This document shows positions 1-64,000 of a DNA stretch of 64,000 nt, in pieces. The DNA is from Gammaproteobacteria bacterium (lineage in GTDB: Bacteria; Pseudomonadota; Gammaproteobacteria; Steroidobacterales; Foliamicaceae). The stretch is taken from positions 76,523-140,522 of the forward strand of contig WTGP01000019.1 in the NCBI GenBank assembly GCA_011523505.1, given 5' to 3'. The first letter of the stretch is position 1, and every line of letters starts with the position of its first letter. The notes beneath the pieces are model-generated. The model had not been told where the DNA came from, did not search any database, and saw only the letters and a program-made list of their open reading frames with translations. The translations under genes and the position numbers were made by a program.

Positions 1-1077
1 GATCTTGGAAAGCGCGGCGATGCCGCCGGGGCCGACCGACGGGACTTCATGCGACTCGGCGCCCTGCAGCGCGTACAGGTGCGCCGCCTTGATCGCCTTG
101 CGCTGGTCGTCGAGATAGAGCGAATCGCCGACGTTCACCTGACCCTGAAAGACGCGGAACACGCCCATCTTGCCGACGTACGGATCGACGTTGATCTTGA
201 ACAGCAGCGCGACCGCGTCCTCATCCTTGTCCGCCTTCAGCGCGACCGCCTCGCCGTTCAGCGAGCAGGCCGGCGGATTGCCCTCGCGGGGCGACGGCGC
301 AAGCTGGTTCATCGCGTTGAGCAGCTGGTTGATGCCGGACCCGGTGGCGGCGGAGACGAAACACACGGGCACCAGGTGGCCGCGGCGCAGCGCGCGTTCG
401 AACGCGCCGTGCAACTGCTCCGGGTTCATGTCCTCGCCCTCTTCCAGGTACAGCTCCATCAGGTCGTCGTCCAGTTCCACGACCTGGTCGACGATGGCGG
501 TGTGCGCCCCGGCGACCGAATCGAAGTCGGTGTCCGCGTCTTCCGGATTGAAATAGCAGTCGGCCACCCGCGCGGCGTTGTCGGCCGGCAGGTTCAGCGG
601 GATGCACTCGCGCCCGAAGGACTCGCGGATCTGCTCCATCAGGCCGGGCAGGTCGGCGGTCTCGCTGTCGATATGGCTGACCACGATGAACCGGGCCAGC
701 TTCATTTCCCCGGCCGCGTCCATCGCCCGGCGGGTCATCAGTTCGATGCCGGCGGCGGCGTTGATGACCACCATGGCGGTCTCCACGGCCGGCAGCACGC
801 TCAGCGCCCTCCCGGCGAAATCCGCCGAACCCGGCGTGTCGATCAGGTTGACGTTGGCGCCGTCGTGCTCGAAATGGCAAAGCGCGACATCGGCGGAATA
901 CTGCAGGCGCTTCTCTTCGGGGCGGTAGTCGCACACCGTGGTGCCGCGTTCGATGCTGCCGGGCGTCTTGATCGCGCCGGAAGCCGCCAGCAGCTTCTCG
1001 GCCAGCACGGTCTTGCCGGCGCCGGAATGGCCGAGGAGAACGATGTTGCGGATGGAAGCGGTGGATGGATGGGTCAT
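1..1077 (-). CDS. Elongation factor G-like GTPase (partial, C-terminus beyond window edge)
   Basis: The 359 visible codons read as a translation-factor GTPase of the EF-G-like class, not the housekeeping EF-G itself. Domain I has a P-loop GHSGAGKT (residues 16-23) and DTPGSADF (80-87), where normal EF-G has DTPGHVDF. The base-specificity position that is NKxD in EF-G reads SHID (134-137). The end of the visible part enters beta-barrel domain II. The frame stays open to the window edge, so roughly the second half is missing. The ATG at 1077 has a GAGGA ribosome-binding site. It lies 35 bp downstream of the SRPBCC gene on the same strand and may be cotranscribed with it. Family assignment is firm; the physiological role of these EF-G paralogues is not settled. 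Confidence 0.85.
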   Translation of the reverse strand, partial: MTHPSTASIRNIVLLGHSGAGKTVLAEKLLAASGAIKTPGSIERGTTVCDYRPEEKRLQYSADVALCHFEHDGANVNLIDTPGSADFAGRALSVLPAVETAMVVINAAAGIELMTRRAMDAAGEMKLARFIVVSHIDSETADLPGLMEQIRESFGRECIPLNLPADNAARVADCYFNPEDADTDFDSVAGAHTAIVDQVVELDDDLMELYLEEGEDMNPEQLHGAFERALRRGHLVPVCFVSAATGSGINQLLNAMNQLAPSPREGNPPACSLNGEAVALKADKDEDAVALLFKINVDPYVGKMGVFRVFQGQVNVGDSLYLDDQRKAIKAAHLYALQGAESHEVPSVGPGGIAALSKI

Positions 1078-1112
1078 GCTTGGCAGTCCTCGGCTTTGCT
1101 CGAAGGGGCGGC

Positions 1113-1745
1113 CTATGTGGCCTGGCTTTCCGGTTGTGCTTCCCCGGAATCGTCCGGGTCGCCCGGGGCGTCCATGATCGCCGGTCCGGGCTCGAGTTCA
1201 GGTTCAGGTTCGGGCGGATTTTCCAGGATCTCCTTCAGGTTGGCCAGACCCTGCTCATACGCCGAACCGACCATACCGTCCATCATCAGCGCCACGTAGC
1301 CCATGAACGGGCTCCCGCCCATGTTGGTCTCGAGTGTCCAGGTCAGGACCGAGCCTCCGTCGGCCTCGTCGATCAGGTAGTCCGCAACGGCCAAGCCCTG
1401 CGCGCCGAAATCCAGGTTGGTGCGAACCAGCGAATAGGGCTTGCTCTCGATGATCTCCTGGATGCCGTCGCCCACTTCCGGGTGATCGCTGTACCACATC
1501 ATGCGCGACCCCGCGCCGGTCGCGGGCCCTTCGTAAACGTAGCGCGTTTCCGGATCGATCAGTGCCCACGGCTGCCAGCTGTTGAACTGCCGGAAGTCGT
1601 TGACCATCTCGAACACGGCCTGCGGCGGCGCGTCGATTTCCATCGAGCGTTCCACGCGAACGTCCTTCGGAAGCAGGAAACCGACGGCGAAGAACAAGAC
1701 CAGCAGCGCCACAATAGCGAGCAGTATCCATTTGATGATCTTCAT
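1113..1745 (-). CDS. Membrane-anchored SRPBCC (polyketide cyclase/START-like) protein
   Basis: A 210-residue protein with one N-terminal membrane segment (about residues 3-24), then a START/SRPBCC-type domain. The recognisable features are the opening beta strand VERSMEIDAPP, the helix with VFEMVNDF, then FNSWQPW, and a closing amphipathic helix EQGLANLKEILE. The tail is Pro/Glu/Asp rich and probably disordered. The SRPBCC fold binds hydrophobic small molecules; the ligand here cannot be inferred. The start at 1745 was chosen because AGAGGGG lies just upstream and a hydrophobic anchor follows at once; the frame upstream is low-quality sequence. It is divergent from the hydrolase at 1892. Confidence 0.75.
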   Translation of the reverse strand: MKIIKWILLAIVALLVLFFAVGFLLPKDVRVERSMEIDAPPQAVFEMVNDFRQFNSWQPWALIDPETRYVYEGPATGAGSRMMWYSDHPEVGDGIQEIIESKPYSLVRTNLDFGAQGLAVADYLIDEADGGSVLTWTLETNMGGSPFMGYVALMMDGMVGSAYEQGLANLKEILENPPEPEPELEPGPAIMDAPGDPDDSGEAQPESQAT

Positions 1746-1891
1746 GGGGTACCCCTCTTTGAACTCTTCTCCCGCGCATTGCGCAAGGTGCGGGAATTTA
1801 CCACAGCCGGGACTTGAGGCGGTGGCGGCCCATCCGCGAATTGAGGCAATATGCGCATTTCCGAATCGCCTGCCGCCACCGGGAGAAGTCC

Positions 1892-2743
1892 ATGTCAAAC
1901 GCTCCACCGCTGCGCTTGAGCCGCGCCTTCGCCGACACGGCCAAGGGCCGCATTCACTATCGATATCACTTTCCGGGGTCGGCGAAGGGCACGCTGCTCA
2001 TGCTGCACGCCTCACCCACGTCGTCGTGGAGCATGCGCACGCTGGGCGGGGCGCTGGCCGAAACGCTGAACGTGGTTTGCCCGGACACGCCCGGCAACGG
2101 CGATTCGGACGCGCTGCCGATGGAGCAGCCCCGCATCGAGGACTTCGCCGTTTCCATGCTGGCGCTGCTCGACACGCTGGGAATCGAGAGCGCCTCGGCC
2201 TACGGCAGCCACACCGGCGCGCACACGGCCATCGAACTGGGGATCGCCGCGCCGGACCGGATCGGCAAGGTGATCCTGGACGGGATTGCGCTGTTCGAAG
2301 GCGAGGAGCGCCAGGACATGCTGAGCAACTACGCGCCGGAGGTGCACCCGGACCTGGAAGGCCGGCACTACCTCTGGGCGTTCCAGTTCATGCGCGACCA
2401 GAACATCTTCTTTCCCTGGTTCAAGCGCGACAAGGAGCACCTGCGCGGCACGGGCATCGTGGCGCCCGAATTGCTGCACATGGCGACGGTGGAGGTGCTG
2501 AAGGCGCTTACCACCTACCACAAGGCCTACCGGGCGGCCTTTTCCCACCGGGTTCGCGAGCGCATGCCGCTTTTGACCTGCGAAGCGCTGGCGATCTGCG
2601 ACGAACAGGACCCGCTGCTCGAACACACCCGCGTGGCCGCGGCGCTCGCCCCCAACGCGCGCTTCGTCAACATGCCGCCCTACGAGGACCCGGAGTTCCT
2701 GACCCGCAAGGTCGGCGCCATCCGCGAATTCGTTATTGGTTGA
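1892..2743 (+). CDS. Alpha/beta-hydrolase-fold protein with atypical nucleophile elbow
   Basis: A 283-residue soluble protein with the alpha/beta hydrolase layout: an HxxP-type oxyanion strand (LHASPTSSW, from residue 38), then PDTPGNGDS, a nucleophile-elbow segment, and a late strand ending CDEQDP (Asp240). The elbow reads G105-S-H-T-G109, so the position that normally carries Ser, Asp or Cys is His107. I also find no histidine in the usual place after the last strand (MPPYEDPEF). The protein may therefore be non-hydrolytic or use different chemistry. The ATG at 1892 fits the family N-terminus. The stop is immediately adjacent to the end of the convergent DUF885 gene. Confidence 0.75.
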   Translation: MSNAPPLRLSRAFADTAKGRIHYRYHFPGSAKGTLLMLHASPTSSWSMRTLGGALAETLNVVCPDTPGNGDSDALPMEQPRIEDFAVSMLALLDTLGIESASAYGSHTGAHTAIELGIAAPDRIGKVILDGIALFEGEERQDMLSNYAPEVHPDLEGRHYLWAFQFMRDQNIFFPWFKRDKEHLRGTGIVAPELLHMATVEVLKALTTYHKAYRAAFSHRVRERMPLLTCEALAICDEQDPLLEHTRVAAALAPNARFVNMPPYEDPEFLTRKVGAIREFVIG

Positions 2744-4486
2744 TCAGAGGAGGGGGCCGGAGTCGTCGGGGCCCATCATCGCTTCGCGCAGCGCCGGCAG
2801 CGGCGCGTTGCCGAGCGACAGCAGTTGCTCGTGAAACTCCTTCCAGGCCGCGCGCCCGCCGCGGTCCGCAGTCCAGTCCTCGCGCATCTTCACGATGATG
2901 AGCTTGCCCAGCGTGTAGACGAAGTAGTCGGGATCGTAGGTGCCCCTGAGCGCCTGCTGCTGCGCGTTGCCCGGGTCCAGGTAGGCCAGTTCCGCGAACA
3001 TCCGCTGCGAGGTCTCGACGTCCATGCCCTCCACGTGCAATCCGATGGATGACAGGAAGCGCACGTCGCGCATCAGCGCGTCGAGGATCTGACCCACCCT
3101 GAGCAGCGGCTTTCCTTCGCCCAGGCCCGCTTCCTGCATCAGCTCCTCGGTGTAATGGGCCCAGCCCTCGCTCAGCATGGCGTTCCAGAAGATCTTGCCC
3201 ATCCGGTTGGCGGAGCGCTTGATGTAGAGCGAATGCAGGAAATGCCCGGGCCAGACTTCATGCACCGAGGTGTTGAGCAGGTCGGCTTCGCCGGGCACGT
3301 ACTGCCGCTGCACTTCCGGCGGCCATTCCGGGTCCGGGCCGGCGATGTAGTAGATGGCGGGCAGGCCTTCCTCGTAGGCGCCGGGAATCTCGATGTAGGC
3401 GGAATTGGTGCGCCGGTAGGCGGGCGCCTCCGCCACGAAGGCGGTTTCGTCGCTGGGAATGCCGACGATGTCCGCCTGGACCAGGAACTCCTTCAGTTCC
3501 GGCAACTGTTCGTTGGCGCGGGCCACGGCGCCCTGTTCGGGTTTGTCGTCGCGCACCATGGCGGCGCATTCGGCGATCGTGATTTCCGGATCGACCAGCT
3601 TGCAGGTCGATCGCAGGAGCTCCAGGTTGCGCGCCAGGTCGGCCTGCGCCACGCCCTTCAGCGTCTTCCAATCCAGGTCGATCCGGTAACGGCGCCAGAG
3701 CAGTTCCCGGTAGCGTTCTTCGCCGAGGGCGAAGTCGCCGCTCGCATCCTCGAGGCGCAGCTCCAGCCAGGTCTCGACTTCACGCAGGGCCTGCACGGCG
3801 GGTGCCAGCGCTTCGGCAAACGCCGCCTGGAGGTCCTCGTCCTCGACATCGGCGAACAGGCCGGGCGCGTCGCCCTCGAGATGCGACGCCAGTCCGCCGA
3901 AGTTGACCAGAGCGGTGCGAACGAACGGCCGCGCAAAAGGCGGCTCGAGCGTGCCGCGCATCTGCTCCAGATAAGCCGGGATTTTCTGCAGGTGGGCGGT
4001 CAGTGCCGCGAGCCGCTCGTCCTTGCGTGCGTATTCGCGCGATACGTAGACGCTGGGGCTCAGGCGCCCCGCGTACCAGGCCGGGTTGCGCAAGTGATAC
4101 TCCGCCACCTCCACGCTGAACAGCATGCTCTCGATGGAGGCAAGGAGATGACTGCGCTCAAGGTCCTGTTCCGGACTCAGGGATTCCACGGAAAACTCTT
4201 CCTGCGCCCTTTGGGCGTACTGCCGCAGCATGTCGCCGCGCTCGCGAATCGCCCGCGCGCTCATGTCCGGAAGCTGCCCGTCGAATTCGTGGCGGCCGGC
4301 CCACACGGCGCGCGTCGGCTCGGCGGCGTACAGGTCGTCGATGAATTCCCCGGTGAATCGTTCCCACCCGGGTTCGGCAATGGCCACCGGCTCCTCCTCC
4401 GGCGCCTCTCCGCCGCATCCCGAAATCGCACCGGCCGCCGCCGCCAGGGCGGCAAGCAGGCCAAGGGAAGTTTCGCGCAGGTTCAT
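2744..4486 (-). CDS. DUF885 family lipoprotein, putative zinc peptidase
   Basis: A 580-residue protein of the DUF885 family. The N-terminus is a lipoprotein signal with lipobox AISGC (Cys24), so the protein should be tethered in the envelope. The family's metal-site signature is present as HEVWPGH (409-415), followed by EGWAHYTE (440-447), resembling the HExxH-plus-Glu arrangement of gluzincin peptidases. Length is normal for the family. Substrate is unknown; several relatives are annotated as dipeptidyl carboxypeptidase-like, which is weak evidence. It lies 49 bp downstream of the cytochrome c'-type gene and could be the last gene of the long minus-strand operon. Confidence 0.85.
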   Translation of the reverse strand: MNLRETSLGLLAALAAAAGAISGCGGEAPEEEPVAIAEPGWERFTGEFIDDLYAAEPTRAVWAGRHEFDGQLPDMSARAIRERGDMLRQYAQRAQEEFSVESLSPEQDLERSHLLASIESMLFSVEVAEYHLRNPAWYAGRLSPSVYVSREYARKDERLAALTAHLQKIPAYLEQMRGTLEPPFARPFVRTALVNFGGLASHLEGDAPGLFADVEDEDLQAAFAEALAPAVQALREVETWLELRLEDASGDFALGEERYRELLWRRYRIDLDWKTLKGVAQADLARNLELLRSTCKLVDPEITIAECAAMVRDDKPEQGAVARANEQLPELKEFLVQADIVGIPSDETAFVAEAPAYRRTNSAYIEIPGAYEEGLPAIYYIAGPDPEWPPEVQRQYVPGEADLLNTSVHEVWPGHFLHSLYIKRSANRMGKIFWNAMLSEGWAHYTEELMQEAGLGEGKPLLRVGQILDALMRDVRFLSSIGLHVEGMDVETSQRMFAELAYLDPGNAQQQALRGTYDPDYFVYTLGKLIIVKMREDWTADRGGRAAWKEFHEQLLSLGNAPLPALREAMMGPDDSGPLL

Positions 4487-4535
4487 GAGAACAGAAATTG
4501 TATCTGTCCCGCGAGGCCGGCGCCGTGTCGAGCAG

Positions 4536-4982
4536 CTAGTCCTCTTCCTCGTGCCGGAAATCGCGGTGGCAGTCCCGGCAGGCGTCGGCCAGCCGCTTCA
4601 GCGACTGCACCATGAACTCCCGGTCTCCGGACCCGGCCGCGGCAACCAGGTTACGCCCCTCGCGCTCGGCCGCCTCGGCCCGGTTCAGAAACTGCTCGGG
4701 CCTTTGCCAGATGCCCGGCAGGGCCGATGTGTCGCCTTCGTCGGATCCCGGCGGAAACAGCGAACTGACCAGTTGCGCGTTGAGTCCGAGCGAGGTGGCC
4801 TGGGTTTCGACGTGACGTTCATCCACTTCCAGGTTGCCGGCCAGCAACTCCGTCAGCGCCGTCAGGTGCGCCGCCATGCTCAGCATGACGTCCTTGCGGT
4901 AATCGATCATGCCTTGTTCGTCCGCCGTGGCGACGGCCAGCAGAACAACGGCGCCGATGGCCGTTGCGATTCCCCGGATCAT
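4536..4982 (-). CDS. Cytochrome c'-type (class II c) periplasmic heme protein
   Basis: A 148-residue protein with a Sec signal peptide (cleavage likely after ATA, residue 20) and a C-terminal heme-binding motif CRDCH (135-139). A C-terminal CxxCH in a small four-helix protein that begins DYRKDVM is characteristic of cytochrome c'/class II cytochromes c. These bind one covalent heme in the periplasm and act in electron transfer or NO/gas binding. The start at 4982 gives a good signal peptide; an in-frame ATG at 4997 adds five residues. It follows the second permease by 83 bp. Its presence downstream of a ferrochelatase-like gene is suggestive but does not prove a shared heme theme. Confidence 0.8.
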   Translation of the reverse strand: MIRGIATAIGAVVLLAVATADEQGMIDYRKDVMLSMAAHLTALTELLAGNLEVDERHVETQATSLGLNAQLVSSLFPPGSDEGDTSALPGIWQRPEQFLNRAEAAEREGRNLVAAAGSGDREFMVQSLKRLADACRDCHRDFRHEEED

Positions 4983-5065
4983 GCGGCCCGCCCGCATCGG
5001 ATCAGCCCGGCAGCGCACCGCGCCGCGACACCGGTGTCGGGCGACGACGCGGGCGGGACACGACA

Positions 5066-6256
5066 CTAGAGCTCGCGCAGGGCCGCGGTGACCTGCGTGG
5101 TCGCCGCCCGCACGGCGGGAAAGAACCCGCCCACCAGGCCCACTATCAGGGCCGCCGCGATTCCCTGTCCGAGGAGGTCCGGCGTAACGGCGAAATTGAA
5201 CACGACCTGGCTGAAACTGGCGGCCAGGGTGGAGGCCTGAAAACCGTTCAGGGCGAACCAGGCGATGGCGCAGCCGAGCACGCCCCCGAGAAACGCCAGC
5301 ACCACCGACTCGAGTAGGGTCGCCAGGGCGGTGGGAAAGGAACCGAAGCCGACCGCCCGCAGCGTGGCCAGCTCGCGCGCCCGGGCGGAAATGGATGCAT
5401 ACATGGCGTTCAGTGCGGCAAACACGGCGCCGATTGCCATCAGCACCGAAACCGGAACTGCGATCCAGCGGATCAGCGAAGCCGTGTCCTCGGCCTGCTC
5501 GGAGTAGAACTGCTTCTCGCTCCAGACGTCCACGCTCAGCCGCTGGTCGTCGCCCAGGGCCTCTTCCAGTCGCGTACGTCCTTCCGCGCCGTCCACGCGG
5601 GCGCGTACCACCTGAAAGCCGTTGCCGAGCTGATACGCGGACTGGAGCACGTTGACGTCGCACCACAGTTCGGATTCGAAAACGGAGCCGCCGGTCTCGA
5701 ACACTCCGGTCACGAGCCATTCGGTCTTCCCGAATCGGATGGTCTGCCCGGGCTCCAGGCCCACGAACTGGTTACGCGCGCCGCGGCCGACGATCAATTC
5801 AAACCGCCCCGGAGTGAATTCCGAACCCTCCGCCAGCCGATAGTCCTTGCGCAGCGCATAGCCGGGGGGCTGTATGCCGCGCAGCGCGATGTTGGCCTCC
5901 GTCCCGGACGACTTGCCCACGGCATTGACGATCCAGAACAGTTCCGCGGAAACCTCGGGCTCTCCCGCCGCGTCCCTGAAGATGCCCGGGGCGTAACGGA
6001 TCACGTCCGCCTGCTCTCCAGTGAAGCGGCTGTTGAGTTCCGCGGTGGAGCCGCTGCGCAGGACCAGGGCCACGTCCTCCTGCCCGGTCCCTTCCATGGT
6101 CTTCTCGAATCCCGAGGCCATGGACAGCACGCCGGCGAAAACGCCGGTCAGAGCGGCGATACCGGACATGGCCACCGCGGCCGTGCCGGGCCTGCGCGGC
6201 AGGCTGCGGAGGTTCAGGGCCGAGAGGGCCGCCGTCTGCGTCAGCCAGCCGAACAC
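5066..6256 (-). CDS. ABC transporter permease, MacB/FtsX type (second of pair)
   Basis: A 396-residue permease with the four-helix FtsX/MacB layout: one N-terminal membrane helix (about 28-48), a large periplasmic domain (roughly 50-260), then three helices in the C-terminal third, with the conserved RARELATLRAVG coupling segment between the second and third. Such permeases form mechanotransmission or efflux machines with a periplasmic adaptor, or extract lipoproteins. It lies 4 bp after the preceding permease gene, which has the same topology but little sequence in common. The two probably form a heterodimer powered by the ATPase at 7421-8116. Confidence 0.85.
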   Translation of the reverse strand: MFGWLTQTAALSALNLRSLPRRPGTAAVAMSGIAALTGVFAGVLSMASGFEKTMEGTGQEDVALVLRSGSTAELNSRFTGEQADVIRYAPGIFRDAAGEPEVSAELFWIVNAVGKSSGTEANIALRGIQPPGYALRKDYRLAEGSEFTPGRFELIVGRGARNQFVGLEPGQTIRFGKTEWLVTGVFETGGSVFESELWCDVNVLQSAYQLGNGFQVVRARVDGAEGRTRLEEALGDDQRLSVDVWSEKQFYSEQAEDTASLIRWIAVPVSVLMAIGAVFAALNAMYASISARARELATLRAVGFGSFPTALATLLESVVLAFLGGVLGCAIAWFALNGFQASTLAASFSQVVFNFAVTPDLLGQGIAAALIVGLVGGFFPAVRAATTQVTAALREL

Positions 6257-6260
6257 GGCA

Positions 6261-7420
6261 CTACGTGGTGCGCAACAGCGCCACGATGTCCAGCCTGAGC
6301 GCCCGGATGACCGGCGGAAGCACGGATCCCAGGCTGATCGCCAGCATCAGCGCCAGGCCCAGCGTTATGGAAAATGTGCCGATTTGCAGGCCGGCAGGGA
6401 ACACGGCGCCCATGATCCCGGCCACGACCGTGAGGGCGCCCCATCCCAGCGCCATCGCCAGGATGCCCACGGGCAGAACCAGCAGCAGGCCCTCCAGGAC
6501 CGTCAGCCGGAAGATGCTCCCGGAGGTGAAGCCCAGCGTCTTGAGCACGCCCATTTCGTGGATCCGCTCGCGCACCGACTGCGCCATCGTGTGGCCGGTC
6601 ACGAGCAGAATCATGAACACGACCGCCGCCAGGATCAGCGTCACGATCAGGCCGATGTTGCCGAACTGCTGCGCGTATGCCTGGGCGAAGGCCGCCTCGG
6701 TGTTGGTCTTGGTCTCGGCCGGAGAATTCTCGAATTCCGCGTCGATCGAGGCCATCAGGTCCTCGATCGGCATCGAGCCGTTACCCTTGGAAACGTACCA
6801 GCCGACAGTGCCCTTGCCGAAGGCCCGGGCCTCGTCGAAATAGTCGTAATGGAACAGCACCACGCCTGCATTCATGCCGGCGTCGGTGTCGTCGAATATG
6901 CCTTCGATTTCGAATTCCCAGACGTCGCTGCCGTTGTTTCGCGTCCATATGCTGGACCTCAGCGGAACGAGGTCACCGATTTCCCAGCCGTACTGCGTGG
7001 CCACCGGGCGGCCCACGATGGCGCCGCCCCGATTGGCCAGCCAGGCCTGCCTCTGTTCCTCGTCCAGCTTGATTTCGGGATTGAGCGCCAGGTATTCCTC
7101 GGCCACGACCGGGTACTGGGCGAATTCGGGATTGTCCTGGTAGCGGGCGCCGAACCAGGTTCCGTGGGACACCGCGTCGACGCCCGGCAGGCGCGCGATC
7201 CGCGACTGGTAGGCCACGGGCAGCATCATGATCAGCGAAACCTTGTGCGAGGTCAGCAGCCGCTCCTGCGCTTCGACGCCGACATCGCTCAGCGAGAACG
7301 CGATCCGCAGGCCCTCGAGCAGGGTAAAGAGAAAGAAAACCACGAGCACCGCCAGCATCGTGAACACGGTGCGGATGGGTTTGCGCCAGAGGTTTCGCCA
7401 GATCAGCGTGAAGCGGTTCA

Positions 7421-7421
<1 letters not shown>
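6261..7421 (-). CDS. ABC transporter permease, MacB/FtsX type (first of pair)
   Basis: A 386-residue membrane protein with an N-terminal helix after the basic start RNLWRKPIRT, a large periplasmic domain, and three C-terminal helices with the coupling motif RERIHEMGVLKTLGF. This is the MacB/FtsX permease pattern. The ATG at 7421 overlaps the stop codon of the upstream ATPase as ATGA, which fixes the start and implies coupled translation. With the adaptor, the ATPase and the second permease it makes a complete inner-membrane exporter. I see no outer-membrane channel gene beside it. The substrate is not evident from the sequence. Confidence 0.85.
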
Positions 7422-8116
<695 letters not shown>

Positions 8117-8144
8117 GAATCGCGCTCTTGTATTCCGTGCCGGG

Positions 8145-9380
8145 TCAAGGATATTGAATTTCCGCCCCGTCGGATAGCCCCGCGGGCGGATCGAGGATGA
8201 CCCTGTCACCCGGCGACAGTCCGGAAAGGACCACCACTCTCCTGCCGTCGCGCTCGCCCGCCGCGACGCTGCGGCGCACGGCCCGTCCGTCTTCCGCCAG
8301 GTAAACCCAGTGATCGTCCGCCGGTCCCTGCAGGGCCGAAGAGGAGATGCTCAACCGCTCCGGACCGGCCACGGCTGCCGGCGCCGGTTGTCCCGCCTCG
8401 ATGAACGATACCTTTGCGCCCATGTCCGGAAGAATGCGCGGGTCGCGCTCGAGAATGCCCACACGCACCCGGACCGTGGCCTTCTCGCGATTGGCCGCCG
8501 GCACGATCGCGATCACCTCCGCCGGAATGCGCCAGGAAGGATAGGCGTCCAGTCGCGCCGTCACCGCGCCTCCGGGCCGCACCCGCTGCAGGTAGGCCTC
8601 GTTGACGTCCACCTCGATTTCCAGCGATTCCATGTCCACCAGCGTGCAGATGCCGGTCCGGGTAAATCCGCCGCCCGCGGAGACGGGGGAAACCATTTCG
8701 CCCGGCTGGGCGTTCTTGTCGATGACCACGCCGGCAAAGGGAGCGCGAATGACCGTTTCGCTGTGCGCCTGCCGCTGCACCGCCACCGCGCGGTCCGCGA
8801 CCGTAACGGCCGCGTCGTTCGATTCAAGGCGGGCGCTCAGCCGGTCGCGGGCGGCCGTCGCGGCGTCCAGCTCGGCTTCGCTGGCCAGTCCCCGCTCGTG
8901 CAGTTCCGACAGCCGGGTGTAGGACAGTTCGGCTTCATGAAGCTCGGCGCGGGTCTCGCCCAGCGCGCTGCGCGCCGAGGTCAGTTGCGCTTCCGCCAGG
9001 CGCAGCTGCGCGAGTTCCGCCGCGTCGTCCAGCTCGGCCACCACCTGGCCCTCCTCGACGGTCATGCCTTCTTCCACGAGCACCCTGCGGATTCTTCCGG
9101 TGCGCTGGGACGAAACGGTGGCGGAGCGCCGCGCGGTCACGTAGCCGCTTGCGTCCAGAACGCTGGCGGCAGCGCCTGCCGACGACGAATGCACCGTTTC
9201 GACCCGCACTGCCGTCGCGGAGTCGGGCCAGAACCAGGCGGCCAGCAGGGCGAGCGCGCCGGCCACGCAAACCGTGCCGATGGACGGCCACAGGAATCGC
9301 TTCAGGCGACTTTCCGGGGGCTGCTCATCCCGTGGAATGCGCAGCCCCTCGAGGCTTGGGCGGTCGCCGGTCTCGCTCAT
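8145..9380 (-). CDS. Periplasmic adaptor (membrane fusion protein), MacA/HlyD-like
   Basis: A 411-residue adaptor: a cytoplasmic N-tail, one membrane helix (about 32-52), a lipoyl-like half (VEEGMTVEEGQVVAELDD), a long alpha-helical hairpin rich in Ala/Glu/Arg, the second lipoyl half (IRAPFAGVVIDKNAQPGE), then beta-barrel and membrane-proximal domains. Adaptors of this kind link an inner-membrane ABC or RND pump to an outer-membrane channel. The gene overlaps the upstream ferrochelatase-like gene by 4 bases (ATGA) and precedes the matching ATPase and permeases, so it belongs to that exporter. Confidence 0.9.
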   Translation of the reverse strand: MSETGDRPSLEGLRIPRDEQPPESRLKRFLWPSIGTVCVAGALALLAAWFWPDSATAVRVETVHSSSAGAAASVLDASGYVTARRSATVSSQRTGRIRRVLVEEGMTVEEGQVVAELDDAAELAQLRLAEAQLTSARSALGETRAELHEAELSYTRLSELHERGLASEAELDAATAARDRLSARLESNDAAVTVADRAVAVQRQAHSETVIRAPFAGVVIDKNAQPGEMVSPVSAGGGFTRTGICTLVDMESLEIEVDVNEAYLQRVRPGGAVTARLDAYPSWRIPAEVIAIVPAANREKATVRVRVGILERDPRILPDMGAKVSFIEAGQPAPAAVAGPERLSISSSALQGPADDHWVYLAEDGRAVRRSVAAGERDGRRVVVLSGLSPGDRVILDPPAGLSDGAEIQYP

Positions 9381-10897
9381 TGAGCGCCGGGTTGGGCGCC
9401 GGCTGCCTGAGCCGGTGGGGCACCGGCCGGATCGGCCTCATGCTGCGACAGGACCGTATCCATGGCCTGGAAAAACGCCTCCACGATCGGTTCGCCGTAG
9501 CGGCCCACCGGCGTGCCGTTGTAGATGACCCGCGTCCCGTCCTGCACGAATTCCCGCACCAGGGGCTCGTTCCAGTCGGGATAGTCGATGGGATCGTAGC
9601 GGCTGTACTCGTCGAAGCCCTCGTAATTGACCATCGCGTGGCCGAAGGCGGTGTCGGTGTTCTCGGCGAAGAACGAGACGGGCAGGTTCACGATGTAGTC
9701 GTAGCCGGCGTTGATGCCGTTCCAGTACGCCTCGTTGGTGGACAGGTAGTCGTCCTCGGGATCGTTGAGCGGATCGGCGAAATTCTCCTGGCTCACGACC
9801 ACCTCGCTGCGGGAAAAGCCGTAACTCTCCAGCGTTTCGCGGACGTCTTTCTTAATCGCTTCGAGATAAGGCGGCCCCAGTTCCAGCCAGGCCTCGTGCG
9901 GAACGTTGTCCCAGGGCATGCCATGGCTCGATATCACCACATTGACGGAATCCGCGGGTGAAAACGTGTCCAGCCGGTCCCTCAGCATACGGACGTAGGC
10001 GGTGCGGAGGACCGGGATGTCGCCGAGCTGGGGAGTGATGATCACCTTGATGTGCTTGCCGTTGCGCTCTTCCCACTCGTGGATGTAGTGCATGGCGTGC
10101 TTGACGCTGCCGTTGAATTCCTCGTGGTGCGAATAGACCGGCCGCGGGATGGCCAGCAATACCGTGTCCACCCCGGTGTCCAGCAGCTCGTACATGGCCT
10201 TGCGCGCCATGCCGAAGTGTTCGGCGGTCACCCAGGCCCAGGGGATGTCGCCGTACTTTTCGTGCACCCGCTGCATCGCGTCCTCGGCGAGGAGGCGGCT
10301 GCCTTCCTCGTGCGGTACCCGGCCGTCCATGAAACCCTTGCCGGGCGCGTAATAAAACACCCGGCACTTGGTGATCAGCCTGGCCGCCGAGGTGGACATG
10401 CCGGCCTTGCGGCCGGGAAGCAGGAAGAACCCCTGGGACATGTAGGTGGCGGTGGAGGGCGGCGACCAGACGACTTCGCCGGTCAGGTACTTGTCCGCAT
10501 AGGGCACGCCGTCGAAGTCCGTATCGCGTCCCATGTGGTCGATCAGCCGCGTGGGCGTGAATTCCTCGAATTCGTAGTAGCGCTCGGCATCCATTAGCAC
10601 CACGCCCCGGTCGGCTCCGGCGAAGTTGCGGATCGGCCAGGGAATGTACTGCAGGCTCTTTTTCGACAACACGTAGTAGTCCTCGAAACGCAGTTCCTCC
10701 GGCTGGATGAGGTGCGAGATGAAGATTCCCACGCGGCCCTCGGGCACGGTGTCCTGGGCCTTGTAGTAAGCGAAGTAATTGGGTTCCGCCAGTTGCGGCG
10801 GAGTGCGGTTCATGTACTGAAACACGCCGAAGCCGGCCACCGCGAGCGTGAAAACCGCGATTCCGGCCACGACCAGCACCTTCAGCAGCTTCCTCAT
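9377..10897 (-). CDS. Membrane-anchored ferrochelatase-like (chelatase-fold) protein
   Basis: A 506-residue protein with one N-terminal membrane helix (about 7-27), so the body should lie in the periplasm. The region from about residue 200 resembles ferrochelatase. IPRPVYSHHEEFNGSV (250-265) matches the substrate-cleft segment that is PLYPQYS...T in ferrochelatases. SSHGMPWD (323-330) matches the catalytic-histidine motif (S-x-H-G-x-P). LPVSFFAENTDTAFGH (405-420) sits where ferrochelatases have PixFvsDHxETL. The usual acidic pair is altered (AENTDT). The protein is longer than ferrochelatase (about 320-370) because of extra N-terminal sequence, and ends in a Pro/Ala-rich tail. The fold assignment is by eye from these three motifs; enzymatic activity is not shown. 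Confidence 0.6.
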   Translation of the reverse strand: MRKLLKVLVVAGIAVFTLAVAGFGVFQYMNRTPPQLAEPNYFAYYKAQDTVPEGRVGIFISHLIQPEELRFEDYYVLSKKSLQYIPWPIRNFAGADRGVVLMDAERYYEFEEFTPTRLIDHMGRDTDFDGVPYADKYLTGEVVWSPPSTATYMSQGFFLLPGRKAGMSTSAARLITKCRVFYYAPGKGFMDGRVPHEEGSRLLAEDAMQRVHEKYGDIPWAWVTAEHFGMARKAMYELLDTGVDTVLLAIPRPVYSHHEEFNGSVKHAMHYIHEWEERNGKHIKVIITPQLGDIPVLRTAYVRMLRDRLDTFSPADSVNVVISSHGMPWDNVPHEAWLELGPPYLEAIKKDVRETLESYGFSRSEVVVSQENFADPLNDPEDDYLSTNEAYWNGINAGYDYIVNLPVSFFAENTDTAFGHAMVNYEGFDEYSRYDPIDYPDWNEPLVREFVQDGTRVIYNGTPVGRYGEPIVEAFFQAMDTVLSQHEADPAGAPPAQAAGAQPGAQ

Positions 10898-10900
10898 ATT

Positions 10901-11902
10901 TCAACTCTCCCGCTGTTCGCGAAGTGAATCGTCGCTCTTGGCGAACGGCACGCGGTCCAGCCAGGCGCGCGCGTCAACGGCGGTTTCGCGCGGCGCTTCC
11001 TGTATCGCCATGTGCCCCACGCCGGGATAAATGATAGTCTCAATCGAAGGCGCGCTCTTCAGCAGCCGCGCCAGTTCGCCGGCCAGTTCCACGTGCACCT
11101 GCGGATTGTCCTCGCCCCACTGGATCAGGACGGGCGCCGACACCTGCCCGATCAGTTCCTCGATGTTGCCGGAAATGTACTGGCGCAGGCGTGCCAGTTG
11201 CGCCGGGCGTTGTCCTTCCAGCCGCCACAGGTCGTGCCAGCGGTCGACGAGTTCGGGCGAAACCCGTTCCGGATCGCTGAAGCCGCCCTTCAGCATGAAC
11301 TCCGGCAGCGCGCGGGGAGTGATCCAGCGAACCAGGGCCGTAACCGGCGACATGCGCGGCGGCGCCTGCCGGCCGCGAACGCCGGGCTCCAGCGAGCCGG
11401 GCGAAATCAGGCCCAGGCCGGCCACCCTGTGGGGGTTGCGGACCGTGTAGTGAATGGCGACGGTGCCGCCCAGCGAAGTCCCGACGATCGCGCAGCGCTC
11501 CACGCCCAGGCGATCGAGCAGCCGCTCCATCAGGTCCACCGTGCGGGGCAGGCTGTAGTCGCCGGTCGCGTCGGCGCCGGACAGGCCGTGACTGGTCATG
11601 TCGAAGCGAACGACGCGATAGCGGTCCTTGAGCGCGTCCACCCAGGGGTCCCAGCCGATCAGGCTGGCGAAGTTGGCGTGGATCAGCACCACGGCCGGGC
11701 CCTGGCCCTCGTCGCGGTAGTGGATGCGGGCCCCGTCGATCTCGGCATACTGCGAAGCCGGCGTGCCGTAGCGGGCTTCGAGCGTCTCGGCCGGGATGTC
11801 CCGCCAGGTCCAGGCGGCGACGCCAAACCCGATCAGCGCAAGAGCGATCAGCCCGCCGGCGGTCCAGGCGAGCGCCAGAAAAATACCGCGCAGTATCCTC
11901 AA
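10901..11902 (-). CDS. Membrane-anchored alpha/beta hydrolase
   Basis: A 333-residue alpha/beta hydrolase with an N-terminal membrane helix (about 9-32). The catalytic set is canonical: oxyanion strand VVLIHANFAS (71-80), nucleophile elbow GTSLGG with Ser143, acid in WGEDNPQV, and histidine in GVGHMA. The gene lies between the anti-sigma factor (4-base overlap at its start) and the ferrochelatase-like gene (3 bp gap), so it is firmly within the sigma-led operon. The substrate is unknown; most relatives are esterases, lipases or C-C hydrolases. Confidence 0.85.
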   Translation of the reverse strand: MRILRGIFLALAWTAGGLIALALIGFGVAAWTWRDIPAETLEARYGTPASQYAEIDGARIHYRDEGQGPAVVLIHANFASLIGWDPWVDALKDRYRVVRFDMTSHGLSGADATGDYSLPRTVDLMERLLDRLGVERCAIVGTSLGGTVAIHYTVRNPHRVAGLGLISPGSLEPGVRGRQAPPRMSPVTALVRWITPRALPEFMLKGGFSDPERVSPELVDRWHDLWRLEGQRPAQLARLRQYISGNIEELIGQVSAPVLIQWGEDNPQVHVELAGELARLLKSAPSIETIIYPGVGHMAIQEAPRETAVDARAWLDRVPFAKSDDSLREQRES

Positions 11903-12672
11903 AGGGATTGTCCCGGGCGCGGGCCTTCGGCGGCCACCAGCAGCAGCGGTCCCTCGGACACTACCACGCCGCCGCGCTGCTCCAGCGTCACGGCGAAGGC
12001 CACCGGCTCGACCACGTTCAGCTTTGCGTCCACCGGGACAACGATATCGGCATCGGCGGAGGCGTCAAATACGCCGCCGTCCACCGGATGCGCATAGCGG
12101 TCCGGGACCACGATCCACAACTGGTATTGCTGGGATTCGGGATCGTTGGGCGGCAGCCCGGCGAATCGCATCTCGCCAGCCTGCAGCGTATCGCTCCAGA
12201 CGATTTCGCCGCGCACCTCCTCGTAACCACCGATGTCCGAGCGCCATGGAAGCCTCACGACGTCCGGCGCCGACTGCACCGTCATGCCGTCCGGGACGGT
12301 CGGCTGGCGCGGCAGCAGCACGGCGCTGACGATCCAGACGATAACCACGGCCGTGGCCGCGGCCCATCCCCAGCGGGCCGGCCAGTTGGCCCGGCTTGCA
12401 CGCGGGGGGCTGTCCACGGCGCGGGCGCGGGCCATGCCCAGCAGGCGTTCGCGCAAGTCTTCCGGCATCGGCCGCCAGGCCTCGCGGTCGGCCGCCAGGA
12501 ACGCCGCCTGCCCCAGGGCCGCGGCTTCGTGCATGGCGTCGCGTTCGCGGATGCGGTCGGCGGCCGGCATTTCGCCGAGCAATTGCCGCAACTCGCCAAA
12601 CTCCGCATCGTCGAGACGCTCCCCGGCGGCCTCGGCCGCGAGCAATTCGCGGATTCTGTCAGCCGGCGTCAT
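11899..12672 (-). CDS. RskA-type anti-sigma factor
   Basis: A 257-residue single-pass membrane protein. The N-terminal cytoplasmic part (about 1-95) is helical and charged, as in anti-sigma domains. A membrane helix follows (about 103-122), then a periplasmic domain typical of anti-sigma-K factor RskA, containing the strand QYQLWIVVPD. I see no zinc-binding HxxxCxxC motif, so it is not a ZAS-type anti-sigma factor. It overlaps the end of the sigma-factor gene by 14 bases, the usual arrangement for a cognate pair. It should hold the sigma factor at the membrane until an envelope signal leads to its release. Confidence 0.8.
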   Translation of the reverse strand: MTPADRIRELLAAEAAGERLDDAEFGELRQLLGEMPAADRIRERDAMHEAAALGQAAFLAADREAWRPMPEDLRERLLGMARARAVDSPPRASRANWPARWGWAAATAVVIVWIVSAVLLPRQPTVPDGMTVQSAPDVVRLPWRSDIGGYEEVRGEIVWSDTLQAGEMRFAGLPPNDPESQQYQLWIVVPDRYAHPVDGGVFDASADADIVVPVDAKLNVVEPVAFAVTLEQRGGVVVSEGPLLLVAAEGPRPGQSL

Positions 12673-13258
12673 TTTCGGCCTCCCCGCGCTGCACCTTGAG
12701 CGCCGCCCGCAGCCGGATGAGGCTGCGGCGGATACGCGTCTTGACGGTTCCCAAGGGCATATTCAGGCGCTTCGCGATCTCGCTATGTGAATAGCCTTCG
12801 TAAAGGGACAGCGAAAGGATTTCCCTTTCGTTCCCGGACAGCTCGCGCAGCAGCGGTTCGACCCGCATCATTTCGAGCTGCGCGTCGAGCCGGGCCTGGT
12901 CGCTGCTGTTGGGGTCCACCTCGTCGCCCACCAGCGGCACGCCGCCGGAAAAACGGGCCTCGTGCCGCACCTGGTCCACGATCCGCCGGCGCGCCACCGT
13001 GAGCACGAAGGTCAGTTCGCTGCCGCGATCGGGGCGGAACCGCCCGGCGCTGGACCAGAGCGACAGGAAGGCTTCCTGCACCGACTCCTGGGCGATCGGG
13101 GAGGCGCCGAAGTAGCGCCGCGCCAGCGACCACACCAGGTCGCCGTACTGGTCGACGAGTTCGGTCATGGCGAGCGGGTCGCCGTCCGCGATCCGCTCGA
13201 GTATTGCGGGGCCGGACGCAGGCGAAGCGCCGGCCGTTGCCGCCTTGCCCCTGTTCAC
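12659..13258 (-). CDS. ECF RNA polymerase sigma factor (SigK-like)
   Basis: A 199-residue ECF sigma factor. Region 2 reads from DQYGDLVWSLARRYFG through the -10-recognition helix (ELTFVLTVARRRIVDQVR). Region 4 contains the helix-turn-helix YSHSEIAKRLNMPLGTVKTR. The start is uncertain. The GTG at 13258 was chosen because the only upstream start (13396) runs into the divergent gene at 13375, and the next in-frame ATG would cut into region 2. Shine-Dalgarno support is weak. The gene heads a run of tightly spaced genes with its anti-sigma factor second, so the operon is probably autoregulated. Confidence 0.85.
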   Translation of the reverse strand: MNRGKAATAGASPASGPAILERIADGDPLAMTELVDQYGDLVWSLARRYFGASPIAQESVQEAFLSLWSSAGRFRPDRGSELTFVLTVARRRIVDQVRHEARFSGGVPLVGDEVDPNSSDQARLDAQLEMMRVEPLLRELSGNEREILSLSLYEGYSHSEIAKRLNMPLGTVKTRIRRSLIRLRAALKVQRGEAENDAG

Positions 13259-13374
13259 GCAATCATCCAAGCAGTCGTTCGGACCCGAGAAAGCCCGGAT
13301 TGTATTCGCAGCGAGGTCCGGGCGGGTCGGTCTGGCATAGACTGAGGCGAGCGTAGCCTTGAGGGCGGGAAACC

Positions 13375-15156
<1,782 letters not shown>

Positions 15157-15194
15157 CGCCCTGCAGCAAGGGCCTCTCGCCCTCGCTCCCGGCG

Positions 15195-15203
15195 TGGTAT
15201 AAA
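15195..15203 (+). promoter_or_regulatory. Putative extended -10 promoter for the VOC gene
   Basis: TGGTATAAA has the extended -10 pattern TGnTATAAA and lies about 30 bases upstream of the ATG at 15233, a plausible distance for a transcription start near 15210. There is no clear -35 hexamer. Seen by eye only. Confidence 0.35.
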
Positions 15204-15232
15204 CGCGCACTTCAACCGAGGGAGTCAAACGA

Positions 15233-15727
15233 ATGAATTCAGCACCCCGCATCCGGAACATCGTCAAGCGCACCACGCTGATCGTCCGGGACATGGAAAA
15301 GAGCCGCCGCTGGTACGAGCACGTGCTGGGTATGGAAGCCTGGATCGACATGCCGTATACGCTGTCGGGCAAGGGCATCGCGGCCGGGAAGAAAGGCGAC
15401 GTGACCCACCTGGTCATCATGAAGTGCGACGATCCCAGGATCGGCATGATCGGACTTCTGCAATGGGTGGATCCCCCGCTGCCGGCGCCGGAAGTCCCCA
15501 CATCCGTAGGCTATGGCACGCCGGTTTTCGTGGTGGAAACCGAAGACGCGGCGGAGGTCGCGCGCCGGGCCGCCGAGCTGGGCACGCGGGTGCATACGCC
15601 CGAGAGGACCTTCAAGGTCACCGGGTCCAAGGGCGAGACTCGGCACCTGCTGGGGTGCGCGATCTTCGATCCGGACGGTTACTTTTACGAGTGCAACCAG
15701 GTGCTGCGCATCGACGACCCCGAATAG
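15233..15727 (+). CDS. VOC (glyoxalase/dioxygenase superfamily) protein
   Basis: A 164-residue VOC-fold protein. It begins RTTLIVRDMEKSRRWYEHVLGM, the standard first beta-alpha-beta unit, and ends FDPDGYFYECNQ, where the final Glu is a typical metal ligand. VOC proteins use paired beta-alpha-beta-beta-beta modules to bind a metal and act as lyases, dioxygenases or resistance proteins. The exact reaction cannot be told. It is related to the tandem VOC proteins at 46561-47612, sharing GMIGL and the general layout. It stands alone between the DUF255 gene and lgt. Confidence 0.85.
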   Translation: MNSAPRIRNIVKRTTLIVRDMEKSRRWYEHVLGMEAWIDMPYTLSGKGIAAGKKGDVTHLVIMKCDDPRIGMIGLLQWVDPPLPAPEVPTSVGYGTPVFVVETEDAAEVARRAAELGTRVHTPERTFKVTGSKGETRHLLGCAIFDPDGYFYECNQVLRIDDPE

Positions 15728-15779
15728 CGCTATAGCCTTGCCTTTTCCCCGGGGAACCGGCTGCTAGACTTCGGGCGAG

Positions 15780-16571
15780 ATGATCGAATATCCGCAGTTC
15801 GATCCTGTTGCGCTGCGCATCGGGTCGCTGGCGATACGGTGGTACGGGCTGACGTACCTGTTCGGCTTCGTCGCCGCCTTGTGGCTCGCGCACCGGCAGG
15901 CGCGTCGGCCCGGCAGCACGTTCACGCCGGTAATGGTCCAGGACCTGATCTTCTACTCCTGCCTGGGCGTGATCGCGGGCGGGCGCCTGGGCTACCTCCT
16001 CTTCTACGGCTGGCAGCAGATGTTCGACGATCCGCTCTATATCGTGCGGATCTGGGAAGGCGGCATGTCGTTTCACGGCGGGCTGCTGGGCGTGTGCGCC
16101 GCCGTTCTCCTGTTCGCCCGCAAGCACTCGAAGACGTTCGTCGAAACCGCGGATTTCGTCGTTCCGCTGGTGCCGATCGGCCTGGGCGCCGGGCGTATCG
16201 GCAATTTCATCAACGGCGAACTCTGGGGCAAGCCCAGCGACGCGCCCTGGGCGTTCATCGTGGACGGCGTCGGCCGGCATCCAACGCAGCTGTACGAGGC
16301 TTTTCTCGAGGGACTGGTACTGTTCGTCGTGCTTTGGTGGTATACGGCCCGGCCCTTGCCGTCCGGCGTACGGCGCGACCTGGGACGCGCCACCGGACTG
16401 TTCCTGGCCGGCTACGGGATTTTCCGGCTCCTGGTGGAGTTCCTGCGCGTGCCGGACGCGCACATCGGCTACCTGGCCTTCAACTGGCTGACCATGGGGC
16501 AGCTTTTGAGCCTGCCGATGATCGGCTTCGGCCTGTGGCTGCTCGCCCGGCGGGCGCCACGGCCGGGTTAG
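15780..16571 (+). CDS. lgt: Prolipoprotein diacylglyceryl transferase
   Basis: Lgt transfers diacylglycerol from phosphatidylglycerol to the lipobox cysteine of prolipoproteins in the inner membrane. The 263-residue protein has several membrane helices and the family signature. His99 lies in the SFHGG segment (E. coli His103), and [14 protein letters not shown] (137-150) includes the essential Arg139 and Asn142 region. Length is normal. The gene lies 20 bp before thyA, the lgt-thyA order common in gammaproteobacteria, so the two are probably cotranscribed. Confidence 0.97.
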
Positions 16572-16591
16572 GACCTGCCAGCACCAAGCGC

Positions 16592-17386
16592 ATGCGGCAA
16601 TACCTCAGTCTTCTCGAGGAGGTACTGGAAACCGGAACCGAGCGCCGCGACCGCACCGGCACGGGCACCCGGGCGCTGTTCGGGCGGCAGCTTCGCTTCG
16701 ACCTGGCCGAGGGCTTTCCCATGCTCACCACCAAGAGGCTTCCGCTGCGGGTGATCGCGGTCGAACTGCTGTGGTTCCTGCGCGGCGGCACCAACGTGCG
16801 CTGGCTGCAGGAGCGCGGCGTGAAGATCTGGAACGAGTGGGCCGACGAGGACGGCAACCTGGGGCCGGTTTACGGGGCGCAATGGCGGCGCTGGCCGGAC
16901 GGCAACGGCGGCGCGATCGACCAGGTGGACCAGGCGCTGGAAATGATCCGAACCGACCCTCACTCGCGAAGAATCATCATCAACGCCTGGAACGTTGCCG
17001 AGATTCCGCGAATGAAACTCCCGCCCTGCCACATGATGCTGCAGCTGCACGTCAGCGGCGGCAGGCTGTCGGGCCAACTCTACCAGCGCAGCGCCGACCT
17101 GTTCCTGGGCGTTCCCTTCAATATCGCATCGTATGCCCTGCTGCTTTCCATGATGGCGGACCAGACGGCGCTCAAGCCCGGCGATTTCGTCTGGACCGGC
17201 GGCGACTGCCACCTCTACAGCAACCACTACGAACAGGCGCGCGAGCAACTGTCCCGCGAGCCGCGCCCCCTTCCCGAACTCAAGATCAGGGCGGGACGCA
17301 AATCGATCGACGACTACGTGGAAACCGACTTCGAGCTGATCGGCTACGATCCGCACCCCCATATTCCGGCGCCGATTTCGGTATGA
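16592..17386 (+). CDS. thyA: Thymidylate synthase
   Basis: ThyA makes dTMP from dUMP with methylene-tetrahydrofolate as one-carbon donor and reductant. The protein is 264 residues, the same length as the E. coli enzyme. Cys146 in LPPCHMM is the catalytic nucleophile, at the same number as in E. coli. RDRTGTGT (19-26) is the N-terminal phosphate-binding loop, and [13 protein letters not shown] is the conserved dUMP-binding segment. The start at 16592 was chosen by homology; the frame upstream is the shadow of lgt. The stop codon overlaps a possible upstream start of the next gene. Confidence 0.97.
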
Positions 17387-17409
17387 AGTACATCAGACAG
17401 GAGAAAAAC

Positions 17410-18360
17410 ATGAGCAACAAGCCAGACCCCGCGAACCAGTCCGGCCTCGACAGGCGCACGGTCCTGAAGGGCCTCGGCGCGGGCGCGCTGGGAGCGTCGG
17501 CGCTTTCCGGATGCGCGGCCGAGCAAGGCGCGCCGCGCGAACCGCTGGACCTCAACGATCCCGTTTCGCGCTTTCGCGCGCGGGTCAAGGTGTTCGGTTC
17601 ACTGGCCGAGGAAACGGTGCACCGCGTCTCGCGCGGTCACGTCTGGGGCTATGTCCACGAGGGCAACCTCGAGCCGCTGTTCAGCATGATCAACTACAAC
17701 GTGACCCGCTGGCGGCAGGCGGAAGAGCACAAGTTTGTGGCCACGATGAACGAAACGGCGCTCTTTACCCGCTTCGACACGGACGAGGTGATCGACCACT
17801 GGGACAACATCTACACCGGGGAAACGGTCGAAGTCCAGCACTACTTCACCGGGCCGATCACCGTCGAGAACACGCTGGAGGGAACGATCACCGACGAAAC
17901 CGCAACGATGAAGCCGAAGAACATGGAATGGTGGACGGTGGGCGGCAGGCTGTTCATTCCGATTCGCTCGCAATTCCGGTTTCCCAACCCGCTGCGTCCG
18001 GAAGTCTGGCCCAAGGCCTCCGTGGGGCCCATCTTTCACTGGGACTCGTTCATGTTCCTGATGGCGGAACTCGCCGACGTCGAGAACCCGGAACTGGCCA
18101 GGGCGCCGGCGATCAGCCACTATCAGGAAACCCTGAACTGGAACCACTGGATGCTCATGGGACAGCGGCCCGGGCGCCAGCTCTCCCGTGGCTACGGCTG
18201 CAAGCTGGACAGTCTCGAGGAGATGCCCGCCAAGCTGCGCGCCACGCTGGAGGAACACGCGCCGGAAATGTTCGATCTCGAGAACTGGACCGAGGTGAGG
18301 GACGACATGAAGGAATTCATCAAGAACCGGACGCCCGCGTCGGTCGAGCCGGAAGAATGA
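17410..18360 (+). CDS. Tat-exported DUF1838 family lipoprotein
   Basis: A 316-residue protein with a twin-arginine signal DRRTVLKGL (Arg15-Arg16) that ends in a lipobox ALSGC (Cys35), so it should be exported folded by Tat and then lipidated. The mature part belongs to the DUF1838 family, conserved but uncharacterised; it is rich in Trp, His and Glu (GHVWGYVHEGN, YQETLNWNHWML). The ATG at 17410 has a good AGGAG site; an ATG at 17383 overlapping the thyA stop is less likely. Its end overlaps apaG (ATGA). Tat export suggests a bound cofactor, but none is identified. Confidence 0.75.
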   Translation: MSNKPDPANQSGLDRRTVLKGLGAGALGASALSGCAAEQGAPREPLDLNDPVSRFRARVKVFGSLAEETVHRVSRGHVWGYVHEGNLEPLFSMINYNVTRWRQAEEHKFVATMNETALFTRFDTDEVIDHWDNIYTGETVEVQHYFTGPITVENTLEGTITDETATMKPKNMEWWTVGGRLFIPIRSQFRFPNPLRPEVWPKASVGPIFHWDSFMFLMAELADVENPELARAPAISHYQETLNWNHWMLMGQRPGRQLSRGYGCKLDSLEEMPAKLRATLEEHAPEMFDLENWTEVRDDMKEFIKNRTPASVEPEE

Positions 18361-18728
18361 TCTCGGGCGACGACATTCTCGTCGAGGTGGAGCCGGCCTA
18401 CCTGGGGCAGGATGCGCAGGGCGACCGCTACGTATTCAGCTACACGATCACGATCTCGAACCGCGGCGGGGAAGCCGCCCGGCTGCTGACGCGGCACTGG
18501 ATCATCACCGACGGCAACGGGCACGTGGAGGAGGTTTTCGGGGACGGCGTGGTGGGCGAGCAGCCCCGGCTTCTCCCGGGCGAGAGCCACCGCTACACCA
18601 GCGGCGCGATCATCGATACGCCGTTCGGGACGATGCAGGGCAGCTACGGCATGGTCACGGACGGCGGCCAGGACTTCAAGGCGCCGATCCCCATATTCCG
18701 CCTTCAGACTCCCGGCGTCCTGCACTGA
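18357..18728 (+). CDS. apaG: ApaG protein
   Basis: A 123-residue ApaG-domain protein (E. coli ApaG is 125). The fibronectin-III-like fold is recognisable from VFSYTITISNRG, LLTRHWIITDGNG, GEQPRLLPGESHRYTSG and MQGSYGMV. ApaG has been linked to Mg/Co homeostasis and nucleotide-like ligand binding, without an agreed function. It starts within the end of the DUF1838 gene (ATGA) and lies 16 bp before apaH, its usual partner. Confidence 0.95.
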   Translation: MISGDDILVEVEPAYLGQDAQGDRYVFSYTITISNRGGEAARLLTRHWIITDGNGHVEEVFGDGVVGEQPRLLPGESHRYTSGAIIDTPFGTMQGSYGMVTDGGQDFKAPIPIFRLQTPGVLH

Positions 18729-18744
18729 TCCGGTAGCCCGGCCG

Positions 18745-19515
18745 ATGGCGGTATGGGCGGTTGGGGACGTACAAGGGTGTCTCGAACCCCTGGATGCGCT
18801 GCTGGACGGGATCGGGTTCGAGCCGGGGCGCGACCGGCTCTGGTTCTGCGGCGACCTGGTCAACCGCGGGCCGGACTCGGCGGGCGTGCTGACACGGGTT
18901 CGTGGATTTGAGGACGCGGCCGTCGTCGTGCTCGGCAACCACGACCTGCACTGGCTGGCGCAACAGGCCCACGAGCAGGACCCCGAAGTGCGCGCGCATG
19001 CCGAATGGCTGCGCCGGCGGCCGCTGGCGCATTTCGACCGGGACCTGAACTGCCTGCTGGTGCATGCCGGGGTCCTGCCCGGCTGGGACCTGGAGCAGGT
19101 GCTGGCGCGGGCCGCGGAGGTGGAGAGCGTGCTGCGGGACGCGCACTATCGGGACTTTCTGGCCGACATGTACGGCGACGTGCCCAATAGCTGGCAGGAC
19201 GAGCTTGCGGGGACCGGGCGCCTGCGGATGATCGTCAACGCCTTTACACGGATGCGGATGGTGGATGCGCGGGGGCGGCTGGACTTTTCCTACAAGGGGC
19301 CGCCTGGGGGGCAGCCGCCTTATCTCGCTCCCTGGTTTGCTCGTGCCGGAAGACTGCCGGCCGGTTGCCGGGTCGTGTTCGGGCACTGGTCGGCGCTGGG
19401 GTGCTTCGTTACGGATCGGCATATTGCGCTGGATTCGGGCTGCGTGTGGGGCGGATCGCTCTCCGCGGTCCGGCTGGACGGCCCACCTCAGTGCGTCAGC
19501 GTGCCCTGCGGTTAG
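18745..19515 (+). CDS. apaH: Symmetrical bis(5'-nucleosyl)-tetraphosphatase
   Basis: ApaH hydrolyses Ap4A to two ADP and removes Np4 caps from RNA. The 256-residue protein carries the calcineurin-type metallophosphatase motifs: GDVQGC (7-12), FCGDLVNRGPDS, LGNHD, and FGHWS near the end. Length is slightly under the E. coli enzyme (280). The stop lies in a 4-base convergent overlap with the end of rsmA on the other strand. Confidence 0.96.
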   Translation: MAVWAVGDVQGCLEPLDALLDGIGFEPGRDRLWFCGDLVNRGPDSAGVLTRVRGFEDAAVVVLGNHDLHWLAQQAHEQDPEVRAHAEWLRRRPLAHFDRDLNCLLVHAGVLPGWDLEQVLARAAEVESVLRDAHYRDFLADMYGDVPNSWQDELAGTGRLRMIVNAFTRMRMVDARGRLDFSYKGPPGGQPPYLAPWFARAGRLPAGCRVVFGHWSALGCFVTDRHIALDSGCVWGGSLSAVRLDGPPQCVSVPCG

Positions 19516-20282
19516 TCGAGGTGGTCGGAGAGGTGGAGGTAGGCTGCGACGGGGATTTGTTCGGGGCGTAGGGTGCGGTCGATGCCGGCGGCGGTGATCT
19601 GCTCTTTGTTCGCGAGGCCGCGCAGGGCGTTGGCGATGGTCTTGCGGCGCTGCGAGAAGGCCTGTCGCACGACGCGCTCGAAGGCGTCCGGGCGGCGGAT
19701 GCGGTAGCGCGAATCGGGCGTCAGCCTGACCACCATCGAATGCACCCTCGGGCGGGGCTCGAACGCGCGGGGCGCAACCGAAAAGCAGGGCTCGGCCCGG
19801 CAGCGGGCCGCCGCCATGACCGACAGGCGGCCGTAGCGGCGGCTGCCCGGAGGCGCACACAGCCGCTCGGCCACTTCGCGCTGCAGCATGACCGTCATGT
19901 CGCGGAACCCGGCCGCGCTCTCAAGCAGGCGGAACAGCAGGGGCGTGCTCAGGTAATACGGCAGATTGCCGATCAGGCGCAGGCGCGCATGGGGAACCCC
20001 GATGCCCTCGAGCGCCGAGTAATCGAACTCGAGTGCGTCCGCCAGGTGCACGTTCAGCCGCTCGTGGGGAAAACGCTCGCGCAATTCCTTCGCCAGCGCC
20101 GGATCGATCTCGACGGCGTGAACGATCGCTCCCGCCGATAGCAGGGGCCCGGTCAGCGCGCCGCGGCCCGGACCGATCTCCACGAAGTGCTCGCCGGTCG
20201 CGGGCGCCGCCGTCGAGATGATTTGCTGTATGACCGAGGCATCGACAAGAAAGTGCTGCCCGAGCCGGGGACGCCGCTTCAT
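19512..20282 (-). CDS. rsmA: 16S rRNA (A1518/A1519) dimethyltransferase
   Basis: RsmA (KsgA) dimethylates two adjacent adenosines in the 3' hairpin of 16S rRNA, late in 30S assembly. The 256-residue protein has RLGQHFLVD at the start, the SAM motif I VEIGPGRGALTG, and the catalytic NLPYYLSTPLL. The C-terminal helical domain contains FSQRRKTIANALRG. The gene overlaps the end of pdxA by one base (TAATG), as in the conserved surA-pdxA-rsmA operon. Confidence 0.97.
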   Translation of the reverse strand: MKRRPRLGQHFLVDASVIQQIISTAAPATGEHFVEIGPGRGALTGPLLSAGAIVHAVEIDPALAKELRERFPHERLNVHLADALEFDYSALEGIGVPHARLRLIGNLPYYLSTPLLFRLLESAAGFRDMTVMLQREVAERLCAPPGSRRYGRLSVMAAARCRAEPCFSVAPRAFEPRPRVHSMVVRLTPDSRYRIRRPDAFERVVRQAFSQRRKTIANALRGLANKEQITAAGIDRTLRPEQIPVAAYLHLSDHLD

Positions 20283-21277
20283 TATTGCGGATGACGCGAC
20301 CGGCGCCGCGCCATGCGCGCGGCCGCCGTCACGGCCTGGACCAGGCTGCCTTCGTCGGCTTTCCCGGTGCCGGCCAGATCGAACGCCGTGCCATGGTCCA
20401 CGGACGTGCGGACGAACGGCAGGCCCAGCGTCACGTTCACGGTCGCGCCGAAGCCGGCGTGCTTGACGACCGGCAGGCCCTGATCGTGGTACATCGCCAG
20501 CACCGTGTCCTGTCCGGCGAGATTGCCCCGCGTGAAGGCCGTGTCGGCCGGCCAGGGACCGGTCACGCCCGGATCGCCGAATTCGGCAATCGCCCGCGCC
20601 ACGACGTCGCGGTCCTCGGCGCCCAGTTCGCCATCCTCCCCGGCATGCGGATTGAGGCCGAGAACGGCCACCCGCGGTTTGCCGATTCCAAAATCGCGCT
20701 TCAGTCCCCGCACCAGCACCTCGAGAACGGCGGCCAGACGCTCGCGGGTGACGGCCCCGGGCACGGCGCTCAAAGGAATATGGGTCGTGGCCAGCGCCAC
20801 CCTCAGCGGCATGCGCCCGGACCCCGTCTCGCCGGCCAGCACCATGACCGGCATGGGCGCTCCGCTGAGCCGGGCCAGGTATTCCGTGTGTCCCATGAAA
20901 TCGATTCCGGCCTTGCGCATGAGCGCCTTGTTGACCGGTCCGGTCACCAGCGCATCGAACTCGCCGCTCAGGCAGCCGGCAACGCCCCGCTCCAGGGCCG
21001 CGAGCACTGCGGGCGCGTTGCGGGCATCCGCCCGGCCCGCCCGGCAGGGATGAGCCAGCGGCATGGGCGCGATGCTCAGGCCGGGTGCGCGGTCGCCGGG
21101 GTCGTACGAACCCGCCGGGAAGTCGCGGTCCAGCATTTCCGCACGCTCGCTCAGCACCCGCGGGTCGGCGATCAGCACGGTGTTGAACCGGCCCAGTTCA
21201 CGGGCCGCCCTGATTACGATGTCCGGCCCGATTCCGGCCGGTTCACCCACGCTGACCGCGAGCCTGGGGCCTGTCAA
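20282..21277 (-). CDS. pdxA: 4-hydroxythreonine-4-phosphate dehydrogenase
   Basis: PdxA oxidises 4-phosphohydroxy-L-threonine in the DXP-independent step of pyridoxal phosphate synthesis. The 331-residue protein has GEPAGIGPDI near the start, the metal-ligand segment MGHTEYLA, and HDQGLPVVKHAGF, the conserved C-terminal metal/substrate site. It sits between surA and rsmA in the standard gammaproteobacterial operon. Confidence 0.97.
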   Translation of the reverse strand: MTGPRLAVSVGEPAGIGPDIVIRAARELGRFNTVLIADPRVLSERAEMLDRDFPAGSYDPGDRAPGLSIAPMPLAHPCRAGRADARNAPAVLAALERGVAGCLSGEFDALVTGPVNKALMRKAGIDFMGHTEYLARLSGAPMPVMVLAGETGSGRMPLRVALATTHIPLSAVPGAVTRERLAAVLEVLVRGLKRDFGIGKPRVAVLGLNPHAGEDGELGAEDRDVVARAIAEFGDPGVTGPWPADTAFTRGNLAGQDTVLAMYHDQGLPVVKHAGFGATVNVTLGLPFVRTSVDHGTAFDLAGTGKADEGSLVQAVTAAARMARRRSRHPQ

Positions 21278-21290
21278 AACAGGGTCCTGG

Positions 21291-22595
21291 CTAATTCTTG
21301 TATTCCACGAAGGCTTCGGCCCGCAGCCTCTGCAGCCAAAGCTGGGTTTCCTCCTGCACCTTGCGTTCCCGCAAGGCGAGCATGGCGCGCTGCCGGCGCA
21401 CGTCCTCGCTCACGTCCTGCATGCGGGTGCCGGAACGTTGCGCGATATGCCATCCGAAGGAGCTGCGTATGGGCTCGCTGATGTCGTCGCCCTCAAGTTC
21501 CGCCACGCCGGCGGCGAATGCGGGATCGAGGTCCTCGGGAGAAACCCAGCCGAGCATGCCGCCCTCGCCGGCGGACCCGGGGTCGGCCGAGTAAGCGCGG
21601 GCCAGGGCGCCGAAGCTCTCTCCGGCCAGGATCTGCTCGCGAATCTCGGCGATCTCGCCACGGGTCGCGTCGTCGTCGCGTATCTCGTTCGGCTGAAGCA
21701 GTATGTGCCTGAGTTCCCACTGCTCCTGAATGATGGGGTCCCCGCCGCGCGTTTCGTCCAGGCGCACCACGTTCACTCCGCTGCCCGTCGTGATCAGCTC
21801 GGCCACGTCGCCGGGCTCGAGCTGAATGACATGCGCGACGAATGCGGTGGGCAGCGCATTGCGTTTGCGCCAGCCCAGGCTGCCGCCCTGCAGCGCGTTC
21901 TGCGCCTCCGAATAGGCGATTGCCAGTTCGGCGAAGCTCTCCCCTTCCAGCACGCGTTGACGCAACCTCTCCGCACGCTCGCGGGCCGCTTCGCGCTGAC
22001 CCGCGGTGGCGTTCAGCGGCGTGCCGATCAGAATGTGCGACACCAGGTACTCCCGGTTGGCCTCCTCCCCGGCCTCGGCGCCGCGCAGGAAATCGTCCAC
22101 TTCCCTGGGGTTGAGGAATACCCGGACGTCGCGCTGCCGGAGCGTGTCCAGCTCGATCTGCGCCCTGAGTTCCTCGCGGTAGCGGGCGTACTCGATGCCC
22201 TGCTCGGCCAGCACGTCCGGAAGATCGCTCAGCTCGACCCCGTTCTGCTGGGCCACGAAGCCGAGCGCCCGGTTGACCTGCTCGTCGGAAATCTCGATGC
22301 CCAGCCGCCTGGCGCGCTGCAGCTGTATCTCGCGCAGGACCAGCCGCTCCAGCACCTGCGATTCGAGAACTCCCGCAGGCGGAGACCTGAGGCCCTGGGC
22401 GCGAATGCTGGCGCGCACGCCGGCCAGTTCCTGGTCCAGTTCGCTGGTGAGGACGACGCCATCGTTGACGACGGCGGCGATGCCGTCGAGAAACTCGCCG
22501 TCATCGCTGAGCTGCGCCCACGCCGGCCCCGAAACCACCGCCAGACAAACGGCGAGCAGCATGGCGGGCGCGGCGCGTTTCGGAAGACTACTCAT
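21291..22595 (-). CDS. surA: Periplasmic chaperone/peptidyl-prolyl isomerase SurA
   Basis: SurA escorts unfolded outer-membrane proteins across the periplasm to BamA. The 434-residue protein has a signal peptide ending AWA, an N-terminal chaperone domain (VNDGVVLTSELDQEL onward), two parvulin domains (opening SHILIGTP and RHILLQPNE) and a C-terminal helix. E. coli SurA is 428. The ATG at 22595 overlaps the lptD stop (ATGA), which fixes the start. Being cotranscribed with lptD, a SurA client, is functionally meaningful. Confidence 0.96.
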   Translation of the reverse strand: MSSLPKRAAPAMLLAVCLAVVSGPAWAQLSDDGEFLDGIAAVVNDGVVLTSELDQELAGVRASIRAQGLRSPPAGVLESQVLERLVLREIQLQRARRLGIEISDEQVNRALGFVAQQNGVELSDLPDVLAEQGIEYARYREELRAQIELDTLRQRDVRVFLNPREVDDFLRGAEAGEEANREYLVSHILIGTPLNATAGQREAARERAERLRQRVLEGESFAELAIAYSEAQNALQGGSLGWRKRNALPTAFVAHVIQLEPGDVAELITTGSGVNVVRLDETRGGDPIIQEQWELRHILLQPNEIRDDDATRGEIAEIREQILAGESFGALARAYSADPGSAGEGGMLGWVSPEDLDPAFAAGVAELEGDDISEPIRSSFGWHIAQRSGTRMQDVSEDVRRQRAMLALRERKVQEETQLWLQRLRAEAFVEYKN

Positions 22596-24766
22596 CGGCT
22601 GGGGTAGCCGAGCATACCACGCTCGATCATCGCCCTGGCGTCCCCTCCGAGGCTCGTCAGGCCCTTCAGCGTGACCTGCAGATAGACCGATGCTCCGCCC
22701 AGCGTGGCGTCGCGCTCGACATGCCTGCGCCACAGCAGCGCGACGTTGATGCAGCAGGACTCGTATTCGAATCCGAGGTAGCGCTCCAGCTCCACATCCT
22801 CGGCAAACGAATAGTTGTAGCGGCCCACCGCGGTCCACCGGTCATTGACGGCCCACCGGAACGCCAGGTCCAGGTTTTCGGTCCGGGCCCAGCGGCTTCG
22901 GTAGGCCAGGCGCACGGTCCGGCGCGGGTCCTTTCTGTAGAGCACGGCGATTTCGGACCGGCTGGCGTTGTCGATTTCGGCGTCCCACAGGTAGCGCATG
23001 TCCACCTGCCAGTCCTTGCCCAGGCCGTAGGCGAACTCGGCGATGTAATCCGAGGCCGCGTCCTCGTGGGAACTCAGCCCCTCGAGGCTCACCTTGCGTC
23101 CGCGGAAGTTGTAGCGCTGCCCCAGCGTGAAGCGCAACAGTTCCTTGCCGTCGGCGCCGCGCTGCAGCACGCCCTGGACGCCCGCGCTCAGGTGCACCGA
23201 GTCGCCGACCCGGTCGAACCCCAGGTAGCGGTTGGGACGGAATAGCTGAACGTAGTTGAAGTCCGGAATGATCGTGTCGAAAACCGGGAAATAGTCCTGG
23301 TTCACCGTGGGAATGATGCTCAGCATGGCTCGCGGGCGCAGCGTCACGTCCAGCGCCTGCGACCCGAAACGCCGCCAGAGGCCGGCGCTGGCGTCCACGG
23401 TCGCGATCGGCAGCAACCGGTAGTAGGTGTCGGCATCATTACGGAACGGCTCTTTCACGTGGTAGCCGGTCACCATCAGGGAAAGGGACGGATTCACCTC
23501 GACCGGACCCGCGCGGTAGCGGGCCGTCAGTTCCGGTTCGAAATGGACCCGGGCGCCCGAAGTCCTTTGCGAATGCTCGAACCAGCCCGTTTCCATCCAC
23601 AGGCGCCCGTCCACCCGGGGCAGCAATTCCGGCCACCGGCCATGCAATCGAATCTCCGGCAGCCGCACATGCGGGCGGAACAGCCGCTCCACGTCCGGAT
23701 GCACGACCTGGTGTCCGGTCACCCGGAACACGACATCCATGCGCTCGCCGCTGTAGGTGGCCGCCAGTTCCCGGCGCAGGTGAGTCTGGGCCTGTTCCCA
23801 GAAACCCCGCCCGATGTCCTCGATATAGAGATCGTCGGACACCCAGCGGCCATCGGCAAGCAGGCTCCACCGGTCCGACAGGGTCGTCTGCATCTCCAGG
23901 TTGACGTCGTAGCGCGAGCGGTTGCGCAGCTTGTCCTGGGGCAGGTAGCCGAGTTCGATGCGGCCTGACGAATTGCGCGTGATGTAGCGGTACTCGGCGC
24001 CGGCAAAAAAGCCCAGGCGCGACAGGTAGCGCGGCGTGAAGGTGGCGTCCATGTTGGGCGCGATGTTCCAGTACCAGGGCGCCTCCAGTTCCAGCCCCCG
24101 GCGGCTGGAGCTGCCGATCTCCGGCACCAGGAACCCCGACTTGCGGGCGCCCCGGGCCGAAAAGGACAGCGAAGGCAGGTAGAGGATCGGCACGTCCAGC
24201 AATTCCAGGCGGATCCTCCGCGCCTGGCCGAAGCCACTCTCCTGCTCCACTTCAATGGAACCGGCGCGCAGTTCCCAATGGTTGCGGCCGGGCAGGCAAC
24301 TCGTGTAGCTGACTTCCTCCATGCGCACCCGGTCCTGCTGAGCGTCCAGAACGATTTCCTCGGCGCTGCCCCGCGCCAGGCTGTCCCGCAGCGCGTACTC
24401 GGCGGAGCCGAACCGGAGCCTGTCCTGATTCAGGTCGAGCGTGGCGTCCGTGGCCCGCACCCGTACCGAGTCCCCCGAATACATCACTTCGCCGCCGAAT
24501 TCCACCCGGTTGCTGTCCTGCAACAGGCTGGCGTTCTGCACGTCCAGCCTGTTGTTGCCCAGGCAGAAGGACACATCGCCCAGGAAATCCACGCGATCGC
24601 CGACCTTCCAGCGTATGCCGTTCTGCGCGGTAAGGCCGATCGTGGTGTCCGAGCGCTGCGCGGCAATCTCGCAGGCCAGGTCGGCGCCGGGGCTCTCCTC
24701 CCAGATGCCTGCCTGGGCCGGCGCGATGCAGGCTGCGGCCAGTGGGGCGAGCAATGAAACCGGCAC
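22592..24766 (-). CDS. lptD: LPS-assembly outer-membrane protein LptD
   Basis: LptD forms the outer-membrane LPS translocon with LptE. The protein is 724 residues from the GTG at 24766, with a signal peptide ending PAQA. An OstA-type beta-jellyroll domain (about 30-190) precedes a long beta-barrel. Cysteines in DLACEIA, SFCLGN and the C-terminal CC pair (ESCCINVAL) fit the disulfide pattern needed for maturation. The GTG start has GGGGA upstream. A better-looking ATG with GAGGAG at 24832 is in frame, but a TGA at 24785-24787 interrupts it; see the leader entry. The identification is secure; the N-terminus is not. Confidence 0.93.
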   Translation of the reverse strand: MPVSLLAPLAAACIAPAQAGIWEESPGADLACEIAAQRSDTTIGLTAQNGIRWKVGDRVDFLGDVSFCLGNNRLDVQNASLLQDSNRVEFGGEVMYSGDSVRVRATDATLDLNQDRLRFGSAEYALRDSLARGSAEEIVLDAQQDRVRMEEVSYTSCLPGRNHWELRAGSIEVEQESGFGQARRIRLELLDVPILYLPSLSFSARGARKSGFLVPEIGSSSRRGLELEAPWYWNIAPNMDATFTPRYLSRLGFFAGAEYRYITRNSSGRIELGYLPQDKLRNRSRYDVNLEMQTTLSDRWSLLADGRWVSDDLYIEDIGRGFWEQAQTHLRRELAATYSGERMDVVFRVTGHQVVHPDVERLFRPHVRLPEIRLHGRWPELLPRVDGRLWMETGWFEHSQRTSGARVHFEPELTARYRAGPVEVNPSLSLMVTGYHVKEPFRNDADTYYRLLPIATVDASAGLWRRFGSQALDVTLRPRAMLSIIPTVNQDYFPVFDTIIPDFNYVQLFRPNRYLGFDRVGDSVHLSAGVQGVLQRGADGKELLRFTLGQRYNFRGRKVSLEGLSSHEDAASDYIAEFAYGLGKDWQVDMRYLWDAEIDNASRSEIAVLYRKDPRRTVRLAYRSRWARTENLDLAFRWAVNDRWTAVGRYNYSFAEDVELERYLGFEYESCCINVALLWRRHVERDATLGGASVYLQVTLKGLTSLGGDARAMIERGMLGYPSR

Positions 24767-24784
24767 GCGGATGGTCCCCGACGG

Positions 24785-24832
24785 TCAGGCCGGCAGCGCC
24801 GCAGCGGCGCGGGAATGCGGATTTGCTTTCAT
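24785..24832 (-). other. Short leader ORF in frame with lptD, ended by UGA
   Basis: An ATG at 24832, preceded by GAGGAG, opens 15 codons (MKANPHSRAAAALPA) that end in TGA at 24785-24787. The same frame then continues without a break through the GTG at 24766 into lptD. If the TGA were a sense codon, the product would have a longer, still plausible LptD signal peptide. It is either a leader peptide coupled to the GTG start, a real nonsense mutation rescued by GTG, or a sequencing error. Confidence 0.4.
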
Positions 24833-24953
24833 GGGCTGCTCCTCACTTTAACCAAAAGCCGGCTCCGTGTGCGGTCTGTCGGCGCCGATGCGAAGGCGGC
24901 TTTCCGGCGCGACGCGGGCTTTTCGGCGTGCGAAAATCGCCATCCGGAAGACC

Positions 24954-25646
24954 ATGACGAGCGCGCGAAACGAGTTCCGGCCCACGAGGGCGATGATATT
25001 GGCGGCCGGCCGCGGCCGGCGCCTGCGGCCCTTGAGCGACGGCTTGCCCAAGGCGCTGATGGAAGTGGAGGGGAAGCCGCTGATTGAACATCTGCTGAAG
25101 GACCTGGCCGTCGCGGGGGTGCGGGAGGCCGTCGTCAATCTTTCCTGGCTCGGAGGGATGATCCGCAGCCGGCTCGGCGACGGACTCCGGCATGGCCTGA
25201 GGATTCGCTACAGCGAAGAAGGCGAAACGGCGCTGGACACCGGAGGCGGCATAAGGCGAGCCTTGCCTTTGCTGGGAGAGGAGCCCTTCTGGGTGGTCAA
25301 CGCCGACATCCGCACGTCTTTTCCGTTTTCGGTGAGCAATCGCCGGCCGCGCGACCTGGCCTGGCTGATGCTGGTGCCCAATCCGGCGCACAATCCGGCT
25401 GGCGATTTCCACCTGCGGCAGGAGCGGGTCGGAAGCGACGGCCCCCGCCACACCTTCGGCGGCGTGAGCGTGCTGTCCCCGGAACTGTTCCGGGACGCCG
25501 GGGAGGAAGTATTCGGTCTCGCCCCGCTGTTGCGCGCGGCCGCCGCTCAGGGGCGCGTTTCGGGCGCGCTTTACGAAGGCTACTGGGCGGACGCCGGCAC
25601 GGTCGAGCGGCTGGAGGCGATCCGCCGCAGACCGCCCGAAGCGTAG
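24954..25646 (+). CDS. murU: Nucleotidyltransferase, probable N-acetylmuramate-1-phosphate uridylyltransferase
   Basis: A 230-residue sugar-1-phosphate nucleotidyltransferase. The NTP-binding signature is AAGRGRRLRPLSDG, followed by LPKAL (17-35); later LDTGGGIRRALPLLG and VVNADI contain the sugar/metal site. MurU makes UDP-MurNAc in the cell-wall recycling bypass, and in pseudomonads it lies with amgK beside lptD. The position here next to lptD supports MurU, but no amgK kinase is adjacent. Its 3' end overlaps the end of lipB by 67 bases on the opposite strand. A generic RmlA/HddC-type enzyme cannot be excluded. Confidence 0.75.
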   Translation: MTSARNEFRPTRAMILAAGRGRRLRPLSDGLPKALMEVEGKPLIEHLLKDLAVAGVREAVVNLSWLGGMIRSRLGDGLRHGLRIRYSEEGETALDTGGGIRRALPLLGEEPFWVVNADIRTSFPFSVSNRRPRDLAWLMLVPNPAHNPAGDFHLRQERVGSDGPRHTFGGVSVLSPELFRDAGEEVFGLAPLLRAAAAQGRVSGALYEGYWADAGTVERLEAIRRRPPEA

Positions 25647-26266
25647 AGGCGGGACAGCAGGCAAGGCTGCAGTTCGGCGGCCGCGTCGGCGAGGTTGTCC
25701 GGGCCGCCGAGGCTTGCGAAATTGACCGCGTCGAGACCCTCGAAGCCGCAGGGATTGATCCGGGAAAACGGGCCCAGGTCCGCGCAGACATTCAGCGCCA
25801 TGCCGTGATAGGAGCACCCGCGCCGTATGCGCAGGCCGATGGCGGCCAGCTTGGCGCCGGCCACGTATACGCCGGGCGCGCCGGGCCGCCGCGATGCCTC
25901 GATTCCGTATGCCGCGGCGCAATCCATCACCGAGGCTTCCAGGGCGCAGACCAGGGTTCGGGGCCCAAGCCCGGCACGGCGCAGAGACACCAGCGGGTAA
26001 ACCATCAATTGCCCGGGGCCGTGGTAGGTGACCTGACCGCCGCGATCGGACTGTTCGACGGGAATATCGCCGGGATCGAGGAGGTGGGAAGGTTCGGTCT
26101 TGACGCCCAGCGTGAAGACCGGGGGATGCTCGCAGAACCAGATCTCGTCGTTCGTGCGGTCGCCGCGTTCATCGGTAAACCGCTGCATGCGCTCGACGGC
26201 TTCCCTCCAGGGCAGGCGCCCCAGCCACCTGACGTGTGCGGCATCGGCGGCGCTTACTCGAACCAC
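25580..26266 (-). CDS. lipB: Octanoyltransferase
   Basis: LipB moves octanoyl from acyl carrier protein to lipoyl domains in lipoate synthesis. The protein has DEIWFCEHPPVFTLG, RGGQVTYHGPGQLMVYPL, the catalytic Lys in GAKLAAIG, and the catalytic Cys in INPCGFEG. The start is uncertain. The GTG at 26266 gives 228 residues and aligns with the family N-terminus; another GTG at 26296 adds ten residues and has GGAGG at short spacing. Both overlap the end of dacA. The 3' end overlaps the convergent murU. Confidence 0.93.
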   Translation of the reverse strand: MVRVSAADAAHVRWLGRLPWREAVERMQRFTDERGDRTNDEIWFCEHPPVFTLGVKTEPSHLLDPGDIPVEQSDRGGQVTYHGPGQLMVYPLVSLRRAGLGPRTLVCALEASVMDCAAAYGIEASRRPGAPGVYVAGAKLAAIGLRIRRGCSYHGMALNVCADLGPFSRINPCGFEGLDAVNFASLGGPDNLADAAAELQPCLLSRLYASGGLRRIASSRSTVPASAQ

Positions 26267-27408
26267 AGCAGGACGGAGTCCCGGGTGCGCTGCCACAAGC
26301 CTCCGGAGGGCACGGCGCGTTCCGGCACCAGCGGCAGTTCCGCAAGCGTCTCGCCGTCCTGGACCAGGGCCACCCGGCCGACCGGCTGGCCGGCCTCGAG
26401 CGGCGCAATCAGGGGCTCGTTCACCGTCACCCTGGTCTCCATCCCTTCACTTGCGCGCTTGGGCAGGGTCATGATCACGTCGTCCTCCACCGTCAGGCCG
26501 ACGACGGTCTCCTCGCCCTTCCAAACGCGCGCCGATCCGAAATCGGCGCCGGCCTCGAGCAGCTTGCGGGTCTCGAAGTAGCGGAATCCGTAGCTCAGCA
26601 GCCGCAACGCGTCCTGGGCCCGCTGCGACTCGCTGGCCGCGCCCATGACGACGGCGATCAGGCGCATGCCGTCGCGCACCGACGAGGCCACCAGGCAGTA
26701 TCCGGCCGACTCGGTGTGCCCGGTCTTGACGCCGTCCACCGTCGCGTCACGGGCCAGCAGCGTGTTGCGGTTCGGTTGCCGGATGCCGTTCCAGGTGAAC
26801 TCGCGCAGGGCATGCATGCCGTACAGCGCCGGGTAGTCCCGGACCATGGCCCGGGTGAGAATCGCGGTGTCCAGCGCGGTCGTGTAATGGTTTTCGCCGG
26901 GCCAGCCCGTGGAGTTCTCGAAGTTCGTGCCGGTCATCCCCAGGCGCCGGGCGATCGAGTTCATCAGGACCGCGAAGTCCTCCTCGGCGCCGGCGAGATG
27001 CTCGGCCAGGGCAACGCTGGCGTCGTTGCCGGACTGGACGATCATTCCGAGCAGCAGGTCTTCCACGCTGACCCGGCTGTTGAGGTCCAGGAAAGTCCTC
27101 GAACCCTGCATGCGCCAGGCCGTTTCGCTGATGACGGCCTCTTCGTCCATCGAGGTCTCGCCCGCGGCCAGCGCCTCGAACACGGCGTAGGCGCTCATGA
27201 TCTTGGTGATGCTGGCGGGCTCGACCCTGAGCTCCGGTTCCAGCGAGGCCAGAATCGTTCCGGTTTCCTGCTCCATCAGCACGAACGAAGAAACGTTCAG
27301 GGAGGGCGGGCTCGGCAGCCCGGCGACCGGCCGTGGCGACTGGGCGCCGGCGGGACCCGAGGCAAAGACAGCGGCGAGCAAGATGGCGAATACGCTGGTC
27401 CTTTTCAT
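26254..27408 (-). CDS. dacA: D-alanyl-D-alanine carboxypeptidase (PBP5/6 type)
   Basis: A 384-residue DD-carboxypeptidase that trims pentapeptide stems in periplasmic peptidoglycan. It has a signal peptide (cleavage near AGA, residue 22) and the three penicillin-binding motifs SITK (66-69), SGN (126-128) and KTG (228-230). The C-terminal beta domain ends in the amphipathic membrane anchor TRDSVLLWFE. The start was chosen for its signal peptide. It lies 28 bp after rlpA and overlaps lipB, as in many gammaproteobacteria. The small DUF493 gene often found before lipB is absent. Confidence 0.95.
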   Translation of the reverse strand: MKRTSVFAILLAAVFASGPAGAQSPRPVAGLPSPPSLNVSSFVLMEQETGTILASLEPELRVEPASITKIMSAYAVFEALAAGETSMDEEAVISETAWRMQGSRTFLDLNSRVSVEDLLLGMIVQSGNDASVALAEHLAGAEEDFAVLMNSIARRLGMTGTNFENSTGWPGENHYTTALDTAILTRAMVRDYPALYGMHALREFTWNGIRQPNRNTLLARDATVDGVKTGHTESAGYCLVASSVRDGMRLIAVVMGAASESQRAQDALRLLSYGFRYFETRKLLEAGADFGSARVWKGEETVVGLTVEDDVIMTLPKRASEGMETRVTVNEPLIAPLEAGQPVGRVALVQDGETLAELPLVPERAVPSGGLWQRTRDSVLLWFE

Positions 27409-27436
27409 TGAATTCTTCTCATGTGTTTTTTCCGTT

Positions 27437-28174
27437 TCAGCCGGGCGGCGCGACGCCCCGCACCCTGACGGTTTTCGAAATGCCGATGTCCGCCAGCTGG
27501 CGCCTGAGCCTGGCCGTGTGCCTTCCGTTTTCGAGCGGACCCACCCATACGGCGTACACGCCATTCCCCTTGCGGCGCAAATACACTCCGGATATGCCGG
27601 CCTGCCGAATCCGGTTATAGAGCTTGGCCGCATTGTCGCGATAGGCGAACGCGCCGGTCTGCAGGTAGGCGTAGCCGCCCGCCGCTTGCGACGGCGCCGG
27701 CGATCCGCCCGCCTCCAGCGCCTCGACGCGGACCCTGGCCGTCCCGCGCCGATATACGCCCAGCTCCCTCGCGGCGCTGTACGACAGGTCGATCACCCGG
27801 TCGCCCACGAACGGGCCGCGGTCGTTCACCCGCAACTCGGCGCTGCGGCCGTTCTCGAGATTGGTTACCCGAACGCGCGTCGGAAGGGGCAGCGTCTTGT
27901 GCGCGGCGGTCATCGCGTACATGTTGTAGGGCTCGCCGAGCGCGGTGGGCCTGCCGTGAAAGTCCTCGCCGTACCAGGACGCGATCCCGGTTTCCACGAA
28001 TCCTTCGGCCGAGATCAGCGGGCAATAGGTCTTGCCGAACTGGGTGTAGCAATCCTGTCCGGGCCGGCCGCCGGACGAACCGCCCCAGGGCCCGCCGACC
28101 ATGCCGATGATTGCCGAACACCCCGCTGCAAGAGTCATGCAGCCCGCAAGGAGCAGCAACCGGAAGGGTTTCAT
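27437..28174 (-). CDS. rlpA: Septal-ring lipoprotein/lytic transglycosylase RlpA
   Basis: A 245-residue lipoprotein (lipobox LAAGC, Cys19) with a double-psi beta-barrel domain (GIASWYGEDFHGRPTALGE, then TAAHKTLPL and VNDRGPF) and a C-terminal SPOR domain that binds denuded glycan. In Pseudomonas, RlpA cleaves such glycans at the septum. Its start overlaps mltB by 4 bases. Its place between mltB and dacA is the classical arrangement. Confidence 0.95.
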   Translation of the reverse strand: MKPFRLLLLAGCMTLAAGCSAIIGMVGGPWGGSSGGRPGQDCYTQFGKTYCPLISAEGFVETGIASWYGEDFHGRPTALGEPYNMYAMTAAHKTLPLPTRVRVTNLENGRSAELRVNDRGPFVGDRVIDLSYSAARELGVYRRGTARVRVEALEAGGSPAPSQAAGGYAYLQTGAFAYRDNAAKLYNRIRQAGISGVYLRRKGNGVYAVWVGPLENGRHTARLRRQLADIGISKTVRVRGVAPPG

Positions 28175-29145
28175 CCTGTGTCCGCGGAGATTATGGCCTG
28201 TCCGAGTTGATGCACGACGAGGGCGTACATATAGCTGCGGTTGTAGCGCGTGATGACGTAGAAGTTGGGCAGCGCCAGCCAGTACTCGGGGCCGGACCCG
28301 CCGTTCATCAGCAGCAGCCCGGCAGGAGTCTCGTCCGGCAGGTCGCTGTCGAACAGAACGCCGTCCGAGCGCAGGGCCCCGAGCGTCGTGGGCGGAGACA
28401 GGCCCCGTTCCTGGGGCACGGCCCGGCTGTTTGCGGCCAGCCTTGCCGGCATCGCGACCGCCCCTCCGCGGCGCCAGCCGTGATCGCTCAGGTAGCCGGC
28501 CACGCTGCTGAGCACGTCGCGCCAGTTGGAGAACAGGTCGCGCCGGCCGTCGCCATCGCCGTCAACCGCATACCGGCGGTAACTGGACGGTATGAACTGG
28601 GCGCGGCCCATGGCGCCGGCATAAGACCCCAGTACCTCCGCCGCGTCGAGCGCATCCTCGCTGTGCAGCACCAGAAAGTCCTTCAGTTCGCGGCGGAAAA
28701 AATCGCCGCGCCGGGGATGATGGAACGCCAGCGTGGCCAGCGAGTCCAGCACCAGGTGCCTGCCGGTGATCCGCCCGTAGCGGGTTTCGACACCGAGAAT
28801 GCCCAGCACCACCGAAGCGGGAACCCCGGTATCGCTTTCCACCTTCGCCAGCGATTCGGCGTGCAGGCGCCCGAAGGCCTTCCCCGAGGAAATCCTTCCC
28901 GAGTCCATGAATATCGCCCGGTAGTCGCTCCATTCGACCGTGCGCTCCGGAGCGCGGCTCATGGCCTCGATCACTTCGGGGCGGAACTCCGCCGACGCGA
29001 GCAGCTTGCTGGCATCCTCCCGGTCCAGCCCCTCGTCGCGCACCAGTTCGTCGATGAACGCGCGGACTTCGGGTTCATCCACGTCGATGGCGCCCGCCGC
29101 GAGCGGCGCGCACAGGGCGGCCATAAGGAGGAATTTACGCAACAC
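28171..29145 (-). CDS. mltB: Membrane-bound lytic murein transglycosylase B family
   Basis: MltB-type enzymes cleave the MurNAc-GlcNAc bond of peptidoglycan to give 1,6-anhydro ends. The 324-residue protein has a signal peptide (cleavage near AGA, residue 19), the catalytic Glu120 in GVETRYGR, and SYAGAMGRAQFIPSSYRRYAVD, the conserved groove segment. No lipobox cysteine is evident, so it may be soluble in the periplasm. It overlaps rlpA by 4 bases and follows rodA by 7 bp. Confidence 0.93.
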   Translation of the reverse strand: MLRKFLLMAALCAPLAAGAIDVDEPEVRAFIDELVRDEGLDREDASKLLASAEFRPEVIEAMSRAPERTVEWSDYRAIFMDSGRISSGKAFGRLHAESLAKVESDTGVPASVVLGILGVETRYGRITGRHLVLDSLATLAFHHPRRGDFFRRELKDFLVLHSEDALDAAEVLGSYAGAMGRAQFIPSSYRRYAVDGDGDGRRDLFSNWRDVLSSVAGYLSDHGWRRGGAVAMPARLAANSRAVPQERGLSPPTTLGALRSDGVLFDSDLPDETPAGLLLMNGGSGPEYWLALPNFYVITRYNRSYMYALVVHQLGQAIISADTG

Positions 29146-29152
29146 GGACTGA

Positions 29153-30259
29153 CTAGCGGGCGAGATAACGTCGATCGGAACGAATGGCCATGAGGATACC
29201 GAAGCCGGCCAGGAAAGTCACATTTGCGCTTCCGGCAACGCTGACCAGCGGCAGCGGCAATCCTACCACCGGCAAGAGCCCGGTCGTCATGGCCGCGTTC
29301 AGGGCAAAGCTGAAGAAGAATCCCAGCGCCAGGCTGGCGGCCACGATGCGGGAGTAGCGCCATTGCGCGGCGAATGCGATCTGCAACATGCGCACCGTAA
29401 TGGCGATGAACAGCAGCATCGCGACGACGACGCCCACAAATCCGAATTCCTCGCTGATTACCGCGAATATGAAGTCCGTCGTCGGTTCGGGGAGAAACCC
29501 GAACTGCGCCTGGCTGCTCTGCATGAAGCCCTTGCCGAAAGCGCCGCCGGAACCGATGGCGATCTTCGATTGAATGATGTGGTAGCCGGCTCCCAGCGGA
29601 TCGGACTCCGGATTCAGCACGCTCAGAATCCTCTGGCGCTGATAGTCACGCAGACTCACCCACAGCGCCGGAATCGCCAGCACGCCCACCGCCGCCCCGC
29701 CGTAAATGAACTTGCGGTTCAGGCCGGACAGCAGCAGGGCGATGAAACCGAAACAGCCGATCACGACGGTGGTTCCCAGGTCGGGCTGACGACTGACCAG
29801 GACGGCCGGCGCAACAATCAGCAGCAGGACCGCAAGGGTCTTCATGAAGCCGGGACGTTCCCGCGAGCCATGGAACAGGCAGGCCACCATCAGCGGAACC
29901 GCCAGCTTGGCGAATTCGGACGGCTGAAAGCGGATCCCAAGATCAAGCCAGCGGCGGGCCCCGCCGCCTTCGTCACCGATCACCAGCACCAGGGCCAGCA
30001 GGACCACTACCGCGCCGTATGCCCAGGGCGTGGCACGGATCATGAATCGAGGGCTGATCTGGGCGAGAACAAGCATCAGCCCGAGCCCGATCACCAGGCG
30101 CGAAGCCTGAAAAAGCACGACATCGCCGCTGCCGCCGGAGGCGCTGTACAGAACGGCCAGCCCGCCAGCAATCAGCAGCATGACCCAGACAAGCAGCCAG
30201 CCGTCCAGCTTCAGGTGCTGCAGCACCCCCATGCCCTGCTGAGCCACCGGCAAGTTCAT
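29153..30259 (-). CDS. rodA: Rod-shape SEDS glycosyltransferase RodA
   Basis: RodA polymerises glycan strands for cell elongation together with PBP2. The 368-residue polytopic protein has the SEDS features: about ten membrane helices, DEGGGARRWLDLGIRFQPSE (the FtsW/RodA loop with the catalytic Asp region), and a late PTTDFIFAVISEEFGF segment. Length matches E. coli RodA (370). Its start overlaps the mrdA stop by ATGA, which fits the RodA-PBP2 complex. Confidence 0.96.
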   Translation of the reverse strand: MNLPVAQQGMGVLQHLKLDGWLLVWVMLLIAGGLAVLYSASGGSGDVVLFQASRLVIGLGLMLVLAQISPRFMIRATPWAYGAVVVLLALVLVIGDEGGGARRWLDLGIRFQPSEFAKLAVPLMVACLFHGSRERPGFMKTLAVLLLIVAPAVLVSRQPDLGTTVVIGCFGFIALLLSGLNRKFIYGGAAVGVLAIPALWVSLRDYQRQRILSVLNPESDPLGAGYHIIQSKIAIGSGGAFGKGFMQSSQAQFGFLPEPTTDFIFAVISEEFGFVGVVVAMLLFIAITVRMLQIAFAAQWRYSRIVAASLALGFFFSFALNAAMTTGLLPVVGLPLPLVSVAGSANVTFLAGFGILMAIRSDRRYLAR

Positions 30260-32136
30260 TGCGCGCGGGCTACCAGGTCCGGCGGAGCATTGCCCGCCAG
30301 GTAGGTCTCGAGGAGGCGGCTGGCCACTTCGGCGGCGGGTCCGGAGCCCGAACCGCCGTTCTCCACGATCACGGCTATCGCGATAACGGGATCGTGGACC
30401 GGCGCGAAGGCCACGAACAGCGAATGGTCCCGGAAGCGCTCCTCGACTTCTTCGGGCATCTCCTCGTCGTCCTGCGGCATCGCCCGTACCTGCGAGGTTC
30501 CGGTCTTGCCCGCGATCCGGAAGTCAAGCCGCGCGCCGGTTGTCCTGGCGGTTCCGCGCGGGCCGTGAACGACGGCAACCATGGAATCGACGACCGTGCG
30601 CCAGTGTTCCTCCGCTTCCGGAGCGAGCGTGCCGGTCTGCACCGGCGGCATCCGCACCAGGTTGCCGCTTGCCGGATCGCGGATGGCCTCCACCAGCCGC
30701 GGCCTGTAGCGCCGCCCCCGCATCGCGAGCTGCGCGACCGCCTGCGCGAGCTGCAGGGGCGTCACCGTCAGGTAGCCCTGTCCAATGCCCGCCACGACGG
30801 TGTCGCCCGGAAACCAGGGTTGCTGTGCTGGATCGCTGAAATTGGCGCGTTTCCAGGCCCTGGAGGGCACGATTCCGGCTCGTTCGCCGGCCACGTCCAG
30901 ACCGGTCGGCGTGCCGAAGCCGAATTGAACGAGACTGTCGTGCAGACCTTCAACGTTCATGTCGCGCGCCAGTTGGTAGAAGTAAACGTCGCAAGACTGC
31001 TCGATGGCGTCGTGAAGGCTCATCGCGCCATGACCTTCCCGTTTCCAGTCCCGAAAGGACCGCCGGCTGCCGGGCAACCGGAAACTGCCCCAGCAATTGA
31101 TGGTGTGGTCCGGCTCGCGATGCCCGGCCGTCAGGGCGGAGAACGCCAGCATCGGCTTGATGGTCGAGCCCGGAGGATAGGTTCCGCGCACTGCCCGGTT
31201 GAACATGGGCCGGTCGGTATTGCGGTTCAGTTCGGCAAAGGAGTCGCTGTCCATGCCGGCAACGAAATCGTTGGGGTCGAAAGCCGGGCTGCTGACCAGG
31301 ACCAGCACGCCGCCGTCCCTGGGATCGATTGCGACCACCGCGCCCCGGCGCGAATCCATGACGGCATACGCCTCCGCCTGAAGGTTTCTGTCCAGCGCCA
31401 GCAGCAGGTCGGCCCCCGGTTCGGGCTCCAGCTCGCGGGTGCGCGAAAGCGGACGCCCGTAAGCGTTGGTAACGACCCGCTCGCTGCCCGCACTACCGCG
31501 CAGATAGTCCTCGTAACTCCCCTCCACGCCGGTCTTGCCGAGATGGGAAATCCCGGCGTACTCCTCCGGCTCCAGGCGTTCCTTGTCCTCGGCGCTTACC
31601 GCGGTCACGTAGCCCAGTCCGTGAGCGCCGGCCTCGCCCAGCGGGTATTCCCTGAGCAGCAGCCCCTCGATGTCCACGCCGGCGAACCGGTGGCGCACAA
31701 CCGCAAACCTGGCGACCAGCTCGTCGCTCAGGCGGGTCCGTATCGGAATGGCTTCGAAGGGCTGTGAACGTCGTGAGGATTCAATCAGCTCGGGCTGGGT
31801 GTTCGCATCGAGGATGCCGGAATGCGCCAGGCGCTCCAGCGTGCCGGCCAGGTCGTCGACCTGTTCCGGCACCAGGGTCAGGCGGAATCCGGCCCGGTTG
31901 GCCACGATGACTTCCCCGTTGCGGTCGAGGATGACGCCGCGCCGCGGCGCCACCTTGCGGCCCTGCACCTGGTTGCCCAGGGCCTGTCCGGCGTAATAGC
32001 CGTGCTGGATCAATTGCAGATAGCTCAGTCGGGCCAGCAGCACGCACGTCAGGAGCCCCAGCAGAAAAACCATGTAGGTGGCCCGCCGGACGAGCGTGCC
32101 CGGCTCCACGTGCTGGCTTGCCGGCCGGGTCGCCAT
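30256..32136 (-). CDS. mrdA: Penicillin-binding protein 2 (elongasome transpeptidase)
   Basis: A class B PBP of 626 residues that crosslinks lateral-wall peptidoglycan with RodA. One membrane helix (about 19-38) precedes the pedestal domain (RRGVILDRNGEVIVANR). The transpeptidase motifs are STIK (Ser324-Lys327), SCD (381-383, the SxD form usual in PBP2) and KTG (544-546). It is joined to rodA downstream (ATGA) and follows mreD by 6 bp, the standard mre-mrd order. Confidence 0.97.
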   Translation of the reverse strand: MATRPASQHVEPGTLVRRATYMVFLLGLLTCVLLARLSYLQLIQHGYYAGQALGNQVQGRKVAPRRGVILDRNGEVIVANRAGFRLTLVPEQVDDLAGTLERLAHSGILDANTQPELIESSRRSQPFEAIPIRTRLSDELVARFAVVRHRFAGVDIEGLLLREYPLGEAGAHGLGYVTAVSAEDKERLEPEEYAGISHLGKTGVEGSYEDYLRGSAGSERVVTNAYGRPLSRTRELEPEPGADLLLALDRNLQAEAYAVMDSRRGAVVAIDPRDGGVLVLVSSPAFDPNDFVAGMDSDSFAELNRNTDRPMFNRAVRGTYPPGSTIKPMLAFSALTAGHREPDHTINCWGSFRLPGSRRSFRDWKREGHGAMSLHDAIEQSCDVYFYQLARDMNVEGLHDSLVQFGFGTPTGLDVAGERAGIVPSRAWKRANFSDPAQQPWFPGDTVVAGIGQGYLTVTPLQLAQAVAQLAMRGRRYRPRLVEAIRDPASGNLVRMPPVQTGTLAPEAEEHWRTVVDSMVAVVHGPRGTARTTGARLDFRIAGKTGTSQVRAMPQDDEEMPEEVEERFRDHSLFVAFAPVHDPVIAIAVIVENGGSGSGPAAEVASRLLETYLAGNAPPDLVARAQ

Positions 32137-32142
32137 GCGCGA

Positions 32143-32598
32143 TCAGATCCTGACGAACAGGAACGCGATCAGGATCAGCACGCCCCCGGTCATCAGGCTG
32201 CTTGCAAGCCCGGCCCAGGAGCCGGCGTAATCGAACCAGCCCCCGATCAGCGCCACCACGCCCAGGTACGCCGTCATCATCAGCATCGCCAGGAGAAACC
32301 TGAGCCAGGGAGGCGAGGAAACGACCCAGTGGCGCATATTGGCGGCAAGAAAAACCAGCACGGTGGCCGCCAGGGCGTGCAGACCCAGAGGCGAGCCCAC
32401 CAGCAGGTCCTGAAGCAGTCCGGCGACGGCCGCTACCGCAAGCCGCGCGTCCTCGGGAGCGACAATGACCAGCCAGATCAGCGCGACGGCCAGCCAGGGA
32501 GGCTGCCACAGCCCCACGAGCTGCGGCAGCGGCACGACGCTGATCAGCAAGGCCGCGCCTACCAGCGCGTAATTCCGCGCAACCGCGCCTTCCGTCAT
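32143..32598 (-). CDS. mreD: Rod-shape-determining protein MreD
   Basis: A 151-residue integral membrane protein with about five hydrophobic helices, between mreC and mrdA. The segment GLLQDLLVGSPLGLHAL is the conserved MreD motif. It is the membrane partner of MreC in the elongasome. Its start overlaps the mreC stop (ATGA). Confidence 0.94.
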   Translation of the reverse strand: MTEGAVARNYALVGAALLISVVPLPQLVGLWQPPWLAVALIWLVIVAPEDARLAVAAVAGLLQDLLVGSPLGLHALAATVLVFLAANMRHWVVSSPPWLRFLLAMLMMTAYLGVVALIGGWFDYAGSWAGLASSLMTGGVLILIAFLFVRI

Positions 32599-33512
32599 GA
32601 TCCTGCCGCGGCGGCGGGCGAGTCCCCGTTGACCGGTCCCGGTTCTGCGCCCGGCGGCGGCGGTTCCGAACGCAGCAACAATACCTGGCGGGGATTTTCG
32701 AGGTTGGCCGAGGGCGACACGAACGCCTCCAGGAAAGCCTCGCCCGAAGAGTTGCGCACATCCTCCACCACGCCGACCCTCAATCCCGCAGGGAACAGGC
32801 CGCCGGTGCCGGAGCTGACCACGGTATCGCCCTGGATCACGTCGGCATGGGCCGGCACGAAGGGCAGCAGCAGGCGATGGTCCCTGCGGCCGGTGCCCAG
32901 GGCGATGGCCTGCAGTCCCGTGCGCTCGAACATCACGTTCAGGGCGTGATTGGCGTCGCTGATCAGCAGCGCCTCCGAAGTAACGAGGTAATCGCGGGTC
33001 ACCTGGCCGACCACCCCGCCGGAATCGACGACCGGCTGACCGATAAACGCGCCCTGCCGGCTGCCCTTGTTCAGCGTCACGCGGTGGCGGGAGGGATCCG
33101 GATTTCCGGGCAGGGTCTCGGCGGTCAGATTGTTCGAACCGAGCTGGGCGTTGAGCGCGTGCAACGATCGCAGTTCTTCATTCTCGGATTTCAGCGCCGA
33201 CATCTGCTGCAGGTCCACGTCCTGGAGCAACAGACGCGTACGCAGTTCCTGGTTTTCGCGCATCAGGGACGACTGTTCGCGGAAATAGCCCTGAACCCCG
33301 CGAAAGCCTCCGGAAACGAGGCGCACGGTCGCCTGAACCGGCACAAGCATCAATTCACCGATCCCGCGCACCTTCTGGACGGCGGGAAAGTTCGCTTCGA
33401 CGACCAGCAGGCCGAAACTCAAAAGGCAGATCAGCAGGCACTCGCACGCACGGCTCGGTCCTTTTCGCCTGCGAAAGCGATCCGCCCTGAGCGTTGCGGT
33501 CCACCGGTTCAC
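32595..33512 (-). CDS. mreC: Rod-shape-determining protein MreC
   Basis: MreC activates the PBP2-RodA synthase. The 305-residue protein has a basic N-tail, one membrane helix (about 24-42), a coiled coil (about 80-115, MRENQELRTRLLLQDVDLQ), and two beta-barrel domains containing VVDSGGVVGQV and DTVVSSGTGGLFPAGLRVG. The tail is Pro/Gly rich. The gene follows mreB by 21 bp. Confidence 0.96.
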   Translation of the reverse strand: MNRWTATLRADRFRRRKGPSRACECLLICLLSFGLLVVEANFPAVQKVRGIGELMLVPVQATVRLVSGGFRGVQGYFREQSSLMRENQELRTRLLLQDVDLQQMSALKSENEELRSLHALNAQLGSNNLTAETLPGNPDPSRHRVTLNKGSRQGAFIGQPVVDSGGVVGQVTRDYLVTSEALLISDANHALNVMFERTGLQAIALGTGRRDHRLLLPFVPAHADVIQGDTVVSSGTGGLFPAGLRVGVVEDVRNSSGEAFLEAFVSPSANLENPRQVLLLRSEPPPPGAEPGPVNGDSPAAAAGS

Positions 33513-33533
33513 GGCGCTATCCCATCTGACCCC

Positions 33534-34601
33534 TCAGTCCCACCGCGGGCCGGCGATCTCGCTGGCGAAACGCACCGTTCCCTGGGTCTCCACCAGGTGT
33601 CCGCAACCGCGCACCACGCAGGTCAGCGGATCTTCGGCCACGAAGGCGGGCACCGCGGCGCGTTCCCGGATAAGCGAATCCAGCTTCGGCAGCAGCGCGC
33701 CGCCGCCGGCCAGCACCAGGCCGCGCTGGCTGATGTCGGCGCCCAGCTCCGGCGGGGTATGCGAGAGGACGTCCAGCACCGCCTGGACGATTTCCTCCAG
33801 GGTGTCGTTCAGGGCGTCGCGCACCTCGTTGCTGTTCAGCGTGAACTGGGAGTGCAGGCCGCGCGAAAGACTGCGTCCGTGCAGCTTGATCTCGCTGATT
33901 TCCTCGCCCGGATAGGCGCTGGCCACCTCGCGCTTGATCACTTCGGCCTGGCTGGGTCCGATCGACATGCCGTGGTTGCGGCGCACGTACTGCACGATGG
34001 CGTCGTCCATCCGGGTTCCGCCGGCCTTGACGGAGCGCGCGTAGACCACGCTTGACATCGACAGGACCGCGACTTCGGAGGTGCCGCCCCCGATGTCCAC
34101 CACCATGTTGCCGCAGGGCCGGTGCACCGGCAGACCCGCGCCGATGGCCGCGACGATGGGCTCGTCCACTACGAACACCTCGCGCGCGCCCGCGTCCCGG
34201 GCCGATTCCTCGATGGCCCGGCGATCCACCGGCGTGGCGCCGTGCGGGACGCAGATCACCAGGCGCCGGACGGCCGGGCGAAAGAAGCCCAGGCCCAGGG
34301 CCTTGATGATGAAGTGCTTGAGCATTTGCTCGGCGACTTCGTAGTTGGCGATCACGCCATCCTTCAGGGGCTTGACGATCTGCAGATCGCGCGGGGTGCG
34401 CCCCAGCATTCCGAACGCTTCCGCGCCGATGGCCAGCACGCCGTCCGAACCGACATCGGCGCCGCGGCGAAGCGCGACGACGGAAGGTTCGTTCAGGACG
34501 ATCCCCCGCCCGCAGACGTAAACAAGGGTGTTGGCGGTGCCCAGATCTATGGCCAGATCCACGGCCAGCCGCTCAATGAAACCACGGACAAAATTGCTCA
34601 T
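33534..34601 (-). CDS. mreB: Rod-shape-determining actin homologue MreB
   Basis: MreB polymerises under the inner membrane and guides lateral wall synthesis. The 355-residue protein shows the actin-fold nucleotide motifs AIDLGTANTLVYV (phosphate 1), VVDIGGGTSEVAVLS (phosphate 2) and LAGGGALLPKLD (adenosine). The short hydrophobic/basic N-tail before the first strand is a likely membrane anchor. It is the first gene of the long minus-strand shape operon, divergent from gatC. Confidence 0.97.
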   Translation of the reverse strand: MSNFVRGFIERLAVDLAIDLGTANTLVYVCGRGIVLNEPSVVALRRGADVGSDGVLAIGAEAFGMLGRTPRDLQIVKPLKDGVIANYEVAEQMLKHFIIKALGLGFFRPAVRRLVICVPHGATPVDRRAIEESARDAGAREVFVVDEPIVAAIGAGLPVHRPCGNMVVDIGGGTSEVAVLSMSSVVYARSVKAGGTRMDDAIVQYVRRNHGMSIGPSQAEVIKREVASAYPGEEISEIKLHGRSLSRGLHSQFTLNSNEVRDALNDTLEEIVQAVLDVLSHTPPELGADISQRGLVLAGGGALLPKLDSLIRERAAVPAFVAEDPLTCVVRGCGHLVETQGTVRFASEIAGPRWD

Positions 34602-34648
34602 CGGCGCAGCACATCCCTGGGAGCGGTCACTCCCTTGAAATCGCGCAA

Positions 34649-34657
34649 ATCATAGCA
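34649..34657 (-). promoter_or_regulatory. Putative extended -10 promoter for mreB operon
   Basis: On the minus strand this reads TGCTATGAT, an extended -10 (TGn plus TATGAT), about 48 bases before the mreB ATG. No good -35 hexamer is visible, which is acceptable for extended -10 promoters. Between it and the gene lies a short inverted repeat GGGAGTGACCGCTCCC (34619-34634), which may form a 5'-UTR hairpin. Confidence 0.4.
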
Positions 34658-34693
34658 GATCAAGCAAAACAGCCCTATAGTATTCGCCACAAA

Positions 34694-35020
34694 ATGAACA
34701 ACCTCCAGACACCCAGGGACCCTGAGCCGGCCGGAGATTTCTCCGACGAGGAACTGCTGCGCGTGGCGCGGTTGACCCGCCTTGCGCTGGAGGAAGGCGA
34801 GAAGGAAGAGCTGGTCGGCACCCTGCGCCGGATCATCGGTTTCGTGCAGGTATTGCAGCAACTCGACACAGGGGGCGTGGAGCCCATGGTGCATCCGCTG
34901 GATCTCGTGCTCCCCCTGCGCGCCGACGAAGTGACGGAGACCGACGTGCGCGCGGACGCCCAGGCCTGTGCGCCGGATGTCGTGGACGGCCTGTACCGCG
35001 TGCCGAAAGTCATCGAATAG
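34694..35020 (+). CDS. gatC: Asp-tRNA(Asn)/Glu-tRNA(Gln) amidotransferase subunit C
   Basis: A 108-residue GatC, the small scaffold of the GatCAB complex. It shows LRVARLTRLALEEGEKE, IIGFVQVLQQLDT and the C-terminal VDGLYRVPKVIE. GatCAB converts misacylated Glu-tRNA(Gln) and Asp-tRNA(Asn) to the correct amide forms. It is first of the gatC-gatA-gatB operon and divergent from mreB, a neighbourhood common in gammaproteobacteria. The start ATG lies about 13 bases after TATAGT (34676-34681), which is too close to be its promoter. Confidence 0.96.
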   Translation: MNNLQTPRDPEPAGDFSDEELLRVARLTRLALEEGEKEELVGTLRRIIGFVQVLQQLDTGGVEPMVHPLDLVLPLRADEVTETDVRADAQACAPDVVDGLYRVPKVIE

Positions 35021-35035
35021 CCGGAACGGACCTTC

Positions 35036-36514
35036 ATGATCGACTTTTCCCTGAGCGGTCTTCGACGCGCCCTGGACTCGGGCGACATCGGCAGCGTCGA
35101 ACTCACGCAGGCATGCCTGGACCGCATAGAGGAACGGAACCCCGAGCTGAACGCGTTCCTGACCGTGTGCGGCGAATCGGCGCTCGACGGGGCGCGCCGG
35201 GCCGATGCCGGCCGCGCGAACGGCGGGGCCCTGGCGGGGATACCCATAGCCCACAAGGACATATTCTGCACCCGGGGCGTGCGCACCACGGCCGGTTCGG
35301 GGATTCTGGACAACTTCGTTCCGCCCTACGACGCCACCGTCGTGGAACGGCTGGCGGAAGCCGGCGCGTTGCTGATCGGCAAGACCAACATGGACGAATT
35401 CGCGATGGGCTCGTCCAACGAGACGAGCTACGCCGGTCCGGTGCGCAATCCCTGGAACCTTTCCCGCTCGCCCGGAGGCTCGTCGGGCGGATCGGCCGCC
35501 GCCGTGGCCGCCGGCCTGGTTCCGGCGGCGACCGGCACGGACACGGGCGGGTCGGTGCGCCAGCCGGCGGCCCTGTGCGGGCTGACCGGCTTCCGGCCCA
35601 GCTACGGGCGGGTGTCGCGCTACGGAATGATCGCGTTCGCCTCCAGCCTGGACCAGGCCGGCTCGATTACGCGCACGGCCGAGGACGCGGCCATGCTGCT
35701 GGACAGCATGGCCGGCCACGATCCGCGCGACTCGACCTGCGCGGAGCGCGGCGGCGAGGACTATTCGGGCCCCCTGCAGGGCCTGAAGGGCAAGGCCCTC
35801 GAGGGCGTGCGCGTGGGCGTCGTCAGGGAGTTCATGGACGAGGGGCTGGACGCCCGCTGCCGGCAGGTGTTCGTGGACAACATGGATACGCTGCGCGGCC
35901 TGGGGGCGGTCATCAGCGAAGTTTCGCTGCCGCGGCTGCCGCTCTCGGTTCCGGTCTATTACGTCGTAGCGCCCGCCGAATGCTCGTCCAACCTGTCGCG
36001 CTTCGACGGCGTGCGATTCGGTCTGCGCGAAGCGGGCGCCGACAGTCTGGAGGAGCTGTATACGAGGACCCGCCGGGCCGGCTTCGGCGAGGAGGTCCGG
36101 CGCCGCATACTGGTGGGCGGCTGGGTGCTGTCCAAGGGTTATTTCGACGCCTATTACCTTCAGGCCCAGCGCGTGCGCCGGCTGGTCGCGGCCGATTTCA
36201 GCGAGGCCTTCGAAACGGTGGACCTGCTGGCGGGACCGACCGCGCCCGCTCCGGCCTTCGGGATCGGCGAGAAAATCGACGACCCGATCCAGATGTACTT
36301 GAACGATGTCTATACCATCGGCGCCAGCCTGGCCGGAATCCCCGCCATTTCGATTCCCGCCGGTACGGTGGACGGGCTGCCGGTGGGATTGCAGCTCATG
36401 GGCCGGCCGTTTGCCGAAACGGACGTGTTGCGCGCCGCGCACGCCTACCAGCTGGAGACCGACTGGCACCGTCTGTGGCCGCCCGGCATGTCGGCGCCCG
36501 TCGGCTCGGCCTGA
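35036..36514 (+). CDS. gatA: Asp-tRNA(Asn)/Glu-tRNA(Gln) amidotransferase subunit A
   Basis: GatA releases ammonia from glutamine for the transamidation. The 492-residue amidase-signature protein contains the catalytic Lys in IPIAHKDIFC, the Ser-Ser-Lys triad region SRSPGGSSGGSAAAVAAG, and TDTGGSVRQPAALCG. Length is typical (about 485). It follows gatC by 15 bp and precedes gatB by 14 bp. Confidence 0.97.
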   Translation: MIDFSLSGLRRALDSGDIGSVELTQACLDRIEERNPELNAFLTVCGESALDGARRADAGRANGGALAGIPIAHKDIFCTRGVRTTAGSGILDNFVPPYDATVVERLAEAGALLIGKTNMDEFAMGSSNETSYAGPVRNPWNLSRSPGGSSGGSAAAVAAGLVPAATGTDTGGSVRQPAALCGLTGFRPSYGRVSRYGMIAFASSLDQAGSITRTAEDAAMLLDSMAGHDPRDSTCAERGGEDYSGPLQGLKGKALEGVRVGVVREFMDEGLDARCRQVFVDNMDTLRGLGAVISEVSLPRLPLSVPVYYVVAPAECSSNLSRFDGVRFGLREAGADSLEELYTRTRRAGFGEEVRRRILVGGWVLSKGYFDAYYLQAQRVRRLVAADFSEAFETVDLLAGPTAPAPAFGIGEKIDDPIQMYLNDVYTIGASLAGIPAISIPAGTVDGLPVGLQLMGRPFAETDVLRAAHAYQLETDWHRLWPPGMSAPVGSA

Positions 36515-36528
36515 CGGAGGATCGCGCG

Positions 36529-37956
36529 ATGGAATTCGACGTGGTCATCGGGCTGGAAATACACGTCCAGCTCGCCACGCGCAGCAAGATGTTCTCGGGC
36601 GCATCGACGGTGTTCGGGGCCAGCCCCAACACCCAGGCCTGCCTGGTGGACCTCGGCTTTCCGGGCACGCTGCCGGTCGCGAACCGCGAGGCCGTGGCCA
36701 TGGCCGCCCGGTTCGGACTGGCGACGGGCGGCGAGGTTGCGCGCCGTTCGGTGTTTGCGCGCAAGAACTACTTCTATCCGGACCTGCCCAAGGGCTACCA
36801 GATTTCGCAGTTCGAGCTGCCCATCGTGAGCGGCGGCTCGGTGGAGGTGGCCGTTCCCGGCTCGCCCTCCCGGCAGATCGAACTGACCCGCGCGCATCTC
36901 GAGGAGGATGCCGGAAAGTCCCTGCACGACGCCATGCCCAACGCCACCGGCGTGGACCTGAACCGGGCGGGCGCGCCGCTACTCGAGATCGTGACCGAGC
37001 CGCAACTGCGATCTCCGGAGGAGGCCTCCGCATGCATGCGCGGCATCCACCAGCTCGTGACCTGGATCGGCATCTCCGACGGCGCGATGCAGGAGGGTTC
37101 GTTGCGCTGCGACGCCAACATCTCGCTCAAGAAGCCCGGGGACACGGAATTGGGGACGCGCACGGAAATCAAGAACCTCAATTCGTTCCGGTTCGTGGAA
37201 CGCGCGCTGCATTCCGAAATCCTGCGCCAGGCCGATGTGCTGCGCGAGGGAGGAACCATCGCGCAGGAGACCCGCCTCTACGACCCGGCCCTGGATACGA
37301 CCCGGCCGATGCGCGACAAGGAGCAGGCCAACGACTATCGCTATTTCCCCGACCCGGACCTGCCGCCGCTGGCGCTGGAGCCGGGCTTTCTGGAGGATTT
37401 GCGCGGGACCCTTCCCGAACTGCCGCGCGAACGCCGCGCCCGGTTCCGGTCCGACTACGGCCTGCCCGACGAAGACGCCTGGCGGCTGTGCGAAAGCCGG
37501 GCCACGGCCGACTATTTCGAGACCGCGGGCAAGGCCTGCGGGGACATGCTGCTGGCGGCGCGCTGGACCAGCGGCGAACTGGCGGGCGCGCTGAACCGCG
37601 ACGGCCTGGACATCGCCGACAGCCGGGTGAGCGCCGCCGACCTGGGATTGTTGCTGTCCCGTCTGCGCGACGGGTCGCTTTCGGGCAAATTGGGCAAGGA
37701 AGTGTTCCAGGCGATGTGGGCCGGCGAAGGGAGCGCCGACGACATCATCAAAATGCGCGGACTTCGCCAGATATCGGATACCGGAGCGCTTGAGGGCGTC
37801 ATCGAAGAAGTCGTGGCGCAACACGCCGAACAGGTCCGGCAGTACCGGGAGGGCAACACCCGGGTCTTCGGTTTCCTGGTCGGCCAGGTGATGCGCGCCA
37901 CCCGGGGCCAGGCCAACCCGCAACTCGTCAATCAGATGCTGCGCGAGCGGCTCTAA
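36529..37956 (+). CDS. gatB: Asp-tRNA(Asn)/Glu-tRNA(Gln) amidotransferase subunit B
   Basis: GatB binds the misacylated tRNA and activates its side chain. The 475-residue protein has the GatB signature VIGLEIHVQLATRSKMFSG, the metal/ATP cradle, LRCDANISL, and a C-terminal YqeY-like tail domain (QVMRATRGQANPQLVNQML). The start was set at the ATG at 36529 by homology, after a GGAGG site. Its presence implies that at least one of AsnRS/GlnRS is bypassed or backed up in this organism. Confidence 0.97.
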   Translation: MEFDVVIGLEIHVQLATRSKMFSGASTVFGASPNTQACLVDLGFPGTLPVANREAVAMAARFGLATGGEVARRSVFARKNYFYPDLPKGYQISQFELPIVSGGSVEVAVPGSPSRQIELTRAHLEEDAGKSLHDAMPNATGVDLNRAGAPLLEIVTEPQLRSPEEASACMRGIHQLVTWIGISDGAMQEGSLRCDANISLKKPGDTELGTRTEIKNLNSFRFVERALHSEILRQADVLREGGTIAQETRLYDPALDTTRPMRDKEQANDYRYFPDPDLPPLALEPGFLEDLRGTLPELPRERRARFRSDYGLPDEDAWRLCESRATADYFETAGKACGDMLLAARWTSGELAGALNRDGLDIADSRVSAADLGLLLSRLRDGSLSGKLGKEVFQAMWAGEGSADDIIKMRGLRQISDTGALEGVIEEVVAQHAEQVRQYREGNTRVFGFLVGQVMRATRGQANPQLVNQMLRERL

Positions 37957-37962
37957 CGGTAG

Positions 37963-38667
37963 ATGAGTACGTCCGCCATCCGTACGCGTGAGCTGACGCG
38001 GACCTACAGGATGGGGACCGATACGGTGGTGGCGCTGTGCGATGTCAGCCTGGCGGTGCGGCCGAACGAGTACCTGGCCGTCACGGGCCCGTCCGGATCG
38101 GGAAAATCGACGCTGATGAACCTGCTCGGCTGCCTGGAGACGCCCACCGCGGGAGACTATTGGCTGAACGGCGTGCACGTGTCGCGCATGAGCGGCCGGG
38201 AGCTGGCCAGGGTGCGCAACCGGCAGGTGGGTTTCGTGTTCCAGACCTTCAATCTGCTGGAGCGCTGCAGCGCCGTGCAGAATGTGGAGGCGCCCCTGAT
38301 CTATGCCCGGATGCGCCGCCGCGAACGCCTGAAGCGGGCGACCGAGGCCCTGGAACGGGTCGGGCTGGCCGACCGCCTTGCGCACCGGCCCAGCCAGCTC
38401 TCGGGAGGGCAGCGGCAAAGAGTGGCGATCGCGCGCGCGCTGGTTACGCGCCCGAGCATCTTGCTGGCGGACGAACCGACGGGTAATCTGGACTCCGCCA
38501 CCGGAGCGGAAGTCCTGACATTGTTCGATTCACTGCACAGCGACGGTCACACGCTGATCGTCGTTACCCACGACGCCGGCATCGCCGCGCGCGCCCAGCG
38601 CAGGATCGAGATGCTGGACGGCAGGATCACGGCCGACACCGGCGCCTCCGGTGAAGCCCGTGCTTGA
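37963..38667 (+). CDS. ABC transporter ATP-binding protein (MacB/LolD-like), no adjacent permease
   Basis: A 234-residue ATPase with Walker A GPSGSGKS (42-49), [12 protein letters not shown] (Q-loop), [15 protein letters not shown] (signature), [11 protein letters not shown] (Walker B) and VVTHDAG. This is the class that drives FtsX/MacB permeases. It starts 6 bp after gatB and overlaps the following adaptor gene by 17 bases. No permease gene follows; the next genes belong to an unrelated group on the opposite strand. The partner permease must be elsewhere or lost. Confidence 0.9.
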
Positions 38668-40120
38668 TTCCCCCTTTGCGTGGCGCGTCGGCGCGGCTTT
38701 CGGGCTGATGCTGGTCATGGCCGGCTGCGCCGAGGAACCGGCGCCCGAACCGCAGGCCTACGACCAGGCGCCCGTGGAGCTCCGCGACATCCGCGTGTTC
38801 GTGGAGGCCGCCGGCGCGGTCGAACCGCTGCGCACCGTCGAACTGAAATCCAAGGCTTCCGGCGAGATACTCGCGATCAACGCCGAGAACGGCGATCCGG
38901 TGCAGCGCTCCGCCCTGCTGGTGCGGATCGACAAGCGCATCCCCACCAACAACCTGGCCCAGGCCGAGGCGGCGCTGAAAGCCGCCGAGTCGCGCCAGTC
39001 CATCGCCGAACTGCAGATGGAGCGGGCGGAGAGGCTGGTGGCCGACAACACCATCACCGACAGCGAGTTCGAAGAGACGGCGCTGTCGCTCTCGGAAGCC
39101 GAGGCTCAACTGGTCCGCGCCCGCGTGGACGTCGAAAACGCCCGCATCGCGCTGGACGATACCGACGTGCTGGCGCCGATCGACGGCACCATCATCGAGC
39201 GCAATGTCGAGCCCGGACAGGTCATCTCGTCGCCGACCCAGGACGTGGGCGGCGGCACGCTGCTGTTGCGCATGGCCGATCTGGGCCGGGTCCTGGTGCG
39301 CACCCGCGTGGACGAGACCGACATCGGCAAGATCAACGCAGGGATGCAGGCGCAGGTCAGGGTGGCGGCCTATCCCGCCCGCGAATTCACCGGTTACGTG
39401 GAGAAAATCGAGCCGCTGGCCGTAGTCGAGCAGAACGTCACGATGTTCTCGGTCCTGATTCTGCTCGACAATCCCGACTCGCTGCTGCTGCCGGGCATGA
39501 ACGCCGAAGTTCAGATCAAGATCGCCGAGGAACTCGAGGCGCCCGCCGTGCCGATGGCGGCGCTACGCACCATCGACGACATCGAGGCAACCGCGCACAT
39601 GTTGAACTGGCCGTACAGCAACCTTCACGACGCGGTCATGAAGGAACGGGAAGAGAACGGCGACGGCGGGCAGGCGGACCCGGCGGCAATGTCTGGGTTC
39701 GATTCCGGGAATTTCGCCCGCCAGCAGAACCGGACCGGGCAGCGCCCGCAGCTCAGCCCCGAACAGCGCCAGGCCATGCGCAGGGCCATGGGCGACGCGA
39801 TGCGCAATCAGCCGCGGCGCGTGGGACGGCCCTGGACCGGCGGCGCGCGACCGGGCGGCGGTCCCGGCCGGCGCTTCACGCGGCAGGGGCCGGATTACGA
39901 CTTCAGGGCGGAATACTGGGTGCTGGTCATGCGCGACGACGGACCGGCGCCAGCCTGGGTTCGCACGGGCTTGAGCGACTTCGAGTACTCGGTCGTGCTT
40001 GGGGGGCTTGAAGAAAATGACGAGGTGCTGCTGCTGCCCAGCGCGGGACTCTACGAATCGCAGTCCAACCTGCGCAACTGGATGCGTCGCCGCTCCGGCG
40101 GCCTGCCCGGCATCGGCTAG
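38651..40120 (+). CDS. Periplasmic adaptor lipoprotein (MacA/RND-type) with basic insert
   Basis: A 489-residue adaptor starting at GTG 38651 (GTG 38660 also possible). The signal ends in lipobox VMAGC, so it is probably a lipoprotein. It has split lipoyl halves (EILAINAENGDPVQRSALLV and VLAPIDGTIIERNVEPGQV) around a helical hairpin, then a barrel domain. Unusually, a region of about 100 residues rich in Gln, Arg and Gly (from about 335) sits before the last strands. It overlaps the ATPase gene and ends in a CTAG shared with the stop of the convergent amine oxidase. Confidence 0.85.
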   Translation: MKPVLDSPFAWRVGAAFGLMLVMAGCAEEPAPEPQAYDQAPVELRDIRVFVEAAGAVEPLRTVELKSKASGEILAINAENGDPVQRSALLVRIDKRIPTNNLAQAEAALKAAESRQSIAELQMERAERLVADNTITDSEFEETALSLSEAEAQLVRARVDVENARIALDDTDVLAPIDGTIIERNVEPGQVISSPTQDVGGGTLLLRMADLGRVLVRTRVDETDIGKINAGMQAQVRVAAYPAREFTGYVEKIEPLAVVEQNVTMFSVLILLDNPDSLLLPGMNAEVQIKIAEELEAPAVPMAALRTIDDIEATAHMLNWPYSNLHDAVMKEREENGDGGQADPAAMSGFDSGNFARQQNRTGQRPQLSPEQRQAMRRAMGDAMRNQPRRVGRPWTGGARPGGGPGRRFTRQGPDYDFRAEYWVLVMRDDGPAPAWVRTGLSDFEYSVVLGGLEENDEVLLLPSAGLYESQSNLRNWMRRRSGGLPGIG

Positions 40121-41622
40121 AGGTATTCGAGGATTTCGATAGCGGCGCGTTCGCCGGACTCCATTGCGCCCTCCATGCCGCGATTCAATTGCGCGGTGTG
40201 CTCTCCGGCGAAGTGAATGCGGCCGTGCGGATCGGCGATCGTCCTGGCGAACGCGGTAATCTGACCGGGCTTCCAGTAGGCGTAGGCACCGCCGGCATAG
40301 GGATTGTTGGACCATTTCCACAGGTAGATCGGTTCCAGCGCGTCCTTCAGTGACGGCCGCAGCCGGAACAGTTCCGCCGTCACCTCGGCGATCGCGGCCT
40401 CCTCTTCCATGCGCGCAAGCTTGAGCGCCGAGTGGCCGTTGACGTAGGCCAGGCAGCTGGTCACCGTTTCGGGGCTGCCCGGGTCGTTCTTCAGCGCCAT
40501 GAACCGTCCGGGCAGCGCATCCGTCCACATGCTGGGCGCCATGCCGTCCTGCTCCCAGTAGGGTTGCTTCACCGCGTAGTGGATCTGCGTGCACGGCGTA
40601 TAGCCGAGGTTGTCGATCGCGGCCCTCTGCACGGCCGGCGGTTCGGGATCGAGAGCGATCCTCCGCAGCGCCGCAAAAGGTATGGCAATGATCGCTCGCG
40701 ACGCATGAAGCCGGCGGCCGTCCTCCAGGCTGATCCGCACCCGGCCGCCCTCGTCGGCGATCGCCGCAACGGGGCTGTTCAGCAGCACGTCGCCGGTCAG
40801 GTTGCGCGCCATCGCCTCCGGAATCCGCTGATTGCCGCCTTTCGCCGCGCCTCCCGCGTCCGGCCAGTTCATCTGGTGAAATGCGAAACTGATCGTGTGA
40901 AACATCATCAGGGCGGACAGATCGTGATGATCGGTGCCGTAACCCGAATTGAGTCCCGAACCGAGTTCCACGCCGGCCTCCGCCAGGCCCGCCTCCGTAA
41001 GCACCTCGCCGACCGACCGGTCCCACTCTGCAAACTCCGGCCTCCGCCAGGCGCCCAGGTCCGATTCCGGAAACGGATTGAGTTCGGCATAGAGCTGGTA
41101 GGGAGGCCGCGACGGCGGCATTTGCCGGGCCCACTCCTGCCGGTACGGATTGAGCGCATGGCCGGGCCAGTCGTCCTCGCTGATCAACTGTCCCTGGATG
41201 CAGAACAGCATCTCGCCTTCGCGGGGCTCGGTGCGCGGGCGCATGGGCCCGATCTCGACGCCGTACTGCCGGGCCGCGTTCAGCAGCCGCGCGTAACCTC
41301 CGCCGGCGCCGTTCGCGCCGAGCTCCGGAAACCCGGGAACGATATTGTCGGCAACGGTATGGAGCCGGCCGCCGAACCGCGACGTGGCCTCCACGACCAT
41401 CACGCTTACACCCAGTTCTTCAAGCAGCAGCGCCGCGTTCAGCCCGGCCAGGCCGGCGCCGATCACGATCACTTCCGCATCGAGGCCGCCCCCGGTCTGT
41501 GCGCCCCGCAAGCCGCGCGGCAGCATCCAGGAGCCGGCCAACGCGGCCCCGCCGGCCAGAAACCGCCGGCGCGCAGCGCGCTCGACGATCTCCCGCACTG
41601 CCTTGTTCGTCCTGGGCCTCAT
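40117..41622 (-). CDS. Tat-exported flavin amine oxidase (first of divergent pair)
   Basis: A 501-residue FAD-dependent amine oxidase family protein. It has an RRR-type Tat signal (RRRFLAGG, 18-25), an FAD Rossmann motif VIVIGAGLAGLNA, the flavin-contact segment SRFGGRLHT (81-89), and the C-terminal IHFAGEHTAQLNRGMEGAMESG, where FAD binds near the active site. The start is uncertain (41622 chosen; 41646 possible) and neither has a strong ribosome-binding site. It is divergent from a second member at 41766 that shares the same architecture. The amine substrate is not known. Confidence 0.85.
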   Translation of the reverse strand: MRPRTNKAVREIVERAARRRFLAGGAALAGSWMLPRGLRGAQTGGGLDAEVIVIGAGLAGLNAALLLEELGVSVMVVEATSRFGGRLHTVADNIVPGFPELGANGAGGGYARLLNAARQYGVEIGPMRPRTEPREGEMLFCIQGQLISEDDWPGHALNPYRQEWARQMPPSRPPYQLYAELNPFPESDLGAWRRPEFAEWDRSVGEVLTEAGLAEAGVELGSGLNSGYGTDHHDLSALMMFHTISFAFHQMNWPDAGGAAKGGNQRIPEAMARNLTGDVLLNSPVAAIADEGGRVRISLEDGRRLHASRAIIAIPFAALRRIALDPEPPAVQRAAIDNLGYTPCTQIHYAVKQPYWEQDGMAPSMWTDALPGRFMALKNDPGSPETVTSCLAYVNGHSALKLARMEEEAAIAEVTAELFRLRPSLKDALEPIYLWKWSNNPYAGGAYAYWKPGQITAFARTIADPHGRIHFAGEHTAQLNRGMEGAMESGERAAIEILEYL

Positions 41623-41754
41623 GATCGAGAGTCGAGTTTGCACCATAGGCGGACATGAATCCAGCGCCTGAACCCGGGCCCGCCGTCCACTTGGGGGTTT
41701 TCGGCGGGGCATCCGGAGCGTTCAGTTATATTTCCCGCAGGATCGCTCTACGCC

Positions 41755-41759
41755 GGAGG
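41755..41759 (+). promoter_or_regulatory. Ribosome-binding site deciding the start of the second amine oxidase
   Basis: GGAGG ends six bases before the ATG at 41766, an ideal spacing. This argues for that start rather than the ATG at 41808, which has no comparable site and would leave only a short tail before the Tat arginines. Confidence 0.6.
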
Positions 41760-41765
41760 TGGCAA

Positions 41766-43271
41766 ATGCCCGAGCAAGCACTTCCCGGAAAAACCGGTCG
41801 GGTGTCAATGGACACAGGCGGCTATTCGCGCAGGCGCTTCATCGGCACCGGCGCGTGCGCGCTGGCGGTGGCCGGGCTGCCGGCCGCGGCGCGCGCGGTC
41901 ACGAACTACAAGGGTCATGACGTCATCGTGGTGGGCGCCGGCCTGTCGGGCCTGTACGCCGCCTGCATCCTGCAGGAGCAAGGGCTTGACGTGCTTACGC
42001 TGGAGGGGCGGAACCGGATCGGCGGCCGCGTCTACACGCTCATGGACGTGCCGGGCAAGCCGGAGGCCGGCGGCGAATGGATGGGCGCCAACTACGCCCG
42101 CATGATCGACACGGCCAACAGGCTCGGACTGGAAATGCTGGGCCCCGACGAAGCGAGCGACATTCGCGAGTGGTGCTATCGCATCCGGGGCGAATACATC
42201 CTGGCCTCGGACTGGGAAAGCCATCCGCTCAACCCCACGGAGGGCGACGACCGGCGGATCCTGCCCCACCGCATGCTGTTCGAACTGTCGCACAAGAACA
42301 ATCCGCTGTCGGGCCAGCCCCTGGACGCCTGGATCACGCCGGAGTTCGCGCGCTTCGATATTCCCCAGACGCACTACCTAAAGGAGTATCTCGGTTTCGA
42401 CGACGAAACGATCCGCCTGATGAACGTGGTGATTCATACCGACCACATGGACAACACCTCGGCCCTGCACGAAATGCGCCGCTACGCGGTGGGCGAATTC
42501 AATGCCTCCCGGGCCCTGGCCAACGCCGGCCAGCCCGCCTGGGTGCAGATCAGGGGCGGCAACTCGCGCCTGCCCGAAGCCATGGCCGCATCCCTGAACA
42601 ACCCGGTGGAACTGAACAAGACCGTCTACGCTTTCGAGGACAAGGGCGAGGAGGTGACCGTGCATTGCATGGACGGCACCCGCTATACCGCCCGCCAGGT
42701 CATCTGCTCGATGCCCTGGCCGGTCCTGCGCAAGGTCAAGTTCACGCCGCGCCTGCCGGCGCGCATGGAGCGGGCGATCGACGAAATCGACTACGGCACC
42801 TCCATACAGGTGCACTTCCTGCTCAAGAAGAACTTCTGGGAGCTGGACGAAATGCCCGGCAGCATGTGGACCGACGAACCGTTCGAGCGCTTCGGCGTCC
42901 ATCACCGCGGACCGAACGGCGAGGCGACCTCGGCGGTCGCCTTCATCAACGGCAACGAAGCCTACAAGTACGACTTCATGAGCGACGATCAGGTCAGCGA
43001 ATACACCATGCGGGAGCTCGAGCGGGTGCGGCCCTCGCTCAAGGGCGCGCTCGAACCGATCGGGATCCAGTCCTGCCATCGCGAAGTTCACGGCGGCGGG
43101 GACTGGGTGTTCTGGCGCCCCGGCCAGGTCGGACAGTTCGCCGCCCACATGCGCGAAGCCCACGGCAATATTCATTTCGCCGGAGAACACACGGCCCTGA
43201 TGGAGCGCGGCATGGAAGGCGCCTTCGAGTCGGGCGAGCGCGCGGCGGTGGACGCGCTGCTCCGTTCCTGA
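41766..43271 (+). CDS. Tat-exported flavin amine oxidase (second of divergent pair)
   Basis: A 501-residue flavin amine oxidase with a Tat signal SRRRFIGTG (21-29), FAD motif VGAGLSGLYAA (57-67), NRIGGRVYT and the C-terminal IHFAGEHTALMERGMEGAFESG. It is clearly paralogous to the divergent gene at 40117-41622, with the same length and the same signal type. The start follows a strong GGAGG site. It is followed after 8 bp by the CpcT/CpeT-like gene, with which it is probably cotranscribed. Confidence 0.87.
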   Translation: MPEQALPGKTGRVSMDTGGYSRRRFIGTGACALAVAGLPAAARAVTNYKGHDVIVVGAGLSGLYAACILQEQGLDVLTLEGRNRIGGRVYTLMDVPGKPEAGGEWMGANYARMIDTANRLGLEMLGPDEASDIREWCYRIRGEYILASDWESHPLNPTEGDDRRILPHRMLFELSHKNNPLSGQPLDAWITPEFARFDIPQTHYLKEYLGFDDETIRLMNVVIHTDHMDNTSALHEMRRYAVGEFNASRALANAGQPAWVQIRGGNSRLPEAMAASLNNPVELNKTVYAFEDKGEEVTVHCMDGTRYTARQVICSMPWPVLRKVKFTPRLPARMERAIDEIDYGTSIQVHFLLKKNFWELDEMPGSMWTDEPFERFGVHHRGPNGEATSAVAFINGNEAYKYDFMSDDQVSEYTMRELERVRPSLKGALEPIGIQSCHREVHGGGDWVFWRPGQVGQFAAHMREAHGNIHFAGEHTALMERGMEGAFESGERAAVDALLRS

Positions 43272-43279
43272 GTCCCGCC

Positions 43280-44302
43280 ATGAGAGTTCTGCTCTTGGCG
43301 CTCCTGTGCGCTCCATTGGCCGCGGCCGCGGCGCCCGAGAATGATCCGTTCGCGCGCGACCTGCTCGTCCTCACCGACTGGTTCGAAGGCGAGTTTGACA
43401 ACGAGGAGCAGCGCTGGTTCCAGGCCGACCCGCGTTCGAATACGCCCGAGGACGAACGGCATGTGCGCGTGCATGCGACGCACAAGCGCATCAACGCGCC
43501 GGAGTTCGGCGAGCACGTGTTTTACGTGGAGGAGTACACCCACGACGACCCCCAGAGGGTCTACCGCCAGCGCCTGGTGATCTTTTCGTCGGCCCCGGAG
43601 GAGGGCGGGATCCGCATGCGGCAGGGCTTCTTCAATGAGCCGGAGCGCTTTCTGGGCGCCCAGCACAATCCCGGCCTGTTCGACGATCTCACAACTGAGG
43701 ACGCATTTTTCCTGGACGAGTGCGATGTCTACTGGAAGCGCGTGGCCGGGCAGTTCGAAGGCGGCATGCGGCCGAAAGCCTGCGTTTTCGGCGACGGCGA
43801 GTTGCGCCGTTATGCAGTCCACGATCTCTATCTTTCCGAGACCAAGTACTGGCGAGTGGATTCCACCTTCCTGGTCGCCGACGACAGCCTTCACATCGGG
43901 ATGCCGGCGGACCAACCCTTCGAGTTGCGCCGCGTGAAACGCTTTACCTGCGGCATCACGTTCGACCCGCGCGGCCCCGAACCCCAGGAAATCACGGACA
44001 TTTCGCTGCACAGCCAAGGCGGATCGGCCGACGTAACGCGGGAACGTGATGGCCAGCAATTCACGCTCCTGATGCGCGACAAGGAATACCCGTATTACTC
44101 CACCCGGCCGGATTTCATCTATTTCTCGATCCGCCGCAAGGGCGAACTCGCCTCGGTCGTGTTTACCGTCAACGACCCGGACTCGCGATCGCTGGGCGTC
44201 AACACCGGCGAGCTTCTGGCGTATTGCTACCGGGACGGCTACGAATTCCGCGAGTCGCTGGAGGAGTTGACGATCGACTACCTCGAGCAGGAAACGCGCT
44301 AG
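43280..44302 (+). CDS. CpcT/CpeT-like exported protein
   Basis: A 340-residue protein with a Sec signal (cleavage near AAAAA, residues 15-19). The mature part resembles the CpcT/CpeT chromophore-lyase family: it opens with a helix and LTDWFEGEFDNEEQ, the family's hallmark start, and continues with FYVEEYTHDDPQRVYRQRL, a CDVYW segment and a later Cys in RPKACVF. Cyanobacterial members attach bilins to phycobiliproteins; homologues in non-phototrophs are uncharacterised. A C-terminal part of about 120 residues exceeds the usual family length. The gene ends in a CTAG shared with the convergent priA stop. Confidence 0.6.
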   Translation: MRVLLLALLCAPLAAAAAPENDPFARDLLVLTDWFEGEFDNEEQRWFQADPRSNTPEDERHVRVHATHKRINAPEFGEHVFYVEEYTHDDPQRVYRQRLVIFSSAPEEGGIRMRQGFFNEPERFLGAQHNPGLFDDLTTEDAFFLDECDVYWKRVAGQFEGGMRPKACVFGDGELRRYAVHDLYLSETKYWRVDSTFLVADDSLHIGMPADQPFELRRVKRFTCGITFDPRGPEPQEITDISLHSQGGSADVTRERDGQQFTLLMRDKEYPYYSTRPDFIYFSIRRKGELASVVFTVNDPDSRSLGVNTGELLAYCYRDGYEFRESLEELTIDYLEQETR

Positions 44303-46500
44303 CCGATCTCGGCGGGGTCGACATCCACTGACCAATTCACACGGCGCGTACGCCTGAGTTCGCGCACCGCCGGCATCCAGCGTCCGAGGAAAGCCTGAAG
44401 GCGGGCGCGATCGGGCGAGCGCGCCAGCAGGTGCGCGTGGTTGCGGTCGCGCCTGCGTTCCATCAGGGCGGGGGCAGGACCCAGCACCTCCACAGCGGAC
44501 CCGGCGCCGTTTTCCGGGGCGGCCGCTTTCGCCCGATCGAGGAACTCGCGGGCGCTCGCCGCTTCCGGCGCATTGGCCCGCAGCACGGCCAGGTGCGCGA
44601 ACGGCGGCCAGCCGCTGAGCCGGCGCAGGTCCAGCGCCGAGGCGGCAAAGCCGCCGTAACCCTCCTTCAGCAACTGGCGAAGCAGGGGGTGCTCGGGGAA
44701 GCGGGTCTGCAGTACCAGCAGGCCGGGCCGCTCGCGCCGCCCCGCCCTGCCGGCAACCTGCACCAGCGTCTGCGCCAGGCGTTCGGGCCCGCGGAATTCC
44801 TGGGAAAACATGCCCTGGTCGGCGTCGATCACCCCCACCAGCCCCAGGCTCGGGAAGTCATGGCCCTTGGTGAGCATCTGGGTGCCGAGCAGGATACGGT
44901 AGTGCCGCTCGCGAATGCCGCCCAGGATGTTCTCCAGCCTGCGCCGGCCGCGAACGTTGTCGCGGTCCATGCGGGCCACCGGAAAGTCCTCGAAGCGCGC
45001 CTGAAGTTCCTCCTCCAGCCGTTCCGTTCCGCGCCCTATGGTCTGAAGCGGCGAGCCGCAGTTCTCGCAGACTGGAGGCGGGCGGCGTCTGGCGCCGCAG
45101 TGGTGACAGAGCAGCAGGTCGCGCCTGCGATAGAACACCAGGCGGGCGTCGCAGTGGCTGCATTCTTCCGACCGGCGGCAGTCCGGACACATCAGCACCG
45201 GCGCGAAACCGCGGCGGTTGAGATACAGCAGCACTTGCGAACCCGACTCGAGCTGCTCGGACATGGCCTGGAGAAGCGGTGCGCTCAGGCCATGCTCCGG
45301 CGGGTGCCGGTTGAGGTCCACCAGCCGGGCCAGCGGAGGCCGCGATCCGGTGACCTTCTTCGTCAGCCGCGGGTGCGTATAGCGCCCTCTTTGCACGTTC
45401 AGCAGGGACTCCAGCGCCGGCGTGGCGGAACCCAGCACGACCGGAATCCCGGCCCTGGATGCGCGCATGACCGCCAGGTCGCGGGCCTGGTAGCGGAAGC
45501 CGTCCTGCTGCTTGTAGGACGGATCGTGCTCTTCGTCCACCACGATCAGGCCCAGTTCGCGGCAGGGCACGAACACGGCGGAGCGCGTGCCGACCACCAG
45601 CCGCGCCCGCCCGGCGCGGGCGTCCGCCCAGGCGTTCAGGCGCTCGCCGTCGCCCAGGCCCGAATGCAGCACCGCCGCGGGCACGCGGAATCGGGCCTTC
45701 AGCCGCTCGGCCAGCTGCGGCGTCAGCCCGATTTCCGGCGCCAGCAGCAGGCATTGCCGGCCCGAGGCCAGCACCTGTTCCACGAGGTGCAGATAGACCT
45801 CCGTCTTGCCGCTGGCCGTAACGCCATCGAGCAAATGACAGGCATAGCCCCGGTCCATCGGCATGGCGTTCACCGCGGCGGACTGCTCGCGGCTCAGCGC
45901 AAGCGGTTCCTCGCGCAGCATCACCGCCGGTTCCGGGATTTCCCGTTCGAAGGATTCGGCCAGCCCCTTCTCTTCAAGGATCCGGACAATCCTCCGCCAG
46001 TCGCGAGCACGCGAGGCAAGCGCCCGCTCCGCCAGGCCGCCGCGCCCGGCCGCCAGCAGTTGTTCGAGCAGTTCGCGCTGCCTTGGCGCGCGCGCCGGAA
46101 GTTCCGGCGCTACGCCCAAGGCTTTCCCGCAGGCCCGCCAGAACGAAGGAGGAGTCGGCAGTTGGCCGCCGCGGCGCAATTGCTGCGGCAGCGCGTAGGC
46201 GAGGACCTGCCCGAGCGGATGGCAGTAGTAGTTCGCGGCCCAGCGAAGCACTTCCAGGGTCACCGGGTCCCAGAGCGGCTCGGCATCCAGCACCTCCAAC
46301 ACCGGCCGCAGTCGTTCGGCGGGCACGTCCGACGCGTCGAGGTGCTTGATCACGAAACCGGTGCGCTTGCCCTTGCCCAGGGGCGCCGAAACACGCCCCC
46401 CCACGGGGGGAACGGGTCCCTCGGCGGGCGCGAGATAGTCCAGCAAGGGGGCCGCGAAGCGCGGCCCCACCGCTACCCTCAGGAGAGATCCGGACGACAT
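44299..46500 (-). CDS. priA: Primosomal protein N' (replication restart helicase)
   Basis: PriA reloads the replisome at stalled forks. The 733-residue protein (E. coli 732) has the 3'-OH-binding N-domain, Walker A GVTASGKTE, the DEEHD box, and the zinc region with four CxxC pairs (CPDC, CSHC, CHHC, CENC). GTEWLEEEL-like motifs follow as GTERLEEEL, with QMLTKGHDFP and VAGRAGR of the C-terminal helicase half. It is transcribed towards the amine-oxidase island. Confidence 0.97.
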   Translation of the reverse strand: MSSGSLLRVAVGPRFAAPLLDYLAPAEGPVPPVGGRVSAPLGKGKRTGFVIKHLDASDVPAERLRPVLEVLDAEPLWDPVTLEVLRWAANYYCHPLGQVLAYALPQQLRRGGQLPTPPSFWRACGKALGVAPELPARAPRQRELLEQLLAAGRGGLAERALASRARDWRRIVRILEEKGLAESFEREIPEPAVMLREEPLALSREQSAAVNAMPMDRGYACHLLDGVTASGKTEVYLHLVEQVLASGRQCLLLAPEIGLTPQLAERLKARFRVPAAVLHSGLGDGERLNAWADARAGRARLVVGTRSAVFVPCRELGLIVVDEEHDPSYKQQDGFRYQARDLAVMRASRAGIPVVLGSATPALESLLNVQRGRYTHPRLTKKVTGSRPPLARLVDLNRHPPEHGLSAPLLQAMSEQLESGSQVLLYLNRRGFAPVLMCPDCRRSEECSHCDARLVFYRRRDLLLCHHCGARRRPPPVCENCGSPLQTIGRGTERLEEELQARFEDFPVARMDRDNVRGRRRLENILGGIRERHYRILLGTQMLTKGHDFPSLGLVGVIDADQGMFSQEFRGPERLAQTLVQVAGRAGRRERPGLLVLQTRFPEHPLLRQLLKEGYGGFAASALDLRRLSGWPPFAHLAVLRANAPEAASAREFLDRAKAAAPENGAGSAVEVLGPAPALMERRRDRNHAHLLARSPDRARLQAFLGRWMPAVRELRRTRRVNWSVDVDPAEIG

Positions 46501-46560
46501 GACCGGAGCATATCCCGGACTTTGCGGCTGGCGCAGTTCAATAAAGAGGCGCGTTCCGCC

Positions 46561-47055
46561 CTATTGCACTACGTCGGCGTTCCAGTTCTCGGTCGGGCGC
46601 TCGATGATGTTGATCATCATGCCGTCCGGATCGCGGCAGGTCATTTCCAGCTGGCGCAACGTATGCACGGCGAGCAGTTGCGGTTCGCACACGACCTCGC
46701 CGCCCAGTTCCACGATGCGGTCGCGCACCGCGTGGATGTCCGTCGCGAAGAACACCATACAGCCTTCGCCCAGGTTGGCTCCCCGGTTCTCGCGTCGGAA
46801 CGCCGGGGGTGAAGGCTTCGCCTCGAACAGGCCCACCATTCCGAAGTTGAGTTCGTCGGCCTTCACGATCTCGTAGCGGATCACGCTGTCTTCCGGGACC
46901 CCGATCAGGGCATGCCCCACCTTGTGCTCAAGCACTCCATTGGCATAGACCTCGCGGTAGCCGAGGGCCTCCCTGTAGAAGCGGACCGATTTTTCCAGGT
47001 CGGATACGAAGATGGCGGTGCGCACGATGCGGCTGACTTGTGGCGTGTCGTTCAC
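46561..47055 (-). CDS. VOC family protein (tandem copy 2)
   Basis: A 164-residue VOC protein. It opens with VNDTPQVSRIVRTAIFVSDLEKSVRFYREALGY, nearly the same as the neighbour at 47133-47612, and ends TCRDPDGMMINIIERP, where the metal-ligand position is Asn rather than Glu. The GTG at 47055 is chosen because GGGAGG lies six bases upstream; the paralogue starts at the same residue with ATG. The stop is 58 bp from priA. Function is unknown beyond the superfamily. Confidence 0.82.
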   Translation of the reverse strand: MNDTPQVSRIVRTAIFVSDLEKSVRFYREALGYREVYANGVLEHKVGHALIGVPEDSVIRYEIVKADELNFGMVGLFEAKPSPPAFRRENRGANLGEGCMVFFATDIHAVRDRIVELGGEVVCEPQLLAVHTLRQLEMTCRDPDGMMINIIERPTENWNADVVQ

Positions 47056-47061
47056 GTTGGA

Positions 47062-47067
47062 CCTCCC
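47062..47067 (-). promoter_or_regulatory. Ribosome-binding site deciding a GTG start
   Basis: On the minus strand GGGAGG lies six bases before the GTG at 47055. It selects that codon over a TTG six codons upstream, and matches the start of the neighbouring paralogue. Confidence 0.6.
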
Positions 47068-47132
47068 TTGCAAAACAAGGGCGCCAGATTAACGCCAAAT
47101 CGCTCCCAGGCGCATGCGCGCCAGGTACCAGG

Positions 47133-47612
47133 CTAGAAGTCGGAGGGGCGTTCGATGAGGTTGATCAGCATGCCGTCGGGATCGCGGCAGGTCATCTCCA
47201 GGGACCCGGGGCCGGTGCCGCGCACGACCAGCCGCTGCGGCTCGCATACGATCTCGGCGCCCATGTCCACCAGGCGGTTGCGGACCGCGCGAATGTCCGT
47301 GGTCAACAGCACCAGACAGCCTTCTCCGATATTCACGCCCCCGCTGGCGCGGCTGACCTTCGGCGGAGACGGCTTGACTTCGAACATGCCGATCATTCCG
47401 AAGTTAGGCCCCTCGGCCTTGACGATTTCGTAGCGAATCGCCGAATCCTCGGGCACGCCGAGCAGGGCGTGCGCGACCTTGTGGGTCAGTACCCCGCCGC
47501 TGTAGACCTCGTGGTAGCCCAGGCCCTGCTTGTAGAAGCGCGACGACCGGTCGAGGTCGGAAACAAAGAGTGCGGTGCGCACCAGGCGGCTGACTTGCGG
47601 TGTGTCGTTCAT
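47133..47612 (-). CDS. VOC family protein (tandem copy 1)
   Basis: A 159-residue VOC-fold protein beginning MNDTPQVSRLVRTALFVSDLDRSS. It shares HALLGVPEDSAIRYEIVKAE, FGMIGMFEVKPSPP and TCRDPDGMLINLIERP with its downstream neighbour, so the two arose by tandem duplication. The closing strand has Asn where many metal-dependent members have Glu. It lies 22 bp after pntB on the same strand and may be cotranscribed with the transhydrogenase genes. The substrate is unknown. Confidence 0.82.
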   Translation of the reverse strand: MNDTPQVSRLVRTALFVSDLDRSSRFYKQGLGYHEVYSGGVLTHKVAHALLGVPEDSAIRYEIVKAEGPNFGMIGMFEVKPSPPKVSRASGGVNIGEGCLVLLTTDIRAVRNRLVDMGAEIVCEPQRLVVRGTGPGSLEMTCRDPDGMLINLIERPSDF

Positions 47613-47634
47613 GATGGTTCTCCCGTTCCCGGGG

Positions 47635-49017
47635 CTAGATTTCGTGCACCGCCCGGATCAGTTCGGCGCACATGGCCTGACCGTCGCCGTAGAGCATGCG
47701 GGTGCGGTCCTCGTAGAACAGCGCGTTCTCGATGCCGGAAAAGCCGGTCCCCTTGCCGCGCTTGATCACGATGGCGTTCCTGGCCCTGTCGGCGTCCAGT
47801 ATCGGCATGCCGTAGATGGGGCTGGCCGTGTCGGTCCGCGCGGCCGTGTTGACGACATCGTTTGCGCCGATCACCAGCGCCACGTCGGTCTTGGGAAATT
47901 CCGGGTTGATTTCCGATTCGTCGAATATGAGGTCGTAGGGCACGCCCGCCTCCGCCAGCAGCACGTTCATGTGCCCCGGCATGCGGCCGGCCACCGGGTG
48001 GATCGCGAACTTGACCCGCACGCCGCGCTTCATCAGCGCCTCGGCCAGCTCCCACACCTTGTGCTGGGCCTGCGCCACGGCCATTCCGTAACCGGGGATG
48101 ATGATGACCTGGCGGGCGAAACCGAGCATGACCGCCGCGTCGATGGCCTCCACCGGCTTCATGGTCCCCTCGATCTCGTCGCCTTCGGCCGCCGTTTCTC
48201 CGAACGCGCTGAACATCACGTTGCCCAGCGACCGGTTCATCGCCTTGGCCATCAACTGGGTCAGCAACGTGCCCGCCGCGCCGACCACGGTGCCGGCGAT
48301 GATCATGGCCGCGTTGTCCAGCACCAGGCCTTCCAGTCCGACCGCCAGGCCGGTCAGCGCGTTGTAAAGCGAAATCACGACCGGCATGTCGGCGCCGCCG
48401 ATGGGCATCGTTAGCGTGAGCCCCAGCAGCAGCGCCAGGGCTATGAACACGGTGAGCCAAGGCCCGCTTACGCCCAGGATCACGAGCACTCCCGCAGCCG
48501 TCGCCGCCAGAAGGATCACGACGTTCAGCAGGTTCTGTCCGGCGAAACGCAGCGAGCGTTTCAGCCAGCCTTGCAGCTTGGCGAATGCCAGCAGGCTGCC
48601 GGAAAACGAAACGGCGCCGATCAGCGCACCGGTGACCGCCAGCGCGATCACCGTCCAGCCGAACTCCTCGCCGCCATGTCCGCCGCGGAGAAGCTCCACC
48701 CAGGCAATCGCCGCCGCCGCGCCGCCGCCCATGCCGTTGTAAAGCGCGATCATCTGCGGCATGCCGGTCATCGCCACCCTGCGTCCGCTGATCCAGGCCG
48801 GCACGCCGCCGACGATGATGGCCGCCCCGATCCACAGCAGATTCTCGGGCTTCATTCCCGGCCAGAAGAAGGTCACGACCGTGGCCAGCACCATGCCCAG
48901 GCCGGCCCAGACGACGCCGCGCCGCGCGCCGGCCGGCGAACTCATGGCCTTGAGCCCGAGAATGAACAGGACCGCGGCCAGGAAATAGCTGGCGGCAATG
49001 AGAGTGTTCAGACTCAC
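47635..49017 (-). CDS. pntB: Proton-translocating NAD(P) transhydrogenase subunit beta
   Basis: A 460-residue membrane protein (E. coli PntB 462). The N-terminal part has about eight or nine helices that carry protons. The C-terminal domain binds NADP(H): VIIIPGYGMAVAQAQHKV, HPVAGRMPGHMNVLLAEA, IGANDVVNTAA and KRGKGTGFSGIENALFYE. With PntAA and PntAB it uses the proton gradient to make NADPH from NADH. Its start overlaps the pntAB stop (ATGA). Confidence 0.96.
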   Translation of the reverse strand: MSLNTLIAASYFLAAVLFILGLKAMSSPAGARRGVVWAGLGMVLATVVTFFWPGMKPENLLWIGAAIIVGGVPAWISGRRVAMTGMPQMIALYNGMGGGAAAAIAWVELLRGGHGGEEFGWTVIALAVTGALIGAVSFSGSLLAFAKLQGWLKRSLRFAGQNLLNVVILLAATAAGVLVILGVSGPWLTVFIALALLLGLTLTMPIGGADMPVVISLYNALTGLAVGLEGLVLDNAAMIIAGTVVGAAGTLLTQLMAKAMNRSLGNVMFSAFGETAAEGDEIEGTMKPVEAIDAAVMLGFARQVIIIPGYGMAVAQAQHKVWELAEALMKRGVRVKFAIHPVAGRMPGHMNVLLAEAGVPYDLIFDESEINPEFPKTDVALVIGANDVVNTAARTDTASPIYGMPILDADRARNAIVIKRGKGTGFSGIENALFYEDRTRMLYGDGQAMCAELIRAVHEI

Positions 49018-49319
49018 TCTTCGGCTTCCTTATCGCCGTCCTTGCTGCGCTTGAACATCTCCAGCATGCGCTCGGTGACGACGTAGCCGCCCACCGCGTT
49101 GCCCGAGGCCAGGGCCACGCCGGCAAAGCCGATCACTTTCTCAAGCGTGGTATCGGCGAACCCCAGCGCCACCATGGCGCCGACCAGGACGATCCCGTGA
49201 ATGAAGTTCGACCCGGACATCAGCGGCGTGTGCAGGATTACCGGCACCCGCGAGATGACCTCGTAGCCGACGAAGGCCGCCAGCATGAATATGTACAACG
49301 CTACGAAGCCGTCGATCAT
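49014..49319 (-). CDS. pntAB: NAD(P) transhydrogenase alpha subunit, membrane part
   Basis: A 101-residue protein with three hydrophobic helices, matching the membrane tail of E. coli PntA. Here the alpha subunit is split into two genes, as in Rhodospirillum. It contains YEVISRVPVILHTPLMSGSN, the conserved segment at the first helix. It lies between pntAA (6 bp) and pntB (4-base overlap). Confidence 0.93.
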   Translation of the reverse strand: MIDGFVALYIFMLAAFVGYEVISRVPVILHTPLMSGSNFIHGIVLVGAMVALGFADTTLEKVIGFAGVALASGNAVGGYVVTERMLEMFKRSKDGDKEAEE

Positions 49320-49325
49320 TGCGGT

Positions 49326-50441
49326 TCAGTCCCTCCTCGCTCCCGCGTAACGGATCTCGCCCTCATGGGTCAGCAGCGTGCCCGCGAAGACAGGGTCGTC
49401 AAGGTCGAGCGAGAACTCGTCGCCGTTGATGGCGGGCTTGATGAAATTGAACAGGTTGCGCGAATACATGGCGCTGGCGTGGCGGGCCATCATCGCGGGC
49501 ACTTTCAACGGCGCCATGATGCGCACGCCATTGTGGTCGATCGTCTCGCCCGGACGGCTCAACTCGCAGTTACCGCCGCCCTCGGCCGCCAGGTCCACGA
49601 TGACCGAGCCCGGCCGCATCTGCTCGACCGCGGCGGCGCTGACGATGCGCGGGGAGGGCCGGCCGGGAACCGCAGCCGTGGTGATCAGCATGTCGGAGGC
49701 CGCGATATGGCGATCCAGGGCCTCCTGCTGCATGGCCTTTTCCTCGTCCGTCAGTTCCCGCGCATAGCCGCCTTCGCCGGTCGCGCTTACGCCGGAGTCG
49801 ACGAAGCGGGCGCCCAGGGACTCCACCTGCTCGCGCGTTTCCTCGCGAACGTCATAGGCCTCGACCACGGCGCCCAGCCGGTGGGCGGTGGCGATGGCCT
49901 GCAGCCCCGCGACGCCGGCGCCCAGAACCAGGGCCCGCGCGGGACTGATCGTGCCGGCGGCGGTAGTCAGCATGGGCAGGAACTTCTGCATCTCGTCGGC
50001 CGCCATCAGGACCGCCTTGTAGCCGGCCACCGAAGCCTGCGACGACAGCACGTCCATGGACTGGGCGCGTGCAATCCGCGGCACCAGTTCCATCGAAAAT
50101 GCCGTTACTCCGGAATCCCGCAGGGCGTCGGTCGTTTCGGACGGCGTGTAGGCGTTCAGCAGGCCCATCACCATCGCACCCTTCTTCAGTTCCCCGATGC
50201 GCTCGATCTCCGGCGGCCCGACGCAGAAAAGGGCGTCGCATGCCTTCGTCACGGCGCCGGGCGACGACTCGATCCCGATGTCCTGGTAGTCGCTGTCCGC
50301 GAAACTTGCGGCAAGGCCCGCGCCCTTCTCCATGACGACGCGCAGCCCCGCGGCCTGCATGCGCACCCAGACCTTGGGCACCACGGCCACGCGCTTTTCG
50401 CCTGGCGCGGTCTCGCGCAAAACGCCGATTGTCAGGGGCAT
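49326..50441 (-). CDS. pntAA: NAD(P) transhydrogenase alpha subunit, NAD-binding part
   Basis: A 371-residue soluble NAD(H)-binding subunit, related to alanine dehydrogenase. It opens IGVLRETAPGEKRVAVVPK, contains QASVAGYKAVL, and has the Rossmann motif LGAGVAGLQAIATA. The mobile loop and VDLAAEGGGNCE follow. It is first in the pntAA-pntAB-pntB operon and divergent from the HNH gene, with about 130 bp between them. Confidence 0.95.
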   Translation of the reverse strand: MPLTIGVLRETAPGEKRVAVVPKVWVRMQAAGLRVVMEKGAGLAASFADSDYQDIGIESSPGAVTKACDALFCVGPPEIERIGELKKGAMVMGLLNAYTPSETTDALRDSGVTAFSMELVPRIARAQSMDVLSSQASVAGYKAVLMAADEMQKFLPMLTTAAGTISPARALVLGAGVAGLQAIATAHRLGAVVEAYDVREETREQVESLGARFVDSGVSATGEGGYARELTDEEKAMQQEALDRHIAASDMLITTAAVPGRPSPRIVSAAAVEQMRPGSVIVDLAAEGGGNCELSRPGETIDHNGVRIMAPLKVPAMMARHASAMYSRNLFNFIKPAINGDEFSLDLDDPVFAGTLLTHEGEIRYAGARRD

Positions 50442-50523
50442 CTGGGAGAAGAAATACTGCGCAGCAAGCGGGAGTTGGCGCGCATTTTAGCCGACCGGCC
50501 GCGCCGGTTTTGCCCGTCGGACA

Positions 50524-50551
50524 TTGAAATTTCGCAATTTAGAGGTATAAG
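50524..50551 (+). promoter_or_regulatory. Putative sigma-70 promoter for the HNH-acs unit
   Basis: TTGAAA (50524-50529) and TATAAG (50546-50551) are separated by 16 bases, in a locally AT-rich stretch of an otherwise GC-rich region, 22 bases before the HNH gene's ATG. This is the best-looking -35/-10 pair I noticed in the window, found by eye. Confidence 0.5.
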
Positions 50552-50573
50552 GCCACCTGAAAGGGAGCGTGTG

Positions 50574-51191
50574 ATGCTGCTGCTTGAAGACGCCTTGGAC
50601 TTGCGCCAGTGGGTGCTGCGCACCGACGTGGCGGGCCGCCCCCTGGGCTGGATCGACTACCGCGATGCCGTGCGGCTCTATCACGCGGGCCAGGTCGCCT
50701 ATCACTGCGGCCGGCCCCTTTTCCGGATTCGCGGCGGAATCTGCGCGCGCACCGGCCACCGCAGCGAGGTGGACGTGAACACGATCGTGGCCACCCAGGG
50801 CGTGTCGGCGGGACTCAACAAGCGTCTCGACAATTACACGCCGCCGCTCAACAACCACACGCTGTTCCGCCGCGATGCGCAGATCTGCATGTACTGCGGC
50901 GGGCGCTTCCTCAAACGCGACCTGACGCGCGATCATGTGCGCCCGATCAGCATGGGCGGATCGGACGCCTGGGCCAACGTGGTGGCGGCCTGCAAGCGCT
51001 GCAACAACTTCAAGGGCGGCCGGCTGCCCGAGGACGCCGGCATGCAGTTGCTGGCCGTGCCCTTCGTGCCCACTTACGCCGAGTACATCTATCTGAAGGG
51101 CCGGCGCGTGCTGGCCGACCAGATGGAGTTCCTGAAGGCCCATTTCCCGCGCGACAGCCGCCTGCAAAGCCGCTTCGAACAGGCCGCCTGA
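50574..51191 (+). CDS. HNH endonuclease family protein
   Basis: A 205-residue protein with a C-terminal HNH nuclease domain. The zinc-ribbon cysteines are CMYC (105-108) and CKRC (140-143), with the HNH core [10 protein letters not shown] (Asp120, His121), Asn135 and CNN. The first 95 residues carry a separate conserved region ([20 protein letters not shown]). This two-part build is widespread in proteobacteria as a chromosomal HNH protein of unclear role, so it is not necessarily a defence nuclease. The ATG at 50574 follows GGGAG; the GTG just before it is possible. Confidence 0.85.
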
Positions 51192-51213
51192 ATCACCCGG
51201 ACGGCGGGTCGTC

Positions 51214-53175
51214 GTGGCAGCGGGCAACATCGAATCGGTCCTGAGCGAGGAGCGACGGTTCGACCCGGGCGAGTCATTCGCGAGCCGCGCGCAAGTCAAC
51301 GGGGAACTGCTTGAAGAACTTCGCCTGAGGAGCGAAAACGACCCGGTAAGCCTCTGGGCCGACCTGGCCCGCGAGATGCTGACCTGGCACAAGCCGTTCA
51401 CCGACACCCTCGACCGTTCGCGCGCGCCGCACTTCGCCTGGTTCTCCGACGGCGAACTGAACGCCAGCGAAGCCTGCCTGGGTCCCTGGATCCGGAAGGC
51501 CCCGGACCGCCCGGCGATCGTCTACGAGGGCGAGGACGGCGACAGCCGCACGCTGAGCTACCGCGAGCTTGGCGATGCCGTCGAACGCCTGGGCGCCGCC
51601 CTGCGCGGCCAGGGCGTGGCCAGCGGCGACCGGGTGGTGATCTACATGCCGATGTGCCCGGAAGCCATCGTCGCCATGCATGCCTGCGCGCGCATCGGCG
51701 CCGTGCATTCGGTCGTGTTCGGCGGCTTCTCGGCCCGCTCGCTCTACGACCGGGTGGTGGACGCCAGCGCCGAGGTCGTCATTACCGCCGACGCCGGACG
51801 CCGCGGCGGCAAGTTCGTGCGCCTCAAGGCCGCCGTGGACCAGGCGCTGGACTACGGCGAGCATCCGGTGCGCCGCGTGATCGTTTTCCGGCACTCGGGG
51901 GAAGACGTCGCCTGGCATGACAGCCGCGACCGCTGGGCGCATGAACTGACCGATTCCGCCGCGGCCGACTGCCCGGCGGAGTACGTGAACGCGGAGCATC
52001 CGCTGTTCCTTCTCTACACCTCCGGCTCCACCGGCAAGCCCAAGGGCATACAGCACTCCACGGCGGGCTACCTGCTGCACGCCAGGCTCACCTGCCGCTG
52101 GGTGTTCGACCTTCGCGAGGACGACGTGTTCTGGTGCACCGCCGACGTGGGCTGGATCACCGGCCACAGCTACGTCGCGTACGGCCCGCTGGCCTCCGGC
52201 GCCACCGTCGTGATCTACGAAGGCGCCCCGACCTGGCCCCATGGCGGCCGTTTCTGGGAGATCTGCGAGCGCTATGCCGTTACCGTCTTCTACACCGCGC
52301 CTACCGCGATCCGCGCGCTGATGAAGCTGGGCGACGAACTGCCGGGGAAATACGATCTTTCCTCCTTGCGGCTGCTGGGCACCGTGGGCGAGCCCATCAA
52401 TCCCGAGGCCTGGATGTGGTACCACCGGGTAATCGGCAACGGCAACTGCCCCATCGTCGATACCTGGTGGCAGACGGAGACCGGCGGCATCATGATCTCG
52501 CCGGTGCCGGGCGTCACCTCCACCAAGCCCGGCTCCTGCACCGAGCCGCTGCCGGGCGTGCAAGCGGCCATAGTGGACGAGAACGGTGACGAGATCACCG
52601 AGCCCGACCGCGGCGGCTACCTCGTGATCCGCCACCCCTGGCCATCGATGCTGCGCAACATCTGGGGCGACAGCGAGCGCTACCGCGAGACCTATTTCGG
52701 CAAGTTCGGGAACGACTGCTACATCACCGGCGACAGCGCCCGCCGCGACGCCGACGGCTATTTCTGGATCATGGGCCGGCTGGACGACGTCGTGAACGTG
52801 TCCGGCCACCGCCTCGGCACGATGGAAGTCGAGTCGGCGCTGGTGGCCCATCCGTCGGTGGCCGAGGCCGCGGTCGTGAGCCGCCCGCACGAGATCAAGG
52901 GCGAGTCCATCTTCGCCTTCGTGGTGCTCAAGGGCGACGCGCCGACCGGCGATGACGACAGCGCACGCCAGAAGGAACTGCGCGCCTGGGTGGACGAACA
53001 GCTCGGTCCCATCGCCCGCCCCGACGATCTGCGCATCGTCGAGGCCCTCCCCAAGACCCGCTCGGGCAAGATCATGCGCCGCCTGCTCCGCTCCATCGCC
53101 CGCGGCGAGGAAATCAACCAGGACATCTCAACCCTAGAAAATGCCGACCTCGTCCGCCAGCTCATGAAATCCTGA
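51214..53175 (+). CDS. acs: Acetyl-CoA synthetase
   Basis: A 653-residue AMP-forming acetyl-CoA synthetase (E. coli 652). It activates acetate to acetyl-AMP and then acetyl-CoA. Motifs include the P-loop [22 protein letters not shown]-like sequence as [35 protein letters not shown], and the C-terminal [10 protein letters not shown] with the lysine that is acetylated in regulated Acs. It uses a GTG start at 51214, 22 bp after the HNH gene, and may share its promoter. Confidence 0.95.
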
Positions 53176-53263
53176 TTCCAATCGGGATGCGTTTTACGCC
53201 CGGCTTATACGTCACGAACGCGATACACTTTGAGGCCCCCGGATATGGGGAGGAGGAGCCGTA

Positions 53264-53992
53264 ATGAAGAAATTGCTTGGGGTGGTACTGATGGCCTTGG
53301 TTTCGATGTCGGCGTCCGCCGACCTGGCGGAACAATTGGCCGCGAGCGGCCGATCCGATGCAGACAAGGCGCGGGACGAGGCCAGAAGGCCGGCAGAAGT
53401 GCTCGACTTTCTCGGAATCGGGCCGGGTATGACCGTAATGGACCTTTTGGCTTCGGGCGGCTGGTACACCGAGGTGCTTTCGGTAGCCGTGGGACCGGAA
53501 GGAACCGTTTATGCGCAGAATCCTCCGATGCTGCTGGGCTTCAACGACAACGCCTACGACAAGGCGATTACGGCCCGTCTGGCGGACAACCGGCTCCCGA
53601 ACGTGATCCGCGTGGACCGCGATGAGGGCGACACAGGGCTGGAGCCCGGCTCGCTGGACGCGGCGCTGACCGCCCTGAATCTGCATGACCGCCACAACTT
53701 CGGGAGCGACGAGGACGTCGCGGTCCTGCTGGCCGCGGTCAAGGACCTGCTCAAGCCCGGCGGCGTGCTCGGCGTGATCGACCACTACGGCGACCCGGAC
53801 AAGGACAACACCCAGTTGCATCGCCTGAACGTGGCCACGGCGCTGCCGATTATCGAGGCCGCCGGTTTCGAGATGGAGAGTTCGGACCTGCTGCGCAATC
53901 CGGACGATGATCACAGCATCATGGTGTTCGATCCCGCGATTCGGGGAAAAACCGACCGGCTGCTCTACAAGCTCACCAAGCCCACCGAATAA
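53264..53992 (+). CDS. Exported methyltransferase-like protein (COG4798 type)
   Basis: A 242-residue protein with a clear Sec signal peptide (cleavage after SASA, residue 19), then a class I methyltransferase-like fold. The motif I region is MTVMDLLASGGWYTEVLS, with LDAALTALNLHD and LKPGGVLGVIDHYG following. The SAM-loop glycines are fewer than in a standard GxGxG. A SAM-dependent enzyme in the periplasm would lack its cofactor, so either SAM is not used or the protein acts differently. It is preceded by GGAGGAG and ends 6 bp from the convergent TRAP gene. Confidence 0.75.
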   Translation: MKKLLGVVLMALVSMSASADLAEQLAASGRSDADKARDEARRPAEVLDFLGIGPGMTVMDLLASGGWYTEVLSVAVGPEGTVYAQNPPMLLGFNDNAYDKAITARLADNRLPNVIRVDRDEGDTGLEPGSLDAALTALNLHDRHNFGSDEDVAVLLAAVKDLLKPGGVLGVIDHYGDPDKDNTQLHRLNVATALPIIEAAGFEMESSDLLRNPDDDHSIMVFDPAIRGKTDRLLYKLTKPTE

Positions 53993-53998
53993 CACCCT

Positions 53999-55285
53999 TC
54001 AGCGGAGGGTGATTGCGGGGAACAGGATCAGCACGCCGAGCAGCAGCGCGTCGCAGGCCAGATAGGGCAAGGCCGCGCGGATCACCTGTCCGAGCGTGGT
54101 CCCCTTGGGCGCTACGCTCTGCATCAGGAACAGCAGCAGCCCGAACGGCGGCGTGGTCAGGCTCATCTCCAGGGCCAGCAGCACCACGACGCCGAACCAT
54201 ATGGGATCGAAGCCCATCAGCGTGGCCAGCGGAAAGAACACCGGGATGGTGAGCAGCATGATCGAAAGCTGGTCCATGAACATGCCCAGCACCAGCATCA
54301 GCGCGAACATCAGCAGCAACTTCGCGTACGGTCCCGCCTCCAGCGCGATCGACCATTCCACCACCGCCGTGCTGGCGCCCGAGAAGGCCATCAGCTGGCT
54401 GAACACCGACGAACTCAGGATCAGCAGGAACACCATGCCGGAGATGCGAACCGTGCTGGCCAGCGCCGCGCGCAGCGCCCTGACCGAGAGCTTGCGCGAA
54501 AAGGCCGCAAGCGCGGCCACGCTGAGCGCGCCGAAGGCCGCGGCCTCCGATGGCGTTGCCCAGCCGAGCACAATGAAACCCACGACGCAGAAGACCACCA
54601 GGCCCAACGGCAGAATGTTGAACACCAGGAGCTGAACACGGCGCTTGACCGGAACCCTTTGCACGCCGTAACTGGGCGCGCTGGCCGGATTGAGACGCGC
54701 CTGCAGATAGATGACCAGGCTGTAGCCGACCGCCAGCACCAGGCCGGGAAGGATTCCGGCGATCAGCAGCGCGCCGATGTTGAGCCCGGCAAGGCTGCCG
54801 AGCAATACGCCCAGCGAAGAGGGCGGGATCAGCATGGCCAGGCCGCCGGTGCCGATGATGGGTCCGATGGACATGTGCGGCGCATATCCCCGGCGGGTCA
54901 TTTCGGGGATCATCAGCGAGCCGAGCATGGCGGTGTTGGCCATCGTCGATCCGGTGAGCGTTGAAAAGGTCGAGCCGCCGGCAACGGTGATGTAGCTCAG
55001 ACGCGCGGGAAGCCTGCCGAAAAGCGTCTCCAGCGCGTCGAACACCCGCAACGCCAGGCCCGAATGAAACAGCAGGGCGCCCATGAATACGAACATGGGC
55101 ACCGCGACCAGCGTGAAACTCGTGATCAGGCTGGTCGAGTTATCCACCACCTGCAGCGGGCCGTACCAGTCGCCGACAAGTATCCAGGCACCCAGGAGGT
55201 TGGCGGCCAGGAAGGCGAATGCCACCGGCACGCCCATCGCCATGAAGGCAAGGACCAGCAAGAATACGGCGAGGCCTGCGGTCAT
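53999..55285 (-). CDS. TRAP transporter large permease (DctM family)
   Basis: A 428-residue protein with about twelve membrane helices, the DctM subunit that carries the Na+-driven transport step. Recognisable segments are GSTMANTAMLGSLMIPEMTRRGY and the C-terminal MSLTTPPFGLLLFLMQ. It is the last gene of a HAD-MATE-DctP-DctQ-DctM minus-strand operon and follows DctQ by 9 bp. Confidence 0.93.
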   Translation of the reverse strand: MTAGLAVFLLVLAFMAMGVPVAFAFLAANLLGAWILVGDWYGPLQVVDNSTSLITSFTLVAVPMFVFMGALLFHSGLALRVFDALETLFGRLPARLSYITVAGGSTFSTLTGSTMANTAMLGSLMIPEMTRRGYAPHMSIGPIIGTGGLAMLIPPSSLGVLLGSLAGLNIGALLIAGILPGLVLAVGYSLVIYLQARLNPASAPSYGVQRVPVKRRVQLLVFNILPLGLVVFCVVGFIVLGWATPSEAAAFGALSVAALAAFSRKLSVRALRAALASTVRISGMVFLLILSSSVFSQLMAFSGASTAVVEWSIALEAGPYAKLLLMFALMLVLGMFMDQLSIMLLTIPVFFPLATLMGFDPIWFGVVVLLALEMSLTTPPFGLLLFLMQSVAPKGTTLGQVIRAALPYLACDALLLGVLILFPAITLR

Positions 55286-55294
55286 GACGGAAGA

Positions 55295-55822
55295 TCAGAA
55301 GGCCTGGTCGGCCTCGGCCTGGGACATGCTGTCCCCGCGGATGAGGCAACGCGTGAACTCCACCGCCATCATGGAGAAGCCCAGGGTCACCGGTGTAAAA
55401 AGCGCCCAGCGCGGCATGTCCAGCGAGCGGATTTCCACTTCGCCCCGCAGGGCGCCCTCTACCGCAAGGATGCCGGCCAGGATCGCCACGATCACGCTCA
55501 CCAGGGTGCAGAGGCCGAAGATCAGCTTGTCGAGCCTGCCACGCGCAGTCGGTGAAGTCCGCCGGTAGATGACTTCCACCACGATCCAGGCGCGCTCGCG
55601 CACCAGCCAGGGCGCGGCGGCCATGGTCAGGTAGAGCAGCGAATACTCGGTAAGCGCGACCGTGTAGGCAGGCGGTTGCCGGCCGAAGTTGCGCAGGGTC
55701 ACGTCCACCACGATCAGCAGGCAGTCCGCGGCGATCAGCGCGCAGGCGAACAGCACCATGCCGTTCACGAGCTTGTCCCAGGCTCTGGAAATCATCTCAC
55801 TGGACATGCCCCTACGGTTCAT
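55295..55822 (-). CDS. TRAP transporter small permease (DctQ family)
   Basis: A 175-residue four-helix membrane protein, typical for DctQ, with LRNFGRQPPAYTVALTEYSL near the second helix. The start is uncertain: ATG 55822 overlaps the DctP stop by 11 bases, and ATGs at 55807 and 55795 are also possible; none has a strong ribosome-binding site. It forms the membrane complex with the large permease. Confidence 0.88.
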   Translation of the reverse strand: MNRRGMSSEMISRAWDKLVNGMVLFACALIAADCLLIVVDVTLRNFGRQPPAYTVALTEYSLLYLTMAAAPWLVRERAWIVVEVIYRRTSPTARGRLDKLIFGLCTLVSVIVAILAGILAVEGALRGEVEIRSLDMPRWALFTPVTLGFSMMAVEFTRCLIRGDSMSQAEADQAF

Positions 55823-56837
55823 TGAGGACGGGGCGCCCTTCCACCCGGGCCGCTTCGTCGCTCTGCGGGTAAAACAGCGGCTTCAGCGCCTCGACCGAGT
55901 CGGGAGCGCGCTTGCGCATGCGCTCCCAGACCACCTGGTGGGCAAGGTCCCGAAAGACCTCCGGATCCGGCGCCGGCACGCTCTGGAAACCGGTCTCGGC
56001 CAGTTCCGCGTATTCGCGAATGCGCAGGTCGCGGAACCATTGATTCGCCTCCACCGCGTACCGGGTCGCCTCGTCGGTGAGGATGTGTCGCGCTTCGTCG
56101 CTCAGGGCGTTCCATCGGTCCAGGTTGATCTGCAGGCAGATGGAGAGGTTCAGCACCTCCGGGTCGATGCGGTAGCGGACGAACTCCTCCACGCCCAGGT
56201 CCGCGAGACCCACGCTGGTGAAGGCCAGGCCATCGACGATGCCTCGCTGCAGGGCGGTATACGTTTCGCGCAGGGCAATCTGCACCGGGCGGGCCCCGAA
56301 GGCGTAGAGCAGTTCCCGGTTCGACGGCGAGGTGCGGAGCTTCAGGCCGCGAAGGTCGGGCATTCCGTCGGGCGTGAATTCGGGCCGGCGGGCCAGGTAG
56401 ATGCTGATGCCGATGCCGGACTGCATCCAGCCGATCAGGTGGGCGTTGGCGCGTTTCTTCCAGTACGGCTGCAGGGCCTCGAGCGCGCCGCTGGCGCGCG
56501 CCTGCATCGGGTCGATGTTGGAGGCGAATATGGCGTCGCCCTCCGGCAGCAGCCCGAGGTAGTAGGTGATACCGCCCAGCGCCATGTCGATCACGCCGCG
56601 GCGCAGGGCGTAGAAGAGCTGGCGCTGAGGAATGACCTCCGGGCCGCCGATGAACTCGATCTGAACGACGCCGCGGCCTCGTTCGTTGACCGCGTCGATG
56701 TAGTGCTGGGCGTGCTGCGAGAAATTGATCTGGCGGTTCCAGGAACTCACCAGGGTCAGCGTCTCCTCGCCGGCGGCCGGCGCGCAAGCCGCCAGCGCGA
56801 GCGCGGCGGCTAGCGTCTTAAGCCGCGACCTTGCCAC
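55812..56837 (-). CDS. TRAP transporter substrate-binding protein (DctP family)
   Basis: A 341-residue periplasmic binding protein with a signal peptide (region LAAACAPAAG; Cys18 may be a weak lipobox). DctP features include FSQHAQHYIDAVNERG, the mid-protein LRGLKLRTSPSNRELLYAFGA with the Arg that usually pairs with a substrate carboxylate, and RETYTALQRGIVDGLAF. The substrate is probably an organic acid; identity unknown. It overlaps the end of the MATE gene by 20 bases. Confidence 0.92.
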   Translation of the reverse strand: MARSRLKTLAAALALAACAPAAGEETLTLVSSWNRQINFSQHAQHYIDAVNERGRGVVQIEFIGGPEVIPQRQLFYALRRGVIDMALGGITYYLGLLPEGDAIFASNIDPMQARASGALEALQPYWKKRANAHLIGWMQSGIGISIYLARRPEFTPDGMPDLRGLKLRTSPSNRELLYAFGARPVQIALRETYTALQRGIVDGLAFTSVGLADLGVEEFVRYRIDPEVLNLSICLQINLDRWNALSDEARHILTDEATRYAVEANQWFRDLRIREYAELAETGFQSVPAPDPEVFRDLAHQVVWERMRKRAPDSVEALKPLFYPQSDEAARVEGRPVLNEP

Positions 56838-58188
56838 GGTCCAAGTCCGGAAGAGCGCCGGTCAGCTCCACCTGGCGCAACCCGCGCCGCAGGAGCAGAA
56901 ATCCGACGGCGGCCGACACCAGGTTGCCCAGGGCGCCGCCGAAGAACACCCCGATCAGCCCGAACCACAGGCCCAGCAGCCACGAAAGCGGCACATAGAC
57001 CAGCAAGGTACGGCACAGCGAGACCATCATGGCCGCCAGGGGTTTGCCGAGCGCGTTGAGGGAAGTGTTCGCGACAATGGTCACGCCCAGCAGGCAATAG
57101 GTCCAGGGCAGGATGCGAAGCTGGGTCACCGCCGCGCGCATGGCGCCCTCGTCATGGGTAAATAGTCCAACAATCGGCACGGCGAAGATGCTCAGCAGGG
57201 CGGCCACGGAGAGGCCGTAAATGGACGTGAAGCGCAGGCACCAGTTGTGCGCCTCGCGCACCCGGTCCATCCGTTCCGCGCCCGCGTTCTGGCCCACGAA
57301 CGGTCCGATCGCGGCGCCCAGAGCCATGAACGGCAACAGCGCCATCGCCTCGGTGCGGATTCCGACGCCGAAGCCGGCCACCGCCGTCTGGCCGAAGCGG
57401 GCCACCATCGCCACCACGAATGCGGAAGTCAGTGGCGCCATCAACCCGGAAGCGGTGGCCGAAAGCCCCACGTGCAGGATGCGCTTCCAGGAATCGAGAA
57501 TCAGTTTCATGCCGCGCAGCGTCAGGAACTTGTCGCGTCGGATCCCGATCACCAGCATGGCCGCGAGCGACATCAGGTTGGCGATGACGGTCGCAAGCGC
57601 CGCGCCCTGCACTTCCATGCGCGGGAACCCGAACAGGCCGAAGATCAGGATGGGATCGAGGATGGCATTCACCAGTGCGGTCAGAGCGAGCAGGACTCCG
57701 GGCGATTTGGCGTCGCCCAGCGCGCGCAGGATCGAACCGCCGATGGCGGGCCCGATCACGAAAACCAGGCCGACCAGGTAGATCTCCATGTAGTCGCGGA
57801 CCAGCGGCATGGTGGTCTCGTCGGCGCCCATCAGTCCGAAGATGTCTTCCATGAACACCCAGCCCGCCGCCAGCAGCACCAGGCCCAGCATTCCGCTCAG
57901 CATGAACGCGTGGGTGGCGATGCGCCGCACCCTGCGCCTGTTGCCCTGGCCGAGCAGGCGCGCGATCACGGAGCTTGCGCCCACGCCGATGCCCATCGCC
58001 ACGGCGGCCACGACGAACCCCACGGGCTGCGTATAACTGACGGCAGCCAGCGGCAGGGGACCCAGGCGGCTGACGAACCAGGCGTCCACCAGGCCGAAGG
58101 AGATCATGGCCAAAAGCCCGATCATCATCGGGACCATCAATTCCCAGAGATGACGGCCGACGGGGCCTTCGGTCAGGCGCGCTTCCAT
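56818..58188 (-). CDS. MATE family efflux transporter
   Basis: A 456-residue transporter with about twelve membrane helices in two related halves, typical of the NorM/DinF-type MATE family, which exports cationic or organic compounds against Na+ or H+. The start at 58188 was chosen for the family N-terminus (TEGPVGRHLWELMVPMMIG). It lies 37 bp after the HAD gene and overlaps the TRAP binding-protein gene, so exporter and importer are encoded together. Confidence 0.92.
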   Translation of the reverse strand: MEARLTEGPVGRHLWELMVPMMIGLLAMISFGLVDAWFVSRLGPLPLAAVSYTQPVGFVVAAVAMGIGVGASSVIARLLGQGNRRRVRRIATHAFMLSGMLGLVLLAAGWVFMEDIFGLMGADETTMPLVRDYMEIYLVGLVFVIGPAIGGSILRALGDAKSPGVLLALTALVNAILDPILIFGLFGFPRMEVQGAALATVIANLMSLAAMLVIGIRRDKFLTLRGMKLILDSWKRILHVGLSATASGLMAPLTSAFVVAMVARFGQTAVAGFGVGIRTEAMALLPFMALGAAIGPFVGQNAGAERMDRVREAHNWCLRFTSIYGLSVAALLSIFAVPIVGLFTHDEGAMRAAVTQLRILPWTYCLLGVTIVANTSLNALGKPLAAMMVSLCRTLLVYVPLSWLLGLWFGLIGVFFGGALGNLVSAAVGFLLLRRGLRQVELTGALPDLDRGKVAA

Positions 58189-58225
58189 GAACCGCGCATG
58201 ATACGGGACAGCATGCGCTCCCCAT

Positions 58226-58933
58226 CTATAGCGCCTGAACGAGCTCCGCGAGGCTGGACACGGTGAAATCCGGCAGCACCTCGGCCTCTGGAGCGCGCGC
58301 CGCTCCTTCATCCGCGCCGCCGTACCGGTCCACCCAGGCGGTGCGGATTCCCAGCGCACCGGCTGGTTCTATGTCGTGGAAAAGGCTTTGCGCCGCATGC
58401 AGCAATTCGCTGCCCTGAATCTCCATTTCCGAAAGCCGGGCCAGAAGGAAGCGGAAGTTGCGCGGGTCCGGCTTGTACGAACCGATCTCCTCGGCGGTGC
58501 AAACCAGGTCGAAGCGGATGCCAAGGGCCCGCTCGGTTGCCGCGAAGGACGCCTTGTCCACGTTCGAAAGCACCGCAAGCCGGTAGTGCTCCTGCAGCCG
58601 GGCCAGCGCCTTCGACGTATCCGGAAACGGCGGCCAACGGCGAATCGAGCGGGCGAACCCGCCGGCATCGGCATTGCTTACCGGCAAGTCGAACCTGCGT
58701 CCGATCCTTTGCGCTACCCGGCACAACACCTCGGGATAGGGCAATTCGGGATCGGACGACTGCACCACGGGCTCGGCCTCGGAGAACGCCGCCAGTAATT
58801 CGGCGCGTTCCATTCGTGCACCCCGGCGCCGCGACCACTCCGACAATGCATCGGCAATGCCGCTTTCCCAGTCGATCAGCGTTCCGTAACAGTCAAAGCT
58901 GATGGCCTTGATTCCCATATCGAATTTTTCCAT
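58226..58933 (-). CDS. HAD hydrolase, haloacid dehalogenase type II-like
   Basis: A 235-residue HAD protein. Motif I is SFDCYGTLIDWE (nucleophile Asp14), motif II LSNVDKAS, motif III Lys in SYKPDPRNF, and motif IV LFHDIEPA. The sequence after motif I (DWESGIADAL) is typical of L-2-haloacid dehalogenase type II proteins, which hydrolyse 2-haloacids; many annotated members are untested. The start is ATG 58933, or ATG 58918 five codons later. It heads the operon with MATE and TRAP genes. Confidence 0.87.
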   Translation of the reverse strand: MEKFDMGIKAISFDCYGTLIDWESGIADALSEWSRRRGARMERAELLAAFSEAEPVVQSSDPELPYPEVLCRVAQRIGRRFDLPVSNADAGGFARSIRRWPPFPDTSKALARLQEHYRLAVLSNVDKASFAATERALGIRFDLVCTAEEIGSYKPDPRNFRFLLARLSEMEIQGSELLHAAQSLFHDIEPAGALGIRTAWVDRYGGADEGAARAPEAEVLPDFTVSSLAELVQAL

Positions 58934-59053
58934 TCCCTTCCGGCGGCCAGAAATTGTAGGCGTAGAGCCTCAATTTGCGAGTGGTATGGACAACCTGAGC
59001 GCGTTACTATCGGCATAAGGGCGGCGGCACAATCTGTCCGCATTCGGCTGGAC

Positions 59054-60052
59054 GTGGAGCAAACGAAATTGAACCTGCAAACACTATGGCGAAACATTGA
59101 GCACCGCCTCGACCGCGACCTTCCGCATTGGCAGGACGACATAAAGAAGTTTGGCCAGGTAAAGGCCGTAGAAGAAAGAAGCCAAGGCAGAGCCTGGAGG
59201 GATGACGAGGTCTTTGAGGCCTTGTTGATGGCTGTGTTGTCCGCCCATACGGTTTGGTCAAGAATTGAATCGATTCAGCCCAAGCTAAAGGCGCTGTTTT
59301 CCGGGTTCGGTCTCGAAGCCTACGCAAGTCGGCGGGAAACCGATGTAGTCGAATTATTCGTGCCCTGGTTCCAGGAAAGAAAGGCAGCGTCGCCTTGGCT
59401 CGCGCAAAATCTCGTCAGGCTTATCGACGCTGCCCACATACTCTGGAAGCACAGCAGAATTCGCGGGTCGGCGGAAAGCTACTTTACCGAACTGATGGAG
59501 CAGCATGACCAAGATCCCAAGCAGGTAGCCCTATGTCTGGGCGGATCCGGCAGTAAACACAAACTTCCATCGATTGGCGTCCCGCTTGCTGCGGAAGCGC
59601 TGAAGAATCTCGGCTTTGATGTGGCCAAACCGGACGTGCATGTTTGCCGCGCCATGAACGCCTTCGGTCTGGTTGCATTCAGGCAGGGAAAGAATGGAAA
59701 GCTCCGATGCACCAGCAAGCACAAGCAGTTGGAAGCCATGAAAAAGGTAGAGGAAATCGCCATGGCCGCACGCAAGCCGGTAGCGTATGTTGACAACGCG
59801 ATCTGGATGCTAGGGGCAGAGAAGAAAAGCGGACTGCACCTTACCAACCGAGAGCTTACGGAACTGGCAGGACACAATCCGATTCAGCGCAAGGATCCCA
59901 GCGGCCTTCTGGCACTGCTGGATTCCTGGAAGAAGGACGGAGACGTCGAAGAACAAAAGGAAACGCTCGAGTACCTGATTCACGCTCTGGATGAGAACCG
60001 GCCGGAGGGCTACAAGCTTTTTCCGCCGGAACTCAAGGGCAAGACCTGGTGA
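59054..60052 (+). CDS. HhH-GPD superfamily (DNA glycosylase-like) protein
   Basis: A 332-residue protein starting at GTG. The region 168-205 resembles the helix-hairpin-helix of DNA glycosylases: LPSIGVPLAAEALKNLG followed by KPDVHVCRAMNAFGL. There Asp194 corresponds to the catalytic Asp of the LPGVGPKTA...VDTHVxR pattern. AYVDNAIWMLG (244-254) resembles the following helix. The usual catalytic Lys before the Asp and the iron-sulfur cysteines of EndoIII/MutY are absent, so it would be an AlkA-like monofunctional form or a non-catalytic DNA binder. Base composition is visibly richer in A than the neighbours. Its stop overlaps the PIN gene start (GTGA). Confidence 0.65.
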   Translation: MEQTKLNLQTLWRNIEHRLDRDLPHWQDDIKKFGQVKAVEERSQGRAWRDDEVFEALLMAVLSAHTVWSRIESIQPKLKALFSGFGLEAYASRRETDVVELFVPWFQERKAASPWLAQNLVRLIDAAHILWKHSRIRGSAESYFTELMEQHDQDPKQVALCLGGSGSKHKLPSIGVPLAAEALKNLGFDVAKPDVHVCRAMNAFGLVAFRQGKNGKLRCTSKHKQLEAMKKVEEIAMAARKPVAYVDNAIWMLGAEKKSGLHLTNRELTELAGHNPIQRKDPSGLLALLDSWKKDGDVEEQKETLEYLIHALDENRPEGYKLFPPELKGKTW

Positions 60053-60495
60053 GTCATACGATATTGCTGGACAGCGGCCCGCTCGGTTTGACCACCAGTC
60101 CCAGCGGATCGCCGGCTGCAGTGAATTGCAGGCGATGGCTACTGCAGGTTGCGAGAGACGGCGCAACGATCATTGTGCCGGAGATCGCAGATTACGAAGT
60201 GCGCCGCGAATTGATCCGGGCAAGAAAGCAGGAAGGTCTTGAGCGCCTGAACGCCTTGATTGAGCAACTCGACTACTTGGCAATCACCACCCCGGCAATG
60301 CGGAAGGCGGCAGAGTACTGGGCGCAGGCTCGCCGGCAAGGACGACCGCTGGCAGCGGACGCGGCATTGGATGGCGACGTGATACTCGCAGCGCAAGCCG
60401 CAACGATACGTTCGGCGAAAGTGGTTGTGGCGACAACCAACGTCAAGCATCTTTCAGTATTCGTCGAAGCAAAGTCGTGGCATGAAATCTCGTGA
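60049..60495 (+). CDS. PIN-domain protein (VapC-like ribonuclease fold)
   Basis: A 148-residue PIN-domain protein. The acidic residues are Asp8 in ILLDSGPL, Glu45/Glu50 in VPEIADYEVRREL, Asp104 and Asp108/110 in LAADAALDGD, and the closing ATTNVKHLSVF matches the VapC-type end. PIN proteins are Mg-dependent RNases, often toxins. No small antitoxin gene is next to it; the partner is the upstream HhH-GPD gene, which it overlaps by 4 bases from a GTG start. Like that gene it is A-richer than its surroundings, suggesting joint acquisition. Confidence 0.75.
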   Translation: MSHTILLDSGPLGLTTSPSGSPAAVNCRRWLLQVARDGATIIVPEIADYEVRRELIRARKQEGLERLNALIEQLDYLAITTPAMRKAAEYWAQARRQGRPLAADAALDGDVILAAQAATIRSAKVVVATTNVKHLSVFVEAKSWHEIS

Positions 60496-60540
60496 GAAAT
60501 AGCGTGAGTAGAATCGGGCAGCAAAGACGAGGAATCGATA

Positions 60541-62082
60541 ATGAATGAGCCGTTCACAAACTTTATGCGTGCTCATTCCGGATTGCGGTTAAGCAAGCGG
60601 GAATTGCTCGCGGGGGCGGGAGCGGCGGCGGCACTGGCTCTGTTGCCGCGCATCAGCCGGGCGGCGAGCGAGACCTGGGACCTGATCGTGGTGGGCGGAG
60701 GATCGGCGGGTCTGCCGTGCGCGATCTTCGCGGCCCGGCAGGGCGCGCGGGTGCTGGTAGTGGACCGGGCCCACCGGCTGGGGGGAACGCTGGATCGCTC
60801 GACGGGGCAGATCGCCGCGGCGGGAACGCGTATCCAGGCGGAACAGGGCATCGAGGATTCGCCGGAAGCCCACTTTGACGACATCATGCGCATCAGCCGC
60901 GGCAAGGTGGACGCCGAACTGGCCTGTGTGTTCGTGGGCGAGGCGGCCAGGACGGTGGACTGGCTCTGCGATCACGGGTTCACGCCCCTGCCCGACCACC
61001 CGGTGACCACCGGAGGCCACGAACCGTACCGGGTGCGGCGCTATCAGTGGGCGGCGGGGAACGGGGTGGCGATCCTGAGAGTGCTCCTGCCCGAATTCAT
61101 GGATCTGGCCAGCAAGGGCTCTATCGAATTCCTGATGCGCACCGACGCGAAGGAACTCATTCAGGATGCCGACGGCGCCGTCACGGGCGTGATGGTGGAG
61201 GACGCCCTGGGCCGCAGGATGGACCTGATGGGGCGAAAGGTCGCGATTACCACCGGCGGCGCCGGAGGCAACCCGGAAATGTTCGAGCGGCTGCACGGCG
61301 TTCCGATGTATGCGCGGCTCGCATATCCCTTCAATCTCGGCGGCGGCCTGGAGATGGGCGTGGGCGCCGGCGGCGTTCTGCGGGGTGCGGAACTCTTCAC
61401 GACCTTCTTCGGCATGGTGCTGAACGATTTCAACGTGCCGAGCACGCCGGCCGGAGTCCCGGTCAACAGCTACCCGGAACGGCGCATGCCCTGGGAGGTG
61501 TACGTGAACTCGGCCGGGCAGCGCTTCGTGCGCGAGGACCATCCGAGCGTGGACGAGCGCGAACACGCGCTCCTCGCCCAGGAGAACCATCGCTACTGGA
61601 TGATCTTCGACCAGGAGATCATGGATACGGCGCCCCCGGTGGCGCTGGGTTGGGACCGTGCGCGGCTGGACTTCGCCTTCAGCAAGTATCACTTCTTCTC
61701 GCGCGCCGGCACGCTTGCGGAACTGGCCTTCTGGGCGGGCATCGAAGCGGACGGCCTTGCGGCAGCCGTCGAGCGCTACAACGCCGGACAGGCCGGCGGG
61801 CGCGACCCGGATTTCGGCCGCGAGCACATGCCCCTGCCGGTTCGCAAGCCGCCGTTTTACGCCATTCGCATGCAGGGCACGCAATTGCTCACTTTTGCCG
61901 GCTTGCACGTCAACCCGCAACTCGAGGTGCTGAATCGGGACGGCCGGCCCATTCCCAACCTCTACGCCGCCGGCGAAGTGCTGGGCGCGGGAGCCACCAC
62001 CGGTTTCGGCATCGTCAACGGAATGATGCTGACGCCCGCGCTGGTATTCGGACGCATGATCGGGGAACGGGTCCTGACCTAG
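60541..62082 (+). CDS. Exported FAD-binding oxidoreductase (FAD_binding_2 family), copy 1
   Basis: A 513-residue flavoprotein of the fumarate reductase/3-ketosteroid dehydrogenase-like group. The Rossmann motif VVGGGSAGLPCAIFAA follows a signal region with Lys-Arg (SKREL) and a long Ala-rich core ending ISRA, which looks Tat-like but lacks the Arg pair. The C-terminus has PNLYAAGEVLGAGATTGFG, the family's closing FAD motif. The substrate cannot be told; the usual catalytic Arg/Tyr set was not confirmed. It is about four-fifths identical by eye to the gene at 62407, so they are recent tandem paralogues. GAGGAA precedes the ATG. Confidence 0.85.
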   Translation: MNEPFTNFMRAHSGLRLSKRELLAGAGAAAALALLPRISRAASETWDLIVVGGGSAGLPCAIFAARQGARVLVVDRAHRLGGTLDRSTGQIAAAGTRIQAEQGIEDSPEAHFDDIMRISRGKVDAELACVFVGEAARTVDWLCDHGFTPLPDHPVTTGGHEPYRVRRYQWAAGNGVAILRVLLPEFMDLASKGSIEFLMRTDAKELIQDADGAVTGVMVEDALGRRMDLMGRKVAITTGGAGGNPEMFERLHGVPMYARLAYPFNLGGGLEMGVGAGGVLRGAELFTTFFGMVLNDFNVPSTPAGVPVNSYPERRMPWEVYVNSAGQRFVREDHPSVDEREHALLAQENHRYWMIFDQEIMDTAPPVALGWDRARLDFAFSKYHFFSRAGTLAELAFWAGIEADGLAAAVERYNAGQAGGRDPDFGREHMPLPVRKPPFYAIRMQGTQLLTFAGLHVNPQLEVLNRDGRPIPNLYAAGEVLGAGATTGFGIVNGMMLTPALVFGRMIGERVLT

Positions 62083-62123
62083 GAAGCGGCGACCGAAGGC
62101 TCAAGATCGTGCGTAGAATGGCA

Positions 62124-62155
62124 AGTGCCGTGTCAAGCCGCTACCTTCGCATCAG
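62124..62155 (+). repeat. Left 32-bp terminal inverted repeat
   Basis: Reads AGTGCCGTGTCAAGCC at its outer end and is the exact reverse complement of 62355-62386. The match stops sharply at both ends, as expected of element termini. Confidence 0.9.
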
Positions 62156-62354
62156 AGCGAGCGGGGCGGGCCAATGCAAGGCGCAGACCGCAGGGAATAC
62201 TGCTCGTATTGCCCAGGGCTGCAACGCCGCAGTGGCGCGCCCCGCTCGCTCCCGAAGGGCGCGGCCCCCATGGCCCGTGGCCGCGTTGCGCCCCTGGGCA
62301 ATGGATACACCATTCCCGGCGGGACGCGCCTTGCCACACGCCATGGGGGACGCG

Positions 62355-62386
62355 CTGATGCGAAGGTAGCGGCTTGACACGGCACT
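62355..62386 (-). repeat. Right 32-bp terminal inverted repeat
   Basis: The exact reverse complement of 62124-62155. The following bases (from 62391) already form the GGGAGGG ribosome-binding site of the next gene, so the element sits immediately before it. Confidence 0.9.
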
Positions 62387-62406
62387 AGATTGGGAGGGTC
62401 CTTCAA

Positions 62407-63948
62407 ATGCGCAACAATTCGTTCGAATTCCTGGCCGAAGCCGGAAACGTGCAAATCAACAAGCGGGAACTGCTCGCCGGCGCGGGCGCGGCGGCGGCGC
62501 TGGCCATGATGCCGCGAATCAGCCGGGCGGCCAGCGAGACCTGGGACCTGATCGTGATCGGCGGAGGCTCGGCAGGACTTCCCTGCGCGATTTTCGCCGC
62601 CCAGCAGGGCGCCCGGGTCCTCGTGGTCGAGCGATCGCACCGCCTCGGCGGAACGCTGGACCGTTCCTCGGGCCAGATAGCGGCCGCCGGCACCCGGCTG
62701 CAGGCCGAACTGGAGATCCAGGATTCGCCCGAAGCGCATTTCGATGACATCATGCGAATCAGCAAGGGCAAGGTCGATACCGACCTGGTCCGGGTCTTCG
62801 TCAATGATGCGGCCAGGACCCTGGACTGGCTGGGCGAGCACGGTTTTACCCCCCTGGACGGCCATCCCGTCAAGTCCGGCGGACACGAGCCCTATCTGAC
62901 CCGGCGCTACCAGTGGGCCGGACAGGCCGGAGTCGCGATCCTCAAGATCCTGCTGCCCCAGTTCCTCGATCTTGCCCGGCAGGGGTCGATCGAGTTCCTG
63001 ATCCGCACCGACGCGCAGGAACTGATACAGGACGATACCGGTGCGGTGAAGGGCGTCATGGTGCGCGATGCGACGGGGCGCAAGATGGACCTGCTGGGCC
63101 GCAAGGTGGCGCTGACCAGCGGCGGCTGCGCGGGCAACCCCGAAATGTTCAGGGACCTGCACGGGGTGCCGCTGTACGCAAGCCTGGCCTATCCCTACAA
63201 CCTGGGCGGGGGCCTGGAGATGGGCGTGGCCGCGGGCGGCACGCTGCGCGGCGCGGAGCTGTTCCAGACCTTCTTCGGCATGGTGCTGAGCGACTTCAAC
63301 GTGCCGAGCACGCCCGCTGGAGTGCCCATCAGCACCGCCCCGGAACGCCGCATGCCCTGGGAGGTGTACGTCAACACCGCCGGGCAGCGCTTCGTGCGCG
63401 AAGACCATCCCAGCGTGGACGCGCGCGAACACTCATTGCTCGCACAGGAAGGCCACCGCTACTGGATCGTGTTCGACCAGGCCATCCGGGACGCGGCGCC
63501 GTCGGTGGTCATGGGCTGGGACAGCGAGCGGGTGGACTGGGCTTTCGACAAGTACCACTTTTTCTCTCGTGCCGATTCCCTGGCCGAGCTGGCCTACTGG
63601 GCCGACATCGACGGCGAGGGACTGGCCGCCTCCATCGGGCGCTACAACTCCGCCCAGGCGAGCGGCCAGGACCCCGACTTCGGCCGCGAGCACATGCCGC
63701 TGCCCCTGGGCAAGCCGCCGTACTACGCCATCCGCATGCAGGGCACCCAGTTGCTTTCCTTTGCCGGCCTGAACGTGAACACCAACCTTGAAGTGCTGAA
63801 CGGGAACGGAGATCCCATCCCCAATCTCTACGCCGCCGGCGAAGTGCTGGGCGCGGGAGCGCTGACCGGCTTCGGCATCACCAACGGGATGCTGCTGACA
63901 CCGGCGCTGGTGTTCGGTCGCATGATCGGGGAACGCGTGTTCGCCTGA
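62407..63948 (+). CDS. Exported FAD-binding oxidoreductase (FAD_binding_2 family), copy 2
   Basis: A 513-residue paralogue of the gene at 60541, with exactly the same length. It has the Lys-Arg signal (NKRELLAGAG), FAD motif VIGGGSAGLPCAIFAA and closing PNLYAAGEVLGAGALTGFG. Differences are spread along the whole protein, so both copies appear functional rather than one being degenerate. The N-terminal 18 residues before KREL differ completely between copies. GGGAGGG lies 9 bases before the ATG, directly after the palindromic element. It is followed after 20 bp by another same-strand gene. Confidence 0.85.
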   Translation: MRNNSFEFLAEAGNVQINKRELLAGAGAAAALAMMPRISRAASETWDLIVIGGGSAGLPCAIFAAQQGARVLVVERSHRLGGTLDRSSGQIAAAGTRLQAELEIQDSPEAHFDDIMRISKGKVDTDLVRVFVNDAARTLDWLGEHGFTPLDGHPVKSGGHEPYLTRRYQWAGQAGVAILKILLPQFLDLARQGSIEFLIRTDAQELIQDDTGAVKGVMVRDATGRKMDLLGRKVALTSGGCAGNPEMFRDLHGVPLYASLAYPYNLGGGLEMGVAAGGTLRGAELFQTFFGMVLSDFNVPSTPAGVPISTAPERRMPWEVYVNTAGQRFVREDHPSVDAREHSLLAQEGHRYWIVFDQAIRDAAPSVVMGWDSERVDWAFDKYHFFSRADSLAELAYWADIDGEGLAASIGRYNSAQASGQDPDFGREHMPLPLGKPPYYAIRMQGTQLLSFAGLNVNTNLEVLNGNGDPIPNLYAAGEVLGAGALTGFGITNGMLLTPALVFGRMIGERVFA

Positions 63949-63968
63949 CACCCGTGGGAGGATTTCTG

Positions 63969-64000
63969 ATGAGCAAGACCGAAATTGATACCGCGACGGA
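63969..64000 (+). CDS. Start of a downstream gene (partial)
   Basis: An ATG at 63969 with GGGAGG eight to nine bases upstream opens a frame reading MSKTEIDTAT before the window ends. It is 20 bp after the second flavoprotein gene, so probably in the same operon. Too short to identify. Confidence 0.5.
   Translation, partial: MSKTEIDTAT

Follow-up and report, generated by a model that had tools for sequence, protein, structure and literature searches.

Why should a gene resembling those of DNA glycosylases overlap the gene of a VapC-like PIN protein, at the place where a toxin-antitoxin operon carries its antitoxin? This question is raised by a locus in a 64,000-nucleotide stretch of gammaproteobacterial DNA (contig WTGP01000019.1), which is referred to here as the window. 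The original prediction described a plain HhH-GPD protein coupled to a PIN nuclease and proposed a mobile toxin-antitoxin or defense module, in which the HhH protein senses or processes damaged or modified DNA, or replaces the antitoxin. The explanation that we favor, with a probability of about 0.7, is that of a VapBC-type mobile cassette with a composite antitoxin, in which an HhH-GPD head takes the place of the DNA-binding head and would scan DNA, freeing or relocating the PIN protein.

Organization of the cassette

The cassette is composed of two overlapping ORFs on the forward strand, located at 59054-60052 and 60049-60495, which encode 332 and 148 aa, respectively, and both start with GTG. 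For the first of them, a TTG at 59069 (327 aa) is a more likely start than the GTG at 59054, because in alignment it coincides with the ATG start of G748 (MNLQTLW...), a copy from the same genus. With this start, also compared with the copies L016 and L013, gene 1 would span 59069-60052 and encode a predicted fusion of an HhH-GPD domain and an antitoxin-like tail (residues are numbered here from the GTG). The stop/start overlap that had been claimed is indeed present: a GTGA at 60049-60052 places the PIN start codon over the stop codon of gene 1, and GGTGA is also found in L006-L008 and L010-L016. The gene in the antitoxin position thus lies directly upstream of the PIN gene and overlaps it by GTGA in the window and in ten relatives, an arrangement that is operon-like by sequence.

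The pair sits alone, as described. Its neighbors, labeled by sequence appearance, are a HAD-type hydrolase gene on one side (58226-58933, minus strand) and, on the other, a gene for a flavoprotein (60541-62082). The pair is also A-richer than its surroundings, with a GC content of 56% (66.5% in the window) and a GC3 of 0.65 (0.84-0.87 in two downstream genes). The flavoprotein gene is followed in tandem by a paralogue (62407-63948) with a similar N-terminal leader-like segment, and three flavoprotein genes stand in tandem in the same-genus genomes G750, G751 and G753. Upstream of gene 1, no promoter, operator palindrome or operator-like inverted repeat was recognized, and antitoxin autoregulation is therefore unproven; no Rfam family was matched.

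Pairwise dN/dS values (head, about 0.2; PIN protein, about 0.15), taken where synonymous sites are unsaturated, indicate that both genes are under purifying selection, so that the two-gene unit is not a product of chance. The distances for HhH are correlated with those for PIN (Mantel r = 0.85, p = 4e-4), as expected for co-inherited genes.

The PIN protein and the antitoxin-like tail

Gene 2 (60049-60495, forward strand) codes for a VapC-like PIN protein of 148 aa. It passes the Pfam cut-off for the PIN family (E = 2.8e-6), its AlphaFold model (pLDDT 88) has VapC toxins as top Foldseek matches (best E = 5.7e-5, VapBC11), and residues D8, E45, D108, D110 and N131 are invariant in an alignment of 12 sequences, all of which bears out the original assignment. 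A sequence search of the PDB with the PIN protein returned nothing useful.

The description of gene 1 as a plain HhH-GPD protein overlooked its C-terminal ~50 aa, which resemble an antitoxin tail (residues 282-332, ...LLALLDSWKKDGDVEEQKETLEYLIHALDENRPEGYKLFPPELKGKTW; 59897-60049, forward strand) and are modeled, at low confidence, as two helices. In a tblastn search of plasmids with gene 1, the match was confined to residues 288-332 (60% identity, E = 1e-5) and fell at the C-terminus of a 94-aa Nostoc protein, encoded directly before a PIN "nuclease" that is 54% identical to gene 2. An HMM made from ten tails matched this Nostoc partner with E = 9e-19 and a Pseudanabaena PIN partner with E = 4e-5, values scaled to 100,000 sequences (Z = 1e5) for a searched set of 1,355 ORF fragments. 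These cyanobacterial plasmid pairs (WP_237997114/WP_237997116 in Nostoc sp. UHCC 0870 and WP_281009538/WP_281009537 in Pseudanabaena) share with the cassette the PIN subfamily (54% identity) and a homologous partner tail, but their partners are only 94-117 aa long and have unrelated heads, that of Nostoc being weakly similar to a FitA-like RHH domain (E = 0.019). The PIN partners of Pseudanabaena and Calothrix (L036 1645-2447 and L037 1573-2468) have heads for which no Pfam match reaches cut-off; the relationship of their tails is supported by HMM in Pseudanabaena and by eye only in Calothrix.

Because its tail is homologous to PIN partners whose heads differ, gene 1 resembles an antitoxin whose head has been swapped. 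The proposal that the HhH protein replaces the antitoxin therefore holds for the position of the gene but not for the whole protein, since a recognizable tail (residues ~282-332) is kept and the DNA-binding head alone has been swapped. An internal start that would release a free tail can be rejected, since residues 250-300 contain no conserved in-frame start codon; for this reason, the tail is probably made solely within the fusion protein.

The cassette is similar to type II VapBC systems in its VapC-fold PIN protein, its small operon with the antitoxin gene first, its overlapping genes, its C-terminal antitoxin tail and its mobile distribution, but the small DNA-binding head that characterizes VapBC antitoxins (RHH, AbrB, PHD and similar, or a DUF433-type domain) is not found. 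Its head is instead an HhH-GPD glycosylase fold of ~270 aa, which is why the cassette is classed here as a VapBC variant and not as a standard member. In the survey by Makarova et al. (2009; PMC2701414), the partner families of PIN proteins comprise RHH, AbrB, PHD, DUF433, UPF0175, MerR and others, and terms for HhH or glycosylase are absent from its text. No description of a glycosylase/antitoxin/PIN architecture was found in the literature searched; most subscription papers fall outside that search, and an earlier description is possible.

The HhH-GPD head

The head of gene 1 covers residues ~6-272 (also delimited as ~1-272; 59069-59869, forward strand) and has 14 close homologues. By profile its identity is weak, the Pfam matches to Adenine_glyco (E = 0.003) and HhH-GPD (E = 0.07) both being below cut-off, and NCBIfam returned sub-cut-off matches only on the cassette. 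The assignment of the original prediction is, however, backed by structure: an AlphaFold model made from 11 homologues (mean pLDDT 78.9, with high confidence across most of residues 5-272) has as its best PDB match in Foldseek the archaeal enzyme MjOgg (Ogg of M. jannaschii, 3knt; E = 1.4e-3, probability 1.00, TM 0.70 on the target), with further Ogg entries and those of EndoIII, MutY and TAG ranking behind it. No convincing match came from a library of viral folds.

A KPDVH motif is located at residues 192-196 (59627-59641, forward strand). In the HMMER profile alignment to 3knt, its Asp194 falls on the conserved Asp of "IIDRH" in MjOgg (the family motif being KPDRH), and this residue is invariant in the homologue alignments, as is the surrounding motif. 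At the position of the lyase Lys of MjOgg, gene 1 has Pro177, and the aligned homologues have Pro, Ala or Thr; the 3knt sequence itself has Q there, presumably an inactivating mutation. The roles of both residues, a catalytic-type Asp and a lyase Lys that belongs to bifunctional members only, are those usual in HhH-GPD enzymes. Gene 1 therefore has in common with the HhH-GPD DNA glycosylases (MjOgg, EndoIII, MutY, TAG) the fold and the conserved Asp motif, but it lacks the lyase Lys, is weakly similar to them in sequence, is fused to the tail and shares an operon with a PIN gene. On the model and the alignments, we take the head to be either a monofunctional-type glycosylase-fold domain or a non-catalytic reader.

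Such a head could also be explained in a simpler way, in which the cassette is an ordinary VapBC and the HhH domain is a replacement operator-binding or dimerization head that anchors the antitoxin for autoregulation, with no recognition of lesions. We consider this unlikely, since HhH-GPD folds are, to our knowledge, generally not sequence-specific operator binders, the catalytic-type Asp is invariant together with its motif, and the upstream region offers no operator-like inverted repeat. It would nevertheless agree with the DNA-binding nature of antitoxin heads in general (PMC2701414) and with the Nostoc protein, whose same tail on a weakly RHH-like head implies that head swapping occurs.

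Distribution of the cassette

A total of 84,980 species genomes were scanned with an alignment of the HhH domain (residues 1-275 of the window protein and the Cupriavidus homologue), the tail and the PIN protein being excluded from the query. Apart from Cupriavidus itself, the scan returned the 14 close homologues, 11 of which carry the same tail and, immediately afterwards, the same PIN gene, which is independent evidence because neither was in the query. Conserved pairing in distant genomes, the check that had been named for this module, is thus observed. Head, tail and PIN are all intact in eight of the 14 (L006, L007, L008, L010, L011, L014, L015 and L016); the PIN gene is disrupted in L012 and L013, and L017 has the three parts with frameshifts. 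Tail and PIN are absent from the other three, namely L005 (head only), L009 (head and DUF5655) and L018, a frameshifted head with no tail or PIN match found. Full cassettes occur in metagenome-assembled genomes (MAGs) of Alphaproteobacteria (including Defluviicoccus, Rhodospirillaceae and Rhodobacteraceae), Gammaproteobacteria and Bryobacterales, and heads without a tail in MAGs of Latescibacterota, Bryobacterales and Gemmatimonadales. The cassette is rare: samples taken at class and phylum level (369 and 398 genomes) gave the window's own copy alone.

Frameshifts in some of the MAG copies (L012, L013, L017 and L018) could suggest an artefact, i.e., an antitoxin gene joined to an HhH gene by chance read-through or in assembly. 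The probability of this is negligible, and the artefact is refuted by the independent copies, the identical fusion being found in ten other loci from different assemblies and under purifying selection.

Judging from the sequences, the parts of the cassette are modular, with the HhH domain alone (L005, Cupriavidus) or together with DUF5655 (L009), and the tail on other heads (Nostoc, Pseudanabaena). In L009 (5001-6896), the reading frame of the HhH head continues into a protein of the DUF5655 family (632 aa in total), either because the head has taken another partner or because a stop codon has been lost. The Cupriavidus pinatubonensis homologue is a distant, stand-alone protein encoded on plasmid p1 (L041 6368-14643), ~2 kb from imuA, a Y-family polymerase gene and an error-prone polymerase gene. 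Homologues without tail and PIN, such as L005 and this neighbor of imuA and error-prone polymerase genes, would suit a captured repair gene, whose HhH product repairs bases independently while tail and PIN supply the addiction that keeps it in the genome. We regard this as rather improbable, as the tail stays fused to HhH in different phyla and has no internal start from which it could be made separately, and nothing found here points to independent repair.

Mobility and genomic context

Among nine same-genus genomes, the cassette is present at the HAD-flavoprotein junction in three: the window, G748 and G749, whose contig agrees with that of L016 in length and position. In G747, G750, G751, G753 and G754 the HAD gene adjoins a flavoprotein gene with no cassette between them, and G752 has no HAD match. 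Since the flavoprotein of G747 is a less similar paralogue, the emptiness of the site is clearest in the other four, which gives at least four genomes with an empty site. From this comparison, the acquired cassette would extend approximately from 58934 to 60503, with the left edge especially approximate and the right edge near 60500. Presence and absence do not by themselves separate gain from loss, but low GC and scattered distribution lead us to favor gain within the genus. Unrelated neighbors and same-genus presence/absence indicate that the cassette is mobile and moves horizontally, so that the word "mobile" in the original prediction, which low GC also supports, was well chosen.

Compared with G748 (L035), the tail, the PIN protein and the flavoprotein start (within 59054-60640 of the window) are 89-95% identical at the protein level, versus about 62-66% for the HhH head and 71% for the upstream HAD protein. 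This switch in identity lies close to where head and tail meet, which suggests recombination at this point.

A defense-island or prophage setting finds no support. In the cassettes sampled, the neighbors are unrelated metabolic or housekeeping genes with no defense-island context, searches of viral contigs using three family alignments as well as gene 1 and the PIN protein themselves found no relatives, and no homologue was found in phages. These observations bear on the idea of an anti-phage system with two effectors, in which the HhH domain, as an active glycosylase, removes modified bases of phage DNA, and the PIN protein, held by the tail, serves as another effector or as a back-up arm for abortive infection. 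There is precedent for it in the anti-phage DNA glycosylases Brig1 and Brig3, which act against modified phage DNA and protect from T-even phages (PMC11078745, PMC13160076), and in the PIN proteins DS-3 and DS-5, which act in phage defense (PMC13092281); the fusion of HhH to a DUF5655 protein in L009 would also fit. However, the Brig proteins differ from gene 1 in belonging to the Uracil-DNA-glycosylase superfamily, with no PIN partner reported in the passages on them, the sampled neighbors are not defense genes, and the single PADLOC match on the cassette, to OGG, is weak (E = 6e-4), which makes a two-effector system doubtful. For the composite-antitoxin cassette that we prefer, an anti-phage role is conjectural.

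Proposed mechanism and significance

By analogy with VapBC biology, the tail would wrap the PIN protein and block its active site, and the free PIN protein would cleave RNA (tRNA or rRNA) and halt growth. The HhH head, with its Asp kept and its lyase lysine gone, would scan DNA and bind, and possibly excise, a particular damaged or modified base. Engagement of DNA, or loss of the antitoxin, would then free or relocate the PIN protein, and growth would be arrested in response to DNA lesions or to foreign modified DNA. The toxin-antitoxin part of this explanation is highly probable and much better supported than the sensing part, which derives from the fold and one conserved Asp and is proposed tentatively. 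More specifically, it is possible, at less than even odds, that recognition of a damaged or phage-modified base by the glycosylase-fold head releases the PIN ribonuclease, coupling base status to translation arrest.

In this cassette, the DNA-binding head of an antitoxin appears to have been exchanged for a DNA-repair fold, with the presumed toxin-neutralizing tail retained. The trigger of toxin-antitoxin systems has long been in question, and here it is directly testable, because the family of the head has ligands that are known in kind (damaged or modified bases). If the explanation is true, the status of DNA bases would be linked directly to translation arrest.
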